Source: Lewinella sp. LCG006
GTDB lineage: Bacteria; Bacteroidota; Bacteroidia; Chitinophagales; Saprospiraceae
Reading direction: 5' to 3'
DNA length: 64,000 nucleotides
Assembly: GCF_040784935.1 (NCBI RefSeq)
Contig: NZ_CP160680.1
Span: forward strand, 1,603,501-1,667,500
A program made the position numbers and the translations under genes. This document shows positions 1 through 64,000 of the stretch, in pieces. Positions within the stretch are counted from its first letter, which is position 1. Each line of letters starts with the position of its first letter. The notes under the pieces were generated by a model. That model had not been told where the DNA came from. It saw nothing but the letters and a program-made list of their open reading frames with translations, and ran no database searches.

Positions 1-1564
1 CTAATCTTGCCTGCCAAAAAGCCGACTGCTCCGCGCTAAGCTGTTGCTGATCAAGAGAGTCACTCGCGTACAACATGCTGTTTTCTTGCCAGAAACGATC
101 ACTGTTCAATAGATACTGTTCGCCCTCACTGTCTTGCTGGTCATAGGACAAACTGGCCGTAAACAACCTCCCTATCGTCTTGAATTTCAGAAAATACTGC
201 ATATTCGCACTGCTTGACCAACGCAGGGGGGTATTGCGATAATCCTGTCGGCTGTCACTCGCTAGAAGATTCGCATTGGTGAAATTGCTTAGCGCATACG
301 CTCGACTTGTCTTGCCATTCGTATAGCCGATATTTCCACCAAATAGTAGACGCTGCCGATCATCGAGTTCGTGCTGTACTTCCAGGTTTATCCGGTGGCT
401 GCCCGTCCGGCTGTTTTCTTGTTGCTGCCCCATTGAGCGGTATGCTTCCTCGGCGAGTACGTTGTCACGAGTAAAACTTTCCTGCAACGCTCTTTTAAGG
501 ATACTACCGAAATAATTACTGCTAAAAGTGGTATTCTCGCCCAAATCGCGATTGTAATTTAAGCCCAGCGCCTGCGAGGTATTCAAACCGCCACCGTCGC
601 CAAAATTCAGCGGTACGCCCAGGTCATCATCATTGATATGAATACGACCTCCCCCCTGCTCCATCAGGTTGCCAAAGCCCCCCATAAAGTCGATGTAATC
701 AAAAACTGAAAAACCTGGCTCGTTAATATTGTTGGCGCTTCCCAAAAGAGAGAGCTGCGATTGGTCATTAAACCGATTGACACTGGCTTTGCCTTGGTAG
801 CGCCCATCACTTCCGTAACCTGCTGTTATTTCACCAAACTGACCCGCTTTTTTATCTTCCTTGAGCACCAGGTTAATGGTTTTCTCCTCCTCACCATCGT
901 CAATGCCGGAAAATTCTTCCAGCTCCGATGCTTCGTCATATACCTGCACAGATTCCACGGCATCGGCTGGCAAATTTCGCGTAGCCACCTGAGGGTTATT
1001 ACCAAAAAAAGGCTTTCCATCTACCAGTACGTTCTTCACGTCTTCCCCCTGGGCTTTGATGCTACCATCGCGGGCTACTTCCACCCCGGGGAGTTGTTTC
1101 AAAAGTCGCTCCACATTGTCATCAGCACGCACTGAAAAAGCGCCGGCCTGGTACTGAATCGTATCTCCTTTGATGAGTACGGGTACATGCGCTGCTTTCA
1201 CGACTACCTCTTCCAGCAGCAGGTTTTCTGGCGAAAGCCAAATCTCCCCCAAATCAAGATGAGGTGCTTGCGCCGTAAAGCTGACGGATTGTTGGAAAGA
1301 ACCATAGCCGATGTAAGTGATCTGTAAAGTAATCTCCGCCCGGGTAATCCGGTTGAGCATAAATCGCCCCTTCCCATCAGAGATCGCAAAAGCCAGCAAG
1401 GTAGAATCTACCGGATTCATAGCAACCACCGTAGCCCCCGTCAGAGCCTGCTGATCAGGGTCGGTGATGGTTCCGCTAAGTTGATATTCATTGGTTTGCC
1501 CCGTCAATTCAAGGCCGATAAAACAGAGAGAGAGCACGAATAGAAATCGAGTGAAAAATTTCAT
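1..1564 (-). CDS. TonB-type outer-membrane beta-barrel protein (partial, runs off left edge)
   Basis: I translated this frame by hand; it is open from an ATG at 1564 to the window edge, about 521 codons with no stop. The protein starts with a signal peptide ending near LTGQ. A carboxypeptidase-regulatory-like domain follows (about residues 28-105, containing SGTITDPDQQALTGATV). Next comes a TonB plug-like region with VERLLKQLPGVEV and VLVDGKPFFGNNP, and then barrel sequence rich in aromatic and Asn/Gln residues. This order is typical of Bacteroidota TonB-plug outer membrane beta-barrel proteins. Role in uptake or surface assembly is inferred; the substrate cannot be told. It lies downstream of the GLPGLI gene on the same strand, with a repeat element between them. 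Confidence 0.88.
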   Translation of the reverse strand, partial: MKFFTRFLFVLSLCFIGLELTGQTNEYQLSGTITDPDQQALTGATVVAMNPVDSTLLAFAISDGKGRFMLNRITRAEITLQITYIGYGSFQQSVSFTAQAPHLDLGEIWLSPENLLLEEVVVKAAHVPVLIKGDTIQYQAGAFSVRADDNVERLLKQLPGVEVARDGSIKAQGEDVKNVLVDGKPFFGNNPQVATRNLPADAVESVQVYDEASELEEFSGIDDGEEEKTINLVLKEDKKAGQFGEITAGYGSDGRYQGKASVNRFNDQSQLSLLGSANNINEPGFSVFDYIDFMGGFGNLMEQGGGRIHINDDDLGVPLNFGDGGGLNTSQALGLNYNRDLGENTTFSSNYFGSILKRALQESFTRDNVLAEEAYRSMGQQQENSRTGSHRINLEVQHELDDRQRLLFGGNIGYTNGKTSRAYALSNFTNANLLASDSRQDYRNTPLRWSSSANMQYFLKFKTIGRLFTASLSYDQQDSEGEQYLLNSDRFWQENSMLYASDSLDQQQLSAEQSAFWQARL

Positions 1565-1670
1565 TTGCTTTTATTTAGGTGATTCATGGTGCGAAAACAG
1601 GATGGACTTTCGGCATTCGCCGAAGGCCGTTGAAGGATTTTTGGTAGAGGGCAGAGGGATTTTACCAGGC

Positions 1671-1866
1671 TATACCCGTTACTAAGTGGTCTGGGACATT
1701 CTCACTTGTCCTTTTTTGCTCTGACTGCGTTAAAAAGCCTCGCCGAAGCTTAGGCTTCGCCTACGTTTTTCGCCTTGGCAGAGCAAAAAATGACGTTGCG
1801 ATAATATTCCCAACTCAGAGGAGCTTGCGACGATCAGCGTAGCTAAACCACTTAGTGCCGGGTATA
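1671..1866. repeat. MITE-like element, copy 1 (TA-flanked, 196 bp)
   Basis: The ends are TATACCCGTTACTAAGTGGT and, inverted, TATACCCGGCACTAAGTGGT, which match at 18 of 20 bases. The interior contains nested palindromes around TTTTGCTCTG/CAGAGCAAAA and CGAAGCTTAGGCTTCG. A near-identical 163-bp copy sits at 36968-37130. This copy carries about 33 extra bases near its right end (1811-1847). No protein of its own is encoded. It fills much of the 1565-2010 gap, in which I see no gene. Confidence 0.85.
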
Positions 1867-2010
1867 GTAGAAACTGATCATTAATTACCCAACATCCGTT
1901 TTTCTCTTGACATCGGAAAAATTGCATAACTCTTCGTCATCCCTTTACCATCTACCCTAGGGACGCAAAGCGGACCGCATCCTTCTACAGACTTTCACCG
2001 AAAGTCCAAC

Positions 2011-2742
2011 TTATCCCCGGATTTCTATCCGTCGGCCACTGCGAATATTCAATTCGTCCATCTTTTCCTGTTCCAGGCGATCGAATTCTTCTTCCGTGAC
2101 GATCTTTCCTTTGGCAGGCCCTTTGATCAAGGTGGCGTCATCTAATTCCGCTTTAATCTCGGTCGCGACGAGATGAATATTATCGACTTCCACCTCCAGT
2201 ATCATCCCGGGCAATTGCCCGTAGGTGGCAGGCCCGCCAGGAACTGCAATCTGTGGGGTAAACCACGCCGTAATCAGCATACTATCGGGGCCAGAGGTGG
2301 CCTTGAAGCAAGTATACCCCAGGATGTCTTTTTGCTCGTTGGTGAGCTTCCAATCCACCTGATCGAGCTGTTGTTCAATCCGGAAGGGGCGACCGAAAAT
2401 ACTGCGCTGCTCTACCATTTTCTTATCGGCAAAGTGGGTATAGACCGCACTGTTACCATTGCTGCGAATGATCTTGATCTGGAAAGTTCCTTCTCCTTCT
2501 GCCTGCGGCACGGGGGGAGGAGGTGCTACTTCCGCAACACTGTAATATGCTTCTTCCGGTGTAAACCGCAGTACAAAATTATCGCTTTGGCTACTGGGCA
2601 GCAGGTGCGCAAACTGACTGGATGATTCGTCAATATTAATATTCAATTGGATGGTCTCCTTGTATGCTACCATCCCGGTGGTGAGTTGAGCAAAAGCAAA
2701 CAATGGTAGCAGGAGGGTGAGTGTATTAAGTAGATACTTCAT
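2011..2742 (-). CDS. GLPGLI family secreted protein
   Basis: The protein is 243 aa with a clear signal peptide (MKYLLNTLTLLLPLFAFAQ). Around residues 175-190 it has GQLPGMILEV, a variant of the GLPGLI signature of this Bacteroidota family, preceded by the usual region ending in AWFTPQIAVPGGPATYG. The family is of unknown function and is often encoded beside TonB-type barrels, as here (1-1564, same strand). The ATG at 2742 puts the signal peptide at the N-terminus. The gene is divergent from the histidine kinase at 2870, so the two probably share a promoter region with the tandem GTTAA boxes. Confidence 0.9.
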   Translation of the reverse strand: MKYLLNTLTLLLPLFAFAQLTTGMVAYKETIQLNINIDESSSQFAHLLPSSQSDNFVLRFTPEEAYYSVAEVAPPPPVPQAEGEGTFQIKIIRSNGNSAVYTHFADKKMVEQRSIFGRPFRIEQQLDQVDWKLTNEQKDILGYTCFKATSGPDSMLITAWFTPQIAVPGGPATYGQLPGMILEVEVDNIHLVATEIKAELDDATLIKGPAKGKIVTEEEFDRLEQEKMDELNIRSGRRIEIRG

Positions 2743-2792
2743 GGTAGTTCTGTTTTTTTTTTACAAAACTAAAGGAGAGGAAGCCGAAAGCT

Positions 2793-2830
2793 GGTTAATC
2801 AACCTTGGTCTAAGGTTAATTAAGGTTAAT
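2793..2830. promoter_or_regulatory. Candidate OmpR-family operator (GTTAA direct repeats)
   Basis: Three GGTTAAT boxes start at 2793, 2814 and 2824. The last two form a perfect tandem of TAAGGTTAAT, so GTTAA is repeated with exactly five bases between; the first box is 21 bp upstream. Direct repeats spaced by one or two helical turns are the usual binding pattern of OmpR-family regulators (CpxR: GTAAA-N5-GTAAA). The boxes lie in the divergent promoter between the GLPGLI gene and the kinase/regulator pair, which suggests autoregulation. This is inference. Confidence 0.5.
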
Positions 2831-2869
2831 GAGCATGCATGCCCTCTTCGGAAGCCTTACTTTTGTAGT

Positions 2870-4396
2870 ATGGAACAAAAAAGAAGTCCCAACTTGCTCA
2901 TGCTAACGAGCCTACTGGCCCTGGTCCTCTTTTTGGGATTTTGGCTGCGAGGCACTTATCGAGACGCAAGTTTAGTCATGACCGAAAAAGGAAATCTCTT
3001 GTACCAGGAGGCCGTTCGCCAGGTACAGGATTCTGTCTATCAAAAATTCATTGTCAGGTTTGTTGAAAACGCTCAACGTTACAAGGGCAACCCTAGCGAT
3101 ACCCTTCTCCATAATTTCTCAACGATTGATCTTGGCACAGCCAAAGAAACACAAATTATCGTTCACCGCTCCACGGATAGCCTGCCGCTTAAGCGCTCCA
3201 ACAAATTGCAGCTGGCGTTTAAGCTGGATACGGTTGGTCAGCAAGATACCCACATTCCTTTTTCCAGTCATGCACGGGATCTTAGCTTCCCCTCTCGGCT
3301 GCGTTCCTTGAGGGCCGAGCAAAACGACTCCATTATAATCGCAGTAGCTCCCAATGACCTGGGGCTAAGCACCGAGCGATTGAGCACAACCCGTCGGGAA
3401 GGCTTTATCCTGGGCGAAGATGACACCGCACCTATTATCGAAAAGAAATTCCAGCAGGCATTGGCCAAAGCAGGGCTGCCGGCCGAATTTCACATTGAGC
3501 AGCAAAAAGTCAAGGAAGACAGCATCGATTTGGACTTCTTTCCCGGAAATTTCAACAGCCACCTGCAGGAAAAAATCGTCTTTGACCACACCGGTTGGTA
3601 CCTCAGTAAAAAAATCGCAGGGCCGTTTTTTTTCAGTCTCTCCCTCTTCCTGCTTACCGCACTCGCCTTTTGGTCATTACGCAAAAGCAGTTCCAAAGCA
3701 TTGCAATACACACGCCTCAAGCAGGACTTCATGAGCAACATGACGCACGAATTGAAGACCCCTATCACCACGGTTGGCCTGGCTATAGAAGCCATTCAAG
3801 GCTTTGTCGCAAACAATGATCAGGAAAAAACCAGGGAATATTTAAAAATCTCCCAGCACGAGCTCAGTCGCTTGAGTTTATTGGTGGACAAAGTGCTCAA
3901 ACTTTCTCTGTTCGAGAATGATGTACCAAGCATCAATAAAGTAAAAGTCGATTTCGAATTAGTCCTCCAAAAAGTGCTCAACGCTATGTCCATTCAAGTA
4001 GAACAGACCGGGGGCGTTTTCAAATTAGAAACAGCAGGAGACGATTTCCTGTTAGCTGCTGATGCCGTACATCTTAGCAATGTCCTCTTTAACCTTTTGG
4101 ACAATAGCTTGAAATATACCGAGGGAGCGCCAATTATCCATCTAAAACTTGAGGCGCAGGCAGCACGAATTATTTTCACCATCAGCGACAATGGCATAGG
4201 TATTTCTCCTGCACATCAAAGCAAAGTATTTGACCGTTTCTTTCGGGTTCCGCAGCAAGGACATCAACACAATGTAAAAGGCTACGGGCTAGGCTTGAGT
4301 TATGTCGCAGACATCATCCGACAGCACGATGGGAAGATTACCCTCGACAGCATCCCCGGAAAGGGAAGCAGCTTCCGCATTGAATTACCACGCTAA
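2870..4396 (+). CDS. Membrane sensor histidine kinase
   Basis: From the ATG at 2870 the protein is 508 aa. It has an N-terminal transmembrane segment (LLMLTSLLALVLFLGFWL), an extracytoplasmic sensing region of about 220 residues and a second membrane segment (FFFSLSLFLLTALAFW). The HisKA H-box follows (MTHELKTP, His about residue 293), then an ATPase domain with N-box NLLDNSLKYTEG, G1 DNGIGIS and G2 GYGLGLSYV. In-frame sequence upstream of 2870 has no domain and crosses the promoter boxes, so the downstream ATG is preferred. The response regulator begins 5 bp after the stop, so the two form an operon. The signal sensed is unknown. Confidence 0.93.
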   Translation: MEQKRSPNLLMLTSLLALVLFLGFWLRGTYRDASLVMTEKGNLLYQEAVRQVQDSVYQKFIVRFVENAQRYKGNPSDTLLHNFSTIDLGTAKETQIIVHRSTDSLPLKRSNKLQLAFKLDTVGQQDTHIPFSSHARDLSFPSRLRSLRAEQNDSIIIAVAPNDLGLSTERLSTTRREGFILGEDDTAPIIEKKFQQALAKAGLPAEFHIEQQKVKEDSIDLDFFPGNFNSHLQEKIVFDHTGWYLSKKIAGPFFFSLSLFLLTALAFWSLRKSSSKALQYTRLKQDFMSNMTHELKTPITTVGLAIEAIQGFVANNDQEKTREYLKISQHELSRLSLLVDKVLKLSLFENDVPSINKVKVDFELVLQKVLNAMSIQVEQTGGVFKLETAGDDFLLAADAVHLSNVLFNLLDNSLKYTEGAPIIHLKLEAQAARIIFTISDNGIGISPAHQSKVFDRFFRVPQQGHQHNVKGYGLGLSYVADIIRQHDGKITLDSIPGKGSSFRIELPR

Positions 4397-4401
4397 TCCC
4401 T

Positions 4402-5103
4402 ATGAAAAAAGTAAAAATACTCTACGTGGAAGACGAGCCCTTCCTGGCGAAGATCGTCAAGGAAAGCCTGGAAAGCAGAAACTATGAAGTCCAATTGCTT
4501 TCAGATGGCCGCAATGTAATGGACGTGTTCGCAAAATGGCAACCCGACGTATGTGTCCTGGATGTGATGCTCCCTTTTCGGGACGGTTTCGAATTGGGAA
4601 CAGCGATCCGCAAGCGCAGCCCTACTATCCCTATCCTTTTTGTGACGGCAAAAAACGAAACGGAGGATGTTTTGAAAGGTTTTGCCGCTGGCGGCAATGA
4701 TTATATCCGCAAGCCTTTTAGCATGGATGAATTGTTGGTCCGGATTACTAACCTATTATTGCTTAGCGGTAATTCTGAAGGAGAAAAAACTACCGACGTA
4801 ACGGAAATGACCCTGGGTGATTTTGTGTTCTCTCCAGAGAAACTAACCTTATCTCACCAAAAAAATCCCCCTATCCAGCTCTCCTACCGGGAAGCCCAAA
4901 TATTGGAACTTCTCTGCCAGCATCGCAATGGCACCCTCGAGCGCAAGCACTTGCTCCTCTCTGTTTGGGGCGACGACTCCTTTTTCAACTCCAGAAATCT
5001 TGATGTCTACATCCGAAAGTTGCGCACCTACCTCGCCGCAGATGAAAAGATCAGCATCATTACACTTAAAGGGGTAGGGTATCGGTTCATGGTGGAGGGG
5101 TGA
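4402..5103 (+). CDS. OmpR/PhoB-family response regulator
   Basis: The protein is 233 aa. The receiver domain (about 1-120) has the acidic pair EDE near residue 10, the phospho-acceptor Asp54 in VCVLDVMLP, the conserved Thr in FVTAK and the Lys in YIRKPFS. The C-terminal winged helix (about 140-233) includes LSYREAQILELL and ends in LKGVGYRF, typical of OmpR/PhoB DNA-binding domains. It is the cognate partner of the kinase just upstream (5-bp gap). The GTTAA direct repeats at 2793-2830 are its most likely nearby target. The 240 bp after it contain no gene that I can see. Confidence 0.94.
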   Translation: MKKVKILYVEDEPFLAKIVKESLESRNYEVQLLSDGRNVMDVFAKWQPDVCVLDVMLPFRDGFELGTAIRKRSPTIPILFVTAKNETEDVLKGFAAGGNDYIRKPFSMDELLVRITNLLLLSGNSEGEKTTDVTEMTLGDFVFSPEKLTLSHQKNPPIQLSYREAQILELLCQHRNGTLERKHLLLSVWGDDSFFNSRNLDVYIRKLRTYLAADEKISIITLKGVGYRFMVEG

Positions 5104-5345
5104 ATCAATGTTTTAAAGGTGTAAGCGTTGGAAGAGTGTAAGGGTATAAATCAGCCAGCACTTGTATTCGTTGGATTCATAAATGAAGAAAGAGAAGTCA
5201 GGTTGTCAAAAAGCAAATCATGTATAAGCGCCCTACCAATACCTGCTATCTAATTTGACACTATGACTTCAAGCCTTCAATCTGACCCTGCAATGCCCAA
5301 GAAATAGGGGTAAATCTTATCGATCCCCATCTAAGCAGAAAAAGA

Positions 5346-6929
5346 ATGAAACCTTCTCCGATTAAAAGCAAAACAGATTACTGGTCTCATTTGCTAACGC
5401 TGTGCCTACTCCTTGCATCAAATTTTGCCAACACGCAGGTCTCCTATTTGGATATTGACTTAAACTATGGCCCTAATGAGGTGGGGTACAATTATCTCAA
5501 CTTGCTCGATTCGTCAAGGATTTACGAAAGGAAAATGAACTACGAAGGTGTATTGGAATATCGCCCCATAGGGGTAAGCGTTTGGTACCCTTCAGAAAAC
5601 AACAAGTTAGCAGAGAAGGTCGAGATTGCGGCATATGTTGACCGATTGAAAATAGAGCAAGAGTGGGAGCATCTTCCACAAGAATTCCTATTGGAATGGT
5701 TTGGGTACAATTCTACTTTACCAAGTCAGCAAAACCTGGAACATCTTGCTAGATCAATTAAGGCTGGAAATCAAAAAGCGGGTAAGTATCCACTGATCGT
5801 GTACTGCCCAAGTTATCAAGCACCTTCAACGGAGAATTTCATTTTGTGTGAATATCTGGCAAGCCATGGATTTGTGGTTATATCGACCGCTAGCAAAGGC
5901 CCTTACAATGTTTATTTGCAGGGAGGTACTATCCAAGATGCGGAAGCACAGGCGCGAGACATTGAATATGCGATCGGCTATGCTAGTTCACTAGAGAATG
6001 TAAATCCTGACCATAAATATCTAGTTGGCTTTAGTTTTGGCGGATTATCCGATATCCTGGTCGCAATGCGCAACAAGCGTATTAAAGGCATTATTAGCCT
6101 GGATGGCACCGTCAAATACAAATGGGAAGCAATCAAAAATAGCACCTGGTGTGAGCTACAAAGATTGAAAGTGCCATTCATCCACTTTAGCCAAAAGAAT
6201 ATCCCTGTGGAGGTATTAAAAAAAGAAAAGCTTGACACCTCAATAAATAGTGATTTTGCTTTTTTTGATGAATTGACAGAGACGACCAAGTACGAGTTTA
6301 GAATGAAAGATTTGACGCATGGCTATTTCTCTTCATTTGGCGCGCTGTTCATCCAAAGAGATACCGTACAGGATAAAAGTTATCCTGAAATTTCTGATTC
6401 CTACGCAAAGCTCTGCCACCTGGTGCTAGCGAGCATTCAGTCTATCAGTGACCTGAATAAAGAAGAAATGGAATGGAACCACGACGCTTTTTTAAGCCGA
6501 CTGCAACTAAATAATTCGGTAGCACTGATAAAATACGAAGCCCCTACTCCCCCACTTAAAGACCAATTTCTGCGCCACATAGAGCAGTCAAGAAAAGAGG
6601 ACTTTGTTAATCTACATGCCATCTACCAGGAAATTATTTCAATAGATGAAAGCTACTCCCCCCAGGAAGGTGATTTGAATGTGCTAGGCCTTCAACTCAT
6701 CTTCCGTCCATCGACATTTAAACAAGGCGAGCGCGTCTTCAAATTTGCCCTGGAATTATATCCGAACTCCGCAAATCTTTATGACAGCCTGGCGGAGGGA
6801 TATCGTATTCATGGCGACAGGGAATTAGCTATCGCGAATTTTAAAAAGTCTTTAGAATTATACCCAGGTAATTCAAACGCTAAGAAAAGACTACTTCAAA
6901 TGGGGGCCACCACGGAAACTAGGCATTAG
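5346..6929 (+). CDS. Secreted alpha/beta-hydrolase with C-terminal TPR
   Basis: The protein is 527 aa with an N-terminal signal segment (LLTLCLLLASNFANTQ). The hydrolase core shows the strand motif YPLIVYCPSY, the nucleophile elbow GFSFGG (about residue 230), a probable acid in SLDG and a probable catalytic His in DLTHGYFS. This arrangement recalls dienelactone-hydrolase or PAF-acetylhydrolase-like esterases. The last 80 residues contain tetratricopeptide repeats (YPNSANLYDSLAEGYRIHGD and a following copy). The substrate is unknown. The base composition looks more AT-rich than the neighbours. It seems to be a single-gene unit; the following 270 bp hold repeats. Confidence 0.75.
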   Translation: MKPSPIKSKTDYWSHLLTLCLLLASNFANTQVSYLDIDLNYGPNEVGYNYLNLLDSSRIYERKMNYEGVLEYRPIGVSVWYPSENNKLAEKVEIAAYVDRLKIEQEWEHLPQEFLLEWFGYNSTLPSQQNLEHLARSIKAGNQKAGKYPLIVYCPSYQAPSTENFILCEYLASHGFVVISTASKGPYNVYLQGGTIQDAEAQARDIEYAIGYASSLENVNPDHKYLVGFSFGGLSDILVAMRNKRIKGIISLDGTVKYKWEAIKNSTWCELQRLKVPFIHFSQKNIPVEVLKKEKLDTSINSDFAFFDELTETTKYEFRMKDLTHGYFSSFGALFIQRDTVQDKSYPEISDSYAKLCHLVLASIQSISDLNKEEMEWNHDAFLSRLQLNNSVALIKYEAPTPPLKDQFLRHIEQSRKEDFVNLHAIYQEIISIDESYSPQEGDLNVLGLQLIFRPSTFKQGERVFKFALELYPNSANLYDSLAEGYRIHGDRELAIANFKKSLELYPGNSNAKKRLLQMGATTETRH

Positions 6930-6970
6930 CATTAAGAACGTGCTGGGATAGTGCTTAAAAGCTTTACAAA

Positions 6971-7074
6971 AAGACCAGTTAACCATTCTTTTGGTTCGAG
7001 ACCAAACATGGGGTTAGTCCTTCTAAAGACCAGTTAACCATTCTTTTGGTGCAAAGCACCTCAGGGACTAAATC
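6971..7074. repeat. Dispersed repeat AAGACCAGTTAACCATTCTTTTGGT, two copies
   Basis: A 25-bp sequence (AAGACCAGTTAACCATTC plus TTTTGGT) occurs at 6971-6995 and again identically at 7026-7050. The second copy is followed by GCAAAGCACCTCAGGGACTA, which extends the TTTTGGTGC palindrome. The same unit, inverted, is the core of the tandem array at 30706-30889. It lies between two plus-strand genes and encodes nothing visible. Confidence 0.8.
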
Positions 7075-7198
7075 GCCGTTTTGTGTATTTTACGAAGCAG
7101 GGTAAATTCACAAATTTTGGTGATCCCCATCACTGATTCCTACCCAATTTTTTCAGTACTTACCGCCATTTATATGCATACTTTATAAAGCTGTACTT

Positions 7199-8374
7199 AT
7201 GAAATACCTGCTGTTCTCCATTGCCTTACTGAGCCTGTCTGCTTGTGAGGGGCAGCCACAGCTGTCGGGCACCATTGCGTTGGAGGAAAATAATGAATGG
7301 GGAAAGATGGTTTACCTGATTGCTCCCGGAAGCTGGAAGGGAGTGGGGAGTAGTTATGTCGGGACCATTATTGATTCAGCAAGCCTGGGGCCTGATGGAG
7401 GTTTTGCCTTCGACAAATTGCCGCCTGCACCGGAGCCCATCTTACTGCAATTGGCATTACAACGCGTTGGCGAACGTTTTCCTAACCGCCTGGACAATGA
7501 ACGCCCAGCTACTTCTAATTACTTTCCACTGATTTGGCAAGATGGAGAACGGATCGTAATAACAGCCGAAGCGGATCGTTTTCAGGCAACGGTTGCCATC
7601 CGTCAGCCATCGCCCTTGAATGCCGCCATGCTTGAGCTTTGTGCCCTACGACAAGCAGCTTTCGCCAAATACCTGGAGGTGGATGTCGCTTCAGAAGACA
7701 AGCATAGTGAACTGCTCGCAGAAGAGGATGCATTGATGGATTTTCAACAGCAATTGATGCAATTTGCAGAGGATAGTCCTTATCTACTGCCTGCATTAAC
7801 AGCCATTCGTTGGGTAAGTATTGAGGGTAACTACGAACGTATTCCAGAATTCCTGGTCACACAAGCCGAACGTTGGACCGCCGAGCAACCTGAACACCCC
7901 TGGGTACAACAATTAGCCGCAGTTGGCGACCGGCGCAAACTCCCTGTACTCATCGGCGACTTGCTGCCCGACTATCCGCTCCCCATGCTGGCGGGTGATA
8001 CCGTCTCGCTACACAGCTTACTTGGTGAGCGCTTGACGATTGTCGATTTATGGGCCTCCTGGTGTGGGCCTTGCCGGGTGCAAAATCGGGATTTCCTGGT
8101 TCCGCTCTGGGATCAATATCACCAGCAAGGCTTCCAGATCATTGGCTACGGGCTGGAGGCCAGTCCAAAGGCTTGGGCCAGGGCGATTGAAGCAGATGGT
8201 GCTCATCGCTGGCCCCATGCCTCCGATTTACAAGGAGATGATTCCCCTCTTTTTGAGCTACTACGCTTAACGACCATTCCGGCCAACTTCCTGCTTAATG
8301 CCGAAGGCAGGGTGATCGCCAAAAACTTACACGGAGAGGAGTTGAAGGAATACGTGCGGAGTCTGATGGAGTAG
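7199..8374 (+). CDS. TlpA/ResA-like thioredoxin-fold lipoprotein
   Basis: The protein is 391 aa. It begins with a lipoprotein signal peptide (lipobox LSAC, Cys about residue 16), so it is probably membrane-anchored outside the cytoplasm. The first ~250 residues are a family-typical N-terminal region seen in Bacteroidota thioredoxin-like proteins. The last ~130 residues are a thioredoxin domain with the redox motif WASWCGPCR and a cis-Pro region LTTIPANFLL. The likely role is disulfide reduction or exchange in the periplasm. It is convergent with the Uma2 gene, 7 bp away. Confidence 0.88.
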   Translation: MKYLLFSIALLSLSACEGQPQLSGTIALEENNEWGKMVYLIAPGSWKGVGSSYVGTIIDSASLGPDGGFAFDKLPPAPEPILLQLALQRVGERFPNRLDNERPATSNYFPLIWQDGERIVITAEADRFQATVAIRQPSPLNAAMLELCALRQAAFAKYLEVDVASEDKHSELLAEEDALMDFQQQLMQFAEDSPYLLPALTAIRWVSIEGNYERIPEFLVTQAERWTAEQPEHPWVQQLAAVGDRRKLPVLIGDLLPDYPLPMLAGDTVSLHSLLGERLTIVDLWASWCGPCRVQNRDFLVPLWDQYHQQGFQIIGYGLEASPKAWARAIEADGAHRWPHASDLQGDDSPLFELLRLTTIPANFLLNAEGRVIAKNLHGEELKEYVRSLME

Positions 8375-8381
8375 GATGGAA

Positions 8382-8981
8382 TTACTTGATGTGCTTGAGA
8401 TCAAAGCTGAAACCAGGTAGAACCTGCTCACCACTGAGCAAGGAAGAAAAGCCAATCACAACTTCTACACTTTGATCAGCTCGATAAATGAACACTTGCT
8501 CGTTGGCTAAATCAACGAGCCAAGCCAGGCGTACACCATTACCAATCCAGGTTGCCTGCATTTTGGTTTGTAAATCCTTTAACCGATCCGTTTTAGAACG
8601 AATTTCAACAATGAACTCCGGCACCAGTGCGGCAAAGCTTTGCTGATCTTCTTCTGATAATTGTGCAATTTTTTCATCACTCACCCAGGCCGTATCGGGG
8701 GCTCGCACAGAGCCATCAGGTAAAGTGAAGCCGGTAGAAGAAGAAAAGACTTTGCCCAGACCCGTTTCTATAGACCAGATGCCTAGATAAGTGCTAAATA
8801 GATTTTCAATTTCACCAACATAAAAAGTTACAGGAGATGTAACAGTGATGGAGCCATCAGTTTCCAACTCCATGACCAACTCAGGGTTGGTGTGGCTGTA
8901 GGTATAAAAATCAGCTACACTCATGGGGTGTTCCAATTGAAGCTTGAAACGTTTAGCTGGAGAAGTTAAGGCAAACGACAT
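8382..8981 (-). CDS. Uma2 family endonuclease-like protein (DUF820)
   Basis: The protein is 199 aa. It shows the Uma2/DUF820 pattern of a restriction-endonuclease-like fold: FVPEFIVEIRSKTDRLKDL-type core (here LVPEFIVEIRSKTD) followed by KMQATWIGNGVRLAWLVD and a terminal DLKHI strand. These proteins are common in cyanobacteria and some Bacteroidota. Their true activity is mostly unproven. No toxin, antitoxin or restriction partner is adjacent. The ATG at 8981 gives the expected family length. Confidence 0.85.
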   Translation of the reverse strand: MSFALTSPAKRFKLQLEHPMSVADFYTYSHTNPELVMELETDGSITVTSPVTFYVGEIENLFSTYLGIWSIETGLGKVFSSSTGFTLPDGSVRAPDTAWVSDEKIAQLSEEDQQSFAALVPEFIVEIRSKTDRLKDLQTKMQATWIGNGVRLAWLVDLANEQVFIYRADQSVEVVIGFSSLLSGEQVLPGFSFDLKHIK

Positions 8982-9093
8982 AATTAGATTTTACTGCAGT
9001 CTTCCGGTATAATATGATACATGAAATACTAATCAACTGCAAATATATCGCAGCATGGGGGGAGTTTCACCACCTTTGTGAATAGCCCACCCC

Positions 9094-9145
9094 CGACTCT
9101 GGGAGTCGACCCCGCCAGCGGGGTATATGGGCGGGCCGTGGCCCG
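9094..9145. terminator. Three consecutive GC-rich palindromes
   Basis: Three small perfect hairpins follow one another: CGACTC/GAGTCG (9094-9108), ACCCCGC/GCGGGGT (9109-9124) and CGGGCC/GGCCCG (9132-9145). They end 5 bp after the stop of the EamA gene on the minus strand. No T-tract follows, so termination is only a possible role. Confidence 0.45.
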
Positions 9146-9149
9146 TAAT

Positions 9150-10049
9150 TCAATGCTTACTGAGATAAACGCCCGAGAGAATAAGCCCCATCCCCACAAA
9201 ATGAATGATGGAAATGACCTCTCCGTCGAGTGCGCCCCACGACATGGCCACCACGGGTACCAGGTAACTGACGGTACTACCAAAGACGGGGCTAGTCCAT
9301 TGGATGAGTTGGAAGAAAACGATGCCAGCCAATACGGTACTGAAGAGTGCCAGTATGGTGATGTAGCCCACACCTTTCCAGGCCTCGGGTGTTTGTTGGA
9401 GGGTACTAATAAAGTCCGTACCCAATAAGAGGTAAAGTAAAACAGGTATGCCTACCAGTGAAAACGACACAGCACTAATGGTGAGTGCCTTCATGCCTTT
9501 GAGGCGAAAGCCTACCAAATTGCTACTGGTAGCATAACACAAACAGGCCAGGACGATCAGCAAACCGTAGGTCCACTTGCCGCCAAGCCCCGCTTGTTCG
9601 CCGAAAGCGAATAAACAAACAGCACCTGCCAAACCAATTACTATCCCCAAGGTCTTGGACCAGGTAAACCGCGAATTGAAAAACATCAAACCCAGTAGCA
9701 AAGTAAAGAGGGGTGTAAGCGAGTTGAGAATACCCGCCAGCGAGCTGTTGACGTGCTGCTGCGCCGCAGGGAACAAGAAGGCAGGTATACCGGTTCCCAT
9801 CAAGCCTACAAACAAGAGCAGAGGTAATTGGCGATAATTTATTTTTCTTATGTGCCTGAGGAGAATAGGCGAAAATGCCAGCGCTGACACTCCCAGGCGT
9901 ATACTCGCCACCTGCACCGGCGGAAAGTAGACCAGGCCCCACTTGATGAGCACGTAAGAGGTTCCCCAAATGAGACTTAGTATCGCTAAAATTCCCCACG
10001 CCTGCCAGTCGGATATGGGGCTATCGGCCGCAGCAATTGATTTATCCAT
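9150..10049 (-). CDS. EamA (DMT superfamily) inner-membrane transporter
   Basis: The protein is 299 aa and almost wholly hydrophobic, with about ten membrane segments in two EamA repeats. The first repeat begins with LSLIWGTSYVLIKWGL, a typical EamA opening, and contains FLFPAAQQHVNSSLAGIL before TPLFTLLLG. The second repeat ends with VSYLVPVVAMSWGALDGE. The substrate (often a metabolite or amino acid exported from the cell) cannot be told from sequence. It is a single gene, divergent from the K+ channel at 10166. Confidence 0.9.
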   Translation of the reverse strand: MDKSIAAADSPISDWQAWGILAILSLIWGTSYVLIKWGLVYFPPVQVASIRLGVSALAFSPILLRHIRKINYRQLPLLLFVGLMGTGIPAFLFPAAQQHVNSSLAGILNSLTPLFTLLLGLMFFNSRFTWSKTLGIVIGLAGAVCLFAFGEQAGLGGKWTYGLLIVLACLCYATSSNLVGFRLKGMKALTISAVSFSLVGIPVLLYLLLGTDFISTLQQTPEAWKGVGYITILALFSTVLAGIVFFQLIQWTSPVFGSTVSYLVPVVAMSWGALDGEVISIIHFVGMGLILSGVYLSKH

Positions 10050-10165
10050 TCCGTTGCTTTAAAATGCTGCGCAAAGTACGGGTTTTATTAAATGGTGAGG
10101 TATTTTACATCAAAACATCCTATTTTTGGCGGATGCCAAGTGGCAGTCATTTGCCCCATTAATTT

Positions 10166-11218
10166 ATGGCCAACCCTCGCTTTTTAAACTTCAACCGTGT
10201 CCCTGCCAACTTCCTCAGTTTGCGGGCGGCCTTGCTGTTGCTACTTTTAGAGGTCATTTTGGGCGTGATAGGTTATATTTTTTTGGAAAGCTACAGCTTA
10301 CCAGACGCCTTCTACATGGTCGTCATTACCATTTCTACCGTAGGATTTTCCGAAATTGAACCCCTGAGCGAAGCTGGACGCATTTTTACTTCAGGCCTTA
10401 TTTTTGTCAATATCGGGGTATTTGCTTACTTATTGGCGACCTTTAGTTATTACATCATCGAGGGTGAAATCTTTAAACGTATGCACCTCAACCAGATTGA
10501 AGAGCGAATTAGCAAGATGGAAGGCCACGTTATTCTCTGTGGCTTCGGTAAGTATGGCAAAGAAATTGCTGCCAACCTGGCCATCCACGGCACTTCTTAC
10601 GTGATCGTCGAAAATGATCCAGAAAAGATCGAAATCATCCAGCAGACCGATAGTGACATCCTTTATCTGGAAGGCGACGCTACCCTGGATGAAGTTTTGC
10701 AAAAAGCAAATATTGAGAAAGCCCGTGGCCTCATCGCGGCACTGGGCGACGACAGCGATAATCTATTCCTCGTCTTGTCCGCCCGCGCCCTCAATGCCCG
10801 ATTGACCATTGTGAGCAGGGCCATTTTGGAACGGTCGCAAGCTAAACTGATCAAGGCCGGAGCCAACCATGTGGTAATGCCGGAAAATATCGGAGGCTTC
10901 TATATGGCCATGTTGATGAATAAACCCGGTGCGGTGGAGTTTTTCTCCTTCATCACCAGCGAGTACCACTCAGACATGGGCTTCGAGGAATTGCATTTCC
11001 GCGACCTTCCCGAAATGTACCAGGGCCGCCCAATCAGTGACCTTGCCTTGCGCTCCCAAACGGGGGCCAACATCATTGGCTATCGCAATCAGCAGCGCGT
11101 TTACCAGGTAAATCCACCTCCCTCCGTCATCCTTAAACCTGGAGAGGCTTTTATTGTATTGGGCAATGAAGAACAACTCGGGAAACTACGCCAGATATGT
11201 AAAGCCCCCGACGCATGA
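10166..11218 (+). CDS. Two-TM potassium channel with RCK (TrkA-N/TrkA-C) domains
   Basis: The protein is 350 aa. TM1 is LLLLLLEVILGVIGYIFLE, the pore helix and filter are ITISTVGFSEIEP, and TM2 is FTSGLIFVNIGVFAYLLATF. A cytoplasmic Rossmann domain with GFGKYGKEIA follows (about 120-235), then a TrkA-C-like domain ending with LKPGEAFIVLG. The filter TVGFSE departs from the usual TVGYGD, a variant seen in several prokaryotic RCK channels. The stop overlaps the next gene's start (ATGA), so the two are co-translated. Confidence 0.88.
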   Translation: MANPRFLNFNRVPANFLSLRAALLLLLLEVILGVIGYIFLESYSLPDAFYMVVITISTVGFSEIEPLSEAGRIFTSGLIFVNIGVFAYLLATFSYYIIEGEIFKRMHLNQIEERISKMEGHVILCGFGKYGKEIAANLAIHGTSYVIVENDPEKIEIIQQTDSDILYLEGDATLDEVLQKANIEKARGLIAALGDDSDNLFLVLSARALNARLTIVSRAILERSQAKLIKAGANHVVMPENIGGFYMAMLMNKPGAVEFFSFITSEYHSDMGFEELHFRDLPEMYQGRPISDLALRSQTGANIIGYRNQQRVYQVNPPPSVILKPGEAFIVLGNEEQLGKLRQICKAPDA

Positions 11219-12591
11219 AAACCTGGCTTTGGCAACCGGTAGATATTGCGAGCCTGGTATTTTTCCGGATCGTTTTTGGTGTGCTGGGTTTTGCCGACCT
11301 GATGGGAGGCTTCGCTTATTATCACCTTTGGGTGGATGCTTTTAATCCACAAAAATTTCAATTCCGCTATTACGGCTTTGAATGGGTAACCGTCTTTCCG
11401 GAACCCTTCATGAGTTTGTTTTTTCTGATCGGTATGGGGCTAGCGCTGGCGGTGGCTTTCGGCTGGCGTTACCGGATTACTGCGCCCTTGTTTGCCTGCT
11501 TTTTTAGCTATTATTTTCTTTTAGAGAAAGCCCATTACCTCAACCACGGCTATCTTTTCTGCTGGATCAGCTGGGTCATGGCGTTCTTGCCAGCGTGGCG
11601 AGCCTGGTCGGTTGATGTCTGGCGGAAGCCTACTGAATTTACAGCCCAAATCCCTCGCTGGACCTGGGCCATCCTACCTTTCTTGATGGGGGTCGTTTAT
11701 TTTTTTGGCGGCATTGCCAAGCTCAATGCCGATTGGCTATTGGCTGCGATGCCGCTGAAGCTGTGGCTCAGAAGCAAAGCGGATCTTTTCCTGATTGGTC
11801 CTTTGCTTGCGCAGGAAGCTACCGCCTGGATCATGGCCTGGACAGGAGCATTATTTGATCTTAGCATCACCTTTTTAATGCTCAATAGGCGCACCCGTAA
11901 ATTCGGTTTTGCCTTCGCTATCGCCTTCCATTTGACCAATCATCTGGTCTTCAACATTGGCATTTTTCCTTATTTGTCCGTAGCCTTAACGGCCCTATTT
12001 TTCCCACCAGAGTGGCCACACAAATTGATGGATTATGTCCGTAGCCGCTGGGCCAAAGCCGAAAAATGGTACCAAAGTTGGCAGCAACGTCTCCAGGAGA
12101 GCGCCCTGAATCAACCCGCTTTTTGGCAAAATGACTTTGGCTATCGCCGTGCTTTGCTACTGTCTTTTGGCGCATTGGTGGTTGTTCATTCCCTGCTTCC
12201 CTTGCGCCACTGGTGGTTTCCTGGCGATGTCGCCTGGACGGAAGAAGGCCACCGCTACGCCTGGCGGATGATGCTACGTGCCAAGCAAGGAAGTGGCCAC
12301 TTTATTGTCAAAAATTTAGTTACCGGAGAAGAAGAAAGGGTAAACCCCAGAAGAGAGCTATCTGCCAAACAAGCCCGGAAACTTTGGACCCATCCGGATA
12401 TGATTTTGCAATACGCCCATCACTTACGTGATCAAGCCCGAGCGGAAGGGAACGATGTGGCTATTTTTGCAAAAGTAAAAGTCAAATTGAATGATGGCCA
12501 ATACCACCCCTATATCGACCCTGACGCTGATTTGGCAAAGGTAGAATGGTCTTTTTGGGAAGCTTCTCCGTGGATATTACCAGAAAAGTAG
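11215..12591 (+). CDS. HTTM / vitamin-K-dependent gamma-carboxylase-like membrane protein
   Basis: The protein is 458 aa with several membrane helices in the first ~270 residues. The opening region VFFRIVFGVLGFADLMGG, the WVMAFLPAWRAWSVD segment and WAILPFLMGVVYFFGGIAKL match the HTTM domain of bacterial gamma-carboxylase homologues. A ~150-residue soluble tail contains DDATCQ-free but conserved-looking WRMMLRAKQGSGHFIV and ends YIDPDADLAKVEWSFWEASP. Homologues carboxylate glutamate in animals; the bacterial substrate is unknown. It overlaps the K+ channel gene by 4 bp, a pairing that is not obviously functional. Confidence 0.82.
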   Translation: MKTWLWQPVDIASLVFFRIVFGVLGFADLMGGFAYYHLWVDAFNPQKFQFRYYGFEWVTVFPEPFMSLFFLIGMGLALAVAFGWRYRITAPLFACFFSYYFLLEKAHYLNHGYLFCWISWVMAFLPAWRAWSVDVWRKPTEFTAQIPRWTWAILPFLMGVVYFFGGIAKLNADWLLAAMPLKLWLRSKADLFLIGPLLAQEATAWIMAWTGALFDLSITFLMLNRRTRKFGFAFAIAFHLTNHLVFNIGIFPYLSVALTALFFPPEWPHKLMDYVRSRWAKAEKWYQSWQQRLQESALNQPAFWQNDFGYRRALLLSFGALVVVHSLLPLRHWWFPGDVAWTEEGHRYAWRMMLRAKQGSGHFIVKNLVTGEEERVNPRRELSAKQARKLWTHPDMILQYAHHLRDQARAEGNDVAIFAKVKVKLNDGQYHPYIDPDADLAKVEWSFWEASPWILPEK

Positions 12592-12602
12592 AAGGTATAT
12601 CA

Positions 12603-12659
12603 TTCGCGCAGACCTGCCTGCCTGCAAGGCCAGCTTGATGGCAGGCAGGTCTGCGCGAA
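12603..12659. terminator. Perfect 20-bp inverted repeat between convergent genes
   Basis: The arms are TTCGCGCAGACCTGCCTGCC (12603-12622) and its exact reverse complement (12640-12659), with a 17-nt loop. It lies between the convergent ends of the HTTM (12591) and SDR (12666) genes. A bidirectional terminator is the simplest role; there is no long T-tract. Confidence 0.6.
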
Positions 12660-12665
12660 ATAATT

Positions 12666-13547
12666 CTACACGGACGTCTCCCCTAAAATAGCCCCTTGCT
12701 TTTCCGCAGCGCGCTTCGCCAAGGCTTTTTTGATCAAATGCCCAGGTCGGAACGTGCGGGGAAGATAACGGTGATAACTATTTGGCAGTAAGCGTACTAG
12801 ACGATCCAGCATTTTGGTACGTGGACTGAGCAAAATACGGTGTTTTCCTTTCTTAATACCCTTGATAATAATCTCGGCTGCTGCTTCAGGAGTGGTAGTT
12901 GCCGCGTCGTCAAATACTCGCGAAAGCTTATTTACCAGGTCTTGATCGTGGAATTTAATATTCCGGGTAAGGTTGGTTTTTACTGGGCCAGGATGAATCG
13001 CCGTCACCAATACCCCTGTACCTGCAAGCTCCTGACGAAGTGTTTCCGTAAATCCTCTTACGGCAAACTTGGCGGTAACGTAGGCACCTTGGCCTCCATA
13101 CCCCATCAGGCCCAAAAGGCTACTAACGTTTACGACTAAAGATGCTTTTTGCTTAAGCAGGTAAGGAATAACTACCTGTGAACCGTGGATAACTCCCCAC
13201 AGATTGATTTCCAAAACGCGCGAGAAATCGATGGGATCCATCTCGGGGATGGTTTCTGGAAAGGTCGTAATACCTGCATTGTTGAAGATACCATCAATTT
13301 GTCCAAAATGGTCATTGACCTTTTTAGCAAATGATTCCCAAGCTGGACGATCACTTACGTCAAAAGCCTGGCTGTACACAAGCGACTGGTCTTGACCAAT
13401 GAGATCAACAGTAGCTTGTAATGTTTTTGTGTTCCAATCGTTGAGGGCTAGTCGTGCACCTTCCCGAGCCAGTTGTAGTGCCAAAGCCCTACCAATACCT
13501 GAACCCGCTCCGGTGATAATTAACACCTTGTTTGTTAGATTTTTCAT
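12666..13547 (-). CDS. SDR family oxidoreductase
   Basis: The protein is 293 aa, a classical short-chain dehydrogenase/reductase. It has the N-terminal nucleotide-binding motif TGAGSGIGRA, the NNAGI motif, a catalytic Ser in NVSSLLG, the YVTAKFA Tyr-x3-Lys pair and the HPGPVKT segment. The dinucleotide is probably NAD(P)H. The substrate is unknown. The ATG at 13547 gives the standard start shortly before the Rossmann motif. It stands alone; the 220 bp upstream show no gene. Confidence 0.92.
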   Translation of the reverse strand: MKNLTNKVLIITGAGSGIGRALALQLAREGARLALNDWNTKTLQATVDLIGQDQSLVYSQAFDVSDRPAWESFAKKVNDHFGQIDGIFNNAGITTFPETIPEMDPIDFSRVLEINLWGVIHGSQVVIPYLLKQKASLVVNVSSLLGLMGYGGQGAYVTAKFAVRGFTETLRQELAGTGVLVTAIHPGPVKTNLTRNIKFHDQDLVNKLSRVFDDAATTTPEAAAEIIIKGIKKGKHRILLSPRTKMLDRLVRLLPNSYHRYLPRTFRPGHLIKKALAKRAAEKQGAILGETSV

Positions 13548-13770
13548 CTGAGTTTTTTCGACACGCTGTTGTTCAATTCAATTGGGTAGTGTTCGCACAG
13601 CATTAATTCGAAATCCCGACTTAAGTGCATTAGCTTGGCCAAAAGCACTTTGTTGTCAGGGTAGTTTTCTCAGGAAAATCGTTTGTTCATTTATACATCA
13701 AAATGCTCAATCCCTCTGTTTAAAAGGAAAATGAGCAACTCAAGTCACAAGATAAGACTTTTTAATCAAC

Positions 13771-14421
13771 TCAACGGTCATCACGACTACGCTTGTAATC
13801 TCCTCTCTGCCAAGCATCAAAGAATTGCTTCCATGCTACCGGGCTGAAAATATTCATAGGCGGGCGTTGGCCGATGTAGTAGAATTCTCTGGATTGTTGT
13901 CGTAGATAGTAGCTGGAGTTTTCAACTCCATCTTTTGCTACCTCAGAGCGCATGCGCTCTAATGTTTCGTTGGCGATGTTGCGATTAGCTCGATCCTGCA
14001 ACTCGGGTGTTACGTCCATTGCCAAAAATTCCAGTTTGAAATGATCCCGGCTTGGCCACGGAAAAACAACCGTTTCAGGTAGGTTTACGGCATCTTGCGT
14101 CATAAGTTGCACTAAAGAGTACCTATTATCCGTCAAAGAGTCTGGAATTGCATATTGAACAGTTTGGTACCCTACCGCTGAAAAGACGATAATATCTCCT
14201 TTTTCAACGACAATAGAGAAAAAACCACTAAAATCTGAATAGGTTCCCCGCCCCTTATTCTGCACCAGAATATTCACATATGGTACGGGTACCAGTTCCT
14301 GGGTCGTACCATCGAGTACCATGCCGGAAAACTGAACAAGATTATTATCGTCCTGCGCCGACAAGGGAGAAGAAAGAAAAAGGGTAAAAACCCCTAATAA
14401 GATCGTGAGCTTACGTATCAT
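13771..14421 (-). CDS. Carboxypeptidase-regulatory-like domain secreted protein
   Basis: The protein is 216 aa with a signal peptide (LLGVFTLFLSSPLSAQ). Residues about 28-110 form a CarboxypepD_reg-like beta-sandwich: VQFSGMVLDG, PVPYVNILVQNKG, GTYSDFSGFF and IIVFSAVGYQTV. This domain is usually the N-terminus of TonB-type receptors, but here it is a short free-standing protein with a ~100-residue tail containing FFDAWQRGDYKRSRDDR at the end. The function is unknown. Hairpin repeat 14474-14596 sits just upstream. Confidence 0.8.
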   Translation of the reverse strand: MIRKLTILLGVFTLFLSSPLSAQDDNNLVQFSGMVLDGTTQELVPVPYVNILVQNKGRGTYSDFSGFFSIVVEKGDIIVFSAVGYQTVQYAIPDSLTDNRYSLVQLMTQDAVNLPETVVFPWPSRDHFKLEFLAMDVTPELQDRANRNIANETLERMRSEVAKDGVENSSYYLRQQSREFYYIGQRPPMNIFSPVAWKQFFDAWQRGDYKRSRDDR

Positions 14422-14473
14422 AACAAAAATTGAGTCTCTGGAGCCGGCTTTAGTACCTTGTCCTTAGTAATTT

Positions 14474-14596
14474 GACGGAAATAAACCGATTTTCTTTTTT
14501 TGAAGATTTACCTTTTTACACACGCCTAGTCCAAGTATTCCTAGTCTTAGTGCAAAAAGCGAAATCAAAAGAAAATCGGTTTATTTTTTCTCCGTC
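14474..14596. repeat. Long hairpin repeat with conserved ends, copy 1 (123 bp)
   Basis: It begins GACGGAAATAAA and ends TTATTTTTTCTCCGTC, and its arms pair along most of their length (for example ACCGATTTTCTTTT with AAAAGAAAATCGGT), with a central loop. The second copy at 20200-20323 shares these outer ends but has a different stem. It lies just downstream of lon, so it may end or stabilise that transcript. Confidence 0.75.
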
Positions 14597-14691
14597 CTTA
14601 GTTAAGACGACTGACAAACGCTTTTGGTTTGTTTTTCTTCTCAAAGCTACGGTTTTTTTAGACCAACGGTCATAAATGGCTAAAAACCCAA

Positions 14692-17094
14692 CTATGGAAT
14701 AGCAATTTCCAGAACCTCTTCCATTCTCTCCACAAAGTGAAAGGTCAGGCCTTTGAGATACTGCTCACTGATTTCATCAATGTGTTTTTTGTTTTCCTGG
14801 CAAAGGATGATCTCTTTGATGCCTGCTCTTTTGGCCGCAAGGATTTTTTCTTTGATGCCTCCTACCGGCAAAACTTTACCGCGCAGAGTGATCTCACCCG
14901 TCATAGCGAGATATGATTTCACCTTTTTGTTAGAGAACAAACTCATCAATGTCGTCAGCATCGTTACCCCTGCGGAGGGACCATCTTTAGGAATGGCTCC
15001 TTCGGGAACGTGCAAGTGGATATCATTCTTTTCAAATTGCTCGACATCAAGCCCTAGTGCTTCACTGTTGGCTTTAAGGAAACTCAGCGCCGTAACGGCC
15101 GATTCCTTCATCACATCACCAAGGTTACCGGTGAGGGTCAGCTTGCCTTTCCCGGGACTCAAGCTACCTTCTACAAACAGGATCTCTCCTCCTACGCTCG
15201 TCCAGGCCAAACCGATGGTTACACCCGGTACTTTGACAACTTGGTAAGCATCGCGGGAATAATTTGTGGGCCCCAGTATTTGCGTCAGCTGGTCTTCCTG
15301 TATACTGACATCGTAGGTTTCTTCAAGCGCTACCGATTTCGCCACGTAGCGCATTACCCCGGCAATCTGACGATCCAGGGAACGAACGCCGGATTCGCGT
15401 GTGTAGCCACTAATGATTTTTTTAATCACCGAATCTCGCAATTTCACCTGAGTCGCCTTGATGCCATGAGCAGTACGCTGCTTAGGTACCAGGTGACGCT
15501 TGGTTATTTCTACCTTTTCCTCGGTAGAGTACCCCGTTACGCTGATAATTTCCATCCGGTCGAGTAGTGCTGGCTGAATACTGTTGAGGGTATTGGCCGT
15601 CGCAATAAACATCACCTTAGACAGGTCGTAATCAACGTCGAGATAATTATCATGAAAATTACTGTTCTGCTCTGGGTCCAGTACCTCTAGCAGTGCAGAG
15701 CTGGGATCTCCCCTGAAGCTGTTGCCTACCTTGTCGATTTCATCCAGGATGAAGACGGGATTAGCGGCACCCGCTTTTTTCATCGACTGGATGATCCGCC
15801 CCGGCATGGCACCAATGTAAGTACGACGATGCCCCCGAACTTCACTTTCATCGTGCAGACCTCCTAAGGAAATACGCACAAATTCACGGTTGAGTGCTTC
15901 GGCAATCGAACGCCCTAGAGAGGTCTTACCAACCCCTGGAGGGCCTACCAAACAGAGGATAGGCGCCTTCATATCCCCCTTAAGTTTCAAGACGGCCAAG
16001 TGCTCAATGATCCGTTCCTTCACTTTCTCCAACCCGTAGTGATCTTTATCGAGCACTTTGCGGACATTCTTCAGGTCGAAGTTGTCCGATGATGTTTTAT
16101 TCCAGGGAAGATCCAGCATCAGTTCCAGGTAATTCAGCTGGATGCTGTAATCAGGCACCTGAGGATTCATCCGTTGGATGCGCTCCATTTCTTTCTCAAA
16201 AAGCTTACCTACCTCCTCGGGCCAGTCTTTGCCTTCGGCTCTGGCTTTGAGTTTGTTGAGGTCTTCGTGCTGGGGGTTATTACCGAGCTCTTCCTGAATT
16301 GTTTTCAGTTGTTGATTGAGGTAGTAATCACGCTGCTGTTTCTCGATATCTATCCTGACCTTGCTGTCAATCTGGTCTTTTAGTTCCAGAATTTGCAGTT
16401 CGCTATTGAGTTGCTTGAGAATGGCCTCTGCTTTTTGGTGCAGGTTGGTCGTCTCCAGCATTTTTTGCTTCCACTCCAGGTTAGCCCCCATATTTGAGGC
16501 AATAAAATTAAGCAGAAAACTTGGTCCTTTGATGTTGCGCAATACCACCACCGCTTCCGAAGGAATATTGGGTGAAAGGTCGATAATGTTCTGCGCCAGA
16601 TCTTTCACACTAGCAATCAGTGCTTTGAATTTTGCGCTATCCCCTGGATCAGAATGTTCCAAAACACGAACCCGACCACGCAAATAGGGATCTTCAGACA
16701 GCATTTCCTCGAGTTGGATGCGTTTTTTTCCCTGCAAAATGGCCGTGAGTGTGCCATCAGGCATCTTCAATAACTTGAGGATATGAGCCACCGTCCCCAC
16801 CTCATAGAGATCAGCTTCTGATGGATCCTCAACATCAATATCTTTTTGCGAAAAAACAGCCACCTTCCGGCCGCCATTATCGTAAGCTTCATTGATTGCC
16901 TTGATGGACTTATCTCTTCCCACGGTGATGGGAATGACATTATTGGGAAAGAGCACCGTATTCTTAAGTGCTAAAATGGGGATTTCTTCAGGTATTACGT
17001 CTAATTTTTCCGTCTCTTCTTCTTCCATCGAAATGAACGGTAAAAAATCAGCTTCTTCCTCAATTCTTCTTTGCAAGCGCAATTCTTCAAACAT
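14692..17094 (-). CDS. lon: ATP-dependent protease Lon
   Basis: The protein is 800 aa, full length for bacterial LonA. The order is a N-terminal substrate-binding LON domain (about 35-240), a helical linker, an AAA+ module with Walker A GPPGVGKT (384-391) and Walker B VFILDEIDK (about 447-455), and a C-terminal protease domain. The Ser-Lys dyad is Ser707 in KDGPSAG and Lys750 in GGIKEKIL. It degrades misfolded and regulatory proteins in the cytoplasm. It is a single gene with a 190-bp upstream gap that contains a sigma54-like sequence. Confidence 0.98.
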   Translation of the reverse strand: MFEELRLQRRIEEEADFLPFISMEEEETEKLDVIPEEIPILALKNTVLFPNNVIPITVGRDKSIKAINEAYDNGGRKVAVFSQKDIDVEDPSEADLYEVGTVAHILKLLKMPDGTLTAILQGKKRIQLEEMLSEDPYLRGRVRVLEHSDPGDSAKFKALIASVKDLAQNIIDLSPNIPSEAVVVLRNIKGPSFLLNFIASNMGANLEWKQKMLETTNLHQKAEAILKQLNSELQILELKDQIDSKVRIDIEKQQRDYYLNQQLKTIQEELGNNPQHEDLNKLKARAEGKDWPEEVGKLFEKEMERIQRMNPQVPDYSIQLNYLELMLDLPWNKTSSDNFDLKNVRKVLDKDHYGLEKVKERIIEHLAVLKLKGDMKAPILCLVGPPGVGKTSLGRSIAEALNREFVRISLGGLHDESEVRGHRRTYIGAMPGRIIQSMKKAGAANPVFILDEIDKVGNSFRGDPSSALLEVLDPEQNSNFHDNYLDVDYDLSKVMFIATANTLNSIQPALLDRMEIISVTGYSTEEKVEITKRHLVPKQRTAHGIKATQVKLRDSVIKKIISGYTRESGVRSLDRQIAGVMRYVAKSVALEETYDVSIQEDQLTQILGPTNYSRDAYQVVKVPGVTIGLAWTSVGGEILFVEGSLSPGKGKLTLTGNLGDVMKESAVTALSFLKANSEALGLDVEQFEKNDIHLHVPEGAIPKDGPSAGVTMLTTLMSLFSNKKVKSYLAMTGEITLRGKVLPVGGIKEKILAAKRAGIKEIILCQENKKHIDEISEQYLKGLTFHFVERMEEVLEIAIP

Positions 17095-17171
17095 AATTTT
17101 GTCTGGATATTATCAGGATGCTAAGGTGTCAATCTGACAGCATCTATTCGTCAATGGATTATAGTATTGAT

Positions 17172-17187
17172 GGCAATATCTATGCCA
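17172..17187 (-). promoter_or_regulatory. Sigma54-like -24/-12 sequence or operator upstream of lon
   Basis: On the minus strand the sequence TGGCATAGATATTGCC has TGGCA and TTGC at the spacing of the sigma54 consensus (TGGCAC-N5-TTGC). It lies about 78 bp before the lon start. It is also a short inverted repeat (TGGCA/TGCCA), so it could instead be an operator. There is no supporting activator gene nearby. Confidence 0.3.
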
Positions 17188-17284
17188 CACCCTAAATGTA
17201 AGCGTTTTTTACAGCTAATGACAGCAGTAAACAACTGATAAAGGTCTACATGAGACAAAAAGACAGAAATGTATAAAACTAACT

Positions 17285-17761
17285 TTAAGTGAGGTTAGGC
17301 AACAAGAGACAATCGACGATGGACTTTAAACTCACAAAGATCGGCTCCCGACCTTCCTTGGTTACCGGTGATTCCTCATCGTCAAGAATAGCATCTTCCA
17401 CAAACGCCAACAGCTCTTCTTCCGCCGGATGTTCATCGAAAAAAACGGTCATGCGTTCCCTGAATTGGCGAGCAGTAACAGCTTCTAATAAACCCCAGTT
17501 GTGGTCTTCTGCCGCAGACAAATGGGTTTCTGTCACTGTTGCCTGAGAACCGAAGGTACGGAAGACTGATTTCCAGATCACACAGGAAAGGAAGAGCAGG
17601 AATTCCCTTTCTCGCTCCGTGAAAACCTCGAAGTTTTCGGAGAACAAATACGCTAATAAAACGGGTTGCTCTTGATTCATCAAATCAAGAGTGTGCTCAA
17701 GAGCTTTCTCTGAGGCGCTCAACTCTTCGGTTACTTCATCAATTATGAAAGCTTCGACCAT
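17285..17761 (-). CDS. Hypothetical cytoplasmic protein
   Basis: The protein is 158 aa, acidic, with no signal peptide or membrane segment. It is rich in helix-forming residues (for example ALEHTLDLMNQEQPVLLAYL and EREREFLLFLSCVIWKSVF). I do not recognise a family. It lies between lon and the OmpA-like gene, on the same strand as both, with a 46-bp gap to the latter's stop. The coding frame is long for its composition and starts at a good ATG, so I take it as real. Confidence 0.7.
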   Translation of the reverse strand: MVEAFIIDEVTEELSASEKALEHTLDLMNQEQPVLLAYLFSENFEVFTEREREFLLFLSCVIWKSVFRTFGSQATVTETHLSAAEDHNWGLLEAVTARQFRERMTVFFDEHPAEEELLAFVEDAILDDEESPVTKEGREPIFVSLKSIVDCLLLPNLT

Positions 17762-17807
17762 GCCGCTATAAAAGGCTCTTTTGGGGTGAGCCTTATCCCA
17801 AAGATAT

Positions 17808-18830
17808 TTAGCGATCCGGCAATTCCAAAATTATCAACTCTATTCGTTCGTTTTTTTGTTGTGCACGTGGAGCACTACCAGGCACTAGTGGAGATAAATT
17901 ACCGTATCCACGGAAGCTCAACTGCTGAATTCCGGCACCCTGCTGCAACCAATAATCCATGATGTTTTGCGATCGCTCACGGGTAATTTGCTGCGCCATT
18001 ATTGGGTCGGCAATGCCAAAAGAATGCGACCTCACCTCAATGTAGAGATCTGGATAAGCCCTTAACAGTGTCGCCCAAGGGCTTAAAACATCTTGGGCCG
18101 AAGGCTGTAACTGACTGTCGTTGGGCAAAAAGTGAATCCCCTCAAGAATGATGATTTGTCCAGCTTGTAGGGGGGCTCCATTGGCAGGATTCACCAATGG
18201 CCCTTTTGCGGCGCCTACTTTCGCCTGCCAATCACTTGGGTTATTGAAGGTCGTATTTAATGAGGATTGGATGTCATTTTCCAACTCCTCAGGTGAAGGT
18301 CGTCGGCTAATAATGGGAGCATCGTAGTATTGAGGCATTTCCTCCGCTGTTTTGTAAGCAGGTAAGACGGGAGTAGTAGGAATGCTAGCATTGGGATTGC
18401 GACCTTCCTGAAGATTACGGCCAATTTCCATTTTCAGCTCGTCGGGATCTTCTAACACGGAAACTTTTGGAGCTCCTTTGCGGGAAATCGTCGATTGCCC
18501 TCCACTTTCAGCATCCGACCAGAGGTAGTTGTCGTCATCGGCGTCGGTTTGTTCTTGCGCTTGCTGATCAGCTTCTTCTTGGTGAAAGCGCCGAAAACGT
18601 TTTTTCATATCTTCCACTTCGGCGCGGTTATCAGCACGCCGTTGGAGTTCATCTTCCGTAAGCGGAGAACGGGTTGTCCAATTTTGGGTTAAACTATCCT
18701 GTACAGTAAGGGAGTCTTGTCGTAAGACAAGGCTGGTATCTACCGGCAAGGGTGGGGTTTGCGCCAAAACAGCCGTACTCATCATTAATCCAGCAAAAAA
18801 AAGCAAAATTGTGTGGTTTCTCATGGTCAA
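17808..18830 (-). CDS. OmpA-family peptidoglycan-binding envelope protein
   Basis: The protein is 340 aa with a signal peptide (ILLFFAGLMMSTAVLAQ). The middle ~170 residues are low-complexity, charged and Pro-rich. The C-terminal ~115 residues form an OmpA domain: ILEGIHFLPNDSQLQPSAQ, LLRAYPDLYIEVRSHS, ITRERSQNIMDYWLQQG and LSFRGYGNLSPLV, ending QKNERIELIIL. Such domains hold the outer membrane to peptidoglycan. An internal Met two codons later is an equally good start. There is no beta-barrel N-domain. Confidence 0.85.
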   Translation of the reverse strand: MTMRNHTILLFFAGLMMSTAVLAQTPPLPVDTSLVLRQDSLTVQDSLTQNWTTRSPLTEDELQRRADNRAEVEDMKKRFRRFHQEEADQQAQEQTDADDDNYLWSDAESGGQSTISRKGAPKVSVLEDPDELKMEIGRNLQEGRNPNASIPTTPVLPAYKTAEEMPQYYDAPIISRRPSPEELENDIQSSLNTTFNNPSDWQAKVGAAKGPLVNPANGAPLQAGQIIILEGIHFLPNDSQLQPSAQDVLSPWATLLRAYPDLYIEVRSHSFGIADPIMAQQITRERSQNIMDYWLQQGAGIQQLSFRGYGNLSPLVPGSAPRAQQKNERIELIILELPDR

Positions 18831-18915
18831 CAGCTTTGCTGTTAAGACGTAAGAGCTGATTATTAGTCACTTAACTAGACTTAGTGAAAGAGCTTGCTAC
18901 CCCAGAGTACGGCTT

Positions 18916-20109
18916 TTAACGTTTTTGAACCGGAAAAATCCTCCTCCCTTTTTGCCAAACACCTTCCAACTGGCGCAGATCCTCCATCGACTTTAAGGGA
19001 TCACCTTTAATCAGTAAAAAACTTGCAGCTGCACCCACTTGAAGGGGTAGTGGCCCGGCCAAACCAAAATAATGAGCACTTTTAACCGTAGCTCCAGCCA
19101 GACATTCCTGGTTAGGAATTCCAGCAGCGGCCAGCAAAATCAATTCTTCGTAAAGATCGCTGCCATGGTTGATGCCAAAATTGGGAGGATCGGTCCCTGC
19201 TAATACCTGTACTCCGACCCCATGCAATCGCCGGATTTCATTGAGTATTCCCAGGCTATCGAGTGTTTCTGCCGGTTTTTCCGCTTGTTGCTCAAAATAA
19301 GCAAGCAATTTCATGTTGGTAAGTGTAGTAGGGACGATGAAGAAATCCTCCCGCTGCTCAAACACTCGAAGCTCTTCGTCGGTCATGGCCCGATCAAACC
19401 AGACGTGCACCAGACCATCAATACCCAAGCGTGCCAGCTCTACACCATCGGCACAACGAGAAACGTGGGACACTACCTTCACCCCTCGTTCGTGGGCGGT
19501 TTGGATAATGGTATCTATCTGTTCAAAGCTCAGGGTAGGTCGCATCGGTTCTCGCAAAATTTTAATATAATCGACCCCTTCCGCAATACGATCAAGGGTA
19601 AACTGACGTGCAGAGGTGACGCTGTCAATAGTTGGCACTGGCATCCCGAATTGTGTGCCGTGCCCCCCTGGAACCGTCGCTCCTGAGCCCGCTGCATAGT
19701 AATGCGCGTAGCCGATCGTATCTTTAAACTGTCCTAAGAGTTGTGCCGTAAAAGCAGACCCATGCATATCACAGACCGCAAAAATGCCCGCCTGTGCTGC
19801 TTGTTGCAAATGGAAAGGAAACCAGGTATGCACATGGGTATTCACCAAACCAGGTAGCAAGGTATACCCCTCCCCATTAATGACTTGGCTAGCGCGGCGT
19901 TGGCGCGCCAACTGTGGCCCCAAATGCGTGATCATTCCGTCTTTAACGCCTATATCGGTCGCTTTGAGCACTTCATTTCCTGTAAAAACCTGCACGTCGG
20001 TAATGAGTAAATCCCACTGGTCGTCGGTCTGCCCATGAATGGATGACATCGCAACCGATAAAAGAAGGAACAGCAAAAGGTAAGGTTTCATAGCTTTAGT
20101 ATTCATCAA
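18916..20109 (-). CDS. Secreted amidohydrolase-family metal-dependent hydrolase
   Basis: The protein is 397 aa with a signal peptide (LLFLLLSVAMSSIHGQ). The metal ligands appear in order: HVH in GLVNTHVHTW, Lys-containing YIKILREP, His in VVSHVSRC, His in LVHVWFD and Asp in LAGTDPPNFG. This is the imidazolonepropionase/TatD-like amidohydrolase layout seen in secreted Bacteroidota enzymes. The substrate is unknown. The signal peptide supports a start at 20109 or at the Met six codons later. It is a single gene. Confidence 0.87.
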   Translation of the reverse strand: MMNTKAMKPYLLLFLLLSVAMSSIHGQTDDQWDLLITDVQVFTGNEVLKATDIGVKDGMITHLGPQLARQRRASQVINGEGYTLLPGLVNTHVHTWFPFHLQQAAQAGIFAVCDMHGSAFTAQLLGQFKDTIGYAHYYAAGSGATVPGGHGTQFGMPVPTIDSVTSARQFTLDRIAEGVDYIKILREPMRPTLSFEQIDTIIQTAHERGVKVVSHVSRCADGVELARLGIDGLVHVWFDRAMTDEELRVFEQREDFFIVPTTLTNMKLLAYFEQQAEKPAETLDSLGILNEIRRLHGVGVQVLAGTDPPNFGINHGSDLYEELILLAAAGIPNQECLAGATVKSAHYFGLAGPLPLQVGAAASFLLIKGDPLKSMEDLRQLEGVWQKGRRIFPVQKR

Positions 20110-20163
20110 TAGTAATAGCTCCTAAAATTACGCAAGCATTTATACAACGCTCCACTTTAGTAA

Positions 20164-20200
20164 TTTAGCTTCGCTGATCGTCGCAAACTCCTCAAAGTTG
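20164..20200. repeat. 37-bp segment shared with MITE copy 1
   Basis: TTTAGCTTCGCTGATCGTCG and the bases that follow match, inverted, the extra segment at 1811-1847 in MITE copy 1, with only about four differences. It runs directly into the hairpin repeat at 20200. It seems to be a piece of a repeat that recombines between families. Confidence 0.6.
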
Positions 20201-20323
20201 ACGGAAATAAATGAAACAACTTTCTTTTGAGATTTTTGAAAATTTTCTAAACAATCTCCTTATAGTCAATTGTTTAGAAGATTTTCAAAAATCGAAAGCT
20301 GTTTCACTTATTTTTTCTCCGTC
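20200..20323. repeat. Long hairpin repeat with conserved ends, copy 2 (124 bp)
   Basis: It begins GACGGAAATAAA and ends TTATTTTTTCTCCGTC, the same ends as 14474-14596. The internal arms pair nearly perfectly (GATTTTTGAAAATTTTCTAA with its mate) but differ in sequence from copy 1. It sits 2 bp after the stop of the CoiA-like gene (minus strand), the same relative position as copy 1 has to lon. Confidence 0.8.
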
Positions 20324-20325
20324 TC

Positions 20326-21195
20326 TTATCGACCAATTTCTATTCCTGGATTACAAAGCACTTCTATGGGCAAAGTATTGATGTTGTGATAACCCACGAA
20401 CTGCTGCTGGTAATTGATTTTTCGGCAATGCTCACAATGCAGGCAATCCTGAAAAACCCTGGCGTAGGAGTGGCCTTCTCTAAAGCACCGGCGAACAAAG
20501 CGGAGATTTCGCGGACAGCGATACACGTGGTAATGGTAGTACTGTCCCTGCTTACTGCGATACACTTTCCGAACCGTAGCTGTCTGGGCCAATTTGTACT
20601 CATAACGGTGTTGCCAGGGATGAAACAACCACCTTCTGTTTTGGGAACCCTCTATAACACTCAAGGTTAACTGCTCCAGATTCCCCGCCGGATAATGAAG
20701 CAAATGTTGTTCATAAATACGGAGCATGTCTACTTCCACCGTTGGCAGATTGAGCTGTGCCAGGCGATGTATTTTCCGTTGCTCTGTCGAGTGGGTAACG
20801 CTTATTTCTACACCAAGCTCCTGTGGCCCGTCTTGCAGCAAGATATCTATTTGCGTACCCCCCAAGCGCGCTTCTTCTTTTGCTTTGGCAAACGCCTCTT
20901 CTCGACTTGCACGGAGTTGTTTAGCACGATAAGCATGGAGCGCCGGTGTACGAATACGCTTATGTTTGGCCACGATGGCTTTACCCAATAAGTGTAAAGA
21001 GGTTTCAAATGCAGCAGCACAATCAAATCCTTTTAGATGGGCAAAATGATGACGATTGCGGCGGCCTTTTTTTGCGATAAGCGGCACACGGCAAGCAGGA
21101 CAGGTACAAGCACAGGCACGGCCACTTGGTACTTCACTGATGTGCACCCATTCGCCTTCGCGCAAGGCAAAAATCAACTGGTTGGTCTTTTTCAC
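20326..21195 (-). CDS. CoiA-like competence/nuclease family protein
   Basis: With the GTG start at 21195 the protein is 289 aa; longer in-frame sequence upstream adds a hydrophobic stretch unlike the family. The N-terminus LIFALREGEWVHISEV, then CTCPACRVPL with HHFAH about 20 residues on, matches the zinc-finger-like opening of CoiA proteins. The nuclease-like core has GGTQIDILLQ and LGVEISVTHS (Asp and Glu of a PD-(D/E)xK-like site). The C-terminus has a further Cys-rich segment (CLHCEHC). CoiA acts on DNA taken up in competence in Firmicutes; the role here is unknown. No other competence gene is near. Confidence 0.68.
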   Translation of the reverse strand: MKKTNQLIFALREGEWVHISEVPSGRACACTCPACRVPLIAKKGRRNRHHFAHLKGFDCAAAFETSLHLLGKAIVAKHKRIRTPALHAYRAKQLRASREEAFAKAKEEARLGGTQIDILLQDGPQELGVEISVTHSTEQRKIHRLAQLNLPTVEVDMLRIYEQHLLHYPAGNLEQLTLSVIEGSQNRRWLFHPWQHRYEYKLAQTATVRKVYRSKQGQYYHYHVYRCPRNLRFVRRCFREGHSYARVFQDCLHCEHCRKINYQQQFVGYHNINTLPIEVLCNPGIEIGR

Positions 21196-21461
21196 AATAA
21201 AAATATTCAATAAGAAGAAAAAGACACTGCCAGTGAGGGGAAGAGATAAGTATGAACGCGTAATGCAGTGCGTTTGTGAGGGTATAAAAATAAGGTGATT
21301 CAATTTAGGTTCAACACTAAATTGGTGTTTTTTTCAGAAAAACATATGGGTACTAACAGCATGTCTCCAATAGCCTATTGCTGCTAGTGGTCTTAGCGAC
21401 GATTGAATCGCCGCGCATCCCCTGTCCGTTGGCCAGGCGTGCTTTACGACTTTCGTTATGC

Positions 21462-22802
21462 CTACCTAAACAATTTCTCTACCTTACTGATCGCCTCGGG
21501 CAAGGTAAAGACAATCACTTTATCGTTGACTTCAAGCTGAAAATCACCGTCGGGGAAAAGGCTTTCTTCACCGCGAATTACGCCACCAATCAATGCGGCT
21601 TCGGGGAAGTGAAGTTCCCGTAATGGCTTCCGGGTAAGTTGGTTGGGTTTGTGTACGATAAACTCAATGACCTCTGCGTCTACACCGTGCAGACTGGTAA
21701 TGGCCTCTACTTTCCCCTGGCGAACAAAACGAAAGATGTTATTGGCCGCTATCAATTTTTTATTGATCAGGGTATCTACCCCGATATTTTGTGAAATATG
21801 GACGTATTCTTTGTTTTCTACCTGGGCGATGGTTTTGTACACCCCATGGTTTTTGGCCGTAAGGCTCGCAATGATATTGGTTTCGGAATTACCCGTCAGT
21901 GCAATAAAGGCGTCCATGTTATCCAGGCCTTCTTCTACCAGAAGATTTACATTACTGAAATCGCCATTGATGATGAGTGTCTCTGTAAGGGTTTCCGAAA
22001 ATGTTTTACAACATTCCTTGTTGTTAGCGATCAAAGTGACGTTGTAATCTTTTTCCAAAAGCTGGGCAGTAGCGCGGCTAAGTTCTGAACCGCCCATAAT
22101 CATGATCTTACGAACATCTACTTTTCTACAATCGATAAATTTCCGTAGATCATCGATTCTTGATTTTGCGGTAATAAAATAAACGTGGTCATTGACCCGC
22201 AAGATGGTTTCACCACGAGGAATAATCGTCCGATGCCCTCTTAGTACGGCTATGGGGCGCAGATCGATTTCCTTGGCACGATCCGGCAAATCTTTAAGGC
22301 GGATGTTTATCAAAGGAGATGACTCGTCCAAAGTCACGCCCACCAGACTGATACGGCCTTCCTCAAACTCGAAAATATCCGTAAAGTAGGCCTGCTTGAC
22401 CAGTCGACGGATTTCCTCGGCGGCTAGATAAACCGGAGAGATAAGGTTATCAACGCCCAGCTCCGCAAAGGTTTGTCGCTGTGATTCTGCGAGGTATTCT
22501 TCGTTGTTTACCCGAGCTATCGTCTGCCGGGCACCCATCTTTTTTGCGAGGATGCAGACAATAAGGTTCGTCTTTTCAGACGTCGTAACGGCCAATACCA
22601 TATTGGCATTACCTACTTCGGCCTGTTTTAAAACATCAATGGAGCCACAATCCCCCTTGATGGTCAACACATCTAGATGGCTGGAGGCATAGTCCAATAC
22701 TTCTTGATCCAAATCGATCAGTGTGATGTCCTGGTTTTCGTAAGATAGCAACTCTGCTAGGTGAAAACCAACGTCTCCTGCTCCGGCAATTATTATTTTC
22801 AT
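21462..22802 (-). CDS. trkA: Trk potassium uptake regulatory subunit TrkA
   Basis: The protein is 446 aa, the full two-half TrkA. Each half has an NAD-binding Rossmann fold (first IIIAGAGDVGFHLAELL, second IMIMGGSELSRATAQLL) followed by a TrkA-C domain; the first is IRLKDLPDR-containing, the last ends LEVNDKVIVFTLPEA. It gates the TrkH/TrkG potassium channel at the inner membrane. No trkH is visible next to it, which is unusual because the two are often paired. It is divergent from the LMW-PTP gene. Confidence 0.93.
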   Translation of the reverse strand: MKIIIAGAGDVGFHLAELLSYENQDITLIDLDQEVLDYASSHLDVLTIKGDCGSIDVLKQAEVGNANMVLAVTTSEKTNLIVCILAKKMGARQTIARVNNEEYLAESQRQTFAELGVDNLISPVYLAAEEIRRLVKQAYFTDIFEFEEGRISLVGVTLDESSPLINIRLKDLPDRAKEIDLRPIAVLRGHRTIIPRGETILRVNDHVYFITAKSRIDDLRKFIDCRKVDVRKIMIMGGSELSRATAQLLEKDYNVTLIANNKECCKTFSETLTETLIINGDFSNVNLLVEEGLDNMDAFIALTGNSETNIIASLTAKNHGVYKTIAQVENKEYVHISQNIGVDTLINKKLIAANNIFRFVRQGKVEAITSLHGVDAEVIEFIVHKPNQLTRKPLRELHFPEAALIGGVIRGEESLFPDGDFQLEVNDKVIVFTLPEAISKVEKLFR

Positions 22803-22915
22803 GTCGCAAATTTACTGCATAAATTCAAGGAAATAAGGAGAATATTGGTAACAACTGTCACATTTCTACCTCGAAATACGTTATTTTATGCGGAACCTAT
22901 TAACACCCCCACTAA

Positions 22916-23389
22916 ATGTCTATCCCCATGAAGATTTTAATGGTTTGCTTAGGTAATATCTGCCGTAGCCCCCTAGCAGAAGGAATTTTACAAAACAAGG
23001 TCAAACAGCAACAGCTCGACTGGTGGGTCGATTCTGCTGGTACGGGTGCATATCATGTCGGCGAACAGCCTGATCCTCGCTCTCGGGCAGTTGCCCAAAA
23101 ACATGGCATCGATATCAATATGCAGCGAGCCCGCCAATTTACTGCTGCAGATTTGGAAAAATTTGATTTTATCTTTGCGATGGATCGTAGCAATTACCGC
23201 AATATTTTAGCCTTGGCAACGACACCAAAACAGAAGGAAAAAGTTCACCTTATCCTCGAATTCACCGGGGCTGCTGAGCAAAATGTCCCCGATCCCTACT
23301 GGGATGATAATGGCTTCGAACAGGTTTACCAAATGCTGGATAAAGCTTGTAGCCGATTGTTGAAAATAGTGGAAGAGAAAGTGAGCTAG
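22916..23389 (+). CDS. Low-molecular-weight protein-tyrosine phosphatase
   Basis: The protein is 157 aa. The catalytic loop CLGNICRS lies at the N-terminus (nucleophile Cys11, Arg17) and the general acid Asp is in VPDPYWDD near residue 127. Both fit the LMW-PTP family exactly, as does the length. It hydrolyses phosphotyrosine; in bacteria it often controls exopolysaccharide kinases, none of which is nearby. A second ATG at 22928 (MKILMV) is as likely a start. The repeat with the nested IS follows. Confidence 0.93.
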   Translation: MSIPMKILMVCLGNICRSPLAEGILQNKVKQQQLDWWVDSAGTGAYHVGEQPDPRSRAVAQKHGIDINMQRARQFTAADLEKFDFIFAMDRSNYRNILALATTPKQKEKVHLILEFTGAAEQNVPDPYWDDNGFEQVYQMLDKACSRLLKIVEEKVS

Positions 23390-23514
23390 AAAACCTCCCC
23401 TTCGGGTTACCTTTACGTCGCATTTGCAATAGACTTGTTCGTCCGGGGGGCTTTGGTAGGAAGACGCCGCTATCTTTTGTTCCCGCAAGCGAGCAAAGTG
23501 GGAACATAGCCTTA

Positions 23515-25111
23515 CAGGGTGACCGGGAATAGGATTAGTTTAAGGCATAGAAAAATGTTATCATGTGTAACTATGGCGAAATTTAAGAATTATGAAATCG
23601 GGTCTGATCACTCAGTGATGATTGATTTAAGCCAACATCTTCCTTCCGAGCACCTAAGCAAGCAGATGGAGAGGATAATATCCAGCTTAGATACAAGTGC
23701 CATTGAGGCAACATATAGTGGTCTTGGACAAAATGCTTTGCATCCTAAATTACTGCTCAGTATCATTTTTTATGGATATGCCGTAGGCATTCGGAGCGGT
23801 CGGAAGTTAGCCAAAGCCTGTGAGGAAAACCTTGGCTTCATTTATTTGAGTAAAAACTATGGTCCTCAAAAGAGTTGCATCAATGATTTTCGTAGAGATA
23901 ACTATCTGCATTTTGGAGATCTTTTCGTCCAAGTACTAAAAAAGTGTCAGGAATTTGGTTTGGGGGATGCCACTTTTAGTATTGTGGATGGTAGCAAAGA
24001 GGAATCCAATAGCTCCAAGGGTCGGACAAAAACGGCAGCACAATATGAAAAATGGCAACAGGTACTCTTGGATGATATTGCCTCATTAGAAAAAGAGCCT
24101 TCTGATGAGGGATCTCAAAAAAAAAATAGTAGCGAACAAACGCCTGTACAAAAAAATCAGTGATGCCATTGAGGTCATGAAAACCGATGAGTCCAAAAAG
24201 ACGATGAACTTAACCGATCCGGATGCCCCGATCATGAAAGGTAAAAAAGGAAACTTTGATACGAATTATAATATCCAGGTAGCCTGTAGTGAAGATCAAA
24301 TTATCTCCTATAATAATGTGGTCTTAGATGGCAATGATAAAGCACAACTGATCCCTGCTCTTCAAGGCATTCAAGCCAACACTGGTCAACAGGTCCAGGT
24401 TGTCCTAGCCGATGCTGACTTTGGCACTTTCGACAGTTTTGAATACATGGACACCAACAACATCTGTGGATACGTCCCTTACCGAGACATGAATGCCACT
24501 TTTGAAAATCAACCTTTTAATAGTGTTCATTTTGACTATGACGATCAACGAGATGTATACACTTGCCCGGCTAAGCACACCCTATCGTTCAAAAGCATTA
24601 AAATAGACCGGACTCGTAATAAAGAATATCGCCAATATCGCACGACGGCGTGTAAAAACTGCCCTTTCAAAGATGAATGTACTCCTAAGAGGTCTCCTTA
24701 TCGTACGATCTTAAGAGAAGTAAGACAAGCATTAAGAGACCAAATGAAGCAGCGATTAAATATCCCAGAAGGCAAAAAGATGTATAACCGACGACTACAC
24801 CCCATTGAAGCCATTTTTGGCCATTTGAAATACAATCTGGGATATACTCGGTTTTTACTCCGGGGCCTGGAAAAAGTAAAAGCGGAATTTACGTTGATGT
24901 GCTTGGCCAATAACTTACGTAAATTGGCCAAGTACCTCCTTTTTCCATCAATTTGGACAGTAAAGGCCATATTTTGGCTTCTCAAGGCACAAAACATCTT
25001 GTTTAACCCGATTTTTCAAAGAACTTGGCCGGAACCAATGGATCAATTCGCAGGAGTTACACTTGCTTATTTATCCTCATGTATTCCCAAATCCTATTCC
25101 CGGTCACCCTG
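23515..25111 (+). mobile_element. IS1182-like insertion sequence (1597 bp)
   Basis: The ends are inverted: CAGGGTGACCGGGAATAGGA at the left and its exact complement at the right. They are flanked by a direct CTTA duplication (23511-23514 and 25112-25115). Inside is a DDE transposase in two overlapping frames. The family assignment rests on the DUF772-like N-domain and the spacing of the catalytic motifs, not on a search. Confidence 0.9.
23573..24163 (+). CDS. IS1182-like transposase, N-terminal frame
   Basis: This frame encodes about 196 aa from the ATG at 23573 (MAKFKNYEIG). It holds the DUF772-type N-domain (ALHPKLLLSIIFYGYAVGIR, FIYLSKNYGPQKSCINDFRR) and the first catalytic Asp in SIVDGSKEESNSSKG. 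At a run of ten A (24117-24126) the frame leaves the rest of the transposase and stops after 12 further residues. The second frame continues the protein if one A is skipped. In-frame sequence upstream of the chosen start reaches back into the terminal repeat. Confidence 0.8.
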   Translation: MAKFKNYEIGSDHSVMIDLSQHLPSEHLSKQMERIISSLDTSAIEATYSGLGQNALHPKLLLSIIFYGYAVGIRSGRKLAKACEENLGFIYLSKNYGPQKSCINDFRRDNYLHFGDLFVQVLKKCQEFGLGDATFSIVDGSKEESNSSKGRTKTAAQYEKWQQVLLDDIASLEKEPSDEGSQKKNSSEQTPVQKNQ

Positions 25112-25124
25112 CTTAGCTACGTGA
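24105..25124 (+). CDS. IS1182-like transposase, C-terminal frame
   Basis: This frame supplies the rest of the DDE domain: LTDPDAPIMKGKKGNFDTNY, the second catalytic Asp in VVLADADFGTFDS, a CPFKDEC zinc-like segment and the catalytic Glu in HPIEAIFGHLKYNLGYTRFL. It would join the upstream frame at the A10 tract by a one-base skip. The frame has no stop inside the IS; it reads through the right inverted repeat and ends 13 bp into the flank. Whether an active full-length enzyme is made depends on slippage or on the A-run being a mutation. Confidence 0.8.
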   Translation: MRDLKKKIVANKRLYKKISDAIEVMKTDESKKTMNLTDPDAPIMKGKKGNFDTNYNIQVACSEDQIISYNNVVLDGNDKAQLIPALQGIQANTGQQVQVVLADADFGTFDSFEYMDTNNICGYVPYRDMNATFENQPFNSVHFDYDDQRDVYTCPAKHTLSFKSIKIDRTRNKEYRQYRTTACKNCPFKDECTPKRSPYRTILREVRQALRDQMKQRLNIPEGKKMYNRRLHPIEAIFGHLKYNLGYTRFLLRGLEKVKAEFTLMCLANNLRKLAKYLLFPSIWTVKAIFWLLKAQNILFNPIFQRTWPEPMDQFAGVTLAYLSSCIPKSYSRSPCLAT

Positions 25125-25212
25125 CCAATTTGGTTGCGAAGTGGGAGCGGAAGAGAGCAAGTCAGCCCCCAAATGTTCCCGGCCGAACAAGTCTAATAAA
25201 CATCAAAAAAAT

Positions 25213-26370
25213 ATGCGACCATCTTACATCTTTCTCTTGTTTTTCGCTGCCTTATGCGCCAACCGTCTATTTGCTCAAGAGGCACCTATGGTCTATCCCT
25301 TCGCTTACCAAAACCAATGGGGTATTGTGCAGGAGGATCGGGTAGTTGTGATGACGCCTCAGTTGGATAGTATCGGCTTTTTTTTCAATCCTGAACCATC
25401 GAAAAGATATGCCCTTGCCCTTGATGATCAAAAATATGGGCTCCTCAATGCTGATGGTAGTTGGTTGGCAAAACCTAAATTGGACAGTATTGGCGACATT
25501 GAGTATTACGCCACTAGCACCCATTGGGCGGTAAGTAAGGGTAAGTTTGGTCTACTTTCTACCAAGGCCAAAAAAGCGAAGTGGCTGGTCAAGCCAACAT
25601 TCACCACCGTGACCGAATTTGAGGGTCGAAAAGTAGCCTTAGCGAGCGTCGCCATTGATGGTCGTTGGGGAGTGATCAATGGCGACGGCATACTTATCGC
25701 CCCCTGTATTTACGAGGAGGTAAAATTGCTGGATGATTATTCTGGCTACCCAGATTATAAACTGACCCTAAACGGTGAGCATAGTTATATTGACGCATTT
25801 GGAGTAGCCCTCTCACCAGAAAGAATAAAGGAAATAGAAGACGACCTGGAAATGTGGGGGGATGATATCGTTTTTGAAGACCAAAGCATTGACGAAAGTA
25901 CCAGCCGACCACGGTTTCAGATCAACCAACAAAAAAATCCTAACGGCGGCACTGATATTATTCTGACAAAAAATGGTAGCGAAACCGAGCGGGTGAATGT
26001 ACCCGATGGATATTCTATCCAGGAAACTAAGCTAAACGAAAATTATGGCAATGCAGCACTGGGCTACATTCTGGTAAAAAAAGAAAACAAATATGGTTTC
26101 TGGGCCTCTAATGGCACACTTGCAAGCCCCCCCATATACGACCAGATCAACTGGGTGAGCTCTAACCGTTACGGACAATTGGCGTACCTTCACAAAGGGG
26201 AAAAAGTAGGCCTCGCCAATTATCGGGGTGATCAAATTTTCCCTGCGGCGTTTACCAGCATTACGGAATTCAACCATCGTTTCCGACTTGTCCATCCCGA
26301 TGGCTACCTTGGCTACGGTGATGAAAATGGTAAAATCTTCCTTCCTCAAAACGTTGACATCACCGAATAA
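25213..26370 (+). CDS. Secreted WG-repeat protein
   Basis: From the ATG at 25213 the protein is 385 aa with a signal peptide (FLLFFAALCANRLFAQ). The body consists of WG-type repeats of about 45-60 residues: YQNQWGIVQEDRVV, DQKYGLLNADGSWL, KGKFGLLSTKAKKA, DGRWGVINGDGILI, ENKYGFWASNGTLA and KVGLANYRGDQIF. Function unknown. The longer in-frame start would include the end of the 171-bp repeat and is rejected. Its promoter must lie in or beyond that repeat. Confidence 0.85.
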   Translation: MRPSYIFLLFFAALCANRLFAQEAPMVYPFAYQNQWGIVQEDRVVVMTPQLDSIGFFFNPEPSKRYALALDDQKYGLLNADGSWLAKPKLDSIGDIEYYATSTHWAVSKGKFGLLSTKAKKAKWLVKPTFTTVTEFEGRKVALASVAIDGRWGVINGDGILIAPCIYEEVKLLDDYSGYPDYKLTLNGEHSYIDAFGVALSPERIKEIEDDLEMWGDDIVFEDQSIDESTSRPRFQINQQKNPNGGTDIILTKNGSETERVNVPDGYSIQETKLNENYGNAALGYILVKKENKYGFWASNGTLASPPIYDQINWVSSNRYGQLAYLHKGEKVGLANYRGDQIFPAAFTSITEFNHRFRLVHPDGYLGYGDENGKIFLPQNVDITE

Positions 26371-26469
26371 CAAAACCAAATCATTTATCTTGGTTCGTGT
26401 ACAAATAACACATTAATTCCTACCTTAGAGCCTTGGCGAAATTTTTGATGGAATTAATACAAATTACCT

Positions 26470-28194
26470 ATGTTTTTCAACTCGCAAGGCAAAGCCGAAG
26501 TTACCTACGACGCCATTGTTGTAGGCTCGGGAATTAGTGGTGGCTGGGCCGCCAAGGAGCTCAGTGAAAAGGGCTTAAAAACTTTAGTACTGGAACGTGG
26601 GCGTAACGTACGACACGGGGAGTACCCAACTGCTGGCAATGATCCTTGGGATTACGAAGGTGGCGAACGGGTGCCCCCTGAAGAAATAGAAGAACACTAC
26701 GCTAAACAAAATCGTACGGGCTATACCATTCAGCAGTCGCGTAAACATTTTTTCGTAAAGGACAGTGAGCACCCCTACAGTGAAGTGAAACGCTTCGACT
26801 GGATGCGTGGTTACCATGCCGGTGGCCGTTCACTGATGTGGGGTCGCCAAAGCTACCGCCTTAGTGATCTGGATTTTACGGCCAACCTTCGTGACGGTAT
26901 TGCGGTCGACTGGCCTATTCGGTACGCCGATTTAGCGCCTTGGTACCACTACGCGGAAACATTCGCTGGCATTAGTGGCCAGGCCGAGGGCCTAGCTCAC
27001 CTTCCTGATGGCAACTTTTTACCCCCCATGGAGCTCAACTGCGTGGAAAAAGAGTTGAAAAAGAGTATTGCAGCCAATTTTGATGGGCGTTTGCTCACCA
27101 TTGGTCGTACGGCTCACCTGACCGAGCCCAACCCCGCTATTCACGGCACCCGTGGCAAGTGCCAATCTCGGAATCGTTGTATGCGAGGCTGTCCCTTTGG
27201 TGCCTATTTTAGCAGTAATGCTGCTACCTTACCTGCTGCTGAAGCCACTGGCAATATGACACTACGCCCGCATTCCGTTGTCCATTCCATCATCATGGAT
27301 AAGGATACGGGTAAGGCCGCAGGTGTGAGGGTCATTGACGGTGAAACGGGCGAACAACACGAATTTTTCGCCAAAATTGTTTTCCTCTGCGCTTCTGCGC
27401 TTGGGAGTACCTTTATCTTAATGAACACCCAGACCGAGGATATGCCCGATGGACTGGGCAGTAGTAGCGGACAGCTAGGCCGCAACCTCATGGACCACCA
27501 TTTCAAGGTTGGTGCTCAAGGCCGTTATGATGGATTTGAAGACATGTATTACAAAGGTCGCCGCCCCAATGGCTTTTACATTCCACGCTTCCGGAACCTT
27601 GACGATGCCAGTAAGCGCAGTGATTATATTCGCGGCTTTGGTTATCAGGGAGCGGCGAGCCGCGAGAACTGGATGCGTGGCGTAAAAGAAATGGAAATGA
27701 CCGTAGGGGCTGATTTTAAAGATGCACTCATCCAGCCTGGTCCCTGGCAGTTGGGAATGAATGGTTTCGGAGAATGTTTGCCTTATGAAGACAACCGGGT
27801 CTACATTAATCACGATGTCAAAGATATTCATGGTCTCCCTACCCTAACGATGGATGCGGAGTTCAAGGACAATGAAATGGCGATGCGTAAAGACATGGCC
27901 GCCAGTGCAGCAGAAATGCTGGAAGCAGCTGGTTTCAAAGACATTGAGATGTATGACGAGGGTTCTTACCCCGGCCTCGGCATCCACGAAATGGGTACTG
28001 CCCGGATGGGGCGTGATCCTAAAACCAGTGTCCTCAACAAGTGGAACCAGGTTTGGGACGCTCCCAATGTTTTCGTTACCGATGGTGCTGCGATGACTTC
28101 AGCAGGTTGCCAGAATCCTTCGCTCACTTATATGGCACTTACTGCCAGAGCAGCTGATTACGCTGTGAATGAGCTGAAGAAAATGAATCTTTAA
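26470..28194 (+). CDS. GMC family oxidoreductase (FAD-dependent)
   Basis: The protein is 574 aa. The N-terminal FAD-binding motif is AIVVGSGISGGWAAKEL followed by LVLERG. The GMC pattern continues with YHAGGRSLMWGRQSYRLSD and a Cys-rich CQSRNRCMRGCPFGAY. The C-terminal active-site region has GIHEMGTARMG and VFVTDGAAMTSAGCQNP. It has no signal peptide of its own. The next gene (22-bp gap) encodes a gluconate-2-dehydrogenase-subunit-3-like partner with a twin-Arg-type leader, so the complex may be exported by the partner. The sugar or alcohol substrate is unknown. Confidence 0.93.
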   Translation: MFFNSQGKAEVTYDAIVVGSGISGGWAAKELSEKGLKTLVLERGRNVRHGEYPTAGNDPWDYEGGERVPPEEIEEHYAKQNRTGYTIQQSRKHFFVKDSEHPYSEVKRFDWMRGYHAGGRSLMWGRQSYRLSDLDFTANLRDGIAVDWPIRYADLAPWYHYAETFAGISGQAEGLAHLPDGNFLPPMELNCVEKELKKSIAANFDGRLLTIGRTAHLTEPNPAIHGTRGKCQSRNRCMRGCPFGAYFSSNAATLPAAEATGNMTLRPHSVVHSIIMDKDTGKAAGVRVIDGETGEQHEFFAKIVFLCASALGSTFILMNTQTEDMPDGLGSSSGQLGRNLMDHHFKVGAQGRYDGFEDMYYKGRRPNGFYIPRFRNLDDASKRSDYIRGFGYQGAASRENWMRGVKEMEMTVGADFKDALIQPGPWQLGMNGFGECLPYEDNRVYINHDVKDIHGLPTLTMDAEFKDNEMAMRKDMAASAAEMLEAAGFKDIEMYDEGSYPGLGIHEMGTARMGRDPKTSVLNKWNQVWDAPNVFVTDGAAMTSAGCQNPSLTYMALTARAADYAVNELKKMNL

Positions 28195-28215
28195 ATCAAT
28201 TTAAAACCTAACATT

Positions 28216-28821
28216 ATGGATCGCAGAGCTATCCTTAAATATACGGCCTACGTGACAGGCTACGCCATTACGGCACCACTTACCAGTGCCTTTCTGAGTG
28301 GTTGTAAAGCAGAACCTACGGCACCGGATTATGTGCCCGTCTATTTCTCAGAAGTAACTTACCAAAATCTGGTAGCCGTGGTAGATACCATGCTGCCCGC
28401 AACAAGCACACCTGGTGCGGTGGAGATTGGCGTTCCTGCATTCATGGACCTTGTCGTAGGGAAATACACCGAGGAAGAAGACCGCCTGAAAATGATGAAT
28501 GGCTTTGAAAGCTGGTTGACGACCGTACAAAACAACGCGGGTAACCCCTACCACGCCCTGCCTGCCGAAGAGCAATTGAAACTACTCAACGCCCTAGACC
28601 AGGAAGCGATCGCTACCGCTGAAAGCCTGGAAGGCAAAATATTGAGCGAGGATGAAATGAAAGCACTTCAACCGTGGTGGTTAGACATGAAAGCTCTGGC
28701 GATCAATGGTTACTTTGCTTCTGAAAAAATTGGAACGGAAGTCTTGGCTTATGACCCCGTTCCCGGGCCTTACCAAGGTTGCATTCCACTCAGCAATGTG
28801 GGAAAAACCTGGAGTTTATAA
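28216..28821 (+). CDS. Gluconate 2-dehydrogenase subunit 3-like protein
   Basis: The protein is 201 aa. The N-terminus has twin arginines (MDRRAILKY) before a hydrophobic stretch and a Cys in LSGCKAEP, consistent with a Tat-type lipoprotein. The body fits subunit 3: NLVAVVDTMLPATSTPGAVE, ALPAEEQLKLLNALDQEA and WWLDMKALAINGYFASE, ending YQGC. Such subunits pair with a GMC dehydrogenase and help export and mature it. It follows the GMC gene by 21 bp, so one operon is likely. Confidence 0.9.
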   Translation: MDRRAILKYTAYVTGYAITAPLTSAFLSGCKAEPTAPDYVPVYFSEVTYQNLVAVVDTMLPATSTPGAVEIGVPAFMDLVVGKYTEEEDRLKMMNGFESWLTTVQNNAGNPYHALPAEEQLKLLNALDQEAIATAESLEGKILSEDEMKALQPWWLDMKALAINGYFASEKIGTEVLAYDPVPGPYQGCIPLSNVGKTWSL

Positions 28822-28828
28822 ACAAAGA

Positions 28829-28863
28829 CAGCGCTTTGCTCCCATTCAGGGTGCAAAGCGCTG
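28829..28863 (+). terminator. Hairpin after the GMC operon
   Basis: CAGCGCTTTGC (28829-28839) pairs with GCAAAGCGCTG (28853-28863). It begins 8 bp after the operon's last stop codon. No T-run follows, so a transcript-stabilising role is also possible. The remaining gap to 29280 (about 420 bp) is AT-rich; I see no gene in it. Confidence 0.5.
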
Positions 28864-29280
28864 CTAGAAAAAAGAGGCAGCGCCACCACAGCACTACCTC
28901 AGCCCTAACCAAATAAAACCAAATTATATCGTTGAAAAGACTTTATGTCCTTTCTGATTGATAAACAAATATAGCAACTTATTGTACAAAATACAATTAC
29001 TCCAGATTCACCACCTCTCTTCTTTTTACGATCCATAAAAACCCATCTCGATGATTACATTTCTGCCTCCAATCGTAAAGGCTCGAGCTCCAGCAGCGAT
29101 CATCCTCCGCTCAAGCAGTCATTTTAAACAAGAAAAAAGACATTTCGTCAAATAAAATTTTGTTAGCTAAACAATTGCAAAATATTTCTCTAAATTCAGC
29201 ACAATACTAGCAACAACTAATAATCAGCGCCTTAGGACGTATCTCTGCTAATACACTCATTTTTCTACTATTCCAAAAAG

Positions 29281-30684
29281 ATGAAAACAAAGTCAATTTT
29301 TTTAGGATTATTATTCTTTGCCGCAACATCACCTTTGTTGATCGCTCAAGAGCAACAACAAGAAGAGGATGCACGGACAATTCGTGAAATTTATGATAAA
29401 GCCCTTACCGAAAGCTCATGCTACCAATGGCTTTATCACCTCACCAAAGAAGTTGGCGGCCGTTTGGCCGGTTCACCCCAATCAGCAGCAGCAGTTGCTT
29501 ATGGGCAACACATCCTGGATACGCTGGGCATGGACTCCGTTTATCTTCAAGCCTGTACCGTTCCCACCTGGATCAGAGGAGAAGCAGAACAAGTAAGGAT
29601 CGTTAATTCTCAACAGATTGGCACCCAGGAGCTTCACGCCCTGGCTTTAGGGCACAGTATAGGGACGGGGCCGGATGGCTTGGTCGCGGGAGTTATTGAA
29701 GTACAAAGTCTCGATGAGCTCGAAAAATTAGGGCGCGCAAAGCTTGAAGGTAAAATCGTTTTCTACAACCGCCCAATGGATCCTACCCAAATGAATACCT
29801 TTGCCGCTTATGGAGGTGCTGTAGATCAACGTGGAATTGGAGCATCAAAAGCCTCAGAATACGGTGCGGTAGCAACACTTGTACGCTCTATGACAACCCG
29901 CCTTGATGACATTCCACATACCGGAGCGATGGGCTATCAGGAAGGCGTCACACCCATTCCGGCCTTTGCCATTAGCACCAATGACGCCGAGTTGTTGAGT
30001 CGGTTACTGAAAAAAGAAGAGGTCAAAGTTTTTGTCCGCTCTACTTGCGAGCGTACACCCCCAGCTACTTCCTACAATGTCATTGGTGAAATTCGGGGAA
30101 GCACTCACCCGGAAGAGATCATTCTTATTGGTGGTCACCTCGACTCCTGGGATGTAGGGGAAGGTGCCCACGATGACGGAGCCGGTTGTGTGCACGCTAT
30201 GGAGGTCATTGAGCTACTCAAAAAAATGAATTACCAACCTCAGCGAACGATCCGTTGTGTGCTTTTCATGAACGAAGAAAGCGGACTGGGTGGTGCACGT
30301 GCCTACTGGCAAGCTTCTAATGATGCTGGCGAATACCACATGGCTGCTCTTGAATCTGATCGAGGAGGCTTTACCCCTAGAGGGTTTACTTTCGATGCAG
30401 ACGACAAGGTGTTTACCACAAAGTTCCAGCAGGTATACGAATGGTTGCCCCTTCTAGAACCCTATGGTCTCGGTTTGAAAAAAGGTGGCGGTGGAGCAGA
30501 CATCTCTGGTCTCAAAATTCAACAAGGCTTACTCATCGGGTATGAGCCCGACTCCCAACGTTATTTTGATTATCACCATACGGCGATTGACACCTTCGAG
30601 GCCGTCAATAAGCGGGAACTGGAATTGGGCGCAGCGTCCATTACTGCGCTGGTTTACTTACTGGACAAATATGGGTTGAAGTAG
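29281..30684 (+). CDS. Secreted M28 family zinc peptidase (carboxypeptidase Q-like)
   Basis: The protein is 467 aa with a signal peptide (LLFFAATSPLLIAQ). A PA-like insert is followed by the M28 catalytic domain. The zinc ligands and active-site residues are in order: His/Asp in GGHLDSWDVGEGAHDDGAG, Glu-Glu in FMNEESGLGG, Asp in ALESDRGG and His in DYHHTAIDTFEA. This is the aminopeptidase/carboxypeptidase Q layout. The enzyme probably degrades peptides outside the cytoplasm. A tandem repeat array separates it from hpt. Confidence 0.92.
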   Translation: MKTKSIFLGLLFFAATSPLLIAQEQQQEEDARTIREIYDKALTESSCYQWLYHLTKEVGGRLAGSPQSAAAVAYGQHILDTLGMDSVYLQACTVPTWIRGEAEQVRIVNSQQIGTQELHALALGHSIGTGPDGLVAGVIEVQSLDELEKLGRAKLEGKIVFYNRPMDPTQMNTFAAYGGAVDQRGIGASKASEYGAVATLVRSMTTRLDDIPHTGAMGYQEGVTPIPAFAISTNDAELLSRLLKKEEVKVFVRSTCERTPPATSYNVIGEIRGSTHPEEIILIGGHLDSWDVGEGAHDDGAGCVHAMEVIELLKKMNYQPQRTIRCVLFMNEESGLGGARAYWQASNDAGEYHMAALESDRGGFTPRGFTFDADDKVFTTKFQQVYEWLPLLEPYGLGLKKGGGGADISGLKIQQGLLIGYEPDSQRYFDYHHTAIDTFEAVNKRELELGAASITALVYLLDKYGLK

Positions 30685-30705
30685 ACAGCGGCGGCGGAGA
30701 CTCAA

Positions 30706-30889
30706 ACCAATAGATTGGTTAACTGGTCTTTTGGTGGGGAAATAGTTCCTGGGGCACCTCGCACCAATAGATTGGTTAAATAGTCTTTTGGTGGAAAAAT
30801 AGTACCTGGGCACCTCGCACCAAAAGACGGGTTAACTAGTCTTTATGCTAAAAAGCAGATGGGTAAACCAAAAGACGGGTTAAACGGTT
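30706..30889. repeat. Tandem repeat array, ~57-bp unit
   Basis: Units start at 30706, 30763 and 30819, with a partial one at 30867 (periods 57, 56, then shorter). The unit begins ACCAATAGATTGGTTAACTG and continues with TCTTTTGGTGG and CCTGGGGCACCTCGC. The core is the inverse of the repeat at 6971-7074. The units differ slightly, so this is not a CRISPR array; there are no unique spacers. Confidence 0.8.
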
Positions 30890-30939
30890 GGAGTAGCAAG
30901 CAATAATTACTAAACTTGCAGCACTAAAACGCCCCAGTA

Positions 30940-31488
30940 ATGACCGAGCACATAAAACTTCACGACCTTACTTTCAAGCCTTACTTGACGGAGGAAGCCA
31001 TCCAGCAAAGGGTAGCGGAGATAGGCAAGTTGCTAAGCGAGGAGTATGCTGGCCGAAAACCAGTCTTCATGGTCATGTTGAAAGGTGCTTTTGTTTTCGC
31101 CACGGATCTCATTCGTCTCTTTGAAGGTCCTGCCGAGGTGAGCTTTGTCCGAACCCAATCTTACATCGGCACAGAAACGACCCAGGATGTAAAAATCATC
31201 CTCGGCCCTACGCCCGAAGAGGTGCAAGGCCGGGATATCATTATCGTAGAAGATATTGTGGACAGTGGCCACACGATGAATCGTTTCCTCCCCATTCTGG
31301 AAGCCCAACAACCTCGGTCGATCAGCTTGGTCACCCTCTTGGTGAAACCAGATATGCTACAAAAAGAAGTCAAGATTGATCACGTAGGATTCTCCATTCC
31401 GCCGAAGTTTGTCGTTGGGTATGGGCTGGATTACAATGGGTTGGGGAGAAATCTTAGAGCGATCTATCAGTTGGCGGAGGAGGTTTAG
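30940..31488 (+). CDS. hpt: Hypoxanthine phosphoribosyltransferase
   Basis: The protein is 182 aa, the standard length. It has the PRPP-binding motif IIIVEDIVDSGHTM, the flexible-loop region SYIGTETTQDVKI and the C-terminal VGYGLDYNGLGRNL typical of bacterial Hpt. It salvages hypoxanthine and guanine to IMP and GMP in the cytoplasm. It stands alone after the repeat array at 30706-30889. Confidence 0.94.
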   Translation: MTEHIKLHDLTFKPYLTEEAIQQRVAEIGKLLSEEYAGRKPVFMVMLKGAFVFATDLIRLFEGPAEVSFVRTQSYIGTETTQDVKIILGPTPEEVQGRDIIIVEDIVDSGHTMNRFLPILEAQQPRSISLVTLLVKPDMLQKEVKIDHVGFSIPPKFVVGYGLDYNGLGRNLRAIYQLAEEV

Positions 31489-31525
31489 CTCCGCCACGCA
31501 TATCTATCAAAGTGCAAAACAAGCC

Positions 31526-32104
31526 CTACTCCAACATAAGCTGAGCCAAATTCAGCAGCTTCTTTTGAAAGCCATCGGCATCATCTTGTTTTGAAGAAGC
31601 TTCCAGGTTGAGCTCAATTTTTTCTCCAAAACGACTACGAAGCTGGTAATAATACTGCCCTTGTTGTTGAAAGGTACCAAAAACAGCCTGGCTGCCCAGC
31701 CCTTTTACCTCCTGATAAGTATAGCCTTGCTCTCCTTCCGTGAGCAACTGCTGCATACTGCGGCTCAGGACTCCGTTGGCCTGTGATTTTTCACTTTTCC
31801 ATGCTAGTCTTACCAGCGCAGTTTCCCCTGTTGGGATGAAATAATTACAGACAGAAACCTTGCGATCTTTAAAACTCATCATCGTCTGAGCAGTCACTTC
31901 AGCGGCTGTCCATCCCATGACCTTGGCCATCGTTGCTGCCGAAACTTGCTCACAAGCATCTATGAGCTTGGGCTCTTCGATCTGGCTGGTAGCTTCTACC
32001 ACATTGCTTTGGATAGCTTCTGCGGAAGTTTCGGTTCCTTCCTCTTTAGGTTGGCTACAGGAAAACATTACGATCAAGAAAAAAAAGGAGAACAGTAATT
32101 TCAT
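31526..32104 (-). CDS. Hypothetical lipoprotein
   Basis: The protein is 192 aa. A lipoprotein signal (LFSFFFLIVMFSC) is followed by a short acidic linker. The body contains IDACEQVSAATMAKVMGW and SVCNYFIPTGETALVRLAW, the pattern of a conserved small periplasmic domain with one Cys pair. I do not recognise a precise family. It is convergent with hpt and lies 29 bp downstream of the substrate-binding-protein gene on the same strand. Confidence 0.78.
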   Translation of the reverse strand: MKLLFSFFFLIVMFSCSQPKEEGTETSAEAIQSNVVEATSQIEEPKLIDACEQVSAATMAKVMGWTAAEVTAQTMMSFKDRKVSVCNYFIPTGETALVRLAWKSEKSQANGVLSRSMQQLLTEGEQGYTYQEVKGLGSQAVFGTFQQQGQYYYQLRSRFGEKIELNLEASSKQDDADGFQKKLLNLAQLMLE

Positions 32105-32133
32105 TTTCAGTTTTTATTTAAAGTTTAATTCAA

Positions 32134-32997
32134 TCAACTCCGCGTCCACACCAACTCAGGCACTTCCTCTTCCTCGGTGATGATGCCCGCACTGCGCAGC
32201 GAATAAAGGACACTCTTCAGCATCTTGTTACTGACCCAGCCGTGGATGGCCCATTCGGTGCTGTGGTACCAACGGATCGCATTTTCAAGGGTGATGCCGT
32301 AGCGTTCGCTGACCAAGGTTGTGACCTGCTCATTGTGCATAAAACTATCGCAGGCATCATGGATAGTGCGTAGCAACCGGACAATATTGTCAGGCTGTTC
32401 TTCCAGGATTTTGTCCGTAGCAGCAATCACAAAACAAGGCCAAGGGGTAAGAAACTCTCCAATTCGCTTCAATTGGCCCGATTTCACGTAAGGTTTGGTC
32501 GTATATTTTTCCCAATAGAAAACATCGGTTTCTTTTTTAGCAAGCGACTCCAAAGCGCCATCCAGGTTGCGTATTACCTGAAATTGCTCTTTCTCAATCT
32601 GCTCTTCTTTGCTATTAGCATCCACGATAGCCATCAGGTGAGACCCCGAACCAAAGCGGCTGATCGCGTATTTTTTATCGAAAATGTCACGATAATCATC
32701 CAGTGGATTATCCGCAGCAGTATGCACTCCCCAAGTAAGCGGAGAGATCACGTAATTACTGATGATCTTGCTAGGGTTACCGTGAATGATAGCCTTGATA
32801 ATCCCCTCGGTAAGCAGAATACACACATCTACCTCACCGTTTTTCAAGGCTTCCGTCATCTGTCCGGTGCCTCCTTTGTAGGTGGTCCATTCTACCTGGA
32901 TGCCTCGCTTGCTGAAGTCACCGTTTTCTATCGCTAAATGGATGGGAAGGTTGAAGTGCTCGGGTACTCCACCGATCCGAATTGTATTTTCCTTCAT
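32134..32997 (-). CDS. Substrate-binding-protein-like protein without signal peptide
   Basis: The protein is 287 aa. It fits the NMT1/SsuA-type periplasmic binding fold: LPIHLAIENGDFSKRGIQVE, GEVDVCILLTEG, RFGSGSHLMA and FVIAATDKILEEQPD. The start at 32997 leads straight into the fold (KENTIRIGGVPEH); no signal peptide or lipobox is present, and no ABC permease or ATPase gene is adjacent. It may be a cytoplasmic binder or enzyme relative (for example of the thiamin-precursor type). The ligand is unknown. Confidence 0.8.
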   Translation of the reverse strand: MKENTIRIGGVPEHFNLPIHLAIENGDFSKRGIQVEWTTYKGGTGQMTEALKNGEVDVCILLTEGIIKAIIHGNPSKIISNYVISPLTWGVHTAADNPLDDYRDIFDKKYAISRFGSGSHLMAIVDANSKEEQIEKEQFQVIRNLDGALESLAKKETDVFYWEKYTTKPYVKSGQLKRIGEFLTPWPCFVIAATDKILEEQPDNIVRLLRTIHDACDSFMHNEQVTTLVSERYGITLENAIRWYHSTEWAIHGWVSNKMLKSVLYSLRSAGIITEEEEVPELVWTRS

Positions 32998-33441
32998 TTG
33001 GTAAAGTTAGTAGAAATCTTTTTTCTACTATCCCCTTGAGTATAAAGTTTCCTACTCGAGAACAGTGCTGCTAATCAAAGAAGAAGAAATAAGTCTGAGC
33101 CGGCGCAACTTTTTCTTTTTAGGCGAGTCTTTTTTACCAGACAAGGCGCGAGGAGGAGGAGCTTTTTTGAGGATTCGCCGCAACGCTCTGTATAATCGAT
33201 GTCGGCGCGTTTAACAATTATTGCCCGTGCGCACACACGTGTGAGAGATTTTTGTACCTTCTTGACCGAAGTTCGACAAAATTATCACCACGACAAACAG
33301 TTCCTTTCGATGTCCCGTTTTCTCCCCGAAGTACGCTATTGTCAAGATACCTACACGCTCGCTACCTCATGCATGCGTGCGAATTTTCATTCTTTTTGTG
33401 CATAAGTTTGATCTATTTCTTTCTCCCACAAAACACCCCAG
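32998..33441. other. Gene-free stretch before the second TonB-type barrel
   Basis: I see no gene here. It contains the palindrome CACACGTGTG (33234-33243) and a TAAGTTTG (33403-33410), which matches the Bacteroidota -7 promoter box TAnnTTTG, 31 bp before the start codon at 33442. A matching -33 TTG box at the usual distance is not evident. Confidence 0.35.
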
Positions 33442-35814
33442 ATGAAAACATTTTTACTCGTTTTAACGCTAGTCATAGCCAACAATCTTTCCGCTACAAC
33501 CTTCGCGGCTAAAGCCAATATTTCTGGTCGAATTGTAGATGCAGATGGTGGATTTCCCCTGGAATTTGCTACAATTTCAGCCTTTGATAGTGAGGAAATC
33601 TTAGTTACTGGTGAAAGTACAGATAGTACCGGAAGGTTTTTACTTCGTTTGCCTAAGGGCCAGTACAAGCTGCGGATTGAGTTTATAGGTTATTCAGCAT
33701 TAGATACTATGATTTTGGTAAGTAAGGATTTGGACATTGGAGACATTAAATTATCCTCAAGTGCAATAGCCCTTGAAGAAGCAACGGTAACAGCTGAACG
33801 TAGTAGACTTACCCTAAAACTTGACAAGCAAATTTTTGATGTTGGCGCAGACATTATTTCTCAAGGAGGAACAGCCAATGAAGTGCTCGATAATGTCCCC
33901 ATGATCAATGTATCACCAGATGGTGTCGTTAGCCTGCGAGGCAATTCCAGCGTCAAGGTGCTTATTAATGGCAAACCAAGTGCCTTGGCCGACAATAATG
34001 CACTCCAAGGTATCCCTGCGGCCAACATCGCCAAAGTCGAAATTATTAGCAGCCCTTCAGCACGTTATGAAGCTTCGGGTACAGCAGGGATCATCAATAT
34101 TATCCTTAAAGATGATAGTGCAAAAAATGGGGGTGGCCAAGTAAGTGCTTCTGTCGGCATTCCTGTTGATTATCGGCTCAATGGTAGTTTTTCACGAAGC
34201 GAAAACAAATGGACTTATTTTGGTAATGCAGGCCTCCGCTATTCTAATTATTTCAGTATCGGAGAGGCCGAGCGAATCAGCCTTTTGCCGAGCGGTACTC
34301 AAATATTACGCGAAGACTTAGACCAGGATCGTAACGATAGAGCCGGACATGGATTTGGAGGAGTTGATTTTCGCCCGACTGACAAAACTACCTTTAGTGC
34401 CAGTTATTCTATTTACCACCAAACGAACGATGATTTATCTGAGGTGAATTATAATTACTTTGATGGTTCTGAAAACTTGGAGCGTGATTGGCTACAGAGC
34501 TACGATTATCTTGAACCAGAGACTTATCACCAAATCGAAGCGTCTTATGCGCAAGATTTTTCAAAAGAAGGCACGAAGCTTTTTATACTTTTCCAGAATG
34601 ATTTTTGGAAGAATGACGAACAAGAATTAACGATCATCAGCGAACGTTTTCCTTTGACCACCGAGGCACTAAGGCTGCGAACTCGCAACATTGAAAGTAG
34701 TAATGACTACCTCTTGCAAGGCGACTATGAGCAAAAATTAGGATCTAACGGAAAATTGGAAATTGGCCTACGTGGCGAGAGTCGCATTATTTCTAGCGAT
34801 TACCTTGCCGAGGAAAAACAAGGTAGTGAATTCCAGGTCTATCGAGGTCTTGAAAATCTAGTCGATTATTACGAACGGATAGCAGCGGGCTATGCCCAGT
34901 ATGCATTTGAAAAAGATGCTTGGGGTATTCAGGTTGGTTTGCGTAGCGAATACACCAATGTAAGGGTAGAAGATACAAAATCAGAAACAGAAGATATTAA
35001 AAAGTCCTATAACTGGATCTTTCCTTCCGCTACGGTAAGTTATAAATTTTCAACAAAATTGAATGCCAGCCTAGGATATAGCAAGCGAATTCAACGTCCA
35101 AGATTTTCACAATTAAATCCCTTTGGAGGTATTGAAAACCCCAATGAGCTAAGATTTGGAAATGCAGATTTAAATCCAAGCTTTAGAGATCATATCGAAT
35201 TGAAAGTTCTTTACAATAGTGATAAATTGACCCTTTCGCCCTATCTAACTGCCCATTTCATTGATGGATTTTACGATACTCAGGTACTGCAAGACAGCAG
35301 CGGACTGGTTACCTATTTCCCTATAAACCTGGATCAAGAGCGTATCCTGGAAGCTGGACTCATCCTTACTTACGAACCTTTTAAAGGATGGCAATTTAAT
35401 GGCGAAACCCGGGTAGCAGAGTTTAAGCAAAGGGGGTTTTATGAAGGAGTTGATTATGGTAACTCCTTTCAGACTTTTAGTGCTGAATTAGGACTTCGTG
35501 GAAAATTGCCAAAAGATTTTCGTATCCAGACTACGTTTTATTACTACGGAGGGCAACGTTATTTACAATCTTACCAAGACCCATTATACGGTATAAATGC
35601 CGGCTTGAGTAGAAATTTTTTAAGCGACCGATTACAAGTGACCCTTAATGTACGCAACCTATTCGCACTGTCCGTATATAAAGGTGGTGCTACGCTTCCT
35701 GCTTTTACGAATACCTATGCACGACAGTGGCAAGGTCAGCGAATAGGATTGACAGTTGCCTGGGATATCGGTGCCGATGTTCGGGTAAGACGCGCAAGGG
35801 GAAGTATAAGGTAA
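33442..35814 (+). CDS. TonB-type outer-membrane beta-barrel family protein
   Basis: The protein is 790 aa with a signal peptide. It has a carboxypeptidase-regulatory N-domain (about 25-110, ISGRIVDADGGFPLEFATIS), a plug domain (about 120-225) with VLDNVPMINVSPDGVVSLRG and VKVLINGKPSALA, and a barrel starting near GSFSRSENKWTYFGNAGLRY. The SSPSARYEASGTAGIINIIL segment is typical of this OMP family. The substrate is unknown. It is a single gene, convergent with the GH43 gene 15 bp away. Confidence 0.92.
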   Translation: MKTFLLVLTLVIANNLSATTFAAKANISGRIVDADGGFPLEFATISAFDSEEILVTGESTDSTGRFLLRLPKGQYKLRIEFIGYSALDTMILVSKDLDIGDIKLSSSAIALEEATVTAERSRLTLKLDKQIFDVGADIISQGGTANEVLDNVPMINVSPDGVVSLRGNSSVKVLINGKPSALADNNALQGIPAANIAKVEIISSPSARYEASGTAGIINIILKDDSAKNGGGQVSASVGIPVDYRLNGSFSRSENKWTYFGNAGLRYSNYFSIGEAERISLLPSGTQILREDLDQDRNDRAGHGFGGVDFRPTDKTTFSASYSIYHQTNDDLSEVNYNYFDGSENLERDWLQSYDYLEPETYHQIEASYAQDFSKEGTKLFILFQNDFWKNDEQELTIISERFPLTTEALRLRTRNIESSNDYLLQGDYEQKLGSNGKLEIGLRGESRIISSDYLAEEKQGSEFQVYRGLENLVDYYERIAAGYAQYAFEKDAWGIQVGLRSEYTNVRVEDTKSETEDIKKSYNWIFPSATVSYKFSTKLNASLGYSKRIQRPRFSQLNPFGGIENPNELRFGNADLNPSFRDHIELKVLYNSDKLTLSPYLTAHFIDGFYDTQVLQDSSGLVTYFPINLDQERILEAGLILTYEPFKGWQFNGETRVAEFKQRGFYEGVDYGNSFQTFSAELGLRGKLPKDFRIQTTFYYYGGQRYLQSYQDPLYGINAGLSRNFLSDRLQVTLNVRNLFALSVYKGGATLPAFTNTYARQWQGQRIGLTVAWDIGADVRVRRARGSIR

Positions 35815-35829
35815 CGCGAGGAATTTGTA

Positions 35830-36867
35830 TCAATAGATTCTCTTGTTATTCCATATTTTCTTAACCCCGTCAGCTGTCATTTTTACTTGTTTGATGGTAC
35901 CATCTTGATTAAATTCCATTTTGTCGATACAAGTTACCCGATGATCACGCCCTTCATTTGGAATAGGTCGTCTGTGATAAATAATATACCAATTATCCGT
36001 ATTTGGGGTATTAATTACGGAATGATGTCCCGCTCCTGTAGCAATATTTTCATCCGATTGTAGAATTGTTCCAATTCTTTTAAAAGGGCCTGTCACTTCT
36101 TCAGCCATTGCGTAAGCCACTTTATAGGTGTCATTCCCCCAATCACCCTCAGACCACATAAAATAGTAGGTATCTTTTCTACGAAACATAAAGGAACCTT
36201 CTACATACCCTTCAGGGGTAATTTCTTTAAATAATCCACCGTCATCCCAAGGGATAAACCCTGTAAAATCATCGTTAAGAATGGTGATATTGCAATGCCC
36301 CCAGCCTCCATAGAACATATAATATTTGTTATCAATGTCTTTAAATACAAACTGATCAATGGGTTGTGCACCATTATGAAACTCCCCTATCAGTGGTTTT
36401 CCAAGATAGTCTTTGAATGTTCCCGAAGGAGCATCTGCCACAGCTATTCCAATACCTCCATGATGATTAATTGTATTGTTTTCATTCCAGTAGGGGCCTC
36501 CTGATTTTTGAACATCATTTGCTGAAAAGAACAAATAATATTTATCATCTTTTTCTATAATGGATGGTGCCCAAAGCGCTTGTTTTGCCCATTTAATTAT
36601 AGAGGTGTCCAAAATATGAGCATGTTTTTTCCAAGAAATCAAATCTTTTGAAGAGAATGCATCGAAAAATACCTGGTTTTCATATTTAGCTGAATAGGTA
36701 GGAAACACCCAATACTCATCCTTAAAAACAACGCCCTCTGGATCGGCATACCAACCAGAAAATATCGGATTCCCAGAATATGCTAAATTTTTATCTTGTA
36801 GCTTTTTAGGCAGACAAGAGGAAACGATAATGACTATAGTTATAAGTGTTAATGACTGTATTTTCAT
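35830..36867 (-). CDS. Glycoside hydrolase family 43-like lipoprotein
   Basis: The protein is 345 aa with a lipobox (VIIVSSC, Cys about 18). The five-bladed-propeller GH43 pattern is clear: the catalytic-base Asp in WYADPEGVVFKDEYW, the transition-state Asp region in GAQPIDQFVFKD, the general-acid Glu in GYVEGSFMFRR and GAGHHSVINTP late. It is predicted to cleave arabinose- or xylose-containing glycans at the cell surface. No other polysaccharide-utilisation gene (SusC/SusD) is nearby. The base composition looks more AT-rich than its neighbours, which suggests transfer. Confidence 0.9.
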   Translation of the reverse strand: MKIQSLTLITIVIIVSSCLPKKLQDKNLAYSGNPIFSGWYADPEGVVFKDEYWVFPTYSAKYENQVFFDAFSSKDLISWKKHAHILDTSIIKWAKQALWAPSIIEKDDKYYLFFSANDVQKSGGPYWNENNTINHHGGIGIAVADAPSGTFKDYLGKPLIGEFHNGAQPIDQFVFKDIDNKYYMFYGGWGHCNITILNDDFTGFIPWDDGGLFKEITPEGYVEGSFMFRRKDTYYFMWSEGDWGNDTYKVAYAMAEEVTGPFKRIGTILQSDENIATGAGHHSVINTPNTDNWYIIYHRRPIPNEGRDHRVTCIDKMEFNQDGTIKQVKMTADGVKKIWNNKRIY

Positions 36868-36877
36868 ATAATCTGTT

Positions 36878-37362
36878 TTATGTTGATTGAATCACCTCCT
36901 TTGCCAACAATGGCTCCTGCAGGTGAAAAGGACCGCTTTTTATCTTATGCAAGGCCTCGTCAATATCTATACCCGTTACTAAGTGGTCTGGGACATTCTC
37001 ACTTGTCCTTTTTTGCTCTGACTGCGTTAAAAAGCCTCGCCGAAGCTTAGGCTTCGCCTACGTTTTTCGCCTTGGCAGAGCAAAAAATGACGTTGCGATA
37101 ATATTCCCAAACCACTTAGTGCCGGGTATAGTTCAAAGCGGGCATCTATCACAAAAGCTTCGTGGGCGTAAAGGCCCGACCGGAGTAGTTCAGGATTGGC
37201 CTTAAACTTTACCTCCATTTGCCTTTTCCTTTCCTCGTATTTCAAACGGATGTCTTCCAACACGCGCACGGGCAAACTACCAAACAGGCGGTAGGTCAGA
37301 TGTACCGGGCGGTAGCCCAGGTTTTGGTGAGGGATCTTGGCATTTGGTTTTTGCATTATCAT
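36878..37362 (-). pseudogene. REP-associated tyrosine transposase (RAYT) remnant, interrupted and truncated
   Basis: The N-terminal part (from the ATG at 37362) reads PVHLTYRLFGSLPVRVLEDI and later AHEAFVIDARFE, the opening of the RAYT/IS200-like family. It then runs into the MITE at 36968-37130. Beyond the MITE the sequence resumes with DIDEALHKIKSGPFHLQEPL, as expected for the next part of the family, and stops after VIQST. Removing the MITE and leaving one TA joins the parts in frame (ARFE-L-DIDEA). The HUH catalytic motif and the rest of the gene are missing, so it is inactive. The flanking palindrome at 37379 could be its REP. Confidence 0.7.
36968..37130. repeat. MITE-like element, copy 2 (TA-flanked, 163 bp), inserted in the RAYT remnant
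   Basis: The ends TATACCCGTTACTAAGTGGT (left) and TATACCCGGCACTAAGTGGT (right, inverted) match copy 1 at 1671-1866, as does the interior. The copy lacks the 33-bp insertion of copy 1. The in-frame join after removal with one TA left supports a TA target duplication. Confidence 0.88.
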
Positions 37363-37378
37363 TAAATTAGCAATGGTC

Positions 37379-37447
37379 GAGTCGCTGTGCGGCGAATTCG
37401 GTACGGCTATGCGGCGAATCCCGTCATAATTCGCCGCACAGCGACTC
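37379..37447. repeat. REP-like palindrome upstream of the RAYT remnant
   Basis: GAGTCGCTGTGCGGCGAATT (37379-37398) is the exact reverse complement of 37428-37447, with a 29-nt loop that holds a further GCGGCGAAT. It begins 16 bp before the remnant's start. RAYT genes are typically flanked by the REP palindromes they recognise. Confidence 0.65.
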
Positions 37448-37567
37448 AACCGAATATCTGATTATTGTAGTATTCGAAGACGAATACCAGGCAGATTTTT
37501 TTTGTTAATTTCAATCCAATGAAGCACGAAGAAGAAATATAAACAGCCTACTCCAACCCCGCAACTC

Positions 37568-38113
37568 CTACAACATATCCAAATACTTATTAGGCACCAT
37601 ATCGGTCAACCACACGCCGTTGGCCGATTGGTAGAAGTGATAGCCATCGCGGAACATAGCACCAGCGAAGACTTTGAAAATCATGGTATCCCCACGGCGA
37701 TCTCCTACCTCGGTGGCCGTCTCCGTATCTTCCGAAAGGTGGACATGGTTGCGAGAACGGGGTTCAATACCCTTCAGCATAATGCTTTGGACAAAGCGCT
37801 CAGTGGTGCCGTGATAGAGAATTTTGGGTGGCTTGACGGGCTCTAATTCCAGATCAACCTTGACAGAATGGCCTTGGTTGGCGCGAATTTTAGTCTTGTC
37901 TTCGTTGAAAGTGTAGCGTTGCTTTTCATCGCTGGCCACAATGGCCTCCAGGATGGGGAGATCCATTTCCTTACCTTTGTCCATGGCTCCTTCGATGAGG
38001 TCATCGACATCGGCCCAGCCATTTTCATCTAGTTTGATGCCTACCACTTCGGGCTTGTGGCGCAGAATAAGGGATAAAAACTTACTTAGGCTCTTTAAAT
38101 ATTCCGGACTCAT
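37568..38113 (-). CDS. kptA: RNA 2'-phosphotransferase KptA/Tpt1
   Basis: The protein is 181 aa, the usual length. The family residues are visible: LSLILRHKPE (Arg18-His19), RANQGHSV (77-84), YHGTTERF (100-107), SRNHVHLS (about 120-127) and the late GYHFYQSANGVWL. It transfers a 2'-phosphate from RNA to NAD+. The bacterial substrate is unclear because bacteria lack the tRNA-splicing ligase that creates it in yeast. It stands alone between the RAYT remnant and a divergent lipoprotein gene. Confidence 0.93.
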   Translation of the reverse strand: MSPEYLKSLSKFLSLILRHKPEVVGIKLDENGWADVDDLIEGAMDKGKEMDLPILEAIVASDEKQRYTFNEDKTKIRANQGHSVKVDLELEPVKPPKILYHGTTERFVQSIMLKGIEPRSRNHVHLSEDTETATEVGDRRGDTMIFKVFAGAMFRDGYHFYQSANGVWLTDMVPNKYLDML

Positions 38114-38235
38114 GCGTTGGGCTTTTTTATCGTCAAGGTTATGTCAGAGAATTTTTAAAAACTGGCTCATTAGTGGAAAAGCTTCCTCAACAAGCCTAAC
38201 TTTGCTTCTATTACTGCAAACCTAAGAATAAAACT

Positions 38236-38694
38236 ATGTTTAATCGTTTCTTTTTGCTTTTTTTCGTGGTCACTTTTGTCACCAGTTGTGGCCCTGAACC
38301 CAAATTCAGTAAGGAAAACCTCGCTGAACAGGAGCAAGCTTGGGCTCAAATGATGGAAGGCCACGATGTGGTGATGCCCCTTATGAATGACCTTTACCAA
38401 GCCTCTTCAAAACTCAAAGCACTCGCAGAAGACGCCATGGTCGAAGCCAGCGATTTCCATCCGCGCGCGCAAGAAGCACTAGCAAACATAGAGAAGGCAG
38501 AAGACGGTATGATGGCGTGGATGGGAAGCATCAAAGACAGCCCTATCGATTCGGTAAGAGCGCGTTATGAAGACCACGCCGCCGTAATGGCTTTCATCGA
38601 CAAAGAGAAGACCGACATTGAGCAGGTAGCAGAGAACATGCAAGCCAGCCTTGCTACCGCCAAAGCGCTGATTCAGGAACGGACGGGGAATTAG
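38236..38694 (+). CDS. Small hypothetical lipoprotein, helical
   Basis: The protein is 152 aa with a lipobox (VVTFVTSC). The rest is rich in Met, Ala and Glu with long amphipathic helices (for example LYQASSKLKALAEDAMVEAS), suggesting a coiled coil in the periplasm. I do not recognise a family. The SCO gene lies 134 bp downstream on the same strand, with a 77-bp perfect hairpin between them. Confidence 0.75.
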   Translation: MFNRFFLLFFVVTFVTSCGPEPKFSKENLAEQEQAWAQMMEGHDVVMPLMNDLYQASSKLKALAEDAMVEASDFHPRAQEALANIEKAEDGMMAWMGSIKDSPIDSVRARYEDHAAVMAFIDKEKTDIEQVAENMQASLATAKALIQERTGN

Positions 38695-38705
38695 GTGTTT
38701 GCCCG

Positions 38706-38782
38706 CTCCGTAGCTCTCCGTAGCTCTCCGTAGCACAGGGTTTAAAACCCTGTGCTACGGAGAGCTACGGAGAGCTACGGAG
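38706..38782. repeat. 77-bp perfect palindrome built from a 10-bp tandem
   Basis: Each arm is 38 bp: three tandem CTCCGTAGCT-type units followed by CACAGGGTTT, and the arms are separated by a single base (38744). It lies between the small lipoprotein gene and the SCO gene. It could fold into a very stable hairpin and end the first transcript. Confidence 0.9.
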
Positions 38783-38828
38783 TATTAATAATTATCCAGA
38801 CCTCCATCACACAAGCCTCCCAACCAAT

Positions 38829-39458
38829 ATGAAAATTACAACCCTACTTGGTATCATTGTTACCAGCCTAATACTCGTTGCTTGCAACTCTTCTGGCAAC
38901 AACGAATTAAGGTATTATGGTTTTCACGAAACGGATCCCGAAACAGGGGATACCATCTATCATCAGATTCGTGATTTTTCTTTCCTTGATCAAGACAGCC
39001 AGGTCATCACCAATGCTTATTTTGATGACAAAATATATATCGCGGATTTCTTCTTCACTTCCTGCCCTACCATTTGCCCTAAGGTGAAAGCACAGATGCT
39101 ACGCATTTTTGAAAAATACCAGGGAGACGACCGGGTAGCTCTACTATCCCATACAATTGACGTAAAAAGGGATACTGTGGGCAAACTCAAAAAGTACGCG
39201 CAAGGACTGGGAGCAGATACTCCCCAATGGCGATTCGTCACCGGTGACCGTGACTCGATTTACGCCATCAGCTATGACTATATTAGTACCGTACTCGAAG
39301 CACCCGAAGTACCCGGTGGTTTTGATCACTCAGGCTGGATATTGCTGATCGACAAAGATCGCCACTTACGCGCCTACGCGGATGGGACCAAGGAGGAGAA
39401 GGTAGATATTTTCCTGAAGCAAATTGACCAGCTCTTGGAGGAAGAGAAGAAAGAATAA
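38829..39458 (+). CDS. SCO1/SenC family copper-binding lipoprotein
   Basis: The protein is 209 aa with a lipobox (LILVAC). The thioredoxin-like SCO domain has the copper-binding Cys-x3-Cys in FFTSCPTICPKVK, preceded by IADFFF, and the distal conserved His in GGFDHSGWILLIDKD. It probably delivers copper to a cytochrome oxidase or acts as a redox protein in the envelope. No oxidase genes are in the window. Confidence 0.93.
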   Translation: MKITTLLGIIVTSLILVACNSSGNNELRYYGFHETDPETGDTIYHQIRDFSFLDQDSQVITNAYFDDKIYIADFFFTSCPTICPKVKAQMLRIFEKYQGDDRVALLSHTIDVKRDTVGKLKKYAQGLGADTPQWRFVTGDRDSIYAISYDYISTVLEAPEVPGGFDHSGWILLIDKDRHLRAYADGTKEEKVDIFLKQIDQLLEEEKKE

Positions 39459-39493
39459 GTTTTTCTTAGGATGAACTTCTTAGCCACCAGGCC

Positions 39494-40147
39494 TTACAGC
39501 TCTACGAGGTTGTTTTTCAGTGCAAAGACAACCAAGCCTGCCGTATTGCGAGTATTTGTTTTTTCTAGCAAACGGTTTCTGTAACCTTCGATAGTTCGGG
39601 AGCTCAGGAAAAGTTGTTCCCCTATTTCGACGTTTGTTTGCTCTTGACAAATTAAGGCCAATACCTCTAATTCTCTTGGCGAAAGCTTGACATTCCCTCT
39701 AAAGACTGGTTTAACTTTATTTTTTTTAATAAGCCCATTGATGACCACTTTAGAGACCCTCTCATTGAAATAAAACCCGTTTTCATAAGCAGATTGAACG
39801 GCGAGAATTACTTCTTCTGGCTCGGTGTCTTTAAGCAAATAGCCATTTGCTCCTAACTCCATCAAATGTTGAATAAAATGATCATCATCATACATGGAAA
39901 GAATGATGATTTTCACTTCAGGAAATGCTTCGTTTAATTTTTTTGTTGTCTGCATTCCATCCATTCCCTGCATTTCCAGATCTAACAGAACGACATCTAC
40001 TTCAACGTTCTTCAACATCTCCAGCAGTTCAACACCATTGCTTGCCTGATGAACGATTTCAATGCTTTCGAATGTTTTCAAGATCGCAGCTAGCCCTTTT
40101 CTAAAGAGGACATGATCATCAACTAATGCAATGCTAATTTTTTTCAT
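39494..40147 (-). CDS. NarL/LuxR-family response regulator
   Basis: The protein is 217 aa. The receiver domain has acceptor Asp56 in VVLLDLEMQGMDG, the Thr/Ser site in IIILSMYDD and Lys in YLLKDTEPEE. The C-terminal LuxR HTH has LSPRELEVLALICQ and SSRTIEGYRNRLLEK. It follows the kinase gene by 12 bp, so it is its likely partner. It is the last gene of a five-gene minus-strand cluster. Confidence 0.94.
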   Translation of the reverse strand: MKKISIALVDDHVLFRKGLAAILKTFESIEIVHQASNGVELLEMLKNVEVDVVLLDLEMQGMDGMQTTKKLNEAFPEVKIIILSMYDDDHFIQHLMELGANGYLLKDTEPEEVILAVQSAYENGFYFNERVSKVVINGLIKKNKVKPVFRGNVKLSPRELEVLALICQEQTNVEIGEQLFLSSRTIEGYRNRLLEKTNTRNTAGLVVFALKNNLVEL

Positions 40148-40159
40148 GTGTGAATATTA

Positions 40160-40960
40160 TTAATCAATCTTTTGCCTATCAACGGTAAGTTCCATTTTGA
40201 AGCCATTCCCCGGACTAGTAACAATTGAGCACGCTGCGCCAATTACCTTGATTCTGCTGTCAATATTTCTCAAACCCAATCCTACGTAATTAGCTATTTC
40301 TTTTGGGTCAAGCCCTTTCCCATCGTCTGTAAACTGAAAACAAATGGCATTATCTTTTTCTTCTACCACTATTTCTATCGCTTTGGCGTTGGCGTGCTTG
40401 ATCGAATTATTAATGAGCTCTTGGGCAATTCGATAAAGCGCTAATTCTTTTTTCAGAGGCATTCTCGTAGATAGCTCTTCTGCCACAAAATTTACTTCAA
40501 TTAGATTGGCCGCATTTATCCTGGACACAAGTTCACCTAAAGCAACTATCAATCCAAAATTTTCCAATACCGAAGGCAGTAAATCCCGAGAAATAGATCT
40601 GACATTTTTAATGGTTTCCTCCAGTACCATCTTTGCTTCAGAGAGAGAGGCACTCGTGGCATTCCCTTCTCCACCGGTTCTAATTGCCTGGCCTAAATGT
40701 AACTTGGCGATAGACAACATTGCTCCCACTTCATCGTGCAAATCCTTAGCAATACGTTTTCTTTCAACTTCTTGTGACTGGATGGAGGCATCCAGTAAAG
40801 CCTGCTGGCGTTCTTGCTCCATCTTCTGCAAGACTTCATTCTGGCGAATCATCCTTTTTTGGTAAAAAACTACAAAAAGAATGATAACCAGAGAAAGACT
40901 AAGCACTAAAACTGCACTGACGACAAAGATTAAAACAATATCAGATTGATTTACCGGCAC
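40160..40960 (-). CDS. HisKA_3-type sensor histidine kinase
   Basis: With the GTG at 40960 the protein is 266 aa. One membrane segment (VLIFVVSAVLVLSLSLVIIL) is followed by a coiled linker, the HisKA_3 phospho-acceptor in ERKRIAKDLHDEVGAML, and an ATPase domain with NNSIKHANAK and FTDDGKGLD ending GLGLRNIDSRI. The GTG overlaps the previous stop by 10 bp, which favours it over an upstream ATG at 41020. There is no periplasmic sensor, so the signal may come through the adjacent membrane protein. Confidence 0.9.
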   Translation of the reverse strand: MPVNQSDIVLIFVVSAVLVLSLSLVIILFVVFYQKRMIRQNEVLQKMEQERQQALLDASIQSQEVERKRIAKDLHDEVGAMLSIAKLHLGQAIRTGGEGNATSASLSEAKMVLEETIKNVRSISRDLLPSVLENFGLIVALGELVSRINAANLIEVNFVAEELSTRMPLKKELALYRIAQELINNSIKHANAKAIEIVVEEKDNAICFQFTDDGKGLDPKEIANYVGLGLRNIDSRIKVIGAACSIVTSPGNGFKMELTVDRQKID

Positions 40961-41583
40961 AGCAGACTTATTGAGTAGGTGATATACAAAATGATCAGAA
41001 AGACCGAGTGAATCGCCCAAATTCCTTCATGCAACTGGTTTGAGATTTCCAGGATAAAGTTACTAAATGTAAAAATGGACAGATTCCCCGCAAAATAAAT
41101 CAAATGCCCAGAACTGAACCAAAACATCGCACTCTGCTCAATGTGCAAGACTTTTTTTTCCTTCAAGGTTTGGTAAAAAAACAACAAAGACAAAGACGTA
41201 AACACGGTACATTCCACCAGCAGCGGGTAAGTATTAAAGCTTTGCAAACCCTGAAAAAGGACCACATTTATTATTGCCAGCGTGAGAAATCCTACTATCC
41301 CCAATCGATAGATCCTTCGGCTAATAAGCCCTTGAAAAAACGAATAATAAATGGTAAACAATAAAGAAAATTCAACTACCGAATACAAATGAAGAATAGG
41401 CAAGTTGTTTATCTTGTTGCTAGCCAATACATTAGCAAACAGCTCTGTCATTGCGCCAAAGCCAAGTAAAAGGGCGAGAATCTTCATCTCTCGCCCCAAT
41501 TCCTTGAATCGGACTACTGCGATAGTGAGCGGCAGTAATATTGAGAAAACCGCGCAATACGAGAGTAGGGAATAGATTTTCAT
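40951..41583 (-). CDS. Multi-pass membrane protein in the two-component cluster
   Basis: The protein is 210 aa with about six hydrophobic segments (for example SYCAVFSILLPLTIAV, MKILALLLGFGAMTELF, LGIVGFLTLAIINVVLF and IWAIHSVFLIILYITYSISLL). No known domain is apparent. Its start overlaps the preceding gene's stop (ATGA at 41580-41583) and its stop overlaps the kinase start. The tight coupling suggests it works with the kinase, perhaps as its sensing module. This is inference. Confidence 0.82.
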   Translation of the reverse strand: MKIYSLLSYCAVFSILLPLTIAVVRFKELGREMKILALLLGFGAMTELFANVLASNKINNLPILHLYSVVEFSLLFTIYYSFFQGLISRRIYRLGIVGFLTLAIINVVLFQGLQSFNTYPLLVECTVFTSLSLLFFYQTLKEKKVLHIEQSAMFWFSSGHLIYFAGNLSIFTFSNFILEISNQLHEGIWAIHSVFLIILYITYSISLLCR

Positions 41584-41969
41584 TCCATAAATGGTAGCCC
41601 ACTGTTAAGAATATTTGTATCTCCACAGTAAGAAGGACATGGTCTGGCAAAATCTACGATTACGCCCGTTTCTGGAAGTATATCATTACCGTTTGCATCC
41701 ACCGCCACCAAGAATAGCTTTAAAGTATACTCTTTTTCGCTCTTCCCTTCCACTTCTTTCATCCCATAATACGCCCTTACCCCCACTGCTCCGTTTACAT
41801 TTGTCACCTGCGCTATTTCATTTAAGGTAAAGCATTGTGCTTGGGTTTTACCAGGAAATAGCGTTCTCCAATTGGCCGTCCACTCCGCAGCTACCTGAAA
41901 TGATATTTGTGGTGGAGTTGGTTGATTTCCCAGAGGAGTATTAGACGTAGAATTTTCCTTTTTGTCCAT
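41580..41969 (-). CDS. Unknown small protein with C-terminal PCPxYC motif
   Basis: The protein is 129 aa with no signal peptide. It has AAEWTANWRTLFP, then GVRAYYGMKEVEGK and a C-terminal VIVDFARPCPSYCGDTN. I recall similar short Bacteroidota proteins with a GVRAY…DF…PCPxxC pattern, usually of unknown function, but could not verify this. It overlaps the membrane-protein gene by 4 bp and precedes it. The C-terminal Cys pair may bind metal or form a disulfide. Confidence 0.75.
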   Translation of the reverse strand: MDKKENSTSNTPLGNQPTPPQISFQVAAEWTANWRTLFPGKTQAQCFTLNEIAQVTNVNGAVGVRAYYGMKEVEGKSEKEYTLKLFLVAVDANGNDILPETGVIVDFARPCPSYCGDTNILNSGLPFME

Positions 41970-42072
41970 TAAGTTGAATTTTTAAGATGGAAGTTTTCCA
42001 AAGATATCCTATAGAAGTGTAGATTTTTAAAAAAAGAGGTGATTCGTCGGAAACAAACCACCTCCTTCTTTA

Positions 42073-42834
42073 CTATCCCTCAATGCCATTGCTAGGAGCT
42101 GCTCCCATCAGTTTTTGACGAATCTGATCTGATGATGAGCCGCTGGGACGATCTCCCCTGATGACCAGTATTCCAACGGTATAAGCGCCAGCGTTATCAC
42201 TGAAGTCTTCATCAAAAGCAAGAACACTAATCGTTCCAGCCTCATTTGCGACCCTCGACATCAAGCCTCCACTAACGGAACAAGGGTAGAAAAGGTTAGC
42301 GTTTTTTGCGGCAGTACTGTAGTAATCCAGTTTCCTGCCATTATCTTTTGTCCCATCAAGGAGGTAGTAATCTGAAGTGGCATAAACAACCCCTTTGCTT
42401 TTCGGCATACATACGATTAAGCCCCCTTCGTTTTTGGCATAATCGCCGGTACCGGGATCCCGACCGTAGGCATCTCGGCGTTTTTTCTCAATATCGGCAT
42501 CGCCAACCGCATCGCCAATGGCTTTAACGGATTTATTCCAGGCTTCGACGAAAGGAGCAGCAGCACCATCCGTTGCAAACATCAAAGCATCTCCTGCTAC
42601 GGCATTCGCTAATCCGACAATTGCTTTTACCATTGCCATATTCGTTTTGGCAAAGGAACAAATACCGTTCGTATAGTAAATAATGATTTCATCACCGGGA
42701 AGGACATTATCAATAGTCACTCCTGCTTCATCGTTGGCAGGAATAGAAACCCATAATTTGAAGCCTTCAATTTGTGCTCCAGAATCCAGGCTTGTAGGCA
42801 AGGTTAAGGTTGGGGTAATGGAAGTAGAACTCAT
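42073..42834 (-). CDS. Unknown protein, first gene of the cluster
   Basis: From the ATG at 42834 the protein is 253 aa. It has no signal peptide and no domain I recognise. Noted segments are SIPANDEAGVTIDNVLPGDE near the start, an Ala/Gly-rich helix AIVGLANAVAGDALMFAT, and a C-terminal AYTVGILVIRGDRPSGSSS. The gap to the next gene is 103 bp. Being in line with the small protein, membrane protein and kinase, it may be the effector or ligand of that group; that is inference only. In-frame sequence upstream of 42834 looks non-coding. Confidence 0.7.
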   Translation of the reverse strand: MSSTSITPTLTLPTSLDSGAQIEGFKLWVSIPANDEAGVTIDNVLPGDEIIIYYTNGICSFAKTNMAMVKAIVGLANAVAGDALMFATDGAAAPFVEAWNKSVKAIGDAVGDADIEKKRRDAYGRDPGTGDYAKNEGGLIVCMPKSKGVVYATSDYYLLDGTKDNGRKLDYYSTAAKNANLFYPCSVSGGLMSRVANEAGTISVLAFDEDFSDNAGAYTVGILVIRGDRPSGSSSDQIRQKLMGAAPSNGIEG

Positions 42835-43071
42835 GAATATTAGTTTTGAATGATTAAAAATCAAGTAACCCGAAGTTTCAATGAGTATCTTATTGCTGAT
42901 GTGCACGGCCGATATTTACAGACAATAAACTAAATGTCATATTTGACTTCTGATTATAAAACAAAATTATATCAATCAACACTCCCCCATTAGCGTGAAA
43001 ACACACTATTCCAAAATTGCGTATTTCTACGCATCTCTCTACTGACTCCCCGAATCACCTAAAAACAAAAC

Positions 43072-43102
43072 GGCCGATCCTCCCACTCAGGAAGCATCGG
43101 CC
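43072..43102 (-). terminator. Rho-independent-type terminator, minus strand
   Basis: GGCCGAT...ATCGGCC pairs around GGAAG/CCTCC, and on the minus strand the stem is followed by GTTTTGTTTTT. No annotated gene ends just upstream of it on that strand, so it may serve a small transcript. Confidence 0.55.
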
Positions 43103-43218
43103 ACAACGAAAACCAGTGTCAAATTTTTATAAAACCTTGAGAGAGGTTCAGATGGAGCGCATTGGGGACGTTTTTTTGGGTGTTTATTTATCTTACAAGC
43201 CTTTTTTAAAAGCCGTTC

Positions 43219-43246
43219 CGCTTCCGTCTAAAAACAGACGGAAGCG
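43219..43246. repeat. 11-bp perfect hairpin
   Basis: CGCTTCCGTCT (43219-43229) pairs with AGACGGAAGCG (43236-43246) across a six-base A-rich loop. It lies in the gene-free stretch between two terminator-like sequences. Confidence 0.55.
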
Positions 43247-43280
43247 AAAGCAGCGCGAAAATCAGCCATAAAAATCTTTA

Positions 43281-43304
43281 GCTCACCCTATGGTGGGCTT
43301 TTTT
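43281..43304 (+). terminator. Rho-independent-type terminator, plus strand
   Basis: GCTCACC pairs with GGTGGGC (one G-T pair) across CTAT, followed by TTTTTT. It would end a plus-strand transcript, but no convincing plus-strand gene lies upstream. Confidence 0.6.
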
Positions 43305-43433
43305 ATTTGTACCAGACTTGTGTCTGCGTCTTTGTCTCTTTCTGACCGTGTAAAGATACACAAAAAAGTTAAAATATAATCAAATAGAAGATTATTTATC
43401 AAAAAAAAAGCCTATGTAATCAAATAAATTACA

Positions 43434-43461
43434 AAGCCGTTCCCCTTACGGAGAACGGCTT
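43434..43461 (-). terminator. Hairpin after the PorT-like gene
   Basis: AAGCCGTTC (43434-43442) pairs with GAACGGCTT (43453-43461). It lies 38 bp beyond the stop of the minus-strand beta-barrel gene at 43499, and an AT-rich stretch follows. Confidence 0.6.
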
Positions 43462-43498
43462 GTAACTAATCATAACTTTCGGTATTGCTGAAGGTCTT

Positions 43499-44191
43499 TT
43501 AGTTCCCCAGTGGCACCATTACGCCAAAGTTGAAACCGTAACCGGTATTGCGTACTTTTTCGTTGACGAAAGGAATGTCATACAGTTCGGAAAATCCGCG
43601 GTAGTAACGCGCATCCACAAAAGTTGTAATCGGACCAAAATCGTACTGAGCCCCCAGGGCTACCGTCGCTCCCACATCGAAGCGCTCGTAATTGATGTTA
43701 TCCAGATTGAGGGGGATGCTACCTAAGTCAACTTCCAGCAAAACATTGGCGTAGGTATCTATTTGTCCACTGCTAGCGTAACTCAAGGTAGGGCCTGCGG
43801 CAACGTAAGCCTGTAATGCCTCCTGGCCAAATTTATACTTTGCCAACAGTGGGGCTTCTACATAACGAATCCGGGTTTCGGCACGACCATTAATGGGCAG
43901 ATTTACGCCCAGCAATTCGGCATCAAACCCTTCTTTCAATCCAAAACCTTTGGTTGTATAGGCCAACTCTGGCTGAAAAGAAAAGCCACCAGCTACCGGA
44001 ATTTCAACCACCAGGCCGACGTTGACCTCGTCTAGGTTGTGAAAATCAGGTGCAAGGGCATCTAAGCCTTCTGTTGTGTAAACATTATTAAGTTGATAAC
44101 CTACTCGGGCACCTACACTTACTTGTGCTTGTACAGCAATGGTCGTTAGTAACAGCAGGGTAGCGAAAAATAATTTTGTGTTAGACAGCAT
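43499..44191 (-). CDS. PorT-like outer-membrane beta-barrel protein
   Basis: From the ATG at 44191 the protein is 230 aa with a signal peptide (LLLLTTIAVQAQ). It has the small-barrel pattern: VSVGARVGYQLNNVYT, FSFQPELAYTTKGFGL, RYVEAPLLAKYKFG, GATVALGAQYDFGPITTFVD and a C-terminal GFNFGVMVPLG. This is the PorT/OMP_b-brl_2 type common in Bacteroidota. A longer start (44302) is in frame but lacks a sensible signal peptide. Function unknown. Confidence 0.87.
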   Translation of the reverse strand: MLSNTKLFFATLLLLTTIAVQAQVSVGARVGYQLNNVYTTEGLDALAPDFHNLDEVNVGLVVEIPVAGGFSFQPELAYTTKGFGLKEGFDAELLGVNLPINGRAETRIRYVEAPLLAKYKFGQEALQAYVAAGPTLSYASSGQIDTYANVLLEVDLGSIPLNLDNINYERFDVGATVALGAQYDFGPITTFVDARYYRGFSELYDIPFVNEKVRNTGYGFNFGVMVPLGN

Positions 44192-44437
44192 GATGATGTT
44201 TTTTGGTTCTCTGAAGTAAAAGCGTGCAGCCGGAGGAACTTTGCTAGCGAGCTCCATCCGGCCAACCACGCTGTTTTTGTATGAATGCTTATATAACGGC
44301 AAGTTGAAGGGCCTAGTGGTTAAGTGATGTTAGCGATACGTTAGGAGAATCGTAAAAAATGGACCACAATTAGATGGGTAGTCAAAAGGCGTTAAAAAGA
44401 AAGAATTGATGTTAAATAACTTTATACATTTACAGCA

Positions 44438-45361
44438 ATGAATTTTGCCGATCTCAAATCTCCTCCGCCAAGTCCTCTTGTTTTGCTAGATGATCAGCAA
44501 TGGGAAGACCGGGATGTGCAGCTTTACATCAAACGAGACGACCTACTCGCCCCCCAGCCCAACGACCCTTTCTGTGGCAACAAGTGGCGTAAACTTCAAT
44601 ACAATTTACTTCGAGCCAAAGACGAGGGTTTTGAAAAGCTCCTCACCTTTGGCGGTGCGTATAGCAACCATTTGGCAGCAGTGGCCAGCGCAGGACGCCA
44701 TCTAGGTTTTGCTACCCTAGGTATGGTCAGGGGAGATAAAGTAGAAAATCCCACACTGGCACTCGCCCAACAAAACGGCATGGAACTCCACTTTGTGGAT
44801 CGTACGACTTACCGACTGAAGGGAGAATCCGAATATCTACGCCAATTAGAAGACCGCTTCGGCAAGGTCTATATCCTCCCCGAGGGAGGAACCAATCCCC
44901 TCGCCTACCCTGGCTGTGCCGCCCTGGCAGAAGAGATCATCGCCCAGTGTACTGAGCCCCCAACGCATCTGGCTCTTGCTTGCGGCACGGGCGGCACCCT
45001 CACCGGACTACTTAGCGGACTCCCCGACCTAAATCCCCCTGAAGTCATAGGCATCAGTGCACTAAAAGGAAATTTTATGGCGGGAGAAATCCAACAGCAG
45101 TTAACCGAATTAGCGCTAAATACGACGAAATGGGAGGTTCATTCCAACTACCACCACGGAGGCTACGCGCGGCAAAGCCCAGCGCTTATGGCTTTTATCC
45201 AAACCTTCTATCAGCGACATGGAATTTTATTGGAGCCAGTTTACACGGGCAAGCTCTTCTTTGCACTTTATGCCTTGCTGGCCCAGGGCTACTTCCCAGC
45301 CGGAAGCCGGGTGGTGGGGATACATACGGGGGGCTTACAATCTTTTGGGTGTGCTGTTTAA
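44438..45361 (+). CDS. PLP-dependent ACC deaminase/D-cysteine desulfhydrase family enzyme
   Basis: The protein is 307 aa. The PLP lysine is in GNKWRKLQYNL (about residue 50), followed by LTFGGAYSNHLAAVA, and a phosphate-binding glycine loop ACGTGGTLTGLL. It ends with GIHTGGLQSFG. This is the ACC-deaminase/D-cysteine-desulfhydrase branch; which reaction it performs cannot be decided from sequence alone. The likely promoter is the ~130 bp gap from the divergent PorT-like gene. Confidence 0.9.
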   Translation: MNFADLKSPPPSPLVLLDDQQWEDRDVQLYIKRDDLLAPQPNDPFCGNKWRKLQYNLLRAKDEGFEKLLTFGGAYSNHLAAVASAGRHLGFATLGMVRGDKVENPTLALAQQNGMELHFVDRTTYRLKGESEYLRQLEDRFGKVYILPEGGTNPLAYPGCAALAEEIIAQCTEPPTHLALACGTGGTLTGLLSGLPDLNPPEVIGISALKGNFMAGEIQQQLTELALNTTKWEVHSNYHHGGYARQSPALMAFIQTFYQRHGILLEPVYTGKLFFALYALLAQGYFPAGSRVVGIHTGGLQSFGCAV

Positions 45362-45376
45362 AAAAGCCCGTCTAAA

Positions 45377-45640
45377 CTAAATGCCTACACATGCAGTCCG
45401 CTGATTCTGGTTCAACCGAAGAAGTAATCCATTCTTCAAAAGTTCAAAATTTACAAAGCCTAGCTCATTGACCAGTCCCCGATCTACTTCATCAAAAGCA
45501 GGTATTCCTTTTTCGTATATAACTTTAGAGGAGCCTATACCTCTTAATCGGATTTTCTCCCAAAAGGTGTAAGCTCCTCCAAAATAGGCCAGGTCTCTTT
45601 TGAGTAACTGCCCGTCTGCTTGTAGTCTAATAACGCGCAC
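45377..45640 (-). CDS. Hypothetical 87-aa protein
   Basis: The protein is 87 aa, basic, with no signal peptide. The C-terminus reads ELLKNGLLLRLNQNQRTACV. The ATG starts 2 bp after the TraB/GumN stop, which supports co-translation. The ORF is longer than expected by chance in this composition, and an internal reading of the opposite strand has no support. I do not recognise the family. Confidence 0.65.
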   Translation of the reverse strand: MRVIRLQADGQLLKRDLAYFGGAYTFWEKIRLRGIGSSKVIYEKGIPAFDEVDRGLVNELGFVNFELLKNGLLLRLNQNQRTACVGI

Positions 45641-45642
45641 GG

Positions 45643-46596
45643 CTAGTTTACCGGCGTCATTGTATACCCCGCTTTACGGAGCAGGGCAATCACCCCTTCA
45701 TCGCCAGCTAGGTGACCAGCGCCGACGGCGAAGAATACGGTTTCTTCCGACATCAACGCTTCCATTACCGGAATCCACTTACGATTACGCTTCAGGAGAA
45801 GCAACTCTTCGTAACCACCAATACCTGCTGGATCATCGCTCATCATCGACTGCATACCGACAATATCCTGGGTCGTGTACAACTCGATCATTCGATCGAT
45901 AGCATTGGTTTCCTCCTCTTCTTCCCCTCCTTGTTCACTGCGGATGGTTTCCAATAACATCTTTGCTTGAGCAGTATAGGGAATACTGTCGAACAAGCTC
46001 ATTTGAAACTCAGCCGTTTCCAATCCTACGATTGGCTTTTCCGCAGCTTTGGCTCTTTCGGTCAGCTCAAGTTCGTAGCTTTTCATGCCATCGCCCCCCA
46101 TCATGCTCATAGGATTTCCGCCGGACTTCATGTCCTTCATATCTTCTCCAGCAAGGATGGTCAGGAACATGGGTTTGATTTTCCCCATAAACATCATCGG
46201 CATACCCATTTCTTCAAAGTGGGTAGAGACGATTTCATACTCTTCTTCTGGTAACAAATCTGCGAGCGTCGTATCATTATTCATGTACATTTTGCTCAGG
46301 AGGCCCATCATGGCCGCCGGGTTGGTCATCTCTTCGGTATCGATCTCAAAGGCGACCCGAGTACTTTTATCAAAGGCAGCTTCGGTGGCTTCCGTCAGAA
46401 AGTAGTCTTCTGCAGGAATCATGTGAATAGTACCATATAGATAACTGGGGGCAGCGAGGCCTTTGCCAGAAATTTCCCAAAGGAGTTTATTTTCTTCCTT
46501 GGTGGGTGTAAACGGGTTTTCGACTGGTTGAGCAAACAATGCTACGCCCAAAAAGACTAAAACTTCAAGTAGTAACCAGCGCAAAAATATTTTCAT
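45643..46596 (-). CDS. TraB/GumN family secreted protein
   Basis: The protein is 317 aa with a signal peptide (LLLEVLVFLGVALFAQ). The TraB/GumN fold is marked by YLYGTIHMIP (the GxxH-type motif), VAFEIDTEEM, VGLETAEFQM and the C-terminal FFAVGAGHLAGDEGVIALLRK with TMTPV at the end. These motifs suggest a metal-dependent hydrolase related to Tiki proteases; the activity here is unproven. A Met/Gly-rich insertion lies near GGNPMSMMGGDGM. Confidence 0.9.
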   Translation of the reverse strand: MKIFLRWLLLEVLVFLGVALFAQPVENPFTPTKEENKLLWEISGKGLAAPSYLYGTIHMIPAEDYFLTEATEAAFDKSTRVAFEIDTEEMTNPAAMMGLLSKMYMNNDTTLADLLPEEEYEIVSTHFEEMGMPMMFMGKIKPMFLTILAGEDMKDMKSGGNPMSMMGGDGMKSYELELTERAKAAEKPIVGLETAEFQMSLFDSIPYTAQAKMLLETIRSEQGGEEEEETNAIDRMIELYTTQDIVGMQSMMSDDPAGIGGYEELLLLKRNRKWIPVMEALMSEETVFFAVGAGHLAGDEGVIALLRKAGYTMTPVN

Positions 46597-46707
46597 TTTA
46601 TCTTATTTTAGAAAATTGGTATTTTGAGGAAGCACGAAAGTGTTATTGCTTGTGATACCCTATTGGTATTCCAAACATTGGTTTTATTACAATAGTTGTT
46701 TTCTTTT

Positions 46708-48612
46708 TTATTCCCGTAAGGATTGATAGATCGCCGTATGGATGCGCGGACGAATATTTCCTGTATAAAGTCCTCGGTTCTTACGTGTTGGATAAACCCG
46801 GTTACTCAGAAAAATGAAAAGTAGTTTCGTTTCTGGATCCGCCCAAACAAAGGTGCCAGTATATCCGGCATGACCAAAACTAGCATTCGAAGCAGCCTCC
46901 GCTACCGAACTTTTTTCAGCATCGTACGCTAATAATGGCTTATCAAAACCTAAGCCCCGGTGATTACCCTCCGCAGCGAAATGCCGATTGGTAAAAGTAT
47001 CAAGTGCGCTTTGTTCAATAAATCTTTGCCCGGCATAGCTCCCCCCGTCAAGGTACATTTGCATTATTTTTGCTAAATCATAAGCGTTTGCAAAGAGGCC
47101 TGCATTGGCTGAAACGCCACCCATCATCGCCGCACCTTCATCGTGGACATAACCATGCAACAGCTCCATCCGGAAAAAGCTGTCTCGTTCGGTAGGAATG
47201 ATCCGGTCTTTGGAAAAATAGCGCGAAGGATTGAAGCCCAATGTATAAGCCCCCAGAGGACGGTAGAAAGTATTTTGCAAATATTCCTCATAAGGAACAC
47301 CTGCTTTCATGGTAATGATGTCTGGCAAGAGATAAAACAACAAGCCCGAGTAGAGATATTTAGCCTCCTCCTCAAGGGGAGATTTCAGAATGGCCTTCAT
47401 CATCTGATCGCGATAGTGACTATGCTGCCAGAGTTGATTCGTCAGATAAAGAGGAAACCGATCGGAAGAATCGCGCGCCAGGGTTTTTCTTCGGAAGCGA
47501 TAATCATTGATGCGCTCGGGGTCACGTGCTTTCGACCAGGGATATTTCCCGTTCCCACGCAAAGTGCCCTGCCAGTAGGGTATCCAAGGGCGCAGACGCG
47601 CCTGGTGGGAAAGCATCGTCCTGAAATCAAGGTCTGCTTTATTGCTCCTACGAGCAGCAGGGTAATAAGCTTGTAAGGGTGCATCAAGATCAAATGCTCC
47701 TTCTCCGTACCATTTCATTAATGCCGGCAGCGCCGAGGTAATTTTTGAAACGGAGGCTAAATCGTATAAATCAGTACGCTGTACAGGTTGTTCTTTTGCG
47801 TCGGTATGGTAACCGAATACTTCGTGATAGACAACCGTTCCTTCACGTGCTACCAACACTTGTGCACCTGGAAAAGCGTGATGCGCCAAACCATCGTTGA
47901 TAATCGCAGAAATACTATCCGCCAACAATTGAGCATCCATTTCCAGGAGCGCTGGAGGTGAAAAAGTCATACGGCCATTGGCCATCAAAAGTTCACCACT
48001 TCCTTTAGGAATGTGTTCACTCAGTGCTTCCTTGGTGCGATTATCAACCCCGATTCCTCCGAAAATGAGTTGAGCCGCCAGTGACTGTGCCCAAGGGCCA
48101 CGCTCTTCACTCAGTATCCCTGAGCTGATATTCGAATCCATCAAGGCCTCTACCAATTCTCCTTTTCCAAAAAGTAAAAAAACAACTGGCACCTCAGAAC
48201 TAAAGAGAAGCCTTGAAAAATCAAAACCCGACTCCGCAGCTCCATCTACATCCATGGCGATGATAAAAACATTACCGACCGTTGTTGGCTTTATAGGTTG
48301 TGGCCATTCTACTCGCCAGGGACCTTTGGTTTGCCAGATCAGTTTCCCGGTAGGGGTATAGGCATTTAGCGTATTGTACAACTCTTTATCCTCCTCTATC
48401 CCTATGCTCAACAAAACCGGCCTCAAAGTATCCAAGTCATTCAAAGGCAATGTTTTGGACTCATTTTTCAAAACAACAAGCCCGGTGCGTGCACGGTCAT
48501 AAGCTTCCAAATCATTGTTGGGCAACTGCGCCGACAGCGAAAGATGAAACAACATGAACAACACAACAAACACCTGTGCGATCATTAAACGACTATAAAT
48601 TTTCTGCCTCAT
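46708..48612 (-). CDS. Serine hydrolase (beta-lactamase fold) with a GH3 C-domain-like N-terminus
   Basis: The protein is 634 aa with a signal peptide (VVLFMLFHLSLSAQ). Residues about 40-205 look like the C-terminal domain of a GH3/NagZ-type glycosidase (ARTGLVVLKNESKTLPLNDL, then AQLIFGGIGVDNRTKEALSE and IPKGSGE). Residues about 225-630 form a class-C beta-lactamase/esterase fold with Ser287-Val-Ser-Lys290, a YSG motif in KYLYSGLLFY and HAGYTGT. Larger Bacteroidota proteins fuse a whole GH3 to such a hydrolase; here the GH3 catalytic part is absent. The role may be in cell-wall recycling (inference). It is divergent from the PBP4-type gene. Confidence 0.85.
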   Translation of the reverse strand: MRQKIYSRLMIAQVFVVLFMLFHLSLSAQLPNNDLEAYDRARTGLVVLKNESKTLPLNDLDTLRPVLLSIGIEEDKELYNTLNAYTPTGKLIWQTKGPWRVEWPQPIKPTTVGNVFIIAMDVDGAAESGFDFSRLLFSSEVPVVFLLFGKGELVEALMDSNISSGILSEERGPWAQSLAAQLIFGGIGVDNRTKEALSEHIPKGSGELLMANGRMTFSPPALLEMDAQLLADSISAIINDGLAHHAFPGAQVLVAREGTVVYHEVFGYHTDAKEQPVQRTDLYDLASVSKITSALPALMKWYGEGAFDLDAPLQAYYPAARRSNKADLDFRTMLSHQARLRPWIPYWQGTLRGNGKYPWSKARDPERINDYRFRRKTLARDSSDRFPLYLTNQLWQHSHYRDQMMKAILKSPLEEEAKYLYSGLLFYLLPDIITMKAGVPYEEYLQNTFYRPLGAYTLGFNPSRYFSKDRIIPTERDSFFRMELLHGYVHDEGAAMMGGVSANAGLFANAYDLAKIMQMYLDGGSYAGQRFIEQSALDTFTNRHFAAEGNHRGLGFDKPLLAYDAEKSSVAEAASNASFGHAGYTGTFVWADPETKLLFIFLSNRVYPTRKNRGLYTGNIRPRIHTAIYQSLRE

Positions 48613-48713
48613 TTGTACTATTTTTCCTTCTCTTAGATTTATTGGTCACAAATAATTATTGACTATTCTTTACCTTGCTTCGCCCAAGAACAATCATAAC
48701 CCCAACGTTACCC

Positions 48714-50042
48714 ATGTTACGAATTTCGCTCCCCATCTTTTTAATTATCCTCTGCTACATTACCCTTTCCGCTCAGAAAACTGTTCCTCGTAAACTCGTC
48801 TCTCATTTGACAGAAAACGTAGCGAACTCCGAAGTTTTCCAACAAGGCTTTACAGGTTTTGCCCTTTTTGATCCCGAAGAACGTCAGGTGATTTATCAAT
48901 ACCAGGCCGACAAATATTTCACGCCTGCTTCCAACACCAAGATACTCACTTTTTTTGCAGCACAGACCCTGCTACGCGGAGAATGGCCCGTAATTCATTA
49001 CCAGGAACGTGGCGATACCCTTATGCTTTGGGGCACTGGCTATCCACTCTTACTTCACCCTGATTTTGTTGGTTATGATACGCTATCAAAATGGCTACAA
49101 CTGCGTAAAGAGAACACCTGGATTATCGCCAACGGACACTATCAGGATGAACGCTATGGTGAGGGTTGGTCGTGGGACGATTACCCCTACGGCTATCAGA
49201 TGGAAAAAGCTGCACTACCTGTATACGGTAACGCCGCCCATTTTTCAAAAACGGGCCACCTCGCCCCCATAAAGGTGATCCCGGAGTACTTTCAAGACAA
49301 GCTGGTTTACGAAAACACCAGCACTATCAGCAGGTACGAAGATCGCAACATTTTCACTTTTAATGACCGGGCCTTACGAGTAGAAAAGCTCGACCGAAGC
49401 ATTGGCTTTCATTATGATTTACCTCTCGTAGCCAAGCTTTTACAAGATACCTTTAAGCGGACAGTGCTTTACAGTATGGATATGCTGCCGAGGGCTTTTC
49501 GGCGCAAGACGCTTACTGCTCCTATTCCAGACACTGTTTTCCAACAATTCATGCAGGACAGCGACAACTTCTTGGCCGAACAGCTCCTACAGATAACCAG
49601 TGCTCAGCGCTATGGATATATCAATAGTTCCCGCATACTTGCTTATGTACGGGACACGCTTTTAGCGAAAGCTCCACAACCTTTTGACTGGGTCGACGGT
49701 TCCGGATTATCGCGCTACAATCAGTTTACGCCTTTGAGCGTCGTTACGGTATTGGATCAGTTGCTTACTCAAGTCAACCGGGAAAAGCTCCTCCAGTTTT
49801 TCCCTGCCGGCGGCGTTTCCGGAACCATTGAAGGATGGTATAAAGGGTCTGACAACAAAGCTTTTGTTTATGCCAAAACGGGCACTTTACGCCATATCCA
49901 CTGCCTCAGTGGCTATCTTCTTGCCGAAAATGGAAAGACCTATATTTTTAGTTTCATGCACAACAATTATCCGGGTAAAGTAAATTCACTAAAAAGGGAA
50001 ATGCAGGAGATCCTCAGTTGGTTACGAATTAACCTGGAATAG
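48714..50042 (+). CDS. dacB: D-alanyl-D-alanine carboxypeptidase/endopeptidase (PBP4, DacB type)
   Basis: From the ATG at 48714 the protein is 442 aa with a signal peptide (FLIILCYITLSAQ). The penicillin-binding motifs are ASNTK (SxxK), a serine motif in SGLSRYNQ and KTGTL near the C-terminus, in the usual order for class-C PBP4. It trims or cleaves peptide cross-links in peptidoglycan. Its divergent neighbour at 48612 is a beta-lactamase-fold protein, so both may act on cell-wall material. Confidence 0.9.
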   Translation: MLRISLPIFLIILCYITLSAQKTVPRKLVSHLTENVANSEVFQQGFTGFALFDPEERQVIYQYQADKYFTPASNTKILTFFAAQTLLRGEWPVIHYQERGDTLMLWGTGYPLLLHPDFVGYDTLSKWLQLRKENTWIIANGHYQDERYGEGWSWDDYPYGYQMEKAALPVYGNAAHFSKTGHLAPIKVIPEYFQDKLVYENTSTISRYEDRNIFTFNDRALRVEKLDRSIGFHYDLPLVAKLLQDTFKRTVLYSMDMLPRAFRRKTLTAPIPDTVFQQFMQDSDNFLAEQLLQITSAQRYGYINSSRILAYVRDTLLAKAPQPFDWVDGSGLSRYNQFTPLSVVTVLDQLLTQVNREKLLQFFPAGGVSGTIEGWYKGSDNKAFVYAKTGTLRHIHCLSGYLLAENGKTYIFSFMHNNYPGKVNSLKREMQEILSWLRINLE

Positions 50043-50085
50043 GTGATAATTTGTATCTTTAATGAGTATACCAACCTAAATAACT

Positions 50086-50580
50086 ATGACTGCACCTAAA
50101 CTTGAAATACCAACTGATCCCCTAGATCATTTCTTAACAGGAATAGCAATACTCTGTATTTTACTAATGCTGGGTCTCAATTTGTATTATTACGAACTTA
50201 TCCCAGAGCGTATCCCCACTCACTTCAATGCCACTGGAAAACCTGATGGTTATGGTGGTAAAATCACGCTTTGGATTCTTTTTGGCGTAAGTGTTCTAGC
50301 CTCTGGTATTCTATACTTCACTGGTCGCAATCCTCACTTAGGCAACTATACGATTCCTATTACCGAAGAAAATGCACCTCGCCAGTACCAAAACATGCAA
50401 CGCATGAACCGTACCCTCACCGCTGTACTCTGCCTGTGTTTTGCTTATATCCAATATGGTATTATCCAGACAGCGCTGGGCCACCAAGACGGTTTAGGTC
50501 TATGGTTTTTACTGCTTTTCCTCAGTTTGATCTTTGGTATTATTACTTACTTTCTCTACCGTGCCAAGGTTTTGGAATAA
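50086..50580 (+). CDS. DUF1648 (SdpI-like) membrane protein
   Basis: The protein is 164 aa with about four membrane segments. LIPERIPTHFNATGKPDGYGG matches the DUF1648 motif found in SdpI immunity-type proteins, between the first two helices. No sdpC-like toxin gene is visible nearby. The stop codon TAA lies inside the left end of the repeat element at 50578, so the element may have supplied or altered the stop. Confidence 0.87.
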   Translation: MTAPKLEIPTDPLDHFLTGIAILCILLMLGLNLYYYELIPERIPTHFNATGKPDGYGGKITLWILFGVSVLASGILYFTGRNPHLGNYTIPITEENAPRQYQNMQRMNRTLTAVLCLCFAYIQYGIIQTALGHQDGLGLWFLLLFLSLIFGIITYFLYRAKVLE

Positions 50581-50747
50581 TAGACTTGTTCTGCTGGGAT
50601 CATTTCGGGGGCAAATCGCGCCTTATCTTCCCACACTGCGCCTTTTTTAAGTCGCTTAGCTACGGCTAGGCTCCTCAAAAAAGGCTTCGTGTGGTCGATA
50701 ATGCATCAATTTTCCCACCAAACTGACCCAGCATAACAAGTCTAATA
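50578..50747. repeat. 170-bp repeat family, copy 2 (intact)
   Basis: The ends are TAATAGACTTGTT and (inverted) TATTAGACTTGTT. The interior contains CCACAC/GTGTGG and GCCTTTTTT/AAAAAAGGC arms that would fold as a hairpin around TCGCTTAGCTACGGCTAGGC. It overlaps the preceding stop codon and ends 19 bp before the next start. Copy 1 at 23427-25198 is inverted relative to it. Confidence 0.8.
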
Positions 50748-50766
50748 GTATTGCGCCAGGGAGGAA

Positions 50767-51330
50767 ATGCTGATAAAGAAAGATGCACTTAAACTAGCGC
50801 AAATGGATATTCATCAACAATTGCTAAAAAAGCATTCTAAAGAAAACACCCGGTTGATTACGGAATATATTGGCAGCGACCCTGAGCGTTATGCCATCTT
50901 GATGCGTATTTTCAAAAGCGACGGCTGGGTGGCCGTCCAACGAGGAGCATGGGTGGTAAGCGAAGTGGGCATGAGACACCCTCAACTATTAATCCCCCAT
51001 CTTGATGATCTTATCAGTGCTATTGAAACTCCTCCCCACCCTGCGATAGCGCGCAATGGTTTAAAAGTTATTGCCGAGTCCAAGGTCCCCCTCACAGAAG
51101 AACAAGAAGGAAGAATCGTACAACTTTCCTTCGAGTTATTGGCAGACCCTCAGGTGCCCGTTGCCATCCATGTTTATGCCATGCAATGCATTGCTAACCT
51201 TTTACCCTACTATCCTGATCTAGCCATTGAATTGAAAACGATGATTGAAGAAGGGATGGAGCACGGTAGCCCGGGCTATCGCAGTAGAGCTAGGAAAATT
51301 CTAAAGCAGATTGCTAAACTCAAAATTTAG
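50767..51330 (+). CDS. HEAT-repeat-like protein
   Basis: The protein is 187 aa with no signal peptide and is almost all helical. Successive pairs of helices (WVAVQRGAWVVSEVGMRHPQ, HPAIARNGLKVIAESKVPLT, VPVAIHVYAMQCIANLLPYY) resemble HEAT/ARM repeats. Such proteins usually bind other proteins. No partner can be named. Its upstream sequence is the repeat element. Confidence 0.78.
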   Translation: MLIKKDALKLAQMDIHQQLLKKHSKENTRLITEYIGSDPERYAILMRIFKSDGWVAVQRGAWVVSEVGMRHPQLLIPHLDDLISAIETPPHPAIARNGLKVIAESKVPLTEEQEGRIVQLSFELLADPQVPVAIHVYAMQCIANLLPYYPDLAIELKTMIEEGMEHGSPGYRSRARKILKQIAKLKI

Positions 51331-51383
51331 CTAGACTAAGGGGTCGGCGAATAATAAGATACCCATTTCAGGCTAGCGATTTT

Positions 51384-51577
51384 GGTGCAGAGCACCGTCC
51401 TATCTAAAGCAAATAATATTGTATCATAAAAAAGGTGCAGCGCACCGTGCTATATTTCCCAACCTTCAATAAAACCAACCATTGAAAGTAGATAATCCGG
51501 CTGAATATAGTACGGTGCGCTGCACCTCGCCATAAAACCCTAAAAGATGGCTATAGAGACAAGCGGTACGCTGTACC
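51384..51577. repeat. Array of GGTGC...GCACC palindromes
   Basis: Four related palindromes occur at 51384-51396 (GGTGCAGAGCACC), 51434-51446 (GGTGCAGCGCACC), 51514-51526 (GGTGCGCTGCACC, inverted) and 51565-51577 (GGTACGCTGTACC). They share the GGTGCA core with the repeats near 7.05 kb. The gap 51331-51631 holds nothing else visible. Confidence 0.7.
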
Positions 51578-51631
51578 TTTCATGCTTAGGGCTATATCAA
51601 ATGGGGAAGTTATTCTTCGCCGACGCTTAAG

Positions 51632-52177
51632 CTATTCTTTTCCTTTTCGTACTAAAACAGCGCGCTGCTGCACCTTCACTTGGTAGCTGTTCACCGGAGG
51701 TATTTCTTCTCCTTCGAGGATGGTATCGCCCGTAGTTCGGACGGGGGCTAATGGCCCGGAGATAATTTCGTAAATCAATTGCCCTTCCTGCTCCTCCAAT
51801 GTAGACAGGAGGAGATTGCCCATCACTTCAAACCGACTGTACAGCTTTCCATTGATCAGATAATCATCCAGAAGGATACTGTTTTCTTCGTCGGTAACGT
51901 AGTGGCCTTTTTCCGCATCGATGGTTTCCAAAAAGTAGGGGCGTGTATTTTCGGGGGTATCTTCACCGTAGACGATCGTAAAAGAATAGCGATCCTCTTC
52001 TTGTGGTAAGATCCGGAGGATCATTGGCAAACGTTGTACTTCGCCGGCACTGGTGCTGATCACTAAATCGCCCGTCCACTCTCCTGCCCAGTTGCCTGGG
52101 AAACTCAGACTATCCTGCTGACTAAAAAGGGAAGCACAGTTGATCAACAAGCAGATTAACAAGGTGTAATTTTTCAT
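51632..52177 (-). CDS. Hypothetical secreted protein
   Basis: The protein is 181 aa with a signal peptide (LLICLLINCASLFSQ). The mature part begins FPGNWAGEWTGDLVI, then LPMILRILPQEEDRYSFTIV and NSILLDDYLINGKLYSRFEV, suggesting a lipocalin-like beta-barrel, which I infer only from strand pattern. The function is unknown. It follows the large lamin-tail protein's stop by 15 bp on the minus strand, so the two may form an operon. Confidence 0.75.
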   Translation of the reverse strand: MKNYTLLICLLINCASLFSQQDSLSFPGNWAGEWTGDLVISTSAGEVQRLPMILRILPQEEDRYSFTIVYGEDTPENTRPYFLETIDAEKGHYVTDEENSILLDDYLINGKLYSRFEVMGNLLLSTLEEQEGQLIYEIISGPLAPVRTTGDTILEGEEIPPVNSYQVKVQQRAVLVRKGKE

Positions 52178-52192
52178 TGCCCACTAAATCAA

Positions 52193-54829
52193 TTAATCTA
52201 ATTTACCTGCCAAAACACAGGTATGTTTCTCCTTCAGGGTATCTCCTTCGGTAGTAAATATTTCGGCCACCAGGATATAAATACCAATCCGGGCTTTCTG
52301 CTCGTCGTCCGTCGTTCCATCCCAAAGAAAGCTACCTGTACCTGCTAAGAGTTCCAAGTCTTCCAGTTGACGAACCAACCGCCCCTGGGCATCAAAAATA
52401 AGGATGCGTGCCAGGTAGCCAGCTTTATCCGTACTGTACTGTATCTCCAACACATCCTGAAAGCCATCTTCATCCGGTGAAAAGGTTTTCTCAGGAAGTA
52501 CAAAAAAGTCTTCCGCAGGAGGGATGACCGACTGACGATCCTGGCTGTTTCTCCCCGTGGGGGTTCCATATCCAACCGTAGACGCAGCCGAAGCCCAGTT
52601 GCCTTCACTTTGAGTAATCGCTTCGGCCCTTAGTCGTTCTAAACTGACGCCATTCCGATCGCTCAAAAGACGAGAGTGCCAATCTTCGGTGTAATTGAGT
52701 GCGTCCAAAAGAACGAAGCTACTGTTGTAAACACTGATGTTGCCTTCATCGTCGCCCATTGATGGCAGGCTATTTGCTACCAAAGCCGCTGGTTGAGGCA
52801 CCGTGTATTCTTGAAGAATATTAGCAGGATCTGGAGTGAATACAACGTACGCTCCTGGCAGTAATACCGTATTACTTTCCACGATAGTGCCGAGTGTACC
52901 GGAGGTAATTGCTTCGTTGCGTAAGCGCAAACCTTGAAGGTTGAGGATTTTATTACCTGGATTGTAAAGTTCCAGAAAATCAACGCCCCCAGTATTGGGG
53001 TTAAACAAAACTTCATTGATAATGAGGTCTCCTGGTTCAGGGCTCACGGTTAACCCTACTTGTACGGAAGAAGTCGTCGTTGTTTCATTACCGATACAGT
53101 CCTTAAGTCCGCTGAGCGCGCTGATCTCATAAACCGTATTTTCCGCCAAGGAACTACTCAAAAACAAGCGCACCGATTGACGATCGGGTTCCAACAATGC
53201 TGCTCCTACGGCGATGTTGGGAGTGATCGTAAAAAAGTCGGTCAAGTCGATACCACTATCCAGGACATCATCGAAGCGAACGACAATTTCCATGGTATTG
53301 GGCGCAAAGGCGGTAAGCAATACTGGCGGAACATTTTCCAACACGGCTCCACTGACCGAGTTTTCTTGCCCGGGGGTACCCCCAGCAAGTGCCAGGCTCG
53401 CCGTCCAGTTACCTGGACAATCATTCGGCAAGGTTAGATCAATCAATTCCATGGCGTACCCACCTTCGGCTCGCAAAGGATCCTGGTACCATGAAGCATC
53501 GTAGGTTAGGCTCACCAATAGATTACCCTCCGCATCCGTAAGGATCAGCTCATCTCCACCATTGGTGAGTGCGGGGAAAGAGCTGAGCGTAGCCACCGCA
53601 CCGAAAGCAGTCAATGCCGAGGCCGCATCCTGGTCACACAGGATGACGTACGTATCGGGAAGCATAACAAAAGGATCAATTGTACGGGGTGTGCTGCCTG
53701 TACTCAAGCCTAGATTGGCCAATGACAAAACCTTATTACTGGCATTGTACAACTCGATGTATTCAAAATCAGGTAGCCCTACGGGCGGCGTAGGATCTGG
53801 AAAAATTTCGGTAATCAGCAAATCTCCTGGTGCTGGAACTTCAGGTAAAAGAAATTCAAAACTCAGCTCCTGATTTGGGTTTACGTTACCTGCCAGGTCT
53901 TCGGCATCAGTCAGGCTCAGGGTATAAGTGGTGAGGTTACTCAAGTTATTGCTAAATGTCAGCAATAGGCGGGTACGGTCTCCGTTGAGGAAGCTTACGC
54001 TTTGTGCGGTTCCGATGCCGTTGTTCAAGCTGTAGTTGGTCGATACTTCTCCACTGGCTTGCGCTAAGGGTTCATTGTACTGGACGATGATGGTATTTGC
54101 AGATTGTGCACTCACGCTTTGTGCAATGGGAGCTTCGTTGTCAACGACAATTGGGTCAATGACTACATTGTCAAAAAAGAAAGCCATATTTCGAGTACTG
54201 GTGTACTGACAACCAAAGCCAAAATACAAACCGCTGGTGTAGGTATTATCGGTTACCATGCCTTGAGGGTCATAATTTTCACCACCAAAATAATCAGCTT
54301 CGAGCGCCCATTCTCCAGCAGTGCTCCTTTCGATTACGACACTCAGGTTGACGGGATCACTAGCTACTGCTCCGCTCGTACCAGCGAGTAAAAGCACCTC
54401 ACCATTCTCATCCTTACGGTAAAGCTCCAGCGCATCGTCAGCGCCAGAAATCCCCCCCACTTTCAAAAAGTATCCACGCCAGGCATTGCCATTTGTAGGT
54501 GGCTGGTCGGCAGCGAGCACAATGGTAGCAAAATTACTGGTTGAAGGAGCAAAGGCACAACGTACATTGAACGACCAGCTGGTACTAGCCGCGGTGCTGG
54601 TTGGCACCAGGGTAAACAGTGCGGAAGTATTGTTGGATGCGGGTGCCGTATTACTCAACTGTAGCTCACCAGCCGTGACGGTGAAGACATCGGTATCTCC
54701 TTGCCAATAAGCGGCGAGGCTTCCCGTTGAAAAATCATCGGTGAATTGAGCGGCGAGCGACAAGCTCAGCCCTTGTAAAATGCAGAAAAAAATAGCAGCT
54801 TTCATTTTCCAAAAGTAGCGAAAAAGCAT
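52193..54829 (-). CDS. Secreted lamin-tail-domain protein with C-terminal FlgD-like Ig domain
   Basis: The protein is 878 aa with a signal peptide (FFCILQGLSLSLAAQ). An N-terminal beta-sandwich domain (DDFSTGSLAAYWQG, to about 225) is followed by Ig-like strands and two lamin-tail domains, marked by GDLLITEIFPDPTPPVG with FEYIELYNASNK and GDLIINEVLFNPNTGGVDFL. The end (FSPDEDGFQDVLEIQYSTDK, then RILIFDAQGRLVRQLED) resembles the FlgD-Ig/gliding C-terminal domain. Probably exported, perhaps by the type IX system of which SprA is a part. Substrate or partner unknown. Confidence 0.88.
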   Translation of the reverse strand: MLFRYFWKMKAAIFFCILQGLSLSLAAQFTDDFSTGSLAAYWQGDTDVFTVTAGELQLSNTAPASNNTSALFTLVPTSTAASTSWSFNVRCAFAPSTSNFATIVLAADQPPTNGNAWRGYFLKVGGISGADDALELYRKDENGEVLLLAGTSGAVASDPVNLSVVIERSTAGEWALEADYFGGENYDPQGMVTDNTYTSGLYFGFGCQYTSTRNMAFFFDNVVIDPIVVDNEAPIAQSVSAQSANTIIVQYNEPLAQASGEVSTNYSLNNGIGTAQSVSFLNGDRTRLLLTFSNNLSNLTTYTLSLTDAEDLAGNVNPNQELSFEFLLPEVPAPGDLLITEIFPDPTPPVGLPDFEYIELYNASNKVLSLANLGLSTGSTPRTIDPFVMLPDTYVILCDQDAASALTAFGAVATLSSFPALTNGGDELILTDAEGNLLVSLTYDASWYQDPLRAEGGYAMELIDLTLPNDCPGNWTASLALAGGTPGQENSVSGAVLENVPPVLLTAFAPNTMEIVVRFDDVLDSGIDLTDFFTITPNIAVGAALLEPDRQSVRLFLSSSLAENTVYEISALSGLKDCIGNETTTTSSVQVGLTVSPEPGDLIINEVLFNPNTGGVDFLELYNPGNKILNLQGLRLRNEAITSGTLGTIVESNTVLLPGAYVVFTPDPANILQEYTVPQPAALVANSLPSMGDDEGNISVYNSSFVLLDALNYTEDWHSRLLSDRNGVSLERLRAEAITQSEGNWASAASTVGYGTPTGRNSQDRQSVIPPAEDFFVLPEKTFSPDEDGFQDVLEIQYSTDKAGYLARILIFDAQGRLVRQLEDLELLAGTGSFLWDGTTDDEQKARIGIYILVAEIFTTEGDTLKEKHTCVLAGKLD

Positions 54830-54909
54830 GATTGCCTTTATCTTTACCCTCTTAATTTAATATTAAGAACATTCACCCCTGTTTTATCACCGCAAAAAAA
54901 GATTTTAGC

Positions 54910-55932
54910 ATGAGAGTTGCCGTTGTTGGAGTTACTGGTTTGGTAGGAAATGTAATGTGTCGTGTTCTGGAAGAGCGAAACTTTCCCATTAGTGAATTTT
55001 TACCGGTAGCCTCTGCCCGTTCGGTAGGTAAGACGGTTCATTTTCGTGGACAAGACCATACTGTCATCGGGATGGAAGAAGCAGTAGCGGCAAAACCAGA
55101 CATTGCATTATTCTCAGCCGGAGGAAGCACTTCATTGGAGTGGGCTCCTAAATTTGCAGCAGTAGGCTGTACCGTTATCGACAACTCTTCGGCCTGGCGA
55201 ATGGATCCTGATAAAAAGCTCATCGTACCAGAAGTAAACGCTGCTACCCTCACTGATGCTGATAAAATCATCGCCAACCCCAACTGTTCTACCATTCAAA
55301 TGGTGGTAGCACTTACCGGCATTCAGGAACGCTATGGTATTCGCAGATTGGTGATCTCTACTTATCAATCTTTTACTGGCACGGGTGTCAAAGCTGTTAA
55401 GCAATACGAAACAGAGCGAGATGGAGGAACGATGGCAAAAGAAGAAATGGCTTATCACTATCCGATCTTCGAAAATTGCCTTCCGCACTGTGATGTCTTT
55501 TTAGACAATGATTACACCAAGGAGGAGATGAAACTGGTACACGAAACGCGCAAAATTCTTGGCGACGATAGTATTGGTATCACTGCCACCGCTGTGCGGG
55601 TACCCGTTCATGGTGGCCACTCTGAGTCGATCAATGTAGAACTGCGCAAGGCTTTCGAACTGGAGGATGTAAAAGCAATTTTAGCGGCTACCCCAGGACT
55701 GATCATCCAAGACGACCTGGCTAAGAATCGCTATCCAATGCCACTGTTCGCTAAAAACAAAGACGAGGTATTTGTAGGCCGTATCCGCCGCGACGAATCC
55801 ATCGAGAATGGTCTCAACCTATGGGTGGTAGCCGATAACCTCCGTAAGGGTGCGGCGACCAATGCAGTGCAGATTGCGGAGTATTTGGTGGAGAAAGGGG
55901 CTTTTGCAAACAAAACAACTACCGTCGGGTAA
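54910..55932 (+). CDS. asd: Aspartate-semialdehyde dehydrogenase
   Basis: The protein is 340 aa, full length. The NADP-binding start VAVVGVTGLVGNVMCRVLEE, the catalytic Cys in NPNCSTIQM and the HGGHSESI segment identify it. It reduces aspartyl phosphate to aspartate semialdehyde in lysine, threonine and methionine synthesis and in cell-wall diaminopimelate formation. It ends 2 bp before the convergent pyrD stop. Confidence 0.97.
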   Translation: MRVAVVGVTGLVGNVMCRVLEERNFPISEFLPVASARSVGKTVHFRGQDHTVIGMEEAVAAKPDIALFSAGGSTSLEWAPKFAAVGCTVIDNSSAWRMDPDKKLIVPEVNAATLTDADKIIANPNCSTIQMVVALTGIQERYGIRRLVISTYQSFTGTGVKAVKQYETERDGGTMAKEEMAYHYPIFENCLPHCDVFLDNDYTKEEMKLVHETRKILGDDSIGITATAVRVPVHGGHSESINVELRKAFELEDVKAILAATPGLIIQDDLAKNRYPMPLFAKNKDEVFVGRIRRDESIENGLNLWVVADNLRKGAATNAVQIAEYLVEKGAFANKTTTVG

Positions 55933-55934
55933 CA

Positions 55935-56972
55935 CTACCCCTCCAAAACTGCTTCACAAATTTCTTTGACCAATGTTGGTCCGGCATAAACTAGTCCGGA
56001 ATACACCTGTACCAGGCAGGCACCAGCGGCTAGTTTTTCTACGGCATCTTGCCCGCTAGCGATCCCGCCTACACCAATGATGGGTAACGCGCCACCGGAA
56101 TGGTCTGCTAAATAGCGGATGACTTCAGTGGCGCGTTCACGCAGTGGTGCCCCACTCAAGCCGCCATTACCAATCTCGTTGACGGTAGTGTTGGATGTTG
56201 CTAATCCCTCCCGGCTGATAGTGGTGTTGGTCGCTATGATTCCTGCTAGCTGGGTCGTTTTAGCGATCTCTAAAATATCATCCAACTGGCCATCGGTCAA
56301 ATCAGGAGCTATTTTTAGAAGGATAGGCTTTGGTGTAATTTGTTGCTGATTGCGCTGCTGCAAGGTACTCAACAGCTTGGTCAGTGGTTCCTTCTCCTGC
56401 AAGTCGCGTAAGTTGGGCGTATTGGGGCTACTCACATTGACCACAAAATAATCTACATAAGGGAAAAGTTTTTCAAAACAGATCAGGTAGTCATCGGTCG
56501 CTTGCTCATTGGGTGTATCCTTGTTCTTTCCGATATTGCCACCAATCACGACTCCTTCCGGACGACCTCTTTTCAAGCGCTCCACTAAGGCATCAACGCC
56601 TTCATTATTAAAGCCCATTCGGTTGATTAAAGCACCATCCTTGGGTAAGCGAAAAAGGCGTGGTTGGGGATTACCGCCCTGCGGGCGAGGCGTGACCGTC
56701 CCGATCTCGATAAAGCCAAACCCCAGGTTACTCATCGCGTGGAAATATCGGCCGTCTTTATCAAACCCGGCAGCGAGGCCTACTGGATTGGGAAAATCTA
56801 TCCCAAAGCACTGCCGTTGCAAGCGGTGATCTGCTAACCGGTATTGGCTGCGCATAATCGTAGCAACACCGGGAATCCTTAAACTTAGCTCCAGCAACTT
56901 CACCGTTAAGTGGTGGGCCTGTTCTGGACTTAAACGAAAAAGTAACGGCTTAAGTAGCTTGGTATACAGCAT
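55935..56972 (-). CDS. pyrD: Dihydroorotate dehydrogenase (quinone), class 2
   Basis: From the ATG at 56972 the protein is 345 aa. The membrane-binding N-terminus [20 protein letters not shown] is typical of class 2. FMN and substrate motifs include [28 protein letters not shown] with the catalytic Ser, [11 protein letters not shown] and a [14 protein letters not shown] loop. An alternative TTG at 56993 lies inside a terminator stem's tail and is rejected. It makes orotate in pyrimidine synthesis. Confidence 0.95.
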
Positions 56973-56991
56973 AAAACGATAAGTATTGGCC

Positions 56992-57026
56992 AAAAAAAAG
57001 CTAGACAGGTGTTACCTCTGTCTAGC
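56992..57026 (-). terminator. Rho-independent terminator between the RR and pyrD
   Basis: On the minus strand a stem formed by GCTAGACAG and CTGTCTAGC (57000-57026) is followed by eight Ts. It ends 19 bp before the pyrD ATG. It may end the two-component transcript, which stops at 57242, or act as a leader for pyrD. Confidence 0.65.
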
Positions 57027-57241
57027 CATAATCATAATCCCAAAAACTATTCTTGAACGGCATAAATGCCGGAATAATGCAATTAGTAGGTAGTCAAAGA
57101 AGATAGCAAGAAATGGTCTTTCTTCTTTACTAGCTCAAATTTAGCAATTATTTAATTTCTCAAGCCATTATGTACCAAAAAAAATCTTAATACACCTTTC
57201 TTTGGTGACTAAATGGTGATTTTAGCGGATAAAACACTTAT

Positions 57242-57964
57242 TCAGGAGGCTTCTTCTTCCGCTCTGACTAATAATTGGAAGCCATTTCCGTGAATATTTA
57301 CGATTTCAATATTTTCATCGTATTTGAGATACTTGCGAAGTTTGGTCACAAAAACATCCATACTACGTGCCGTAAAATAGGTGTCTTCGCCCCAGATTTT
57401 GGTCAAGGCTTCACTGCGTGGGAGGATGTCGTTGAGATACATTGCAAACATCCGAAGTAATTGTGCTTCTTTAGGCGATAATTTTTCTTTGACTTCTTCG
57501 CTTCCTCCACCGTCGAAGGTAAGAATACGTAAAGGGAAGTTGAAATGATAGCGTCCTATATTAAACTCTTTGACGTCCTCGCGCGGATCAGGTTGTTGCT
57601 GGCTTCTTTTCAAGATGGCCTGAATACGAAGTAACAATTCTTCAGAATTAAAAGGCTTGGTGATGTAGTCATCGGCTCCAATTTTGAAGCCTTTCAGGAT
57701 GTCTTCTTTGATGCCACGAGCGGTAAGGAAAATGATGGGCATACTGGTATCTTTTTCCCTAATTTCAGCGGCTAAGGTGAACCCATCCTTTTTGGGCATC
57801 ATCACATCGAAGATACAAAGGTCGTATTCACTTCGTTCGTAGCATTCCAAACCTTTCTCCCCATCAGTAGCCAGGGTAACATCATAATCGTTCATTTCGA
57901 GATACGAGCGAAGTACATCGCCGAAATTTTGGTCATCTTCTACCAAAAGAATTCTATGTGCCAT
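57242..57964 (-). CDS. OmpR/PhoB-family response regulator
   Basis: From the ATG at 57964 the protein is 240 aa. The receiver domain has acceptor Asp53 in LCIFDVMMPKKDG, Thr in FLTARG and Lys in YITKPFNSE. The winged-helix C-domain (about 140-240) has LSPKEAQLLRMFA and ends VNIHGNGFQL. It follows the kinase gene by 47 bp (kinase first) and is its cognate partner. A terminator lies about 215 bp downstream. Confidence 0.95.
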   Translation of the reverse strand: MAHRILLVEDDQNFGDVLRSYLEMNDYDVTLATDGEKGLECYERSEYDLCIFDVMMPKKDGFTLAAEIREKDTSMPIIFLTARGIKEDILKGFKIGADDYITKPFNSEELLLRIQAILKRSQQQPDPREDVKEFNIGRYHFNFPLRILTFDGGGSEEVKEKLSPKEAQLLRMFAMYLNDILPRSEALTKIWGEDTYFTARSMDVFVTKLRKYLKYDENIEIVNIHGNGFQLLVRAEEEAS

Positions 57965-58011
57965 ACGAGTAATGGATGTTTGCAAAACTTGAGAAAATAG
58001 TGTGGGTAGAT

Positions 58012-59577
58012 TTAGCTGAGCATGGTTTGTTCTACACCCTGGCGACGCGGGAAAAAGAGGATAAATTCACTGCCTTTACCTAAATCACTTTTGACCTCCA
58101 CCGTACCTTTGTGTGCGTCCACAATTGCTTTCACGTAACTGAGCCCCAAACCGAAGCCTTTTACATCGTGTAAGTCTCCGGTATGTACCCGGTAAAATTT
58201 ATCAAAGATATGCTTCCGAGCTTCTTTGCTCATCCCCATACCATGATCAAGGACGCTTATTTCAACACCGTCTTTACGATCGGTGGTCGTAATCACAATA
58301 TCAGGTGCTTCCGGAGAGTATTTGTTTGCATTATCCAGTAAATTATTTATTACGTTAGAAATATGCGTCAAATCTCCATCAACAATCGGGTTTTCAGCAT
58401 TAAGCACTGCCGTTGCTGTGCCTTGCCGAGGCTCCACTTGTAAGCCTATGTTTTCTACCGCCCGGGAGATCACGTCATGCAGATCCACATCGGTCAATCG
58501 GAGCTGTGATTCTCCCCGATCAATCTGTGCCATTTGCAAAACTTTTTCTACCTGACTATTCATACGTTTATTTTCCTGTTTTATTATGTTAGCAAAGCGC
58601 AGAACCTTAGATATTTCACCAGAGATCTTGGGATTGGAAATACTATCCGCTGCTAGAGAGATCGTTGCAATAGGCGTTTTAAATTCGTGGGTCATGTTAT
58701 TAATGAAGTCTGTTTTCATTTCTGACAAACGCTTCTGTTGGAAAATCACCCATACGGTATAGCCAAAGCAGGCCAAAATCAAAGTGGCAAAAAGAAACGT
58801 ACCAATAAAACTTGGTAATAAGGTACTCCACAATACGCTAGACTTTTCAGGAAAAAAGATTTTCAATTTGCCGGCAAATTGTCCTTCCTTATTTTCAAAA
58901 AGCGTCACACTGTAGGGCGTAGCATCCAGATCGGGAAAAACCGTATTCTGGTTACTTACCGTCGTGACATCGCCCGATAAGTATTGTCCATCACGAATCA
59001 CAAAAGCCTCTCTCTCTATGCTAAAAACACCAAATTCATAGGGTGTCTTGATGGCGTTGTTTTCCAACTCCTGTGCTAAAATTTGCGCCAGGCGCTGGGC
59101 ATCAATCCGTTCTTCGATAGGGTTATGAACACTTTGATAATCGTAAGTAATATTTTGCACTTCCCCCTCTTCGAAACCAAGCCCTAACTTGTGTCGGCGA
59201 CGGCACTCTTCACACAATCCAGTACCCGTATTTGCCAGCAACTGGGCTAGTAATTGATTATTATAGTTATCACTTGCGGAAACTTTTGCACTGCCAATAG
59301 GTATAGACATCCCTCCATTGTCTCCATCAGCACCAACAACACCTTCTACATTCAAGTATTCAGCAGAGTAGCCATTGGCAATGACCAAAAGATCATCGGT
59401 ACGAGAGGCTGCTTCGATCCGGGTAGCTACAACACTGAGGGCATTCTGAACATTTTTGTCAAAAGCATCCTCGTTGGCCCGTATCGCCGTAAGGGTCAAA
59501 TCCGTCTGTAATGCCACCACTCCGATGACCGCCAGACTCATCACCCCAATAATTAACCAGATTATTTGCTTATTCAT
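58012..59577 (-). CDS. Membrane sensor histidine kinase
   Basis: The protein is 521 aa. It begins with a membrane segment (IIWLIIGVMSLAVIGVVAL) and has a second at FIGTFLFATLILACFGYTVW, with an extracytoplasmic domain of about 220 residues between them that has a CEECRRRH cluster. The H-box MTHEFKTP has His at about residue 297; the ATPase domain has NLLDNANKYSPE, DHGMGMS and GFGLGLSYV. It is similar in layout to the kinase at 2870 but distinct in sensor sequence. It forms an operon with the regulator at 57242-57964. Confidence 0.94.
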   Translation of the reverse strand: MNKQIIWLIIGVMSLAVIGVVALQTDLTLTAIRANEDAFDKNVQNALSVVATRIEAASRTDDLLVIANGYSAEYLNVEGVVGADGDNGGMSIPIGSAKVSASDNYNNQLLAQLLANTGTGLCEECRRRHKLGLGFEEGEVQNITYDYQSVHNPIEERIDAQRLAQILAQELENNAIKTPYEFGVFSIEREAFVIRDGQYLSGDVTTVSNQNTVFPDLDATPYSVTLFENKEGQFAGKLKIFFPEKSSVLWSTLLPSFIGTFLFATLILACFGYTVWVIFQQKRLSEMKTDFINNMTHEFKTPIATISLAADSISNPKISGEISKVLRFANIIKQENKRMNSQVEKVLQMAQIDRGESQLRLTDVDLHDVISRAVENIGLQVEPRQGTATAVLNAENPIVDGDLTHISNVINNLLDNANKYSPEAPDIVITTTDRKDGVEISVLDHGMGMSKEARKHIFDKFYRVHTGDLHDVKGFGLGLSYVKAIVDAHKGTVEVKSDLGKGSEFILFFPRRQGVEQTMLS

Positions 59578-59930
59578 ATCGGCTTAGATAACGCAGGGAA
59601 CATCAACAAAGTTAAAGGATTACCTCCTGGCTCGGAGGACTTTAACGGATATTTAAGACTGCTTCGTTTTCAGAACTCCCTCGGAGGTACGGAGTTTTGT
59701 TTAGCCACGAAAGCACTAAGCTACAGAATAACACCAAAAAGCTCTTTTGTGGGTTTTAGTGCCTTGGTGATTTAGTGGCTACTCCTGCTTCCTTCCGCAA
59801 ACCTATAAGACACTACGACGCGGTCGTTATTCTTCAAAAAAACAGCCACAGCAACAACGCTAGCGAAGATAAAAACACTCCGTATCGCGCGGTCACTGTG
59901 GCTATTCGTAAACCGTCCTACTGCTGCTTA
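59578..59930. other. Gene-free stretch between the kinase and SprA
   Basis: I see no convincing gene in these 353 bp. The sequence TTAGCCACGAAAGCACTAAG near 59700 and TTAGTGCCTTGGTGATTTAG near 59757 form an imperfect inverted repeat. A loose hairpin near 59840-59910 (ACAGCCACAG/CTGTGGCTA) lies beyond the SprA stop and could act as a terminator. Confidence 0.4.
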
Positions 59931-62900
59931 TTAATTCAACTGGAACCTGACCACAATACCACCCGAGGCATCCGTACGTGGGAAACCGATGGAGGTTCTT
60001 GGTAATACGCGGCGGTAATCCACAAACAGACGCAAGGACAGATTCTTATTCAGCTGGTATTCCGCCGAAGGGGAAAGACTTACGGAAAGCGATCCACTTG
60101 TTGGCTCGAAGATGCCTGAATCCAGTTTTTGGGTCACGGTCAGATCATCACGATAGCTGAAATTGAACTGTAAATCCAGGTCATTGGTGTTCAATCGCCC
60201 ACCAGAGCGATTCTGTCGAGGACGACCGCCCGGTGCAGTTGCATTAGGATCGGGTTCTTCCGCAGCACCCCGGCCTTTCTTGTTCTTGTTCCCCGTAAGG
60301 AAACCAATATTTACCCCGGACATTCGGTAACCAAAGCCCGTTGCAATTTCTGAAGAACTGGTTTGCAGTACCTGCTTACCCGTTACATTTAATGACAACG
60401 TTCGGGCTTGCTTGTAATCAAAGTTCATCGACATCCCATTTTGGAACGTCATATCAATGGCAAACAAGGGTGCAAAGTTTTCCTGGATGATGACATCGGG
60501 AATTTCAAGTCGAGGGAAGAAATCATAAGTTTCTAAATCCAGTCCTCCACCATCAGGATTTTCTCGAAGCGCTCGTAAGTAGTACAAGCTTGTCTCATAG
60601 TTGTTGATCGCAAAGGTGGATTTGTAACTATGTGAGATATTGAAACTCGAGAAAATGTTCTTAAATGCCTTCAATTTCGACAGTCCATTGTAAGTCATCC
60701 TCCAGTTGGGTTTCCAACTGGTATTGAATGGATCAAGATCAATGGTATTGGGGTCTTGCCCCGAATAGGCCGCAATAAATGCCGGGATCAAAACATCCTG
60801 GTGGTTCCGTCCGTAGCCGTCGGTATATCCTTCTGCTGCCAAGTTCGGATCATCGTGAAGACCTGTTCCTATCCGCTGTGAGATGATGGGGCGATAGTCC
60901 TCAAAAGTCTTAAACAAGGCAATCACTTCATCTCTACTTCCCTGGAAAATGGTCGACAAAGCATTGTAAGACACCGTCAGTCGGCCTCCAAAATTCGGGA
61001 CACGGTGGGCAAAGTCTACATTCTCAGCTTCCTTATCGAAAATCTTAAAGCTTTCGGTATAGTTCTCTGTAAAGTTCCGATTCCCTTCTATTTCGAGGCG
61101 GAAGTCCTGGAAAGGCTCGATCGTCAAGCGACCTTCATAGTTTTGGGTATATTCCTGAATAACATCCTGGTTGAGGAAGACATTCTGCGTAATCCATTCC
61201 CGGTTTTGGTACAGCCAGTCATCGGCTACCGGGTTACCGGCATTGGCGGCTTCCCGTTCGGCGTCGGTGAGGGTGCGAATTTTTGGCTGAAGCCCGGCGA
61301 CAAAGCCCCACCCTGGGGCATCAAAGCCAGATGACAATCCGAGTAGTTCTGTCTGAGGGGTAAATCCTGGAACGACCGTTCGCATATTCTCCGAGTAGGT
61401 AAATCGCCCTTTACGAACCAAGAGTAAAGGTCGTATGATGGCTCTCGTGATTGGGCTAATCTCGTCGTCTTTCTTCTTTTTGCCGCCACTAGGATCCCCT
61501 ACTTCTTCGTCTTTACCTGAGGTTCGGCCACTCGGCGTTCTTCCGGTATTACGGGAAGGGCGGGCGGGGCGATTTATTTTCTTCAGGAAAGGCACCTGGT
61601 CGTAAAGTTTATCAAAATTAAAATCTGCGTTCAACTGCCGATTTTGTGAATTCTGAATGACGTTACCCAAACTATCCACATTCAAAGCTGCCGCGTTCCA
61701 GGCGTATCCTCCCTGGTATTGTGCACGCACCTGTACCCAATCCATGTACGGAAGGTAGCGAATAGGCAAGGTGTAAGACAGACTTACGTTGTGCTGGTAT
61801 AATTTAGGTCGACCAAAATTGCGAATACTGGTCCAAATACTATCTCTCCGGTATTGGTCAATGTCCGTAATGGTAGGGTCTTCAAGTGCTGCAATTTCAT
61901 CGGGTTCATCAATCGCAGCGCTGGTATTGGCATTGAAATTAAATTTCAACGAACGCGTCAAATCCCAGTTCAAGTCGTAGTTGCGGTTCCATAGGAAACT
62001 CTTGTTGAAGAAGGTATTGAAACGTTCTTCAACACCAGAGAAACGATATTGGGTGCGGGAAAAATTACGATCCAAAACCGTACTAAAGGAGAAGGAATTA
62101 GGCAAGGGGTTTACATTAAACTCCTTGATAATTCTCAGCGGTTTGCTCTTTAGCCCCTTAAACGGCTGCAGGTAATTCGTTGGTCGGCTATAGCTGTAAT
62201 CAATTCCACCAGCATATTCTTCCCGTGCATCATTCAGGATGAGCGGATCGCTACGGTCGGTACGGGTGTAATTATAGCTGGCACTAAAGTTTTCAATATC
62301 CCAGGGCTTGGGCGTAGCACCTCCATTGTCTCCGGTACGCTCTTTGCCAACATTGCTAAAGTTGTAGACCACCCGGTTGGTAATGTCTTGCGCCTGCTCG
62401 CGGATAGAATCCCGAGCGGCGGCAGTTTCCGTAGCATCAAGTTTGTCTTTGAGGCGGATATCCAAATCATAAGGATCAAACTCTGGCGTGCTCGTGGTAT
62501 TGGAACGCTGTGCATAAAAAGGAATGCGCAATCCCCACTCTTCCGGGAAAAACTTATCAATATTTACATCTGCCGCCAGGTCATAGCCTGTAACTCGTTC
62601 CCGGCTACGTTCCATGACGCCATTGTCGAGTGCTCCGAAACCGATACTGTTGTAATTACCGGCAACGGTAACGGAGCCCAGGTCGGCCAATTGCATATCC
62701 ACGCGCCCGATAGCTGCCAGACCGCCTTTTTCATTCAGTCCGGTAAGGCGAAGTTCGTTGGCCCAAGCTTCAACAGAATAGGTTTGTAGCAAATCGTCAT
62801 CCTTAATCGGATTTCGGATACCAATCATCATGACCTTGACAAAGCCTAGGTTAGGATTACCCTTCACTTTGATATTGTGCACTCCAGGCGGGCCTTCATC

Positions 62901-64000
62901 TGTTTCGGAAATATAGACCTGGGCGTATTCCTCCACCTCGCTGAAGTTGGCGTTATTTCGCTCTACTTTGAGGTTTTTCAGCACCTCTAAGGGGAAATCA
63001 AACTGATTTTGTCCACGCCAAACCTCTGCCTTATAAGCTGGCGAATTGGGATTTGCCGTTGGGCTCACGAAATCAGGTCGAGACATCTTCAGGGGTATCT
63101 CGTATTCGTAATAGTTACTATTGAAATCACTTCCCAGACGAATAAACATTGTAAGTGCATCATCGGGCACATCCAGCTGATTTCTTTCCTCAGCATGGAC
63201 AAACATTTGCAGACGCTCGTACAGGCGCATATCTACCTCGGTATATTTGAATACCGACTGTACACCACCATCACAGAGATTATCGATCCTTAAGGCTAGT
63301 GATTGCTCGTTTTGCAGGGTATTAAAAACACCAAGCGACTGCTCTCGCTGAATCCCTAAAGGCAGGGTATAATTGAAGGGTTGCTTATTGCCATTCTCCT
63401 CAATGTTTACTGCATCAATTTGGAAACTTTGACCGGTGGTCTCACATGCTTCGGTCGCACCATCAAAACCAATATCCTCGCGGGTATAGCGCCGCCACTG
63501 GTTACGCACCAGCTCCAGGGTCGCGAAACGCAAGATGGTAGGCGCAGCAAAATCTTTGAGGTACATCCGCATGAAGCGAATAGAGCGGAAGTTTTGAATA
63601 CCATTGATGGCTTCAAAAACACCGGGCCTGATTTGCTGGCGCAGCGGTACTCGGAAGCGGTACCAGATTCGATTAGTGGCACCATCTTCGATCTGGTCTG
63701 TGATATATAATGCTCGTGCCCGATCAATCTCCCGAGGATTGGACGGATCTGCGTAGATGGGAATAGTATATTCAAAGTACGACTCCGTTTCGTTGAGGGT
63801 ATTGTCGCCATCCAAATCTTCCGCATCGGGAACATTGGTACCTGATTGACGAAGCTGGGTACCCTGATTGGCGCCAGAGTTGCCCTGTGGGTTATTAAAC
63901 CTACGGTACCGCTCCCGGAGGCGATCACTACTATCGAAACCATCGTTGTAAAAACGGAAGTTGTCGTTAGCGACATCGTTTCTCAACAAGTTAGCAGCTT
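59931..64000 (-). CDS. sprA: Cell-surface protein SprA, C-terminal part (gene continues past right edge)
   Basis: The frame is open from 59931 to 64000 without a stop, so at least 1356 codons are inside the window; the rest lies off the right edge. The protein is a very large barrel of the SprA/Sov type. Recognised pieces are DAEDLDGDNTLNETESYFEY, IRFMRMYLKDFA, VKVMMIGIRNPIKDDD, LGSVTVAGNYNSIGFG and a final GGIVVRFQLN. In Flavobacterium SprA is the outer-membrane translocon channel of the type IX secretion system and is needed for gliding. The identity rests on memory of the family, not a search. Confidence 0.93.
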   Translation of the reverse strand, partial: AANLLRNDVANDNFRFYNDGFDSSDRLRERYRRFNNPQGNSGANQGTQLRQSGTNVPDAEDLDGDNTLNETESYFEYTIPIYADPSNPREIDRARALYITDQIEDGATNRIWYRFRVPLRQQIRPGVFEAINGIQNFRSIRFMRMYLKDFAAPTILRFATLELVRNQWRRYTREDIGFDGATEACETTGQSFQIDAVNIEENGNKQPFNYTLPLGIQREQSLGVFNTLQNEQSLALRIDNLCDGGVQSVFKYTEVDMRLYERLQMFVHAEERNQLDVPDDALTMFIRLGSDFNSNYYEYEIPLKMSRPDFVSPTANPNSPAYKAEVWRGQNQFDFPLEVLKNLKVERNNANFSEVEEYAQVYISETDEGPPGVHNIKVKGNPNLGFVKVMMIGIRNPIKDDDLLQTYSVEAWANELRLTGLNEKGGLAAIGRVDMQLADLGSVTVAGNYNSIGFGALDNGVMERSRERVTGYDLAADVNIDKFFPEEWGLRIPFYAQRSNTTSTPEFDPYDLDIRLKDKLDATETAAARDSIREQAQDITNRVVYNFSNVGKERTGDNGGATPKPWDIENFSASYNYTRTDRSDPLILNDAREEYAGGIDYSYSRPTNYLQPFKGLKSKPLRIIKEFNVNPLPNSFSFSTVLDRNFSRTQYRFSGVEERFNTFFNKSFLWNRNYDLNWDLTRSLKFNFNANTSAAIDEPDEIAALEDPTITDIDQYRRDSIWTSIRNFGRPKLYQHNVSLSYTLPIRYLPYMDWVQVRAQYQGGYAWNAAALNVDSLGNVIQNSQNRQLNADFNFDKLYDQVPFLKKINRPARPSRNTGRTPSGRTSGKDEEVGDPSGGKKKKDDEISPITRAIIRPLLLVRKGRFTYSENMRTVVPGFTPQTELLGLSSGFDAPGWGFVAGLQPKIRTLTDAEREAANAGNPVADDWLYQNREWITQNVFLNQDVIQEYTQNYEGRLTIEPFQDFRLEIEGNRNFTENYTESFKIFDKEAENVDFAHRVPNFGGRLTVSYNALSTIFQGSRDEVIALFKTFEDYRPIISQRIGTGLHDDPNLAAEGYTDGYGRNHQDVLIPAFIAAYSGQDPNTIDLDPFNTSWKPNWRMTYNGLSKLKAFKNIFSSFNISHSYKSTFAINNYETSLYYLRALRENPDGGGLDLETYDFFPRLEIPDVIIQENFAPLFAIDMTFQNGMSMNFDYKQARTLSLNVTGKQVLQTSSSEIATGFGYRMSGVNIGFLTGNKNKKGRGAAEEPDPNATAPGGRPRQNRSGGRLNTNDLDLQFNFSYRDDLTVTQKLDSGIFEPTSGSLSVSLSPSAEYQLNKNLSLRLFVDYRRVLPRTSIGFPRTDASGGIVVRFQLN

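Follow-up and report, generated by a model that had tools for sequence, protein, structure and literature searches.

The window analysed here is a 64,000-nucleotide stretch of the Lewinella sp. LCG006 genome (contig NZ_CP160680.1, positions 1,603,501 to 1,667,500 of the forward strand), and it contains two hairpins, one neighbouring lon and the other lying directly at the end of a CoiA-like gene, with both genes on the minus strand. The sequence GACGGAAATAAA begins at coordinates 14474 and 20200 and TTATTTTTTCTCCGTC terminates at 14596 and 20323; a preliminary description that delimited the hairpins by these shared ends placed the ends correctly, but the true boundaries are wider, at 14467–14597 and 20160–20325, and each element is flanked by TTA. 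The arms pair inside each hairpin and their sequences differ between the two. Folding exceeds that of shuffled sequences on both strands, with z scores of -6.8 (element 1) and -9.3 (element 2) on the plus strand and -9.1 and -9.5, respectively, on the minus strand, and none of 200 shuffles equals either element on either strand. The parts of the two elements are listed below; the covariance model was built from the 31 aligned copies treated further below.

14464..14466, no strand: left target-site duplication TTA of element 1, from the L. cohaerens empty site CCTTGTCCTTATTTAAGACG
14467..14597, plus strand: hairpin element 1 (subfamily C), 131 bp, from the L. cohaerens empty site; covariance-model match 14467–14598, 129 bits
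14474..14479, plus strand: 5' side of the element 1 foot helix, partner 14591–14596, from the fold and the alignment pairs
14499..14504, plus strand: conserved 6-nt bulge TTTGAA in the 5' arm of element 1, from the fold; same site in alignment A1 and most other genera
14530..14540, plus strand: apical loop of element 1, from the fold
14586..14590, plus strand: conserved 5-nt bulge TTTTC in the 3' arm of element 1, from the fold; same site in alignment A1 and most other genera
14598..14600, no strand: right target-site duplication TTA of element 1, from the L. cohaerens empty-site comparison
20157..20159, no strand: left target-site duplication TTA of element 2, from the L. cohaerens empty-site comparison
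20160..20325, plus strand: hairpin element 2 (subfamily D), 166 bp, of which 33 bp are a nested repeat, from the L. cohaerens empty site CCACTTTATCGGC; covariance-model match 20193–20325, 112 bits
20167..20199, plus strand: nested 33-bp repeat AGCTTCGCTGATCGTCGCAAACTCCTCAAAGTT, between GTAATTT and GACGG of element 2; absent from most copies
20225..20230, plus strand: 6-nt bulge TTTTGA in the 5' arm of element 2, from the fold
20231..20293, plus strand: inner stem (25 bp) and 13-nt loop of element 2, from the fold and alignment A1, column 56
20313..20317, plus strand: 5-nt bulge TTTTC in the 3' arm of element 2, from the fold
20326..20328, no strand: right target-site duplication TTA of element 2, which is the stop codon of the CoiA-like gene (TAA on the minus strand), from the empty-site comparison and the list of open reading frames

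The genome is a single contig of 7.5 Mb, and motif searches of it were run against reversed-motif controls. The left end, allowing at most one mismatch, gives 94 genome matches compared to 7 for the reversed control, and the right-end motif, allowing at most two, gives 80 compared to 17, such that the shared ends are not a matter of chance and dozens of further copies are present. We extracted 80 elements, two of them from a sister species and a few of them counted twice. The standard element is 131–133 bp long (~132 bp), other copies having internal deletions or a 27-bp insert, and it is without coding capacity, there being no ORF of 80 aa inside the element (131–166 bp). Terminal inverted repeats are present (GT..GACGGA and TCCGTC..AC) and are broken by offset 5-nt bulges. 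Stem sequence separates the copies into subfamilies A (CTGATTCC...), with variants CTGCCCCC, CGGATTCC, and TTTATTCC, C (window element 1), and D (window element 2), with one mixed form (L095). The copies are scattered singly between unrelated genes, and where both neighbours are known (32 copies) these are divergent in 11, tandem in 11 and 6, and convergent in only 4, following no rule; the position downstream of minus-strand genes that the preliminary description had noted at both loci thus does not hold generally.

Comparison with L. cohaerens shows that the hairpins are insertions. At the lon-neighbour locus L. cohaerens has CCTTGTCCTTATTTAAGACG, whereas this genome has CCTTGTCCTTA, the 131-bp element, and TTAGTTAAGACG; at the second locus the L. 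cohaerens empty site is CCACTTTATCGGC, and this genome has CCACTTTA, 166 bp, and TTATCGACC. A single TTA in L. cohaerens corresponds to TTA on both sides of the element here, and the duplication is therefore TTA. The left and right flanking triplets agree in 55 of the 80 extracted elements compared to 26 expected from triplet frequencies, and the agreeing pairs include rare triplets (CAA/CAA, ATA/ATA, CTA/CTA), with further ones, such as ATA/ATA and CAA/CAA, in another genome (G089). Insertion sites correspond to (C)TWA(G) with a 3-bp duplication, and CTTAG is preferred. The same duplication accompanies a nested insertion (L013/L087), in which an A copy lies inside a C copy and CTTAG has become CTTA, the element, and TTAG. 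A 4-bp duplication, CTTA, was considered and ruled out, because the right triplet is always preceded by C whereas the corresponding left base is variable. The element is thus mobile, and both its nature as a transposon insertion and the 3-bp target duplication had gone unseen in the preliminary description. Because targets are TWA and are duplicated, insertion at a stop codon is harmless, which explains the location of the window hairpins just downstream of genes. In one genome (G094) the left triplet varies and the right one is always TTA, with no clean duplication, which counts against the general pattern. One insertion with the same flanks is common to G094 and G175, which are genomes of different genera, perhaps reflecting mis-binned contigs (loci L163, L175, L185, and L164 for the two observations).

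Being short and gene-free, with inverted ends, a target duplication, and empty sites, the element is a MITE. Like the bacterial MITEs ERIC/IRU, Correia/NEMIS, YPAL, and RPE, it is smaller than 200 bp, non-coding, and dispersed between genes, and it has a long stem-loop and a target duplication; internal insertions in some copies are likewise found both in bacterial MITEs and in the Lewinella hairpins (PMC2229807). Those families are defined by conserved sequence and mostly have TA termini (PMC2229807), whereas the Lewinella hairpins exchange their sequence and their ends between subfamilies and genera, keep shape and length, and duplicate TWA.

Several derivatives of the element are present. 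A 27–28-bp palindrome, CCTGCCTACCTGCGGTACGCAGGCAGG, interrupts several copies (L021, L029, L030, L050, L056, L086, and others), lying in the 3' arm of A copies and, in one D copy, in the loop; in L103 it takes the place of the whole inner stem. Solo 19-bp pieces, GTTATTTTTGATCCGTCAC, are present at L042, L046, L048, L053, L055, L058, L067, and L027, with flanking triplets that mostly match. These pieces, which lie between two TAA triplets, could be taken as mini-elements, but they are better read as deletions, probably spanning the hairpin from one of the repeats GTAATTT and GTTATTT to the other, and L058 is a hybrid of the two repeats. Many further deletion derivatives are present, including in G089.

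The covariance model found relatives, mostly 128–135 bp long, in 13 of 150 genomes of the family (11 genera), whereas 395 genomes from elsewhere in the phylum gave none; the viral contigs searched contain no match to the element. Matches to the exact pattern are found in L. cohaerens, Lewinella MAGs, Phaeodactylibacter xiamenensis, and Saprospiraceae MAGs. Rfam gave only generic miRNA-hairpin matches below threshold (element 1 and L159) and none at gathering score in the window.

The folded shape and length of the element are kept while nearly the whole sequence, ends included, is replaced through paired changes in the arms. Across 31 aligned copies, 96.0% of stem cells pair, compared to 77.8% in shuffles and 39–55% when the pairing is slid. 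Double changes affect 27 of 44 pairs, more than in any shuffle or slid control, and 217 cells, compared to 59 cells in shuffles and 31–59 under slid pairing; covariation scores 0.442 compared to 0.121. The shuffle controls ignore the relatedness of copies and overstate significance, whereas the slid control does not and is also exceeded. The two arms thus change together, as had been proposed from the two window copies, and neither of the conditions under which that proposal would have failed, a lack of further copies or stems without covariation, holds. Across genera, 88% of cells are Watson-Crick pairs compared to 33–45% when slid, at a median pairwise identity of 55%; this alignment, having been fitted to the model, is biased in its favour. 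The terminal motifs too are exchanged, with the two sides changing in step, as GACGG/CCGTC, GAGC/GCTC, GGGACA/TGTCCC, GGGGC/GCCCC, and GGTC/GACC, while the 5-nt bulge in the 3' arm, the 6-nt bulge in the 5' arm, the CAC/TTAG internal loop, and the apical loop near CCTTNNAGTCA are kept in most members from other genera. The interior of subfamily A reads CAC...CTTAG around the apical loop, so that the strands of the internal loop correspond to the right end of the element and its preferred left flank, and the top of the hairpin resembles a junction of two elements.

The variants within the genome suggest how the arms come to change together. The outer stem of subfamily A, whose roughly 45 copies are nearly identical, occurs in several forms matched in both arms, CTGATTCC (16 copies), CTTATTCC (9), CTGCCCCC (4), CTGCTTCC (2), CGGATTCC (2), and others, and there are nine one-sided stem hybrids, of which five run in one direction and four in the opposite one (Fisher p 0.014). 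Three pairs are altered at once by the change from ATTCC to CCCCC, and in the sole partial form observed, CTGCTTCC, the two arms also match. Two members have the CAC/TTAG loop mended into a perfect helix, in opposite directions, the 3' arm having been copied in window element 2, with one extra base (alignment A1, column 56), and the 5' arm in L159. Template switching creates and maintains hairpin stems (PMC8794818), and these clustered repairs have the footprint expected of it. Bulges ought to be lost through it as well, and their persistence in most genera leads us to infer selection on shape in addition. The preliminary description had offered palindrome copying or selection on structure as alternatives, and the clustered two-way corrections, together with the same unpaired features in most other genera, suggest that both operate at once.

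Mismatches in the stem are biased between the strands. Unbiased mutation of double-stranded DNA would give equal counts of A·C and G·T, but among 32 representatives, which are related sequences, there are 45 A·C cells and 10 G·T (30 and 9 as distinct events). The A·C cells are G·T wobbles on the reverse complement, making that strand the better candidate for a functional fold; the bias is suggestive of a functional folded strand that is the minus strand of the window.

Other known systems share some of these features. GTAG-tagged REP/RAYT elements (PMC3733652) also have an unpaired GTAG-like tag 5' of the stem (GTAG, GTAA, or GTAT here) and complementary stem changes among subfamilies, but REPs are 20–40 bp (PMC3733652) rather than 131–133 bp, and the Lewinella hairpins have a clear 3-bp duplication and no adjoining Y1/RAYT gene. 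Integron attC sites are similarly imperfect palindromes kept by structure, with asymmetric unpaired bases and one strand favoured, the bottom strand as stated in PMC2117344. The hairpins differ in having no RYYYAAC/GTTRRRY core ends (they end in GTAATTTGACGG ... CCGTCAC, and the inner GTTATTT does not fit GTTRRRY), and in being scattered singly with target duplications, with no cassette array seen. The 3-bp TWA duplication is shared with eukaryotic PIF/Harbinger elements and Tourist MITEs (PMC4482050), although the ends are different and DDE_Tnp_4 is lacking in this genome and in 12 of 16 genomes searched. A limited search of the open-access literature found no description of the element, in agreement with the earlier impression that no described family has such a pattern.

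No obvious mobilizer accompanies the hairpins. Among the left ends (at most one mismatch) read in this genome there is no gene-bearing full-length copy, those without a right end being truncated or decayed, and in G089, where 30 of 37 left ends were read, the ORFs of one one-sided locus (L206) include no transposase. Known MITEs often lack an autonomous partner, so that its absence here lowers, but does not exclude, membership of that class. No transposase recurs beside the copies among the 25 commonest Pfam families listed for 88 neighbouring ORFs. A Y1/RAYT mobilizer was rejected, as none of the four Y1 genes in the genome has this hairpin within 1.5 kb, and DDE_Tnp_4 was likewise rejected, none being found in G000–G003, G089, G094, G121, or G147. 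Two of the Y1 transposase genes (L123 and L124) adjoin their own, different palindromes (GCGTCGGGTTTCAAACC... and GTCCTTTCAGGAC...), which probably represent separate REP families.

We consider it likely that the hairpins are non-autonomous, MITE-like elements moved in trans, with arms that would be maintained by template-switch copying together with selection on shape. A trans-acting transposase would recognise the element partly by its folded shape, and template switching during replication would copy one arm onto the other, such that the arms stay complementary. Copies losing the shape (foot helix, 5-nt bulge, 6-nt bulge, CAC/TTAG internal loop, or apical loop) would stop moving, and a subfamily would originate when a change in one arm is transferred to the other and the resulting copy multiplies. 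The strand whose fold counts would be the reverse complement, to judge by the mismatch bias. Covariation is normally taken as proof of a functional RNA; here it is strong in a mobile DNA element, where it probably arises through template switching and selection on a DNA fold, and the family therefore offers a test case for separating the two. With many near-identical copies whose matched stems differ, and with empty sites in a sister species that is in culture, the process can be dated.

DDE transposases usually require terminal repeats only, and the whole-length shape is therefore not explained by an ordinary MITE. That such an enzyme reads just the terminal repeats, with arm complementarity a by-product of template switching and no selection on the fold, seems to us rather unlikely: a 3-bp TWA duplication with a CTTAG preference is typical of DDE transposition (TWA in PIF/Harbinger; PMC4482050), clustered arm corrections are observed, and the one-sided hybrids indicate that imperfect stems persist, but most genera show the same length, internal loop, and asymmetric bulges although template switching should remove bulges and the sequence has turned over, the terminal motifs are themselves replaced, and the mismatches are strand-biased.

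It is unlikely that what transposes is the folded single strand itself, as happens with attC sites and IS200/IS605 ends, through an enzyme able to generate the 3-bp duplication. A single-strand substrate would fit the keeping of shape while sequence is replaced, the mismatch bias favouring wobble on one strand, and the conserved asymmetric bulges, but the known single-strand systems (Y1 HUH and IntI) are not known to leave a target duplication, and none of the four Y1 genes of this genome has such a hairpin nearby, two of them adjoining different palindromes. Just as tentative is the idea of a transposon family defined by a DNA-strand fold and not by its sequence, in which the enzyme would read a one-strand hairpin with offset bulges and leave the 3-bp duplication, and copying between arms would let the sequence and ends drift between hosts. 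Should the fold be the substrate, the Saprospiraceae would be expected to harbour an undescribed transposition enzyme combining hairpin recognition with target duplication.

The window also contains, at 23515–25111, an IS1182-family element (named DDE_Tnp_1_6 / IS1182 by Pfam and plasmid matches) with inverted ends CAGGGTGACCGGGAATAGG and CTTA on both flanks, which is the favoured target of the hairpins. Its ends partly match the hairpin pattern TGACGGAAATA, and TGAC-GG-AATA is common to these ends and TGACGGAAATAA. Movement of the hairpins in trans by this family is nonetheless improbable, as the end similarity is weak and comes from a single copy, the transposase is split over two overlapping frames and may be broken or frameshifted, and the hairpins themselves are not found beside the IS1182 copy. 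A functional RNA or transcription terminator with structure selected in place is hardly credible in spite of the strong fold on both strands and the position of element 2 at a gene end, given that the hairpins are absent from the orthologous L. cohaerens loci, neither element contains an intrinsic-terminator site, neighbouring genes face all ways, plus-strand G-U pairs are nearly lacking (3 cells), and no Rfam family reaches gathering score in the window. Shape-selected MITE-like elements moved in trans thus remain our preferred reading.

The 33-bp repeat (AGCTWCGCTGATCGTCGCAARCTCCTC..AGTT) nested in element 2 is a separate unit. It is present within L005, L010, L015, L037, and L061 and absent from most hairpin copies, and the notion that this extension is the end of an autonomous IS was ruled out, as it is a distinct repeat that occurs in a wide range of contexts. 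The genus has dozens of copies of it, and in the window it is inserted cleanly in two unrelated hairpin families, at 20167–20199 in element 2 and at about 1815–1848; it is perhaps a tiny mobile unit with hairpins as its target. The latter copy lies in a hairpin at 1670–1867, which has a twin without the repeat at 36967–37131. These two are copies of another long nested hairpin family (CTATACCCGTTACTAAGTGGT ... ACCACTTAGTGCCGGGTATAG), also present in L. cohaerens (L293, with a diverged form at L291).

What the first reader, a model, noticed from the sequence alone, without database searches (positions are those of the whole stretch)
36878..37362. MITE insertion in a RAYT remnant gives a precise TA target duplication
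Minus-strand RAYT-like sequence is interrupted by the 163-bp MITE at 36968-37130. If the element is removed and a single TA is kept, the two parts join in frame (ARFE-L-DIDEA). Leaving TATA or nothing would shift the frame. This fixes the target duplication at TA, as in IS630/Tc1-type transposition, and gives the element a donor family to look for. It is a natural insertion-site experiment.
Basis: partly seen in the sequence, partly recalled or inferred. Interest (0 to 1): 0.68.

Follow-up and report, generated by a model that had tools for sequence, protein, structure and literature searches.

The report
Mobile repeat with exchangeable ends
The 163-base insertion is a tiny transposon that jumped into a dead transposase gene, probably with the help of an IS630-type enzyme, and its folded centre turns up almost unchanged in small transposons with completely different ends across several bacterial phyla, which suggests that the centre matters to these elements and that the ends can be exchanged.

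Summary
A 163-bp palindromic MITE (36968-37130) splits a minus-strand RAYT remnant; removing it and keeping one TA rejoins the frame. A congener genome has the intact, syntenic RAYT without the MITE (one dinucleotide at the site, TG), and two other copies of the MITE have empty sites with a single TA. The genome holds 17 copies, 16 flanked TA/TA, and a 1108-bp IS630-family element (7 intact copies) with near-identical 23-24 bp terminal repeats and TA duplication, a credible donor. That part is ordinary (RUP/IS630-Spn1 style).

The unexpected part is the interior: about 96 bp forming a strongly covarying hairpin with conserved internal loops. The same core occurs in about 160-bp elements with at least 16 unrelated groups of ends, in Bacteroidota, Clostridia, Rhizobium and a gammaproteobacterial MAG; its key blocks also occur in the Correia element. 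It sits in MITEs of two target-duplication classes, TA and 3-bp TNA, sometimes in one genome. In one clostridial MAG a TA and a TNA element share about 84 central bp with one mismatch while both ends differ. So ends appear to be exchanged around a conserved core. The core's function is not shown.

The parts
36968..37130 (+). 163-bp MITE including both copies of the TA target duplication (36968-36969 and 37129-37130)
36970..36993 (+). left terminal inverted repeat TACCCGTTACTAAGTGGTCTGGGA
   Evidence: matches the ends of the 1108-bp IS630 element
37105..37128 (-). right terminal inverted repeat, reads TACCCGGCACTAAGTGGTTTGGGA on the minus strand
36999..37094 (+). conserved core hairpin (model R1, 96 positions)
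   Evidence: 99 bits to R1; covariation of A1
37022..37039 (+). first copy of the loop motif, CTGCGTT-AAAAA-GCCTCG
37058..37074 (+). second copy of the loop motif in the same orientation, CTACGTT-TTTC-GCCTTG
37131..37362 (-). 5' part of the RAYT remnant, up to ARFE
   Evidence: 90% aa identity of the joined remnant with the intact RAYT of G002
36878..36967 (-). part of the RAYT remnant after the MITE (DIDEA... to a stop); homology ends near 36885, catalytic half missing
1671..1866 (+). second copy of the same MITE in the window (196 bp, with a 33-bp extra stretch near its right end), TA on both sides
   Evidence: empty site in L103

Best explanation
A non-autonomous, IS630-mobilised MITE inserted at a CTAG target in a RAYT gene and duplicated TA. 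Shown: anatomy, TA duplication, empty sites, many copies. Inferred: that the resident 1108-bp IS630 element supplies the transposase. The MITE belongs to a wide class of about 160-bp palindromic MITEs that share a conserved central hairpin rather than their ends. Shown: the same core sits between unrelated terminal repeats, with TA duplication (IS630/Tc1-like) in some and 3-bp TNA duplication in others, across several phyla, and in one MAG with near-identical cores. Inferred: such elements persist by exchanging both ends around the core, so that they can be moved by whatever transposase is present; arm-to-arm copying during replication of the palindrome would keep the two ends matched. Inferred with low confidence (about 0.3): the core is kept because it is recognised in its folded single-stranded form (RNA or extruded DNA). 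Its two conserved internal loops are one motif in opposite polarity, the spacing of the half-motifs differs by about 5 bp in the Correia element, and the stems covary; this suits a dimeric factor such as RNase III on the hairpin better than a sequence-specific duplex binder.
For: 17 copies, 16 with TA/TA; three empty sites; IS630 element with matching ends and TA duplication. Core: 19 of 28 pairs with changes on both sides, 91.6% of cells paired, 0/500 shuffles, slid controls 39-52%. Loop motif present twice, 10.5 of 13 matches against at most 5.7 at other offsets. 16 TIR groups with TIR identity at the shuffled level (0.44) but median core identity 0.79. TNA class: 31 of 41 identical triplets and 7 of 7 delimited Membranihabitans copies. 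L356 (TA) vs L333 (TNA) in one clostridial MAG: one mismatch over about 84 central bp, unrelated outer arms. Multi-copy in Rhizobium isolates (11 and 20), Clostridiales MAGs (74 and 19) and a gammaproteobacterial MAG (139). Correia: four conserved blocks in order, score 37.7, 0/5000 shuffles.
Against: No transposition was observed. The transposase of the TNA class was not found. Part of the wider sample was collected with a pattern that fixes some loop bases, which inflates conservation there. The clearest end-swap pair and the gammaproteobacterial copies are from MAGs. Ends of the Rhizobium elements could not be delimited. GU and AC departures are about equally common and gene orientation shows no consistent bias, so neither RNA nor DNA recognition is favoured.
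Confidence: 0.75

Rival explanations
1. An ordinary IS630 MITE; the shared interior is simply inherited from one old MITE lineage whose ends drifted, without function and without exchange of ends.
For: Constant length of 159-165 bp and the same layout in all families; palindrome correction by template switching could mimic covariation.
Against: The unpaired loops are the most conserved part although palindrome correction should erase them; L356 and L333 have near-identical cores and unrelated ends on both sides; two different target duplications.
Confidence: 0.15
2. The core is a bidirectional intrinsic terminator (A-tract, GC hairpin, T-tract) that makes insertions between genes tolerable.
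For: AAAAA and TTTTT flank a GC-rich hairpin in both directions.
Against: Conserved mismatches weaken the stem just before the T-tract; 13 convergent against 19 divergent gene pairs, so no enrichment at gene ends.
Confidence: 0.12
3. The core is a duplex DNA binding site: two direct copies of CTNCGTT-N5-GCCTYG bound by a host nucleoid protein or by a factor that helps transposition.
For: Two direct copies in every core of A1.
Against: In the Correia copy the half-motifs lie about 5 bp closer together, half a helical turn; stems with no sequence conservation are kept paired.
Confidence: 0.2
4. The core is a REP-like site of a Y1/RAYT transposase that was captured inside MITEs.
For: The minus strand reads CGTAGGC followed by a hairpin, like GTAG-tagged REPs (sequence; the REP comparison is from memory); the window copy lies in a RAYT gene.
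Against: The A of GTAG varies, GCAG in many cores; the palindrome next to this RAYT (37375-37451) is unrelated; nearly every core with recognisable ends lies in the centre of a MITE.
Confidence: 0.06

Closest known systems
RUP / IS630-Spn1 of Streptococcus pneumoniae (PMC2229807)
   Same: Small palindromic repeat, ends like those of a resident IS630 element, TA target duplication, insertions into other mobile elements
   Different: RUP is 107 bp and found in one species; no shared core with MITEs of other ends is reported there
Correia element / NEMIS / CREE of Neisseria (PMC2649163, PMC2229807)
   Same: TA termini, palindromic, directional core; the four conserved core blocks in the same order
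   Different: Different terminal repeats; the A/T helix between the two loops is missing; longer forms carry an IHF site
ERIC/IRU of enterobacteria (PMC2229807)
   Same: 127-bp palindromic repeat with TA duplication
   Different: Core blocks not supported (score 16.9, p 0.01-0.03); no R1 match
Stowaway and Tourist MITEs of eukaryotes (from general knowledge)
   Same: The same two target-duplication classes, TA and TWA, linked there to Tc1/mariner and PIF/Harbinger transposases, relatives of IS630 and IS5
   Different: I know of no core shared between the two eukaryotic classes; here one core serves both
REP/RAYT systems (PMC2817692, PMC3733652)
   Same: Hairpin with a GTAG-like foot; the window MITE lies in a RAYT gene with its own palindrome nearby
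   Different: The core is inside DDE-type MITEs and its tag is not constant

Membership tests
IS630-derived MITE | Short element without transposase gene, terminal inverted repeats | tested here: met
   163 bp, 24-bp TIRs, no gene
IS630-derived MITE | Ends match an IS630-family element in the same genome | tested here: met
   1108-bp IS, 2 mismatches over 23-24 bp to the right MITE end; transposase NF033545 E 2.4e-57
IS630-derived MITE | TA target duplication | tested here: met
   16 of 17 copies TA/TA; single TA at two empty sites, a single dinucleotide (TG) at the third
IS630-derived MITE | Moved in trans by the IS630 transposase | not testable with these tools
   needs a transposition assay
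RAYT (REP-associated tyrosine transposase) for the interrupted gene | Y1_Tnp domain with HUH motif | tested here: met
   Met for the intact orthologue in G002 (Y1_Tnp E 3.6e-10; NF047646 61.4 bits, below its cut-off of 80); the window remnant ends before the HUH motif
Correia element | Correia terminal repeat TATAGTGGATTAA... | tested here: not met
   window ends are TATACCCG...
Correia element | Four conserved core blocks shared with the window element | tested here: met
   score 37.7, 0/5000 shuffles; one Correia copy tested, R1 alone only 14.8 bits
ERIC | Shared core blocks | tested here: inconclusive
   score 16.9, p 0.01-0.03; no R1 match
Known structured RNA family (Rfam 15) | Match above gathering score | tested here: not met
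   Window stretch: only matches far below gathering scores; 13 core loci: only a tRNA outside the element

The most novel reading that the evidence does not exclude
A single conserved central hairpin defines a trans-phylum superfamily of bacterial MITEs (including Correia elements) whose terminal repeats are exchangeable cassettes: the core has been carried by at least two unrelated transposition systems (TA and TNA duplication) by swapping both ends, and it has a function of its own that has been under selection across phyla.
Probability: 0.5. Interest if true: 0.85.

Novelty: new variant of a known kind. Interest (0 to 1): 0.7.

Why it matters
MITEs are usually treated as decayed copies of one IS with a meaningless interior. 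If a structured interior is conserved while the ends are replaced to match different transposases, the interior is the lineage and the ends are its vehicle. That would link the Correia element, whose mobilisation mechanism was still undetermined in PMC2649163, to a broad class for which an IS630 donor can be named, and it makes an old question (why some bacterial MITEs keep a folded, conserved centre) testable with one core and two sets of ends.

Tried and rejected
RNA family: no Rfam match. Terminator: gene context does not fit. Strand-specific RNA: GU and AC departures are about equal, and the 11:1 excess of one co-directional arrangement in the own genome vanishes elsewhere, 18:18. REP/RAYT origin of the core: the GTAG-like tag varies and the neighbouring palindrome is unrelated. 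ERIC: not supported. Donor of the TNA class: two weak PF01609 hits in Membranihabitans without the MITE ends. Viral contigs: no exact core. Correia ends in phage records: none. Empty-site comparison for copies L016 and L011: G002 has other sequence there, so uninformative. Papers on the Cardinium (IS982) and Coxiella (QMITE) MITEs were read in part and describe no core shared across MITE families. Literature searches for such a shared core found nothing, but only open-access text was searched and ISfinder was not available.

Full report
1. The observation. The window was read directly. TATACCCG begins at 36968 and CGGGTATA ends at 37130; the arms are 27 nt long and 89% complementary, and the element folds nearly end to end (DNA -49.4 kcal/mol, z -10.7; RNA -73.4, z -9.7). 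The flanking minus-strand frame rejoins as ARFE-L-DIDEA only when one TA is kept. A congener genome (G002) carries the orthologous RAYT without the element: 222 aa with the NHVHAIV motif, next to the same kptA and lipoprotein genes (Y1_Tnp E 3.6e-10). Its empty site reads GAG CTG GAT, exactly one codon, so the insertion added 161 bp; the codon is CTG where the window implies CTA. Two other copies have empty sites with a single TA (L001/L094, L015/L103). The remnant is also truncated at its 3' end, next to the gene at 35830-36867.

2. Copies and donor. The genome holds 17 full copies, 6 of them identical, and 16 have TA outside both ends; the base before the TA is mostly a pyrimidine, and the window site is CTAG. 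A search for the ends led to a 1108-bp element with 7 intact copies (four identical, one with one difference, two with nine), flanked by TA, with ends of nearly the same 23-24 bp and a transposase frame of up to 361 aa. The protein is IS630 family (NF033545, E 2.4e-57; DDE_3 E 8e-30). G002 has the same IS at 96-97% in most fragments and its own copies of the MITE at about 90%. Mobilisation in trans is inferred from matching ends and duplication; it was not observed. This is the RUP/IS630-Spn1 pattern (PMC2229807).

3. The interior. Weaker matches to the element in its own and other genomes covered only the centre. Read out, they are other MITE-like elements with quite different ends and the same centre. 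An alignment of 22 such cores from about a dozen genomes (A1) gives a hairpin with 28 pairs, of which 19 show changes on both sides; 91.6% of cells pair, 0/500 shuffles reach this, and slid controls give 39-52%. Shuffles ignore relatedness; the slid controls keep it. The residues in the internal loops are the conserved ones: TKCGTT / GCCTYG and CCTCGCC / GCCTACG. These are one motif twice: CTGCGTT-AAAAA-GCCTCG and CTACGTT-TTTC-GCCTTG agree at 10.5 of 13 positions on average, against at most 5.7 at other offsets. Inside the hairpin this puts the same internal loop on both sides of an A/T helix, in opposite polarity.

4. Spread. A covariance model (R1) finds 41 places in the own genome at E up to 0.01 and matches in 11 of 297 genomes sampled across the phylum, including other classes. 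In those hosts the elements are mostly multi-copy: R. oryzicola 20, R. lemnae 11, Clostridiales 74 and 19, gammaproteobacterium 139; the cyanobacterial MAG has one and may be contamination. No exact match occurs in viral contigs. Part of the pattern was fixed in the contig scan; the last GCCTYG block was not, and its GCCT is still 94-99% conserved.

5. Ends and target classes. Element length is nearly constant, mostly 159-165 bp. Conservative single-linkage clustering gives 16 TIR groups; between groups core identity has a median of 0.79 while TIR identity is 0.44, the level of shuffled ends. Besides the TA class (TATACCCG, TATAGTCC, TATTGCTCC, CTAGTGTCC and others) there is a 3-bp class: with ends such as GGAATG, GTAATTC, GTAAC and TACCAA, 36 of 41 elements have TNA on both sides and 31 of 41 have identical triplets; 7 of 7 delimited Membranihabitans copies agree, TAA or TTA. 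Phaeodactylibacter xiamenensis, an isolate, has both classes. In a Clostridiales MAG the TA element L356 and the TNA element L333 differ at one position over about 84 central bp while both outer arms are unrelated. Both ends were therefore exchanged around one core. The transposase of the TNA class was not identified; a link to IS5/PIF-Harbinger-type enzymes rests on the duplication alone and on general knowledge, and is inference.

6. Known elements. One Neisseria Correia copy was compared: the four conserved blocks occur in order with a score of 37.7 (null mean 2.9, maximum 30.1, 0/5000), although R1 as a whole gives only 14.8 bits. The A/T helix between the loops is missing there. Correia ends are unrelated to those in the window, so the window element is not a Correia element; the two share core blocks. 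ERIC is not supported. Rfam has no such family. The open-access literature searched here does not describe the shared core; this is not proof of novelty.

7. What the core does. Stems held by pairing and loops held by sequence suggest that the folded strand is recognised. GU and AC departures are about equally common and gene orientation is uninformative, so RNA and extruded DNA remain open. Correia transcripts are RNase III substrates (PMC2649163), and a two-fold symmetric double loop would suit a dimeric RNase III-like factor; this is a guess at about 0.3. A bidirectional terminator, a duplex protein site, and plain inheritance without function are the rivals.

8. Verdict. The finding as written is correct and, alone, an ordinary IS630 MITE insertion with an unusually clean proof. 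Followed inward, it leads to a conserved MITE core with exchangeable ends, which a specialist should find surprising and which can be tested.

Noticed in passing
window 1671-1866; L015, L017: A second copy of the MITE lies in the window; it and L017 share a 33-bp extra stretch (AACTCAGAGGAGCTTGCGACGATCAGCGTAGCT) near the right end.
   Followed up: partly
window 37375-37451: A REP-like palindrome (24-nt arms, 96% complementary) lies just upstream of the RAYT start; similar sequence flanks the intact RAYT in G002.
   Followed up: no
L016 (G000:C1:4075903-4076074): This copy has TAAACCC...GGGTTTA ends: both terminal repeats changed at the same matching position, as expected if one arm is copied from the other.
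   Followed up: no
L128, L129, L130 (G000:C1:4958449, 366589, 4649636): Single terminal repeats of about 29 bp without the rest of the element, possibly internal deletions.
   Followed up: no
L131 (G000:C1:7128410-7132085): An eighth copy of the IS630 element is split by about 2.5 kb of other sequence.
   Followed up: no
L315, L322, L323, L326 (Membranihabitans marinus): Several MITE copies carry another sequence inserted at about the same place in the core, just after the tip hairpin.
   Followed up: no
L029-L032: A second family with a DDE_3 transposase (4 copies) in the genome, with different ends and its frame split in two.
   Followed up: no
H7/H8: NZ_CP119140.1, NZ_CP119142.1: Two records of about 2.17 Mb filed as Neisseria plasmids look like chromosomes.
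   Followed up: no
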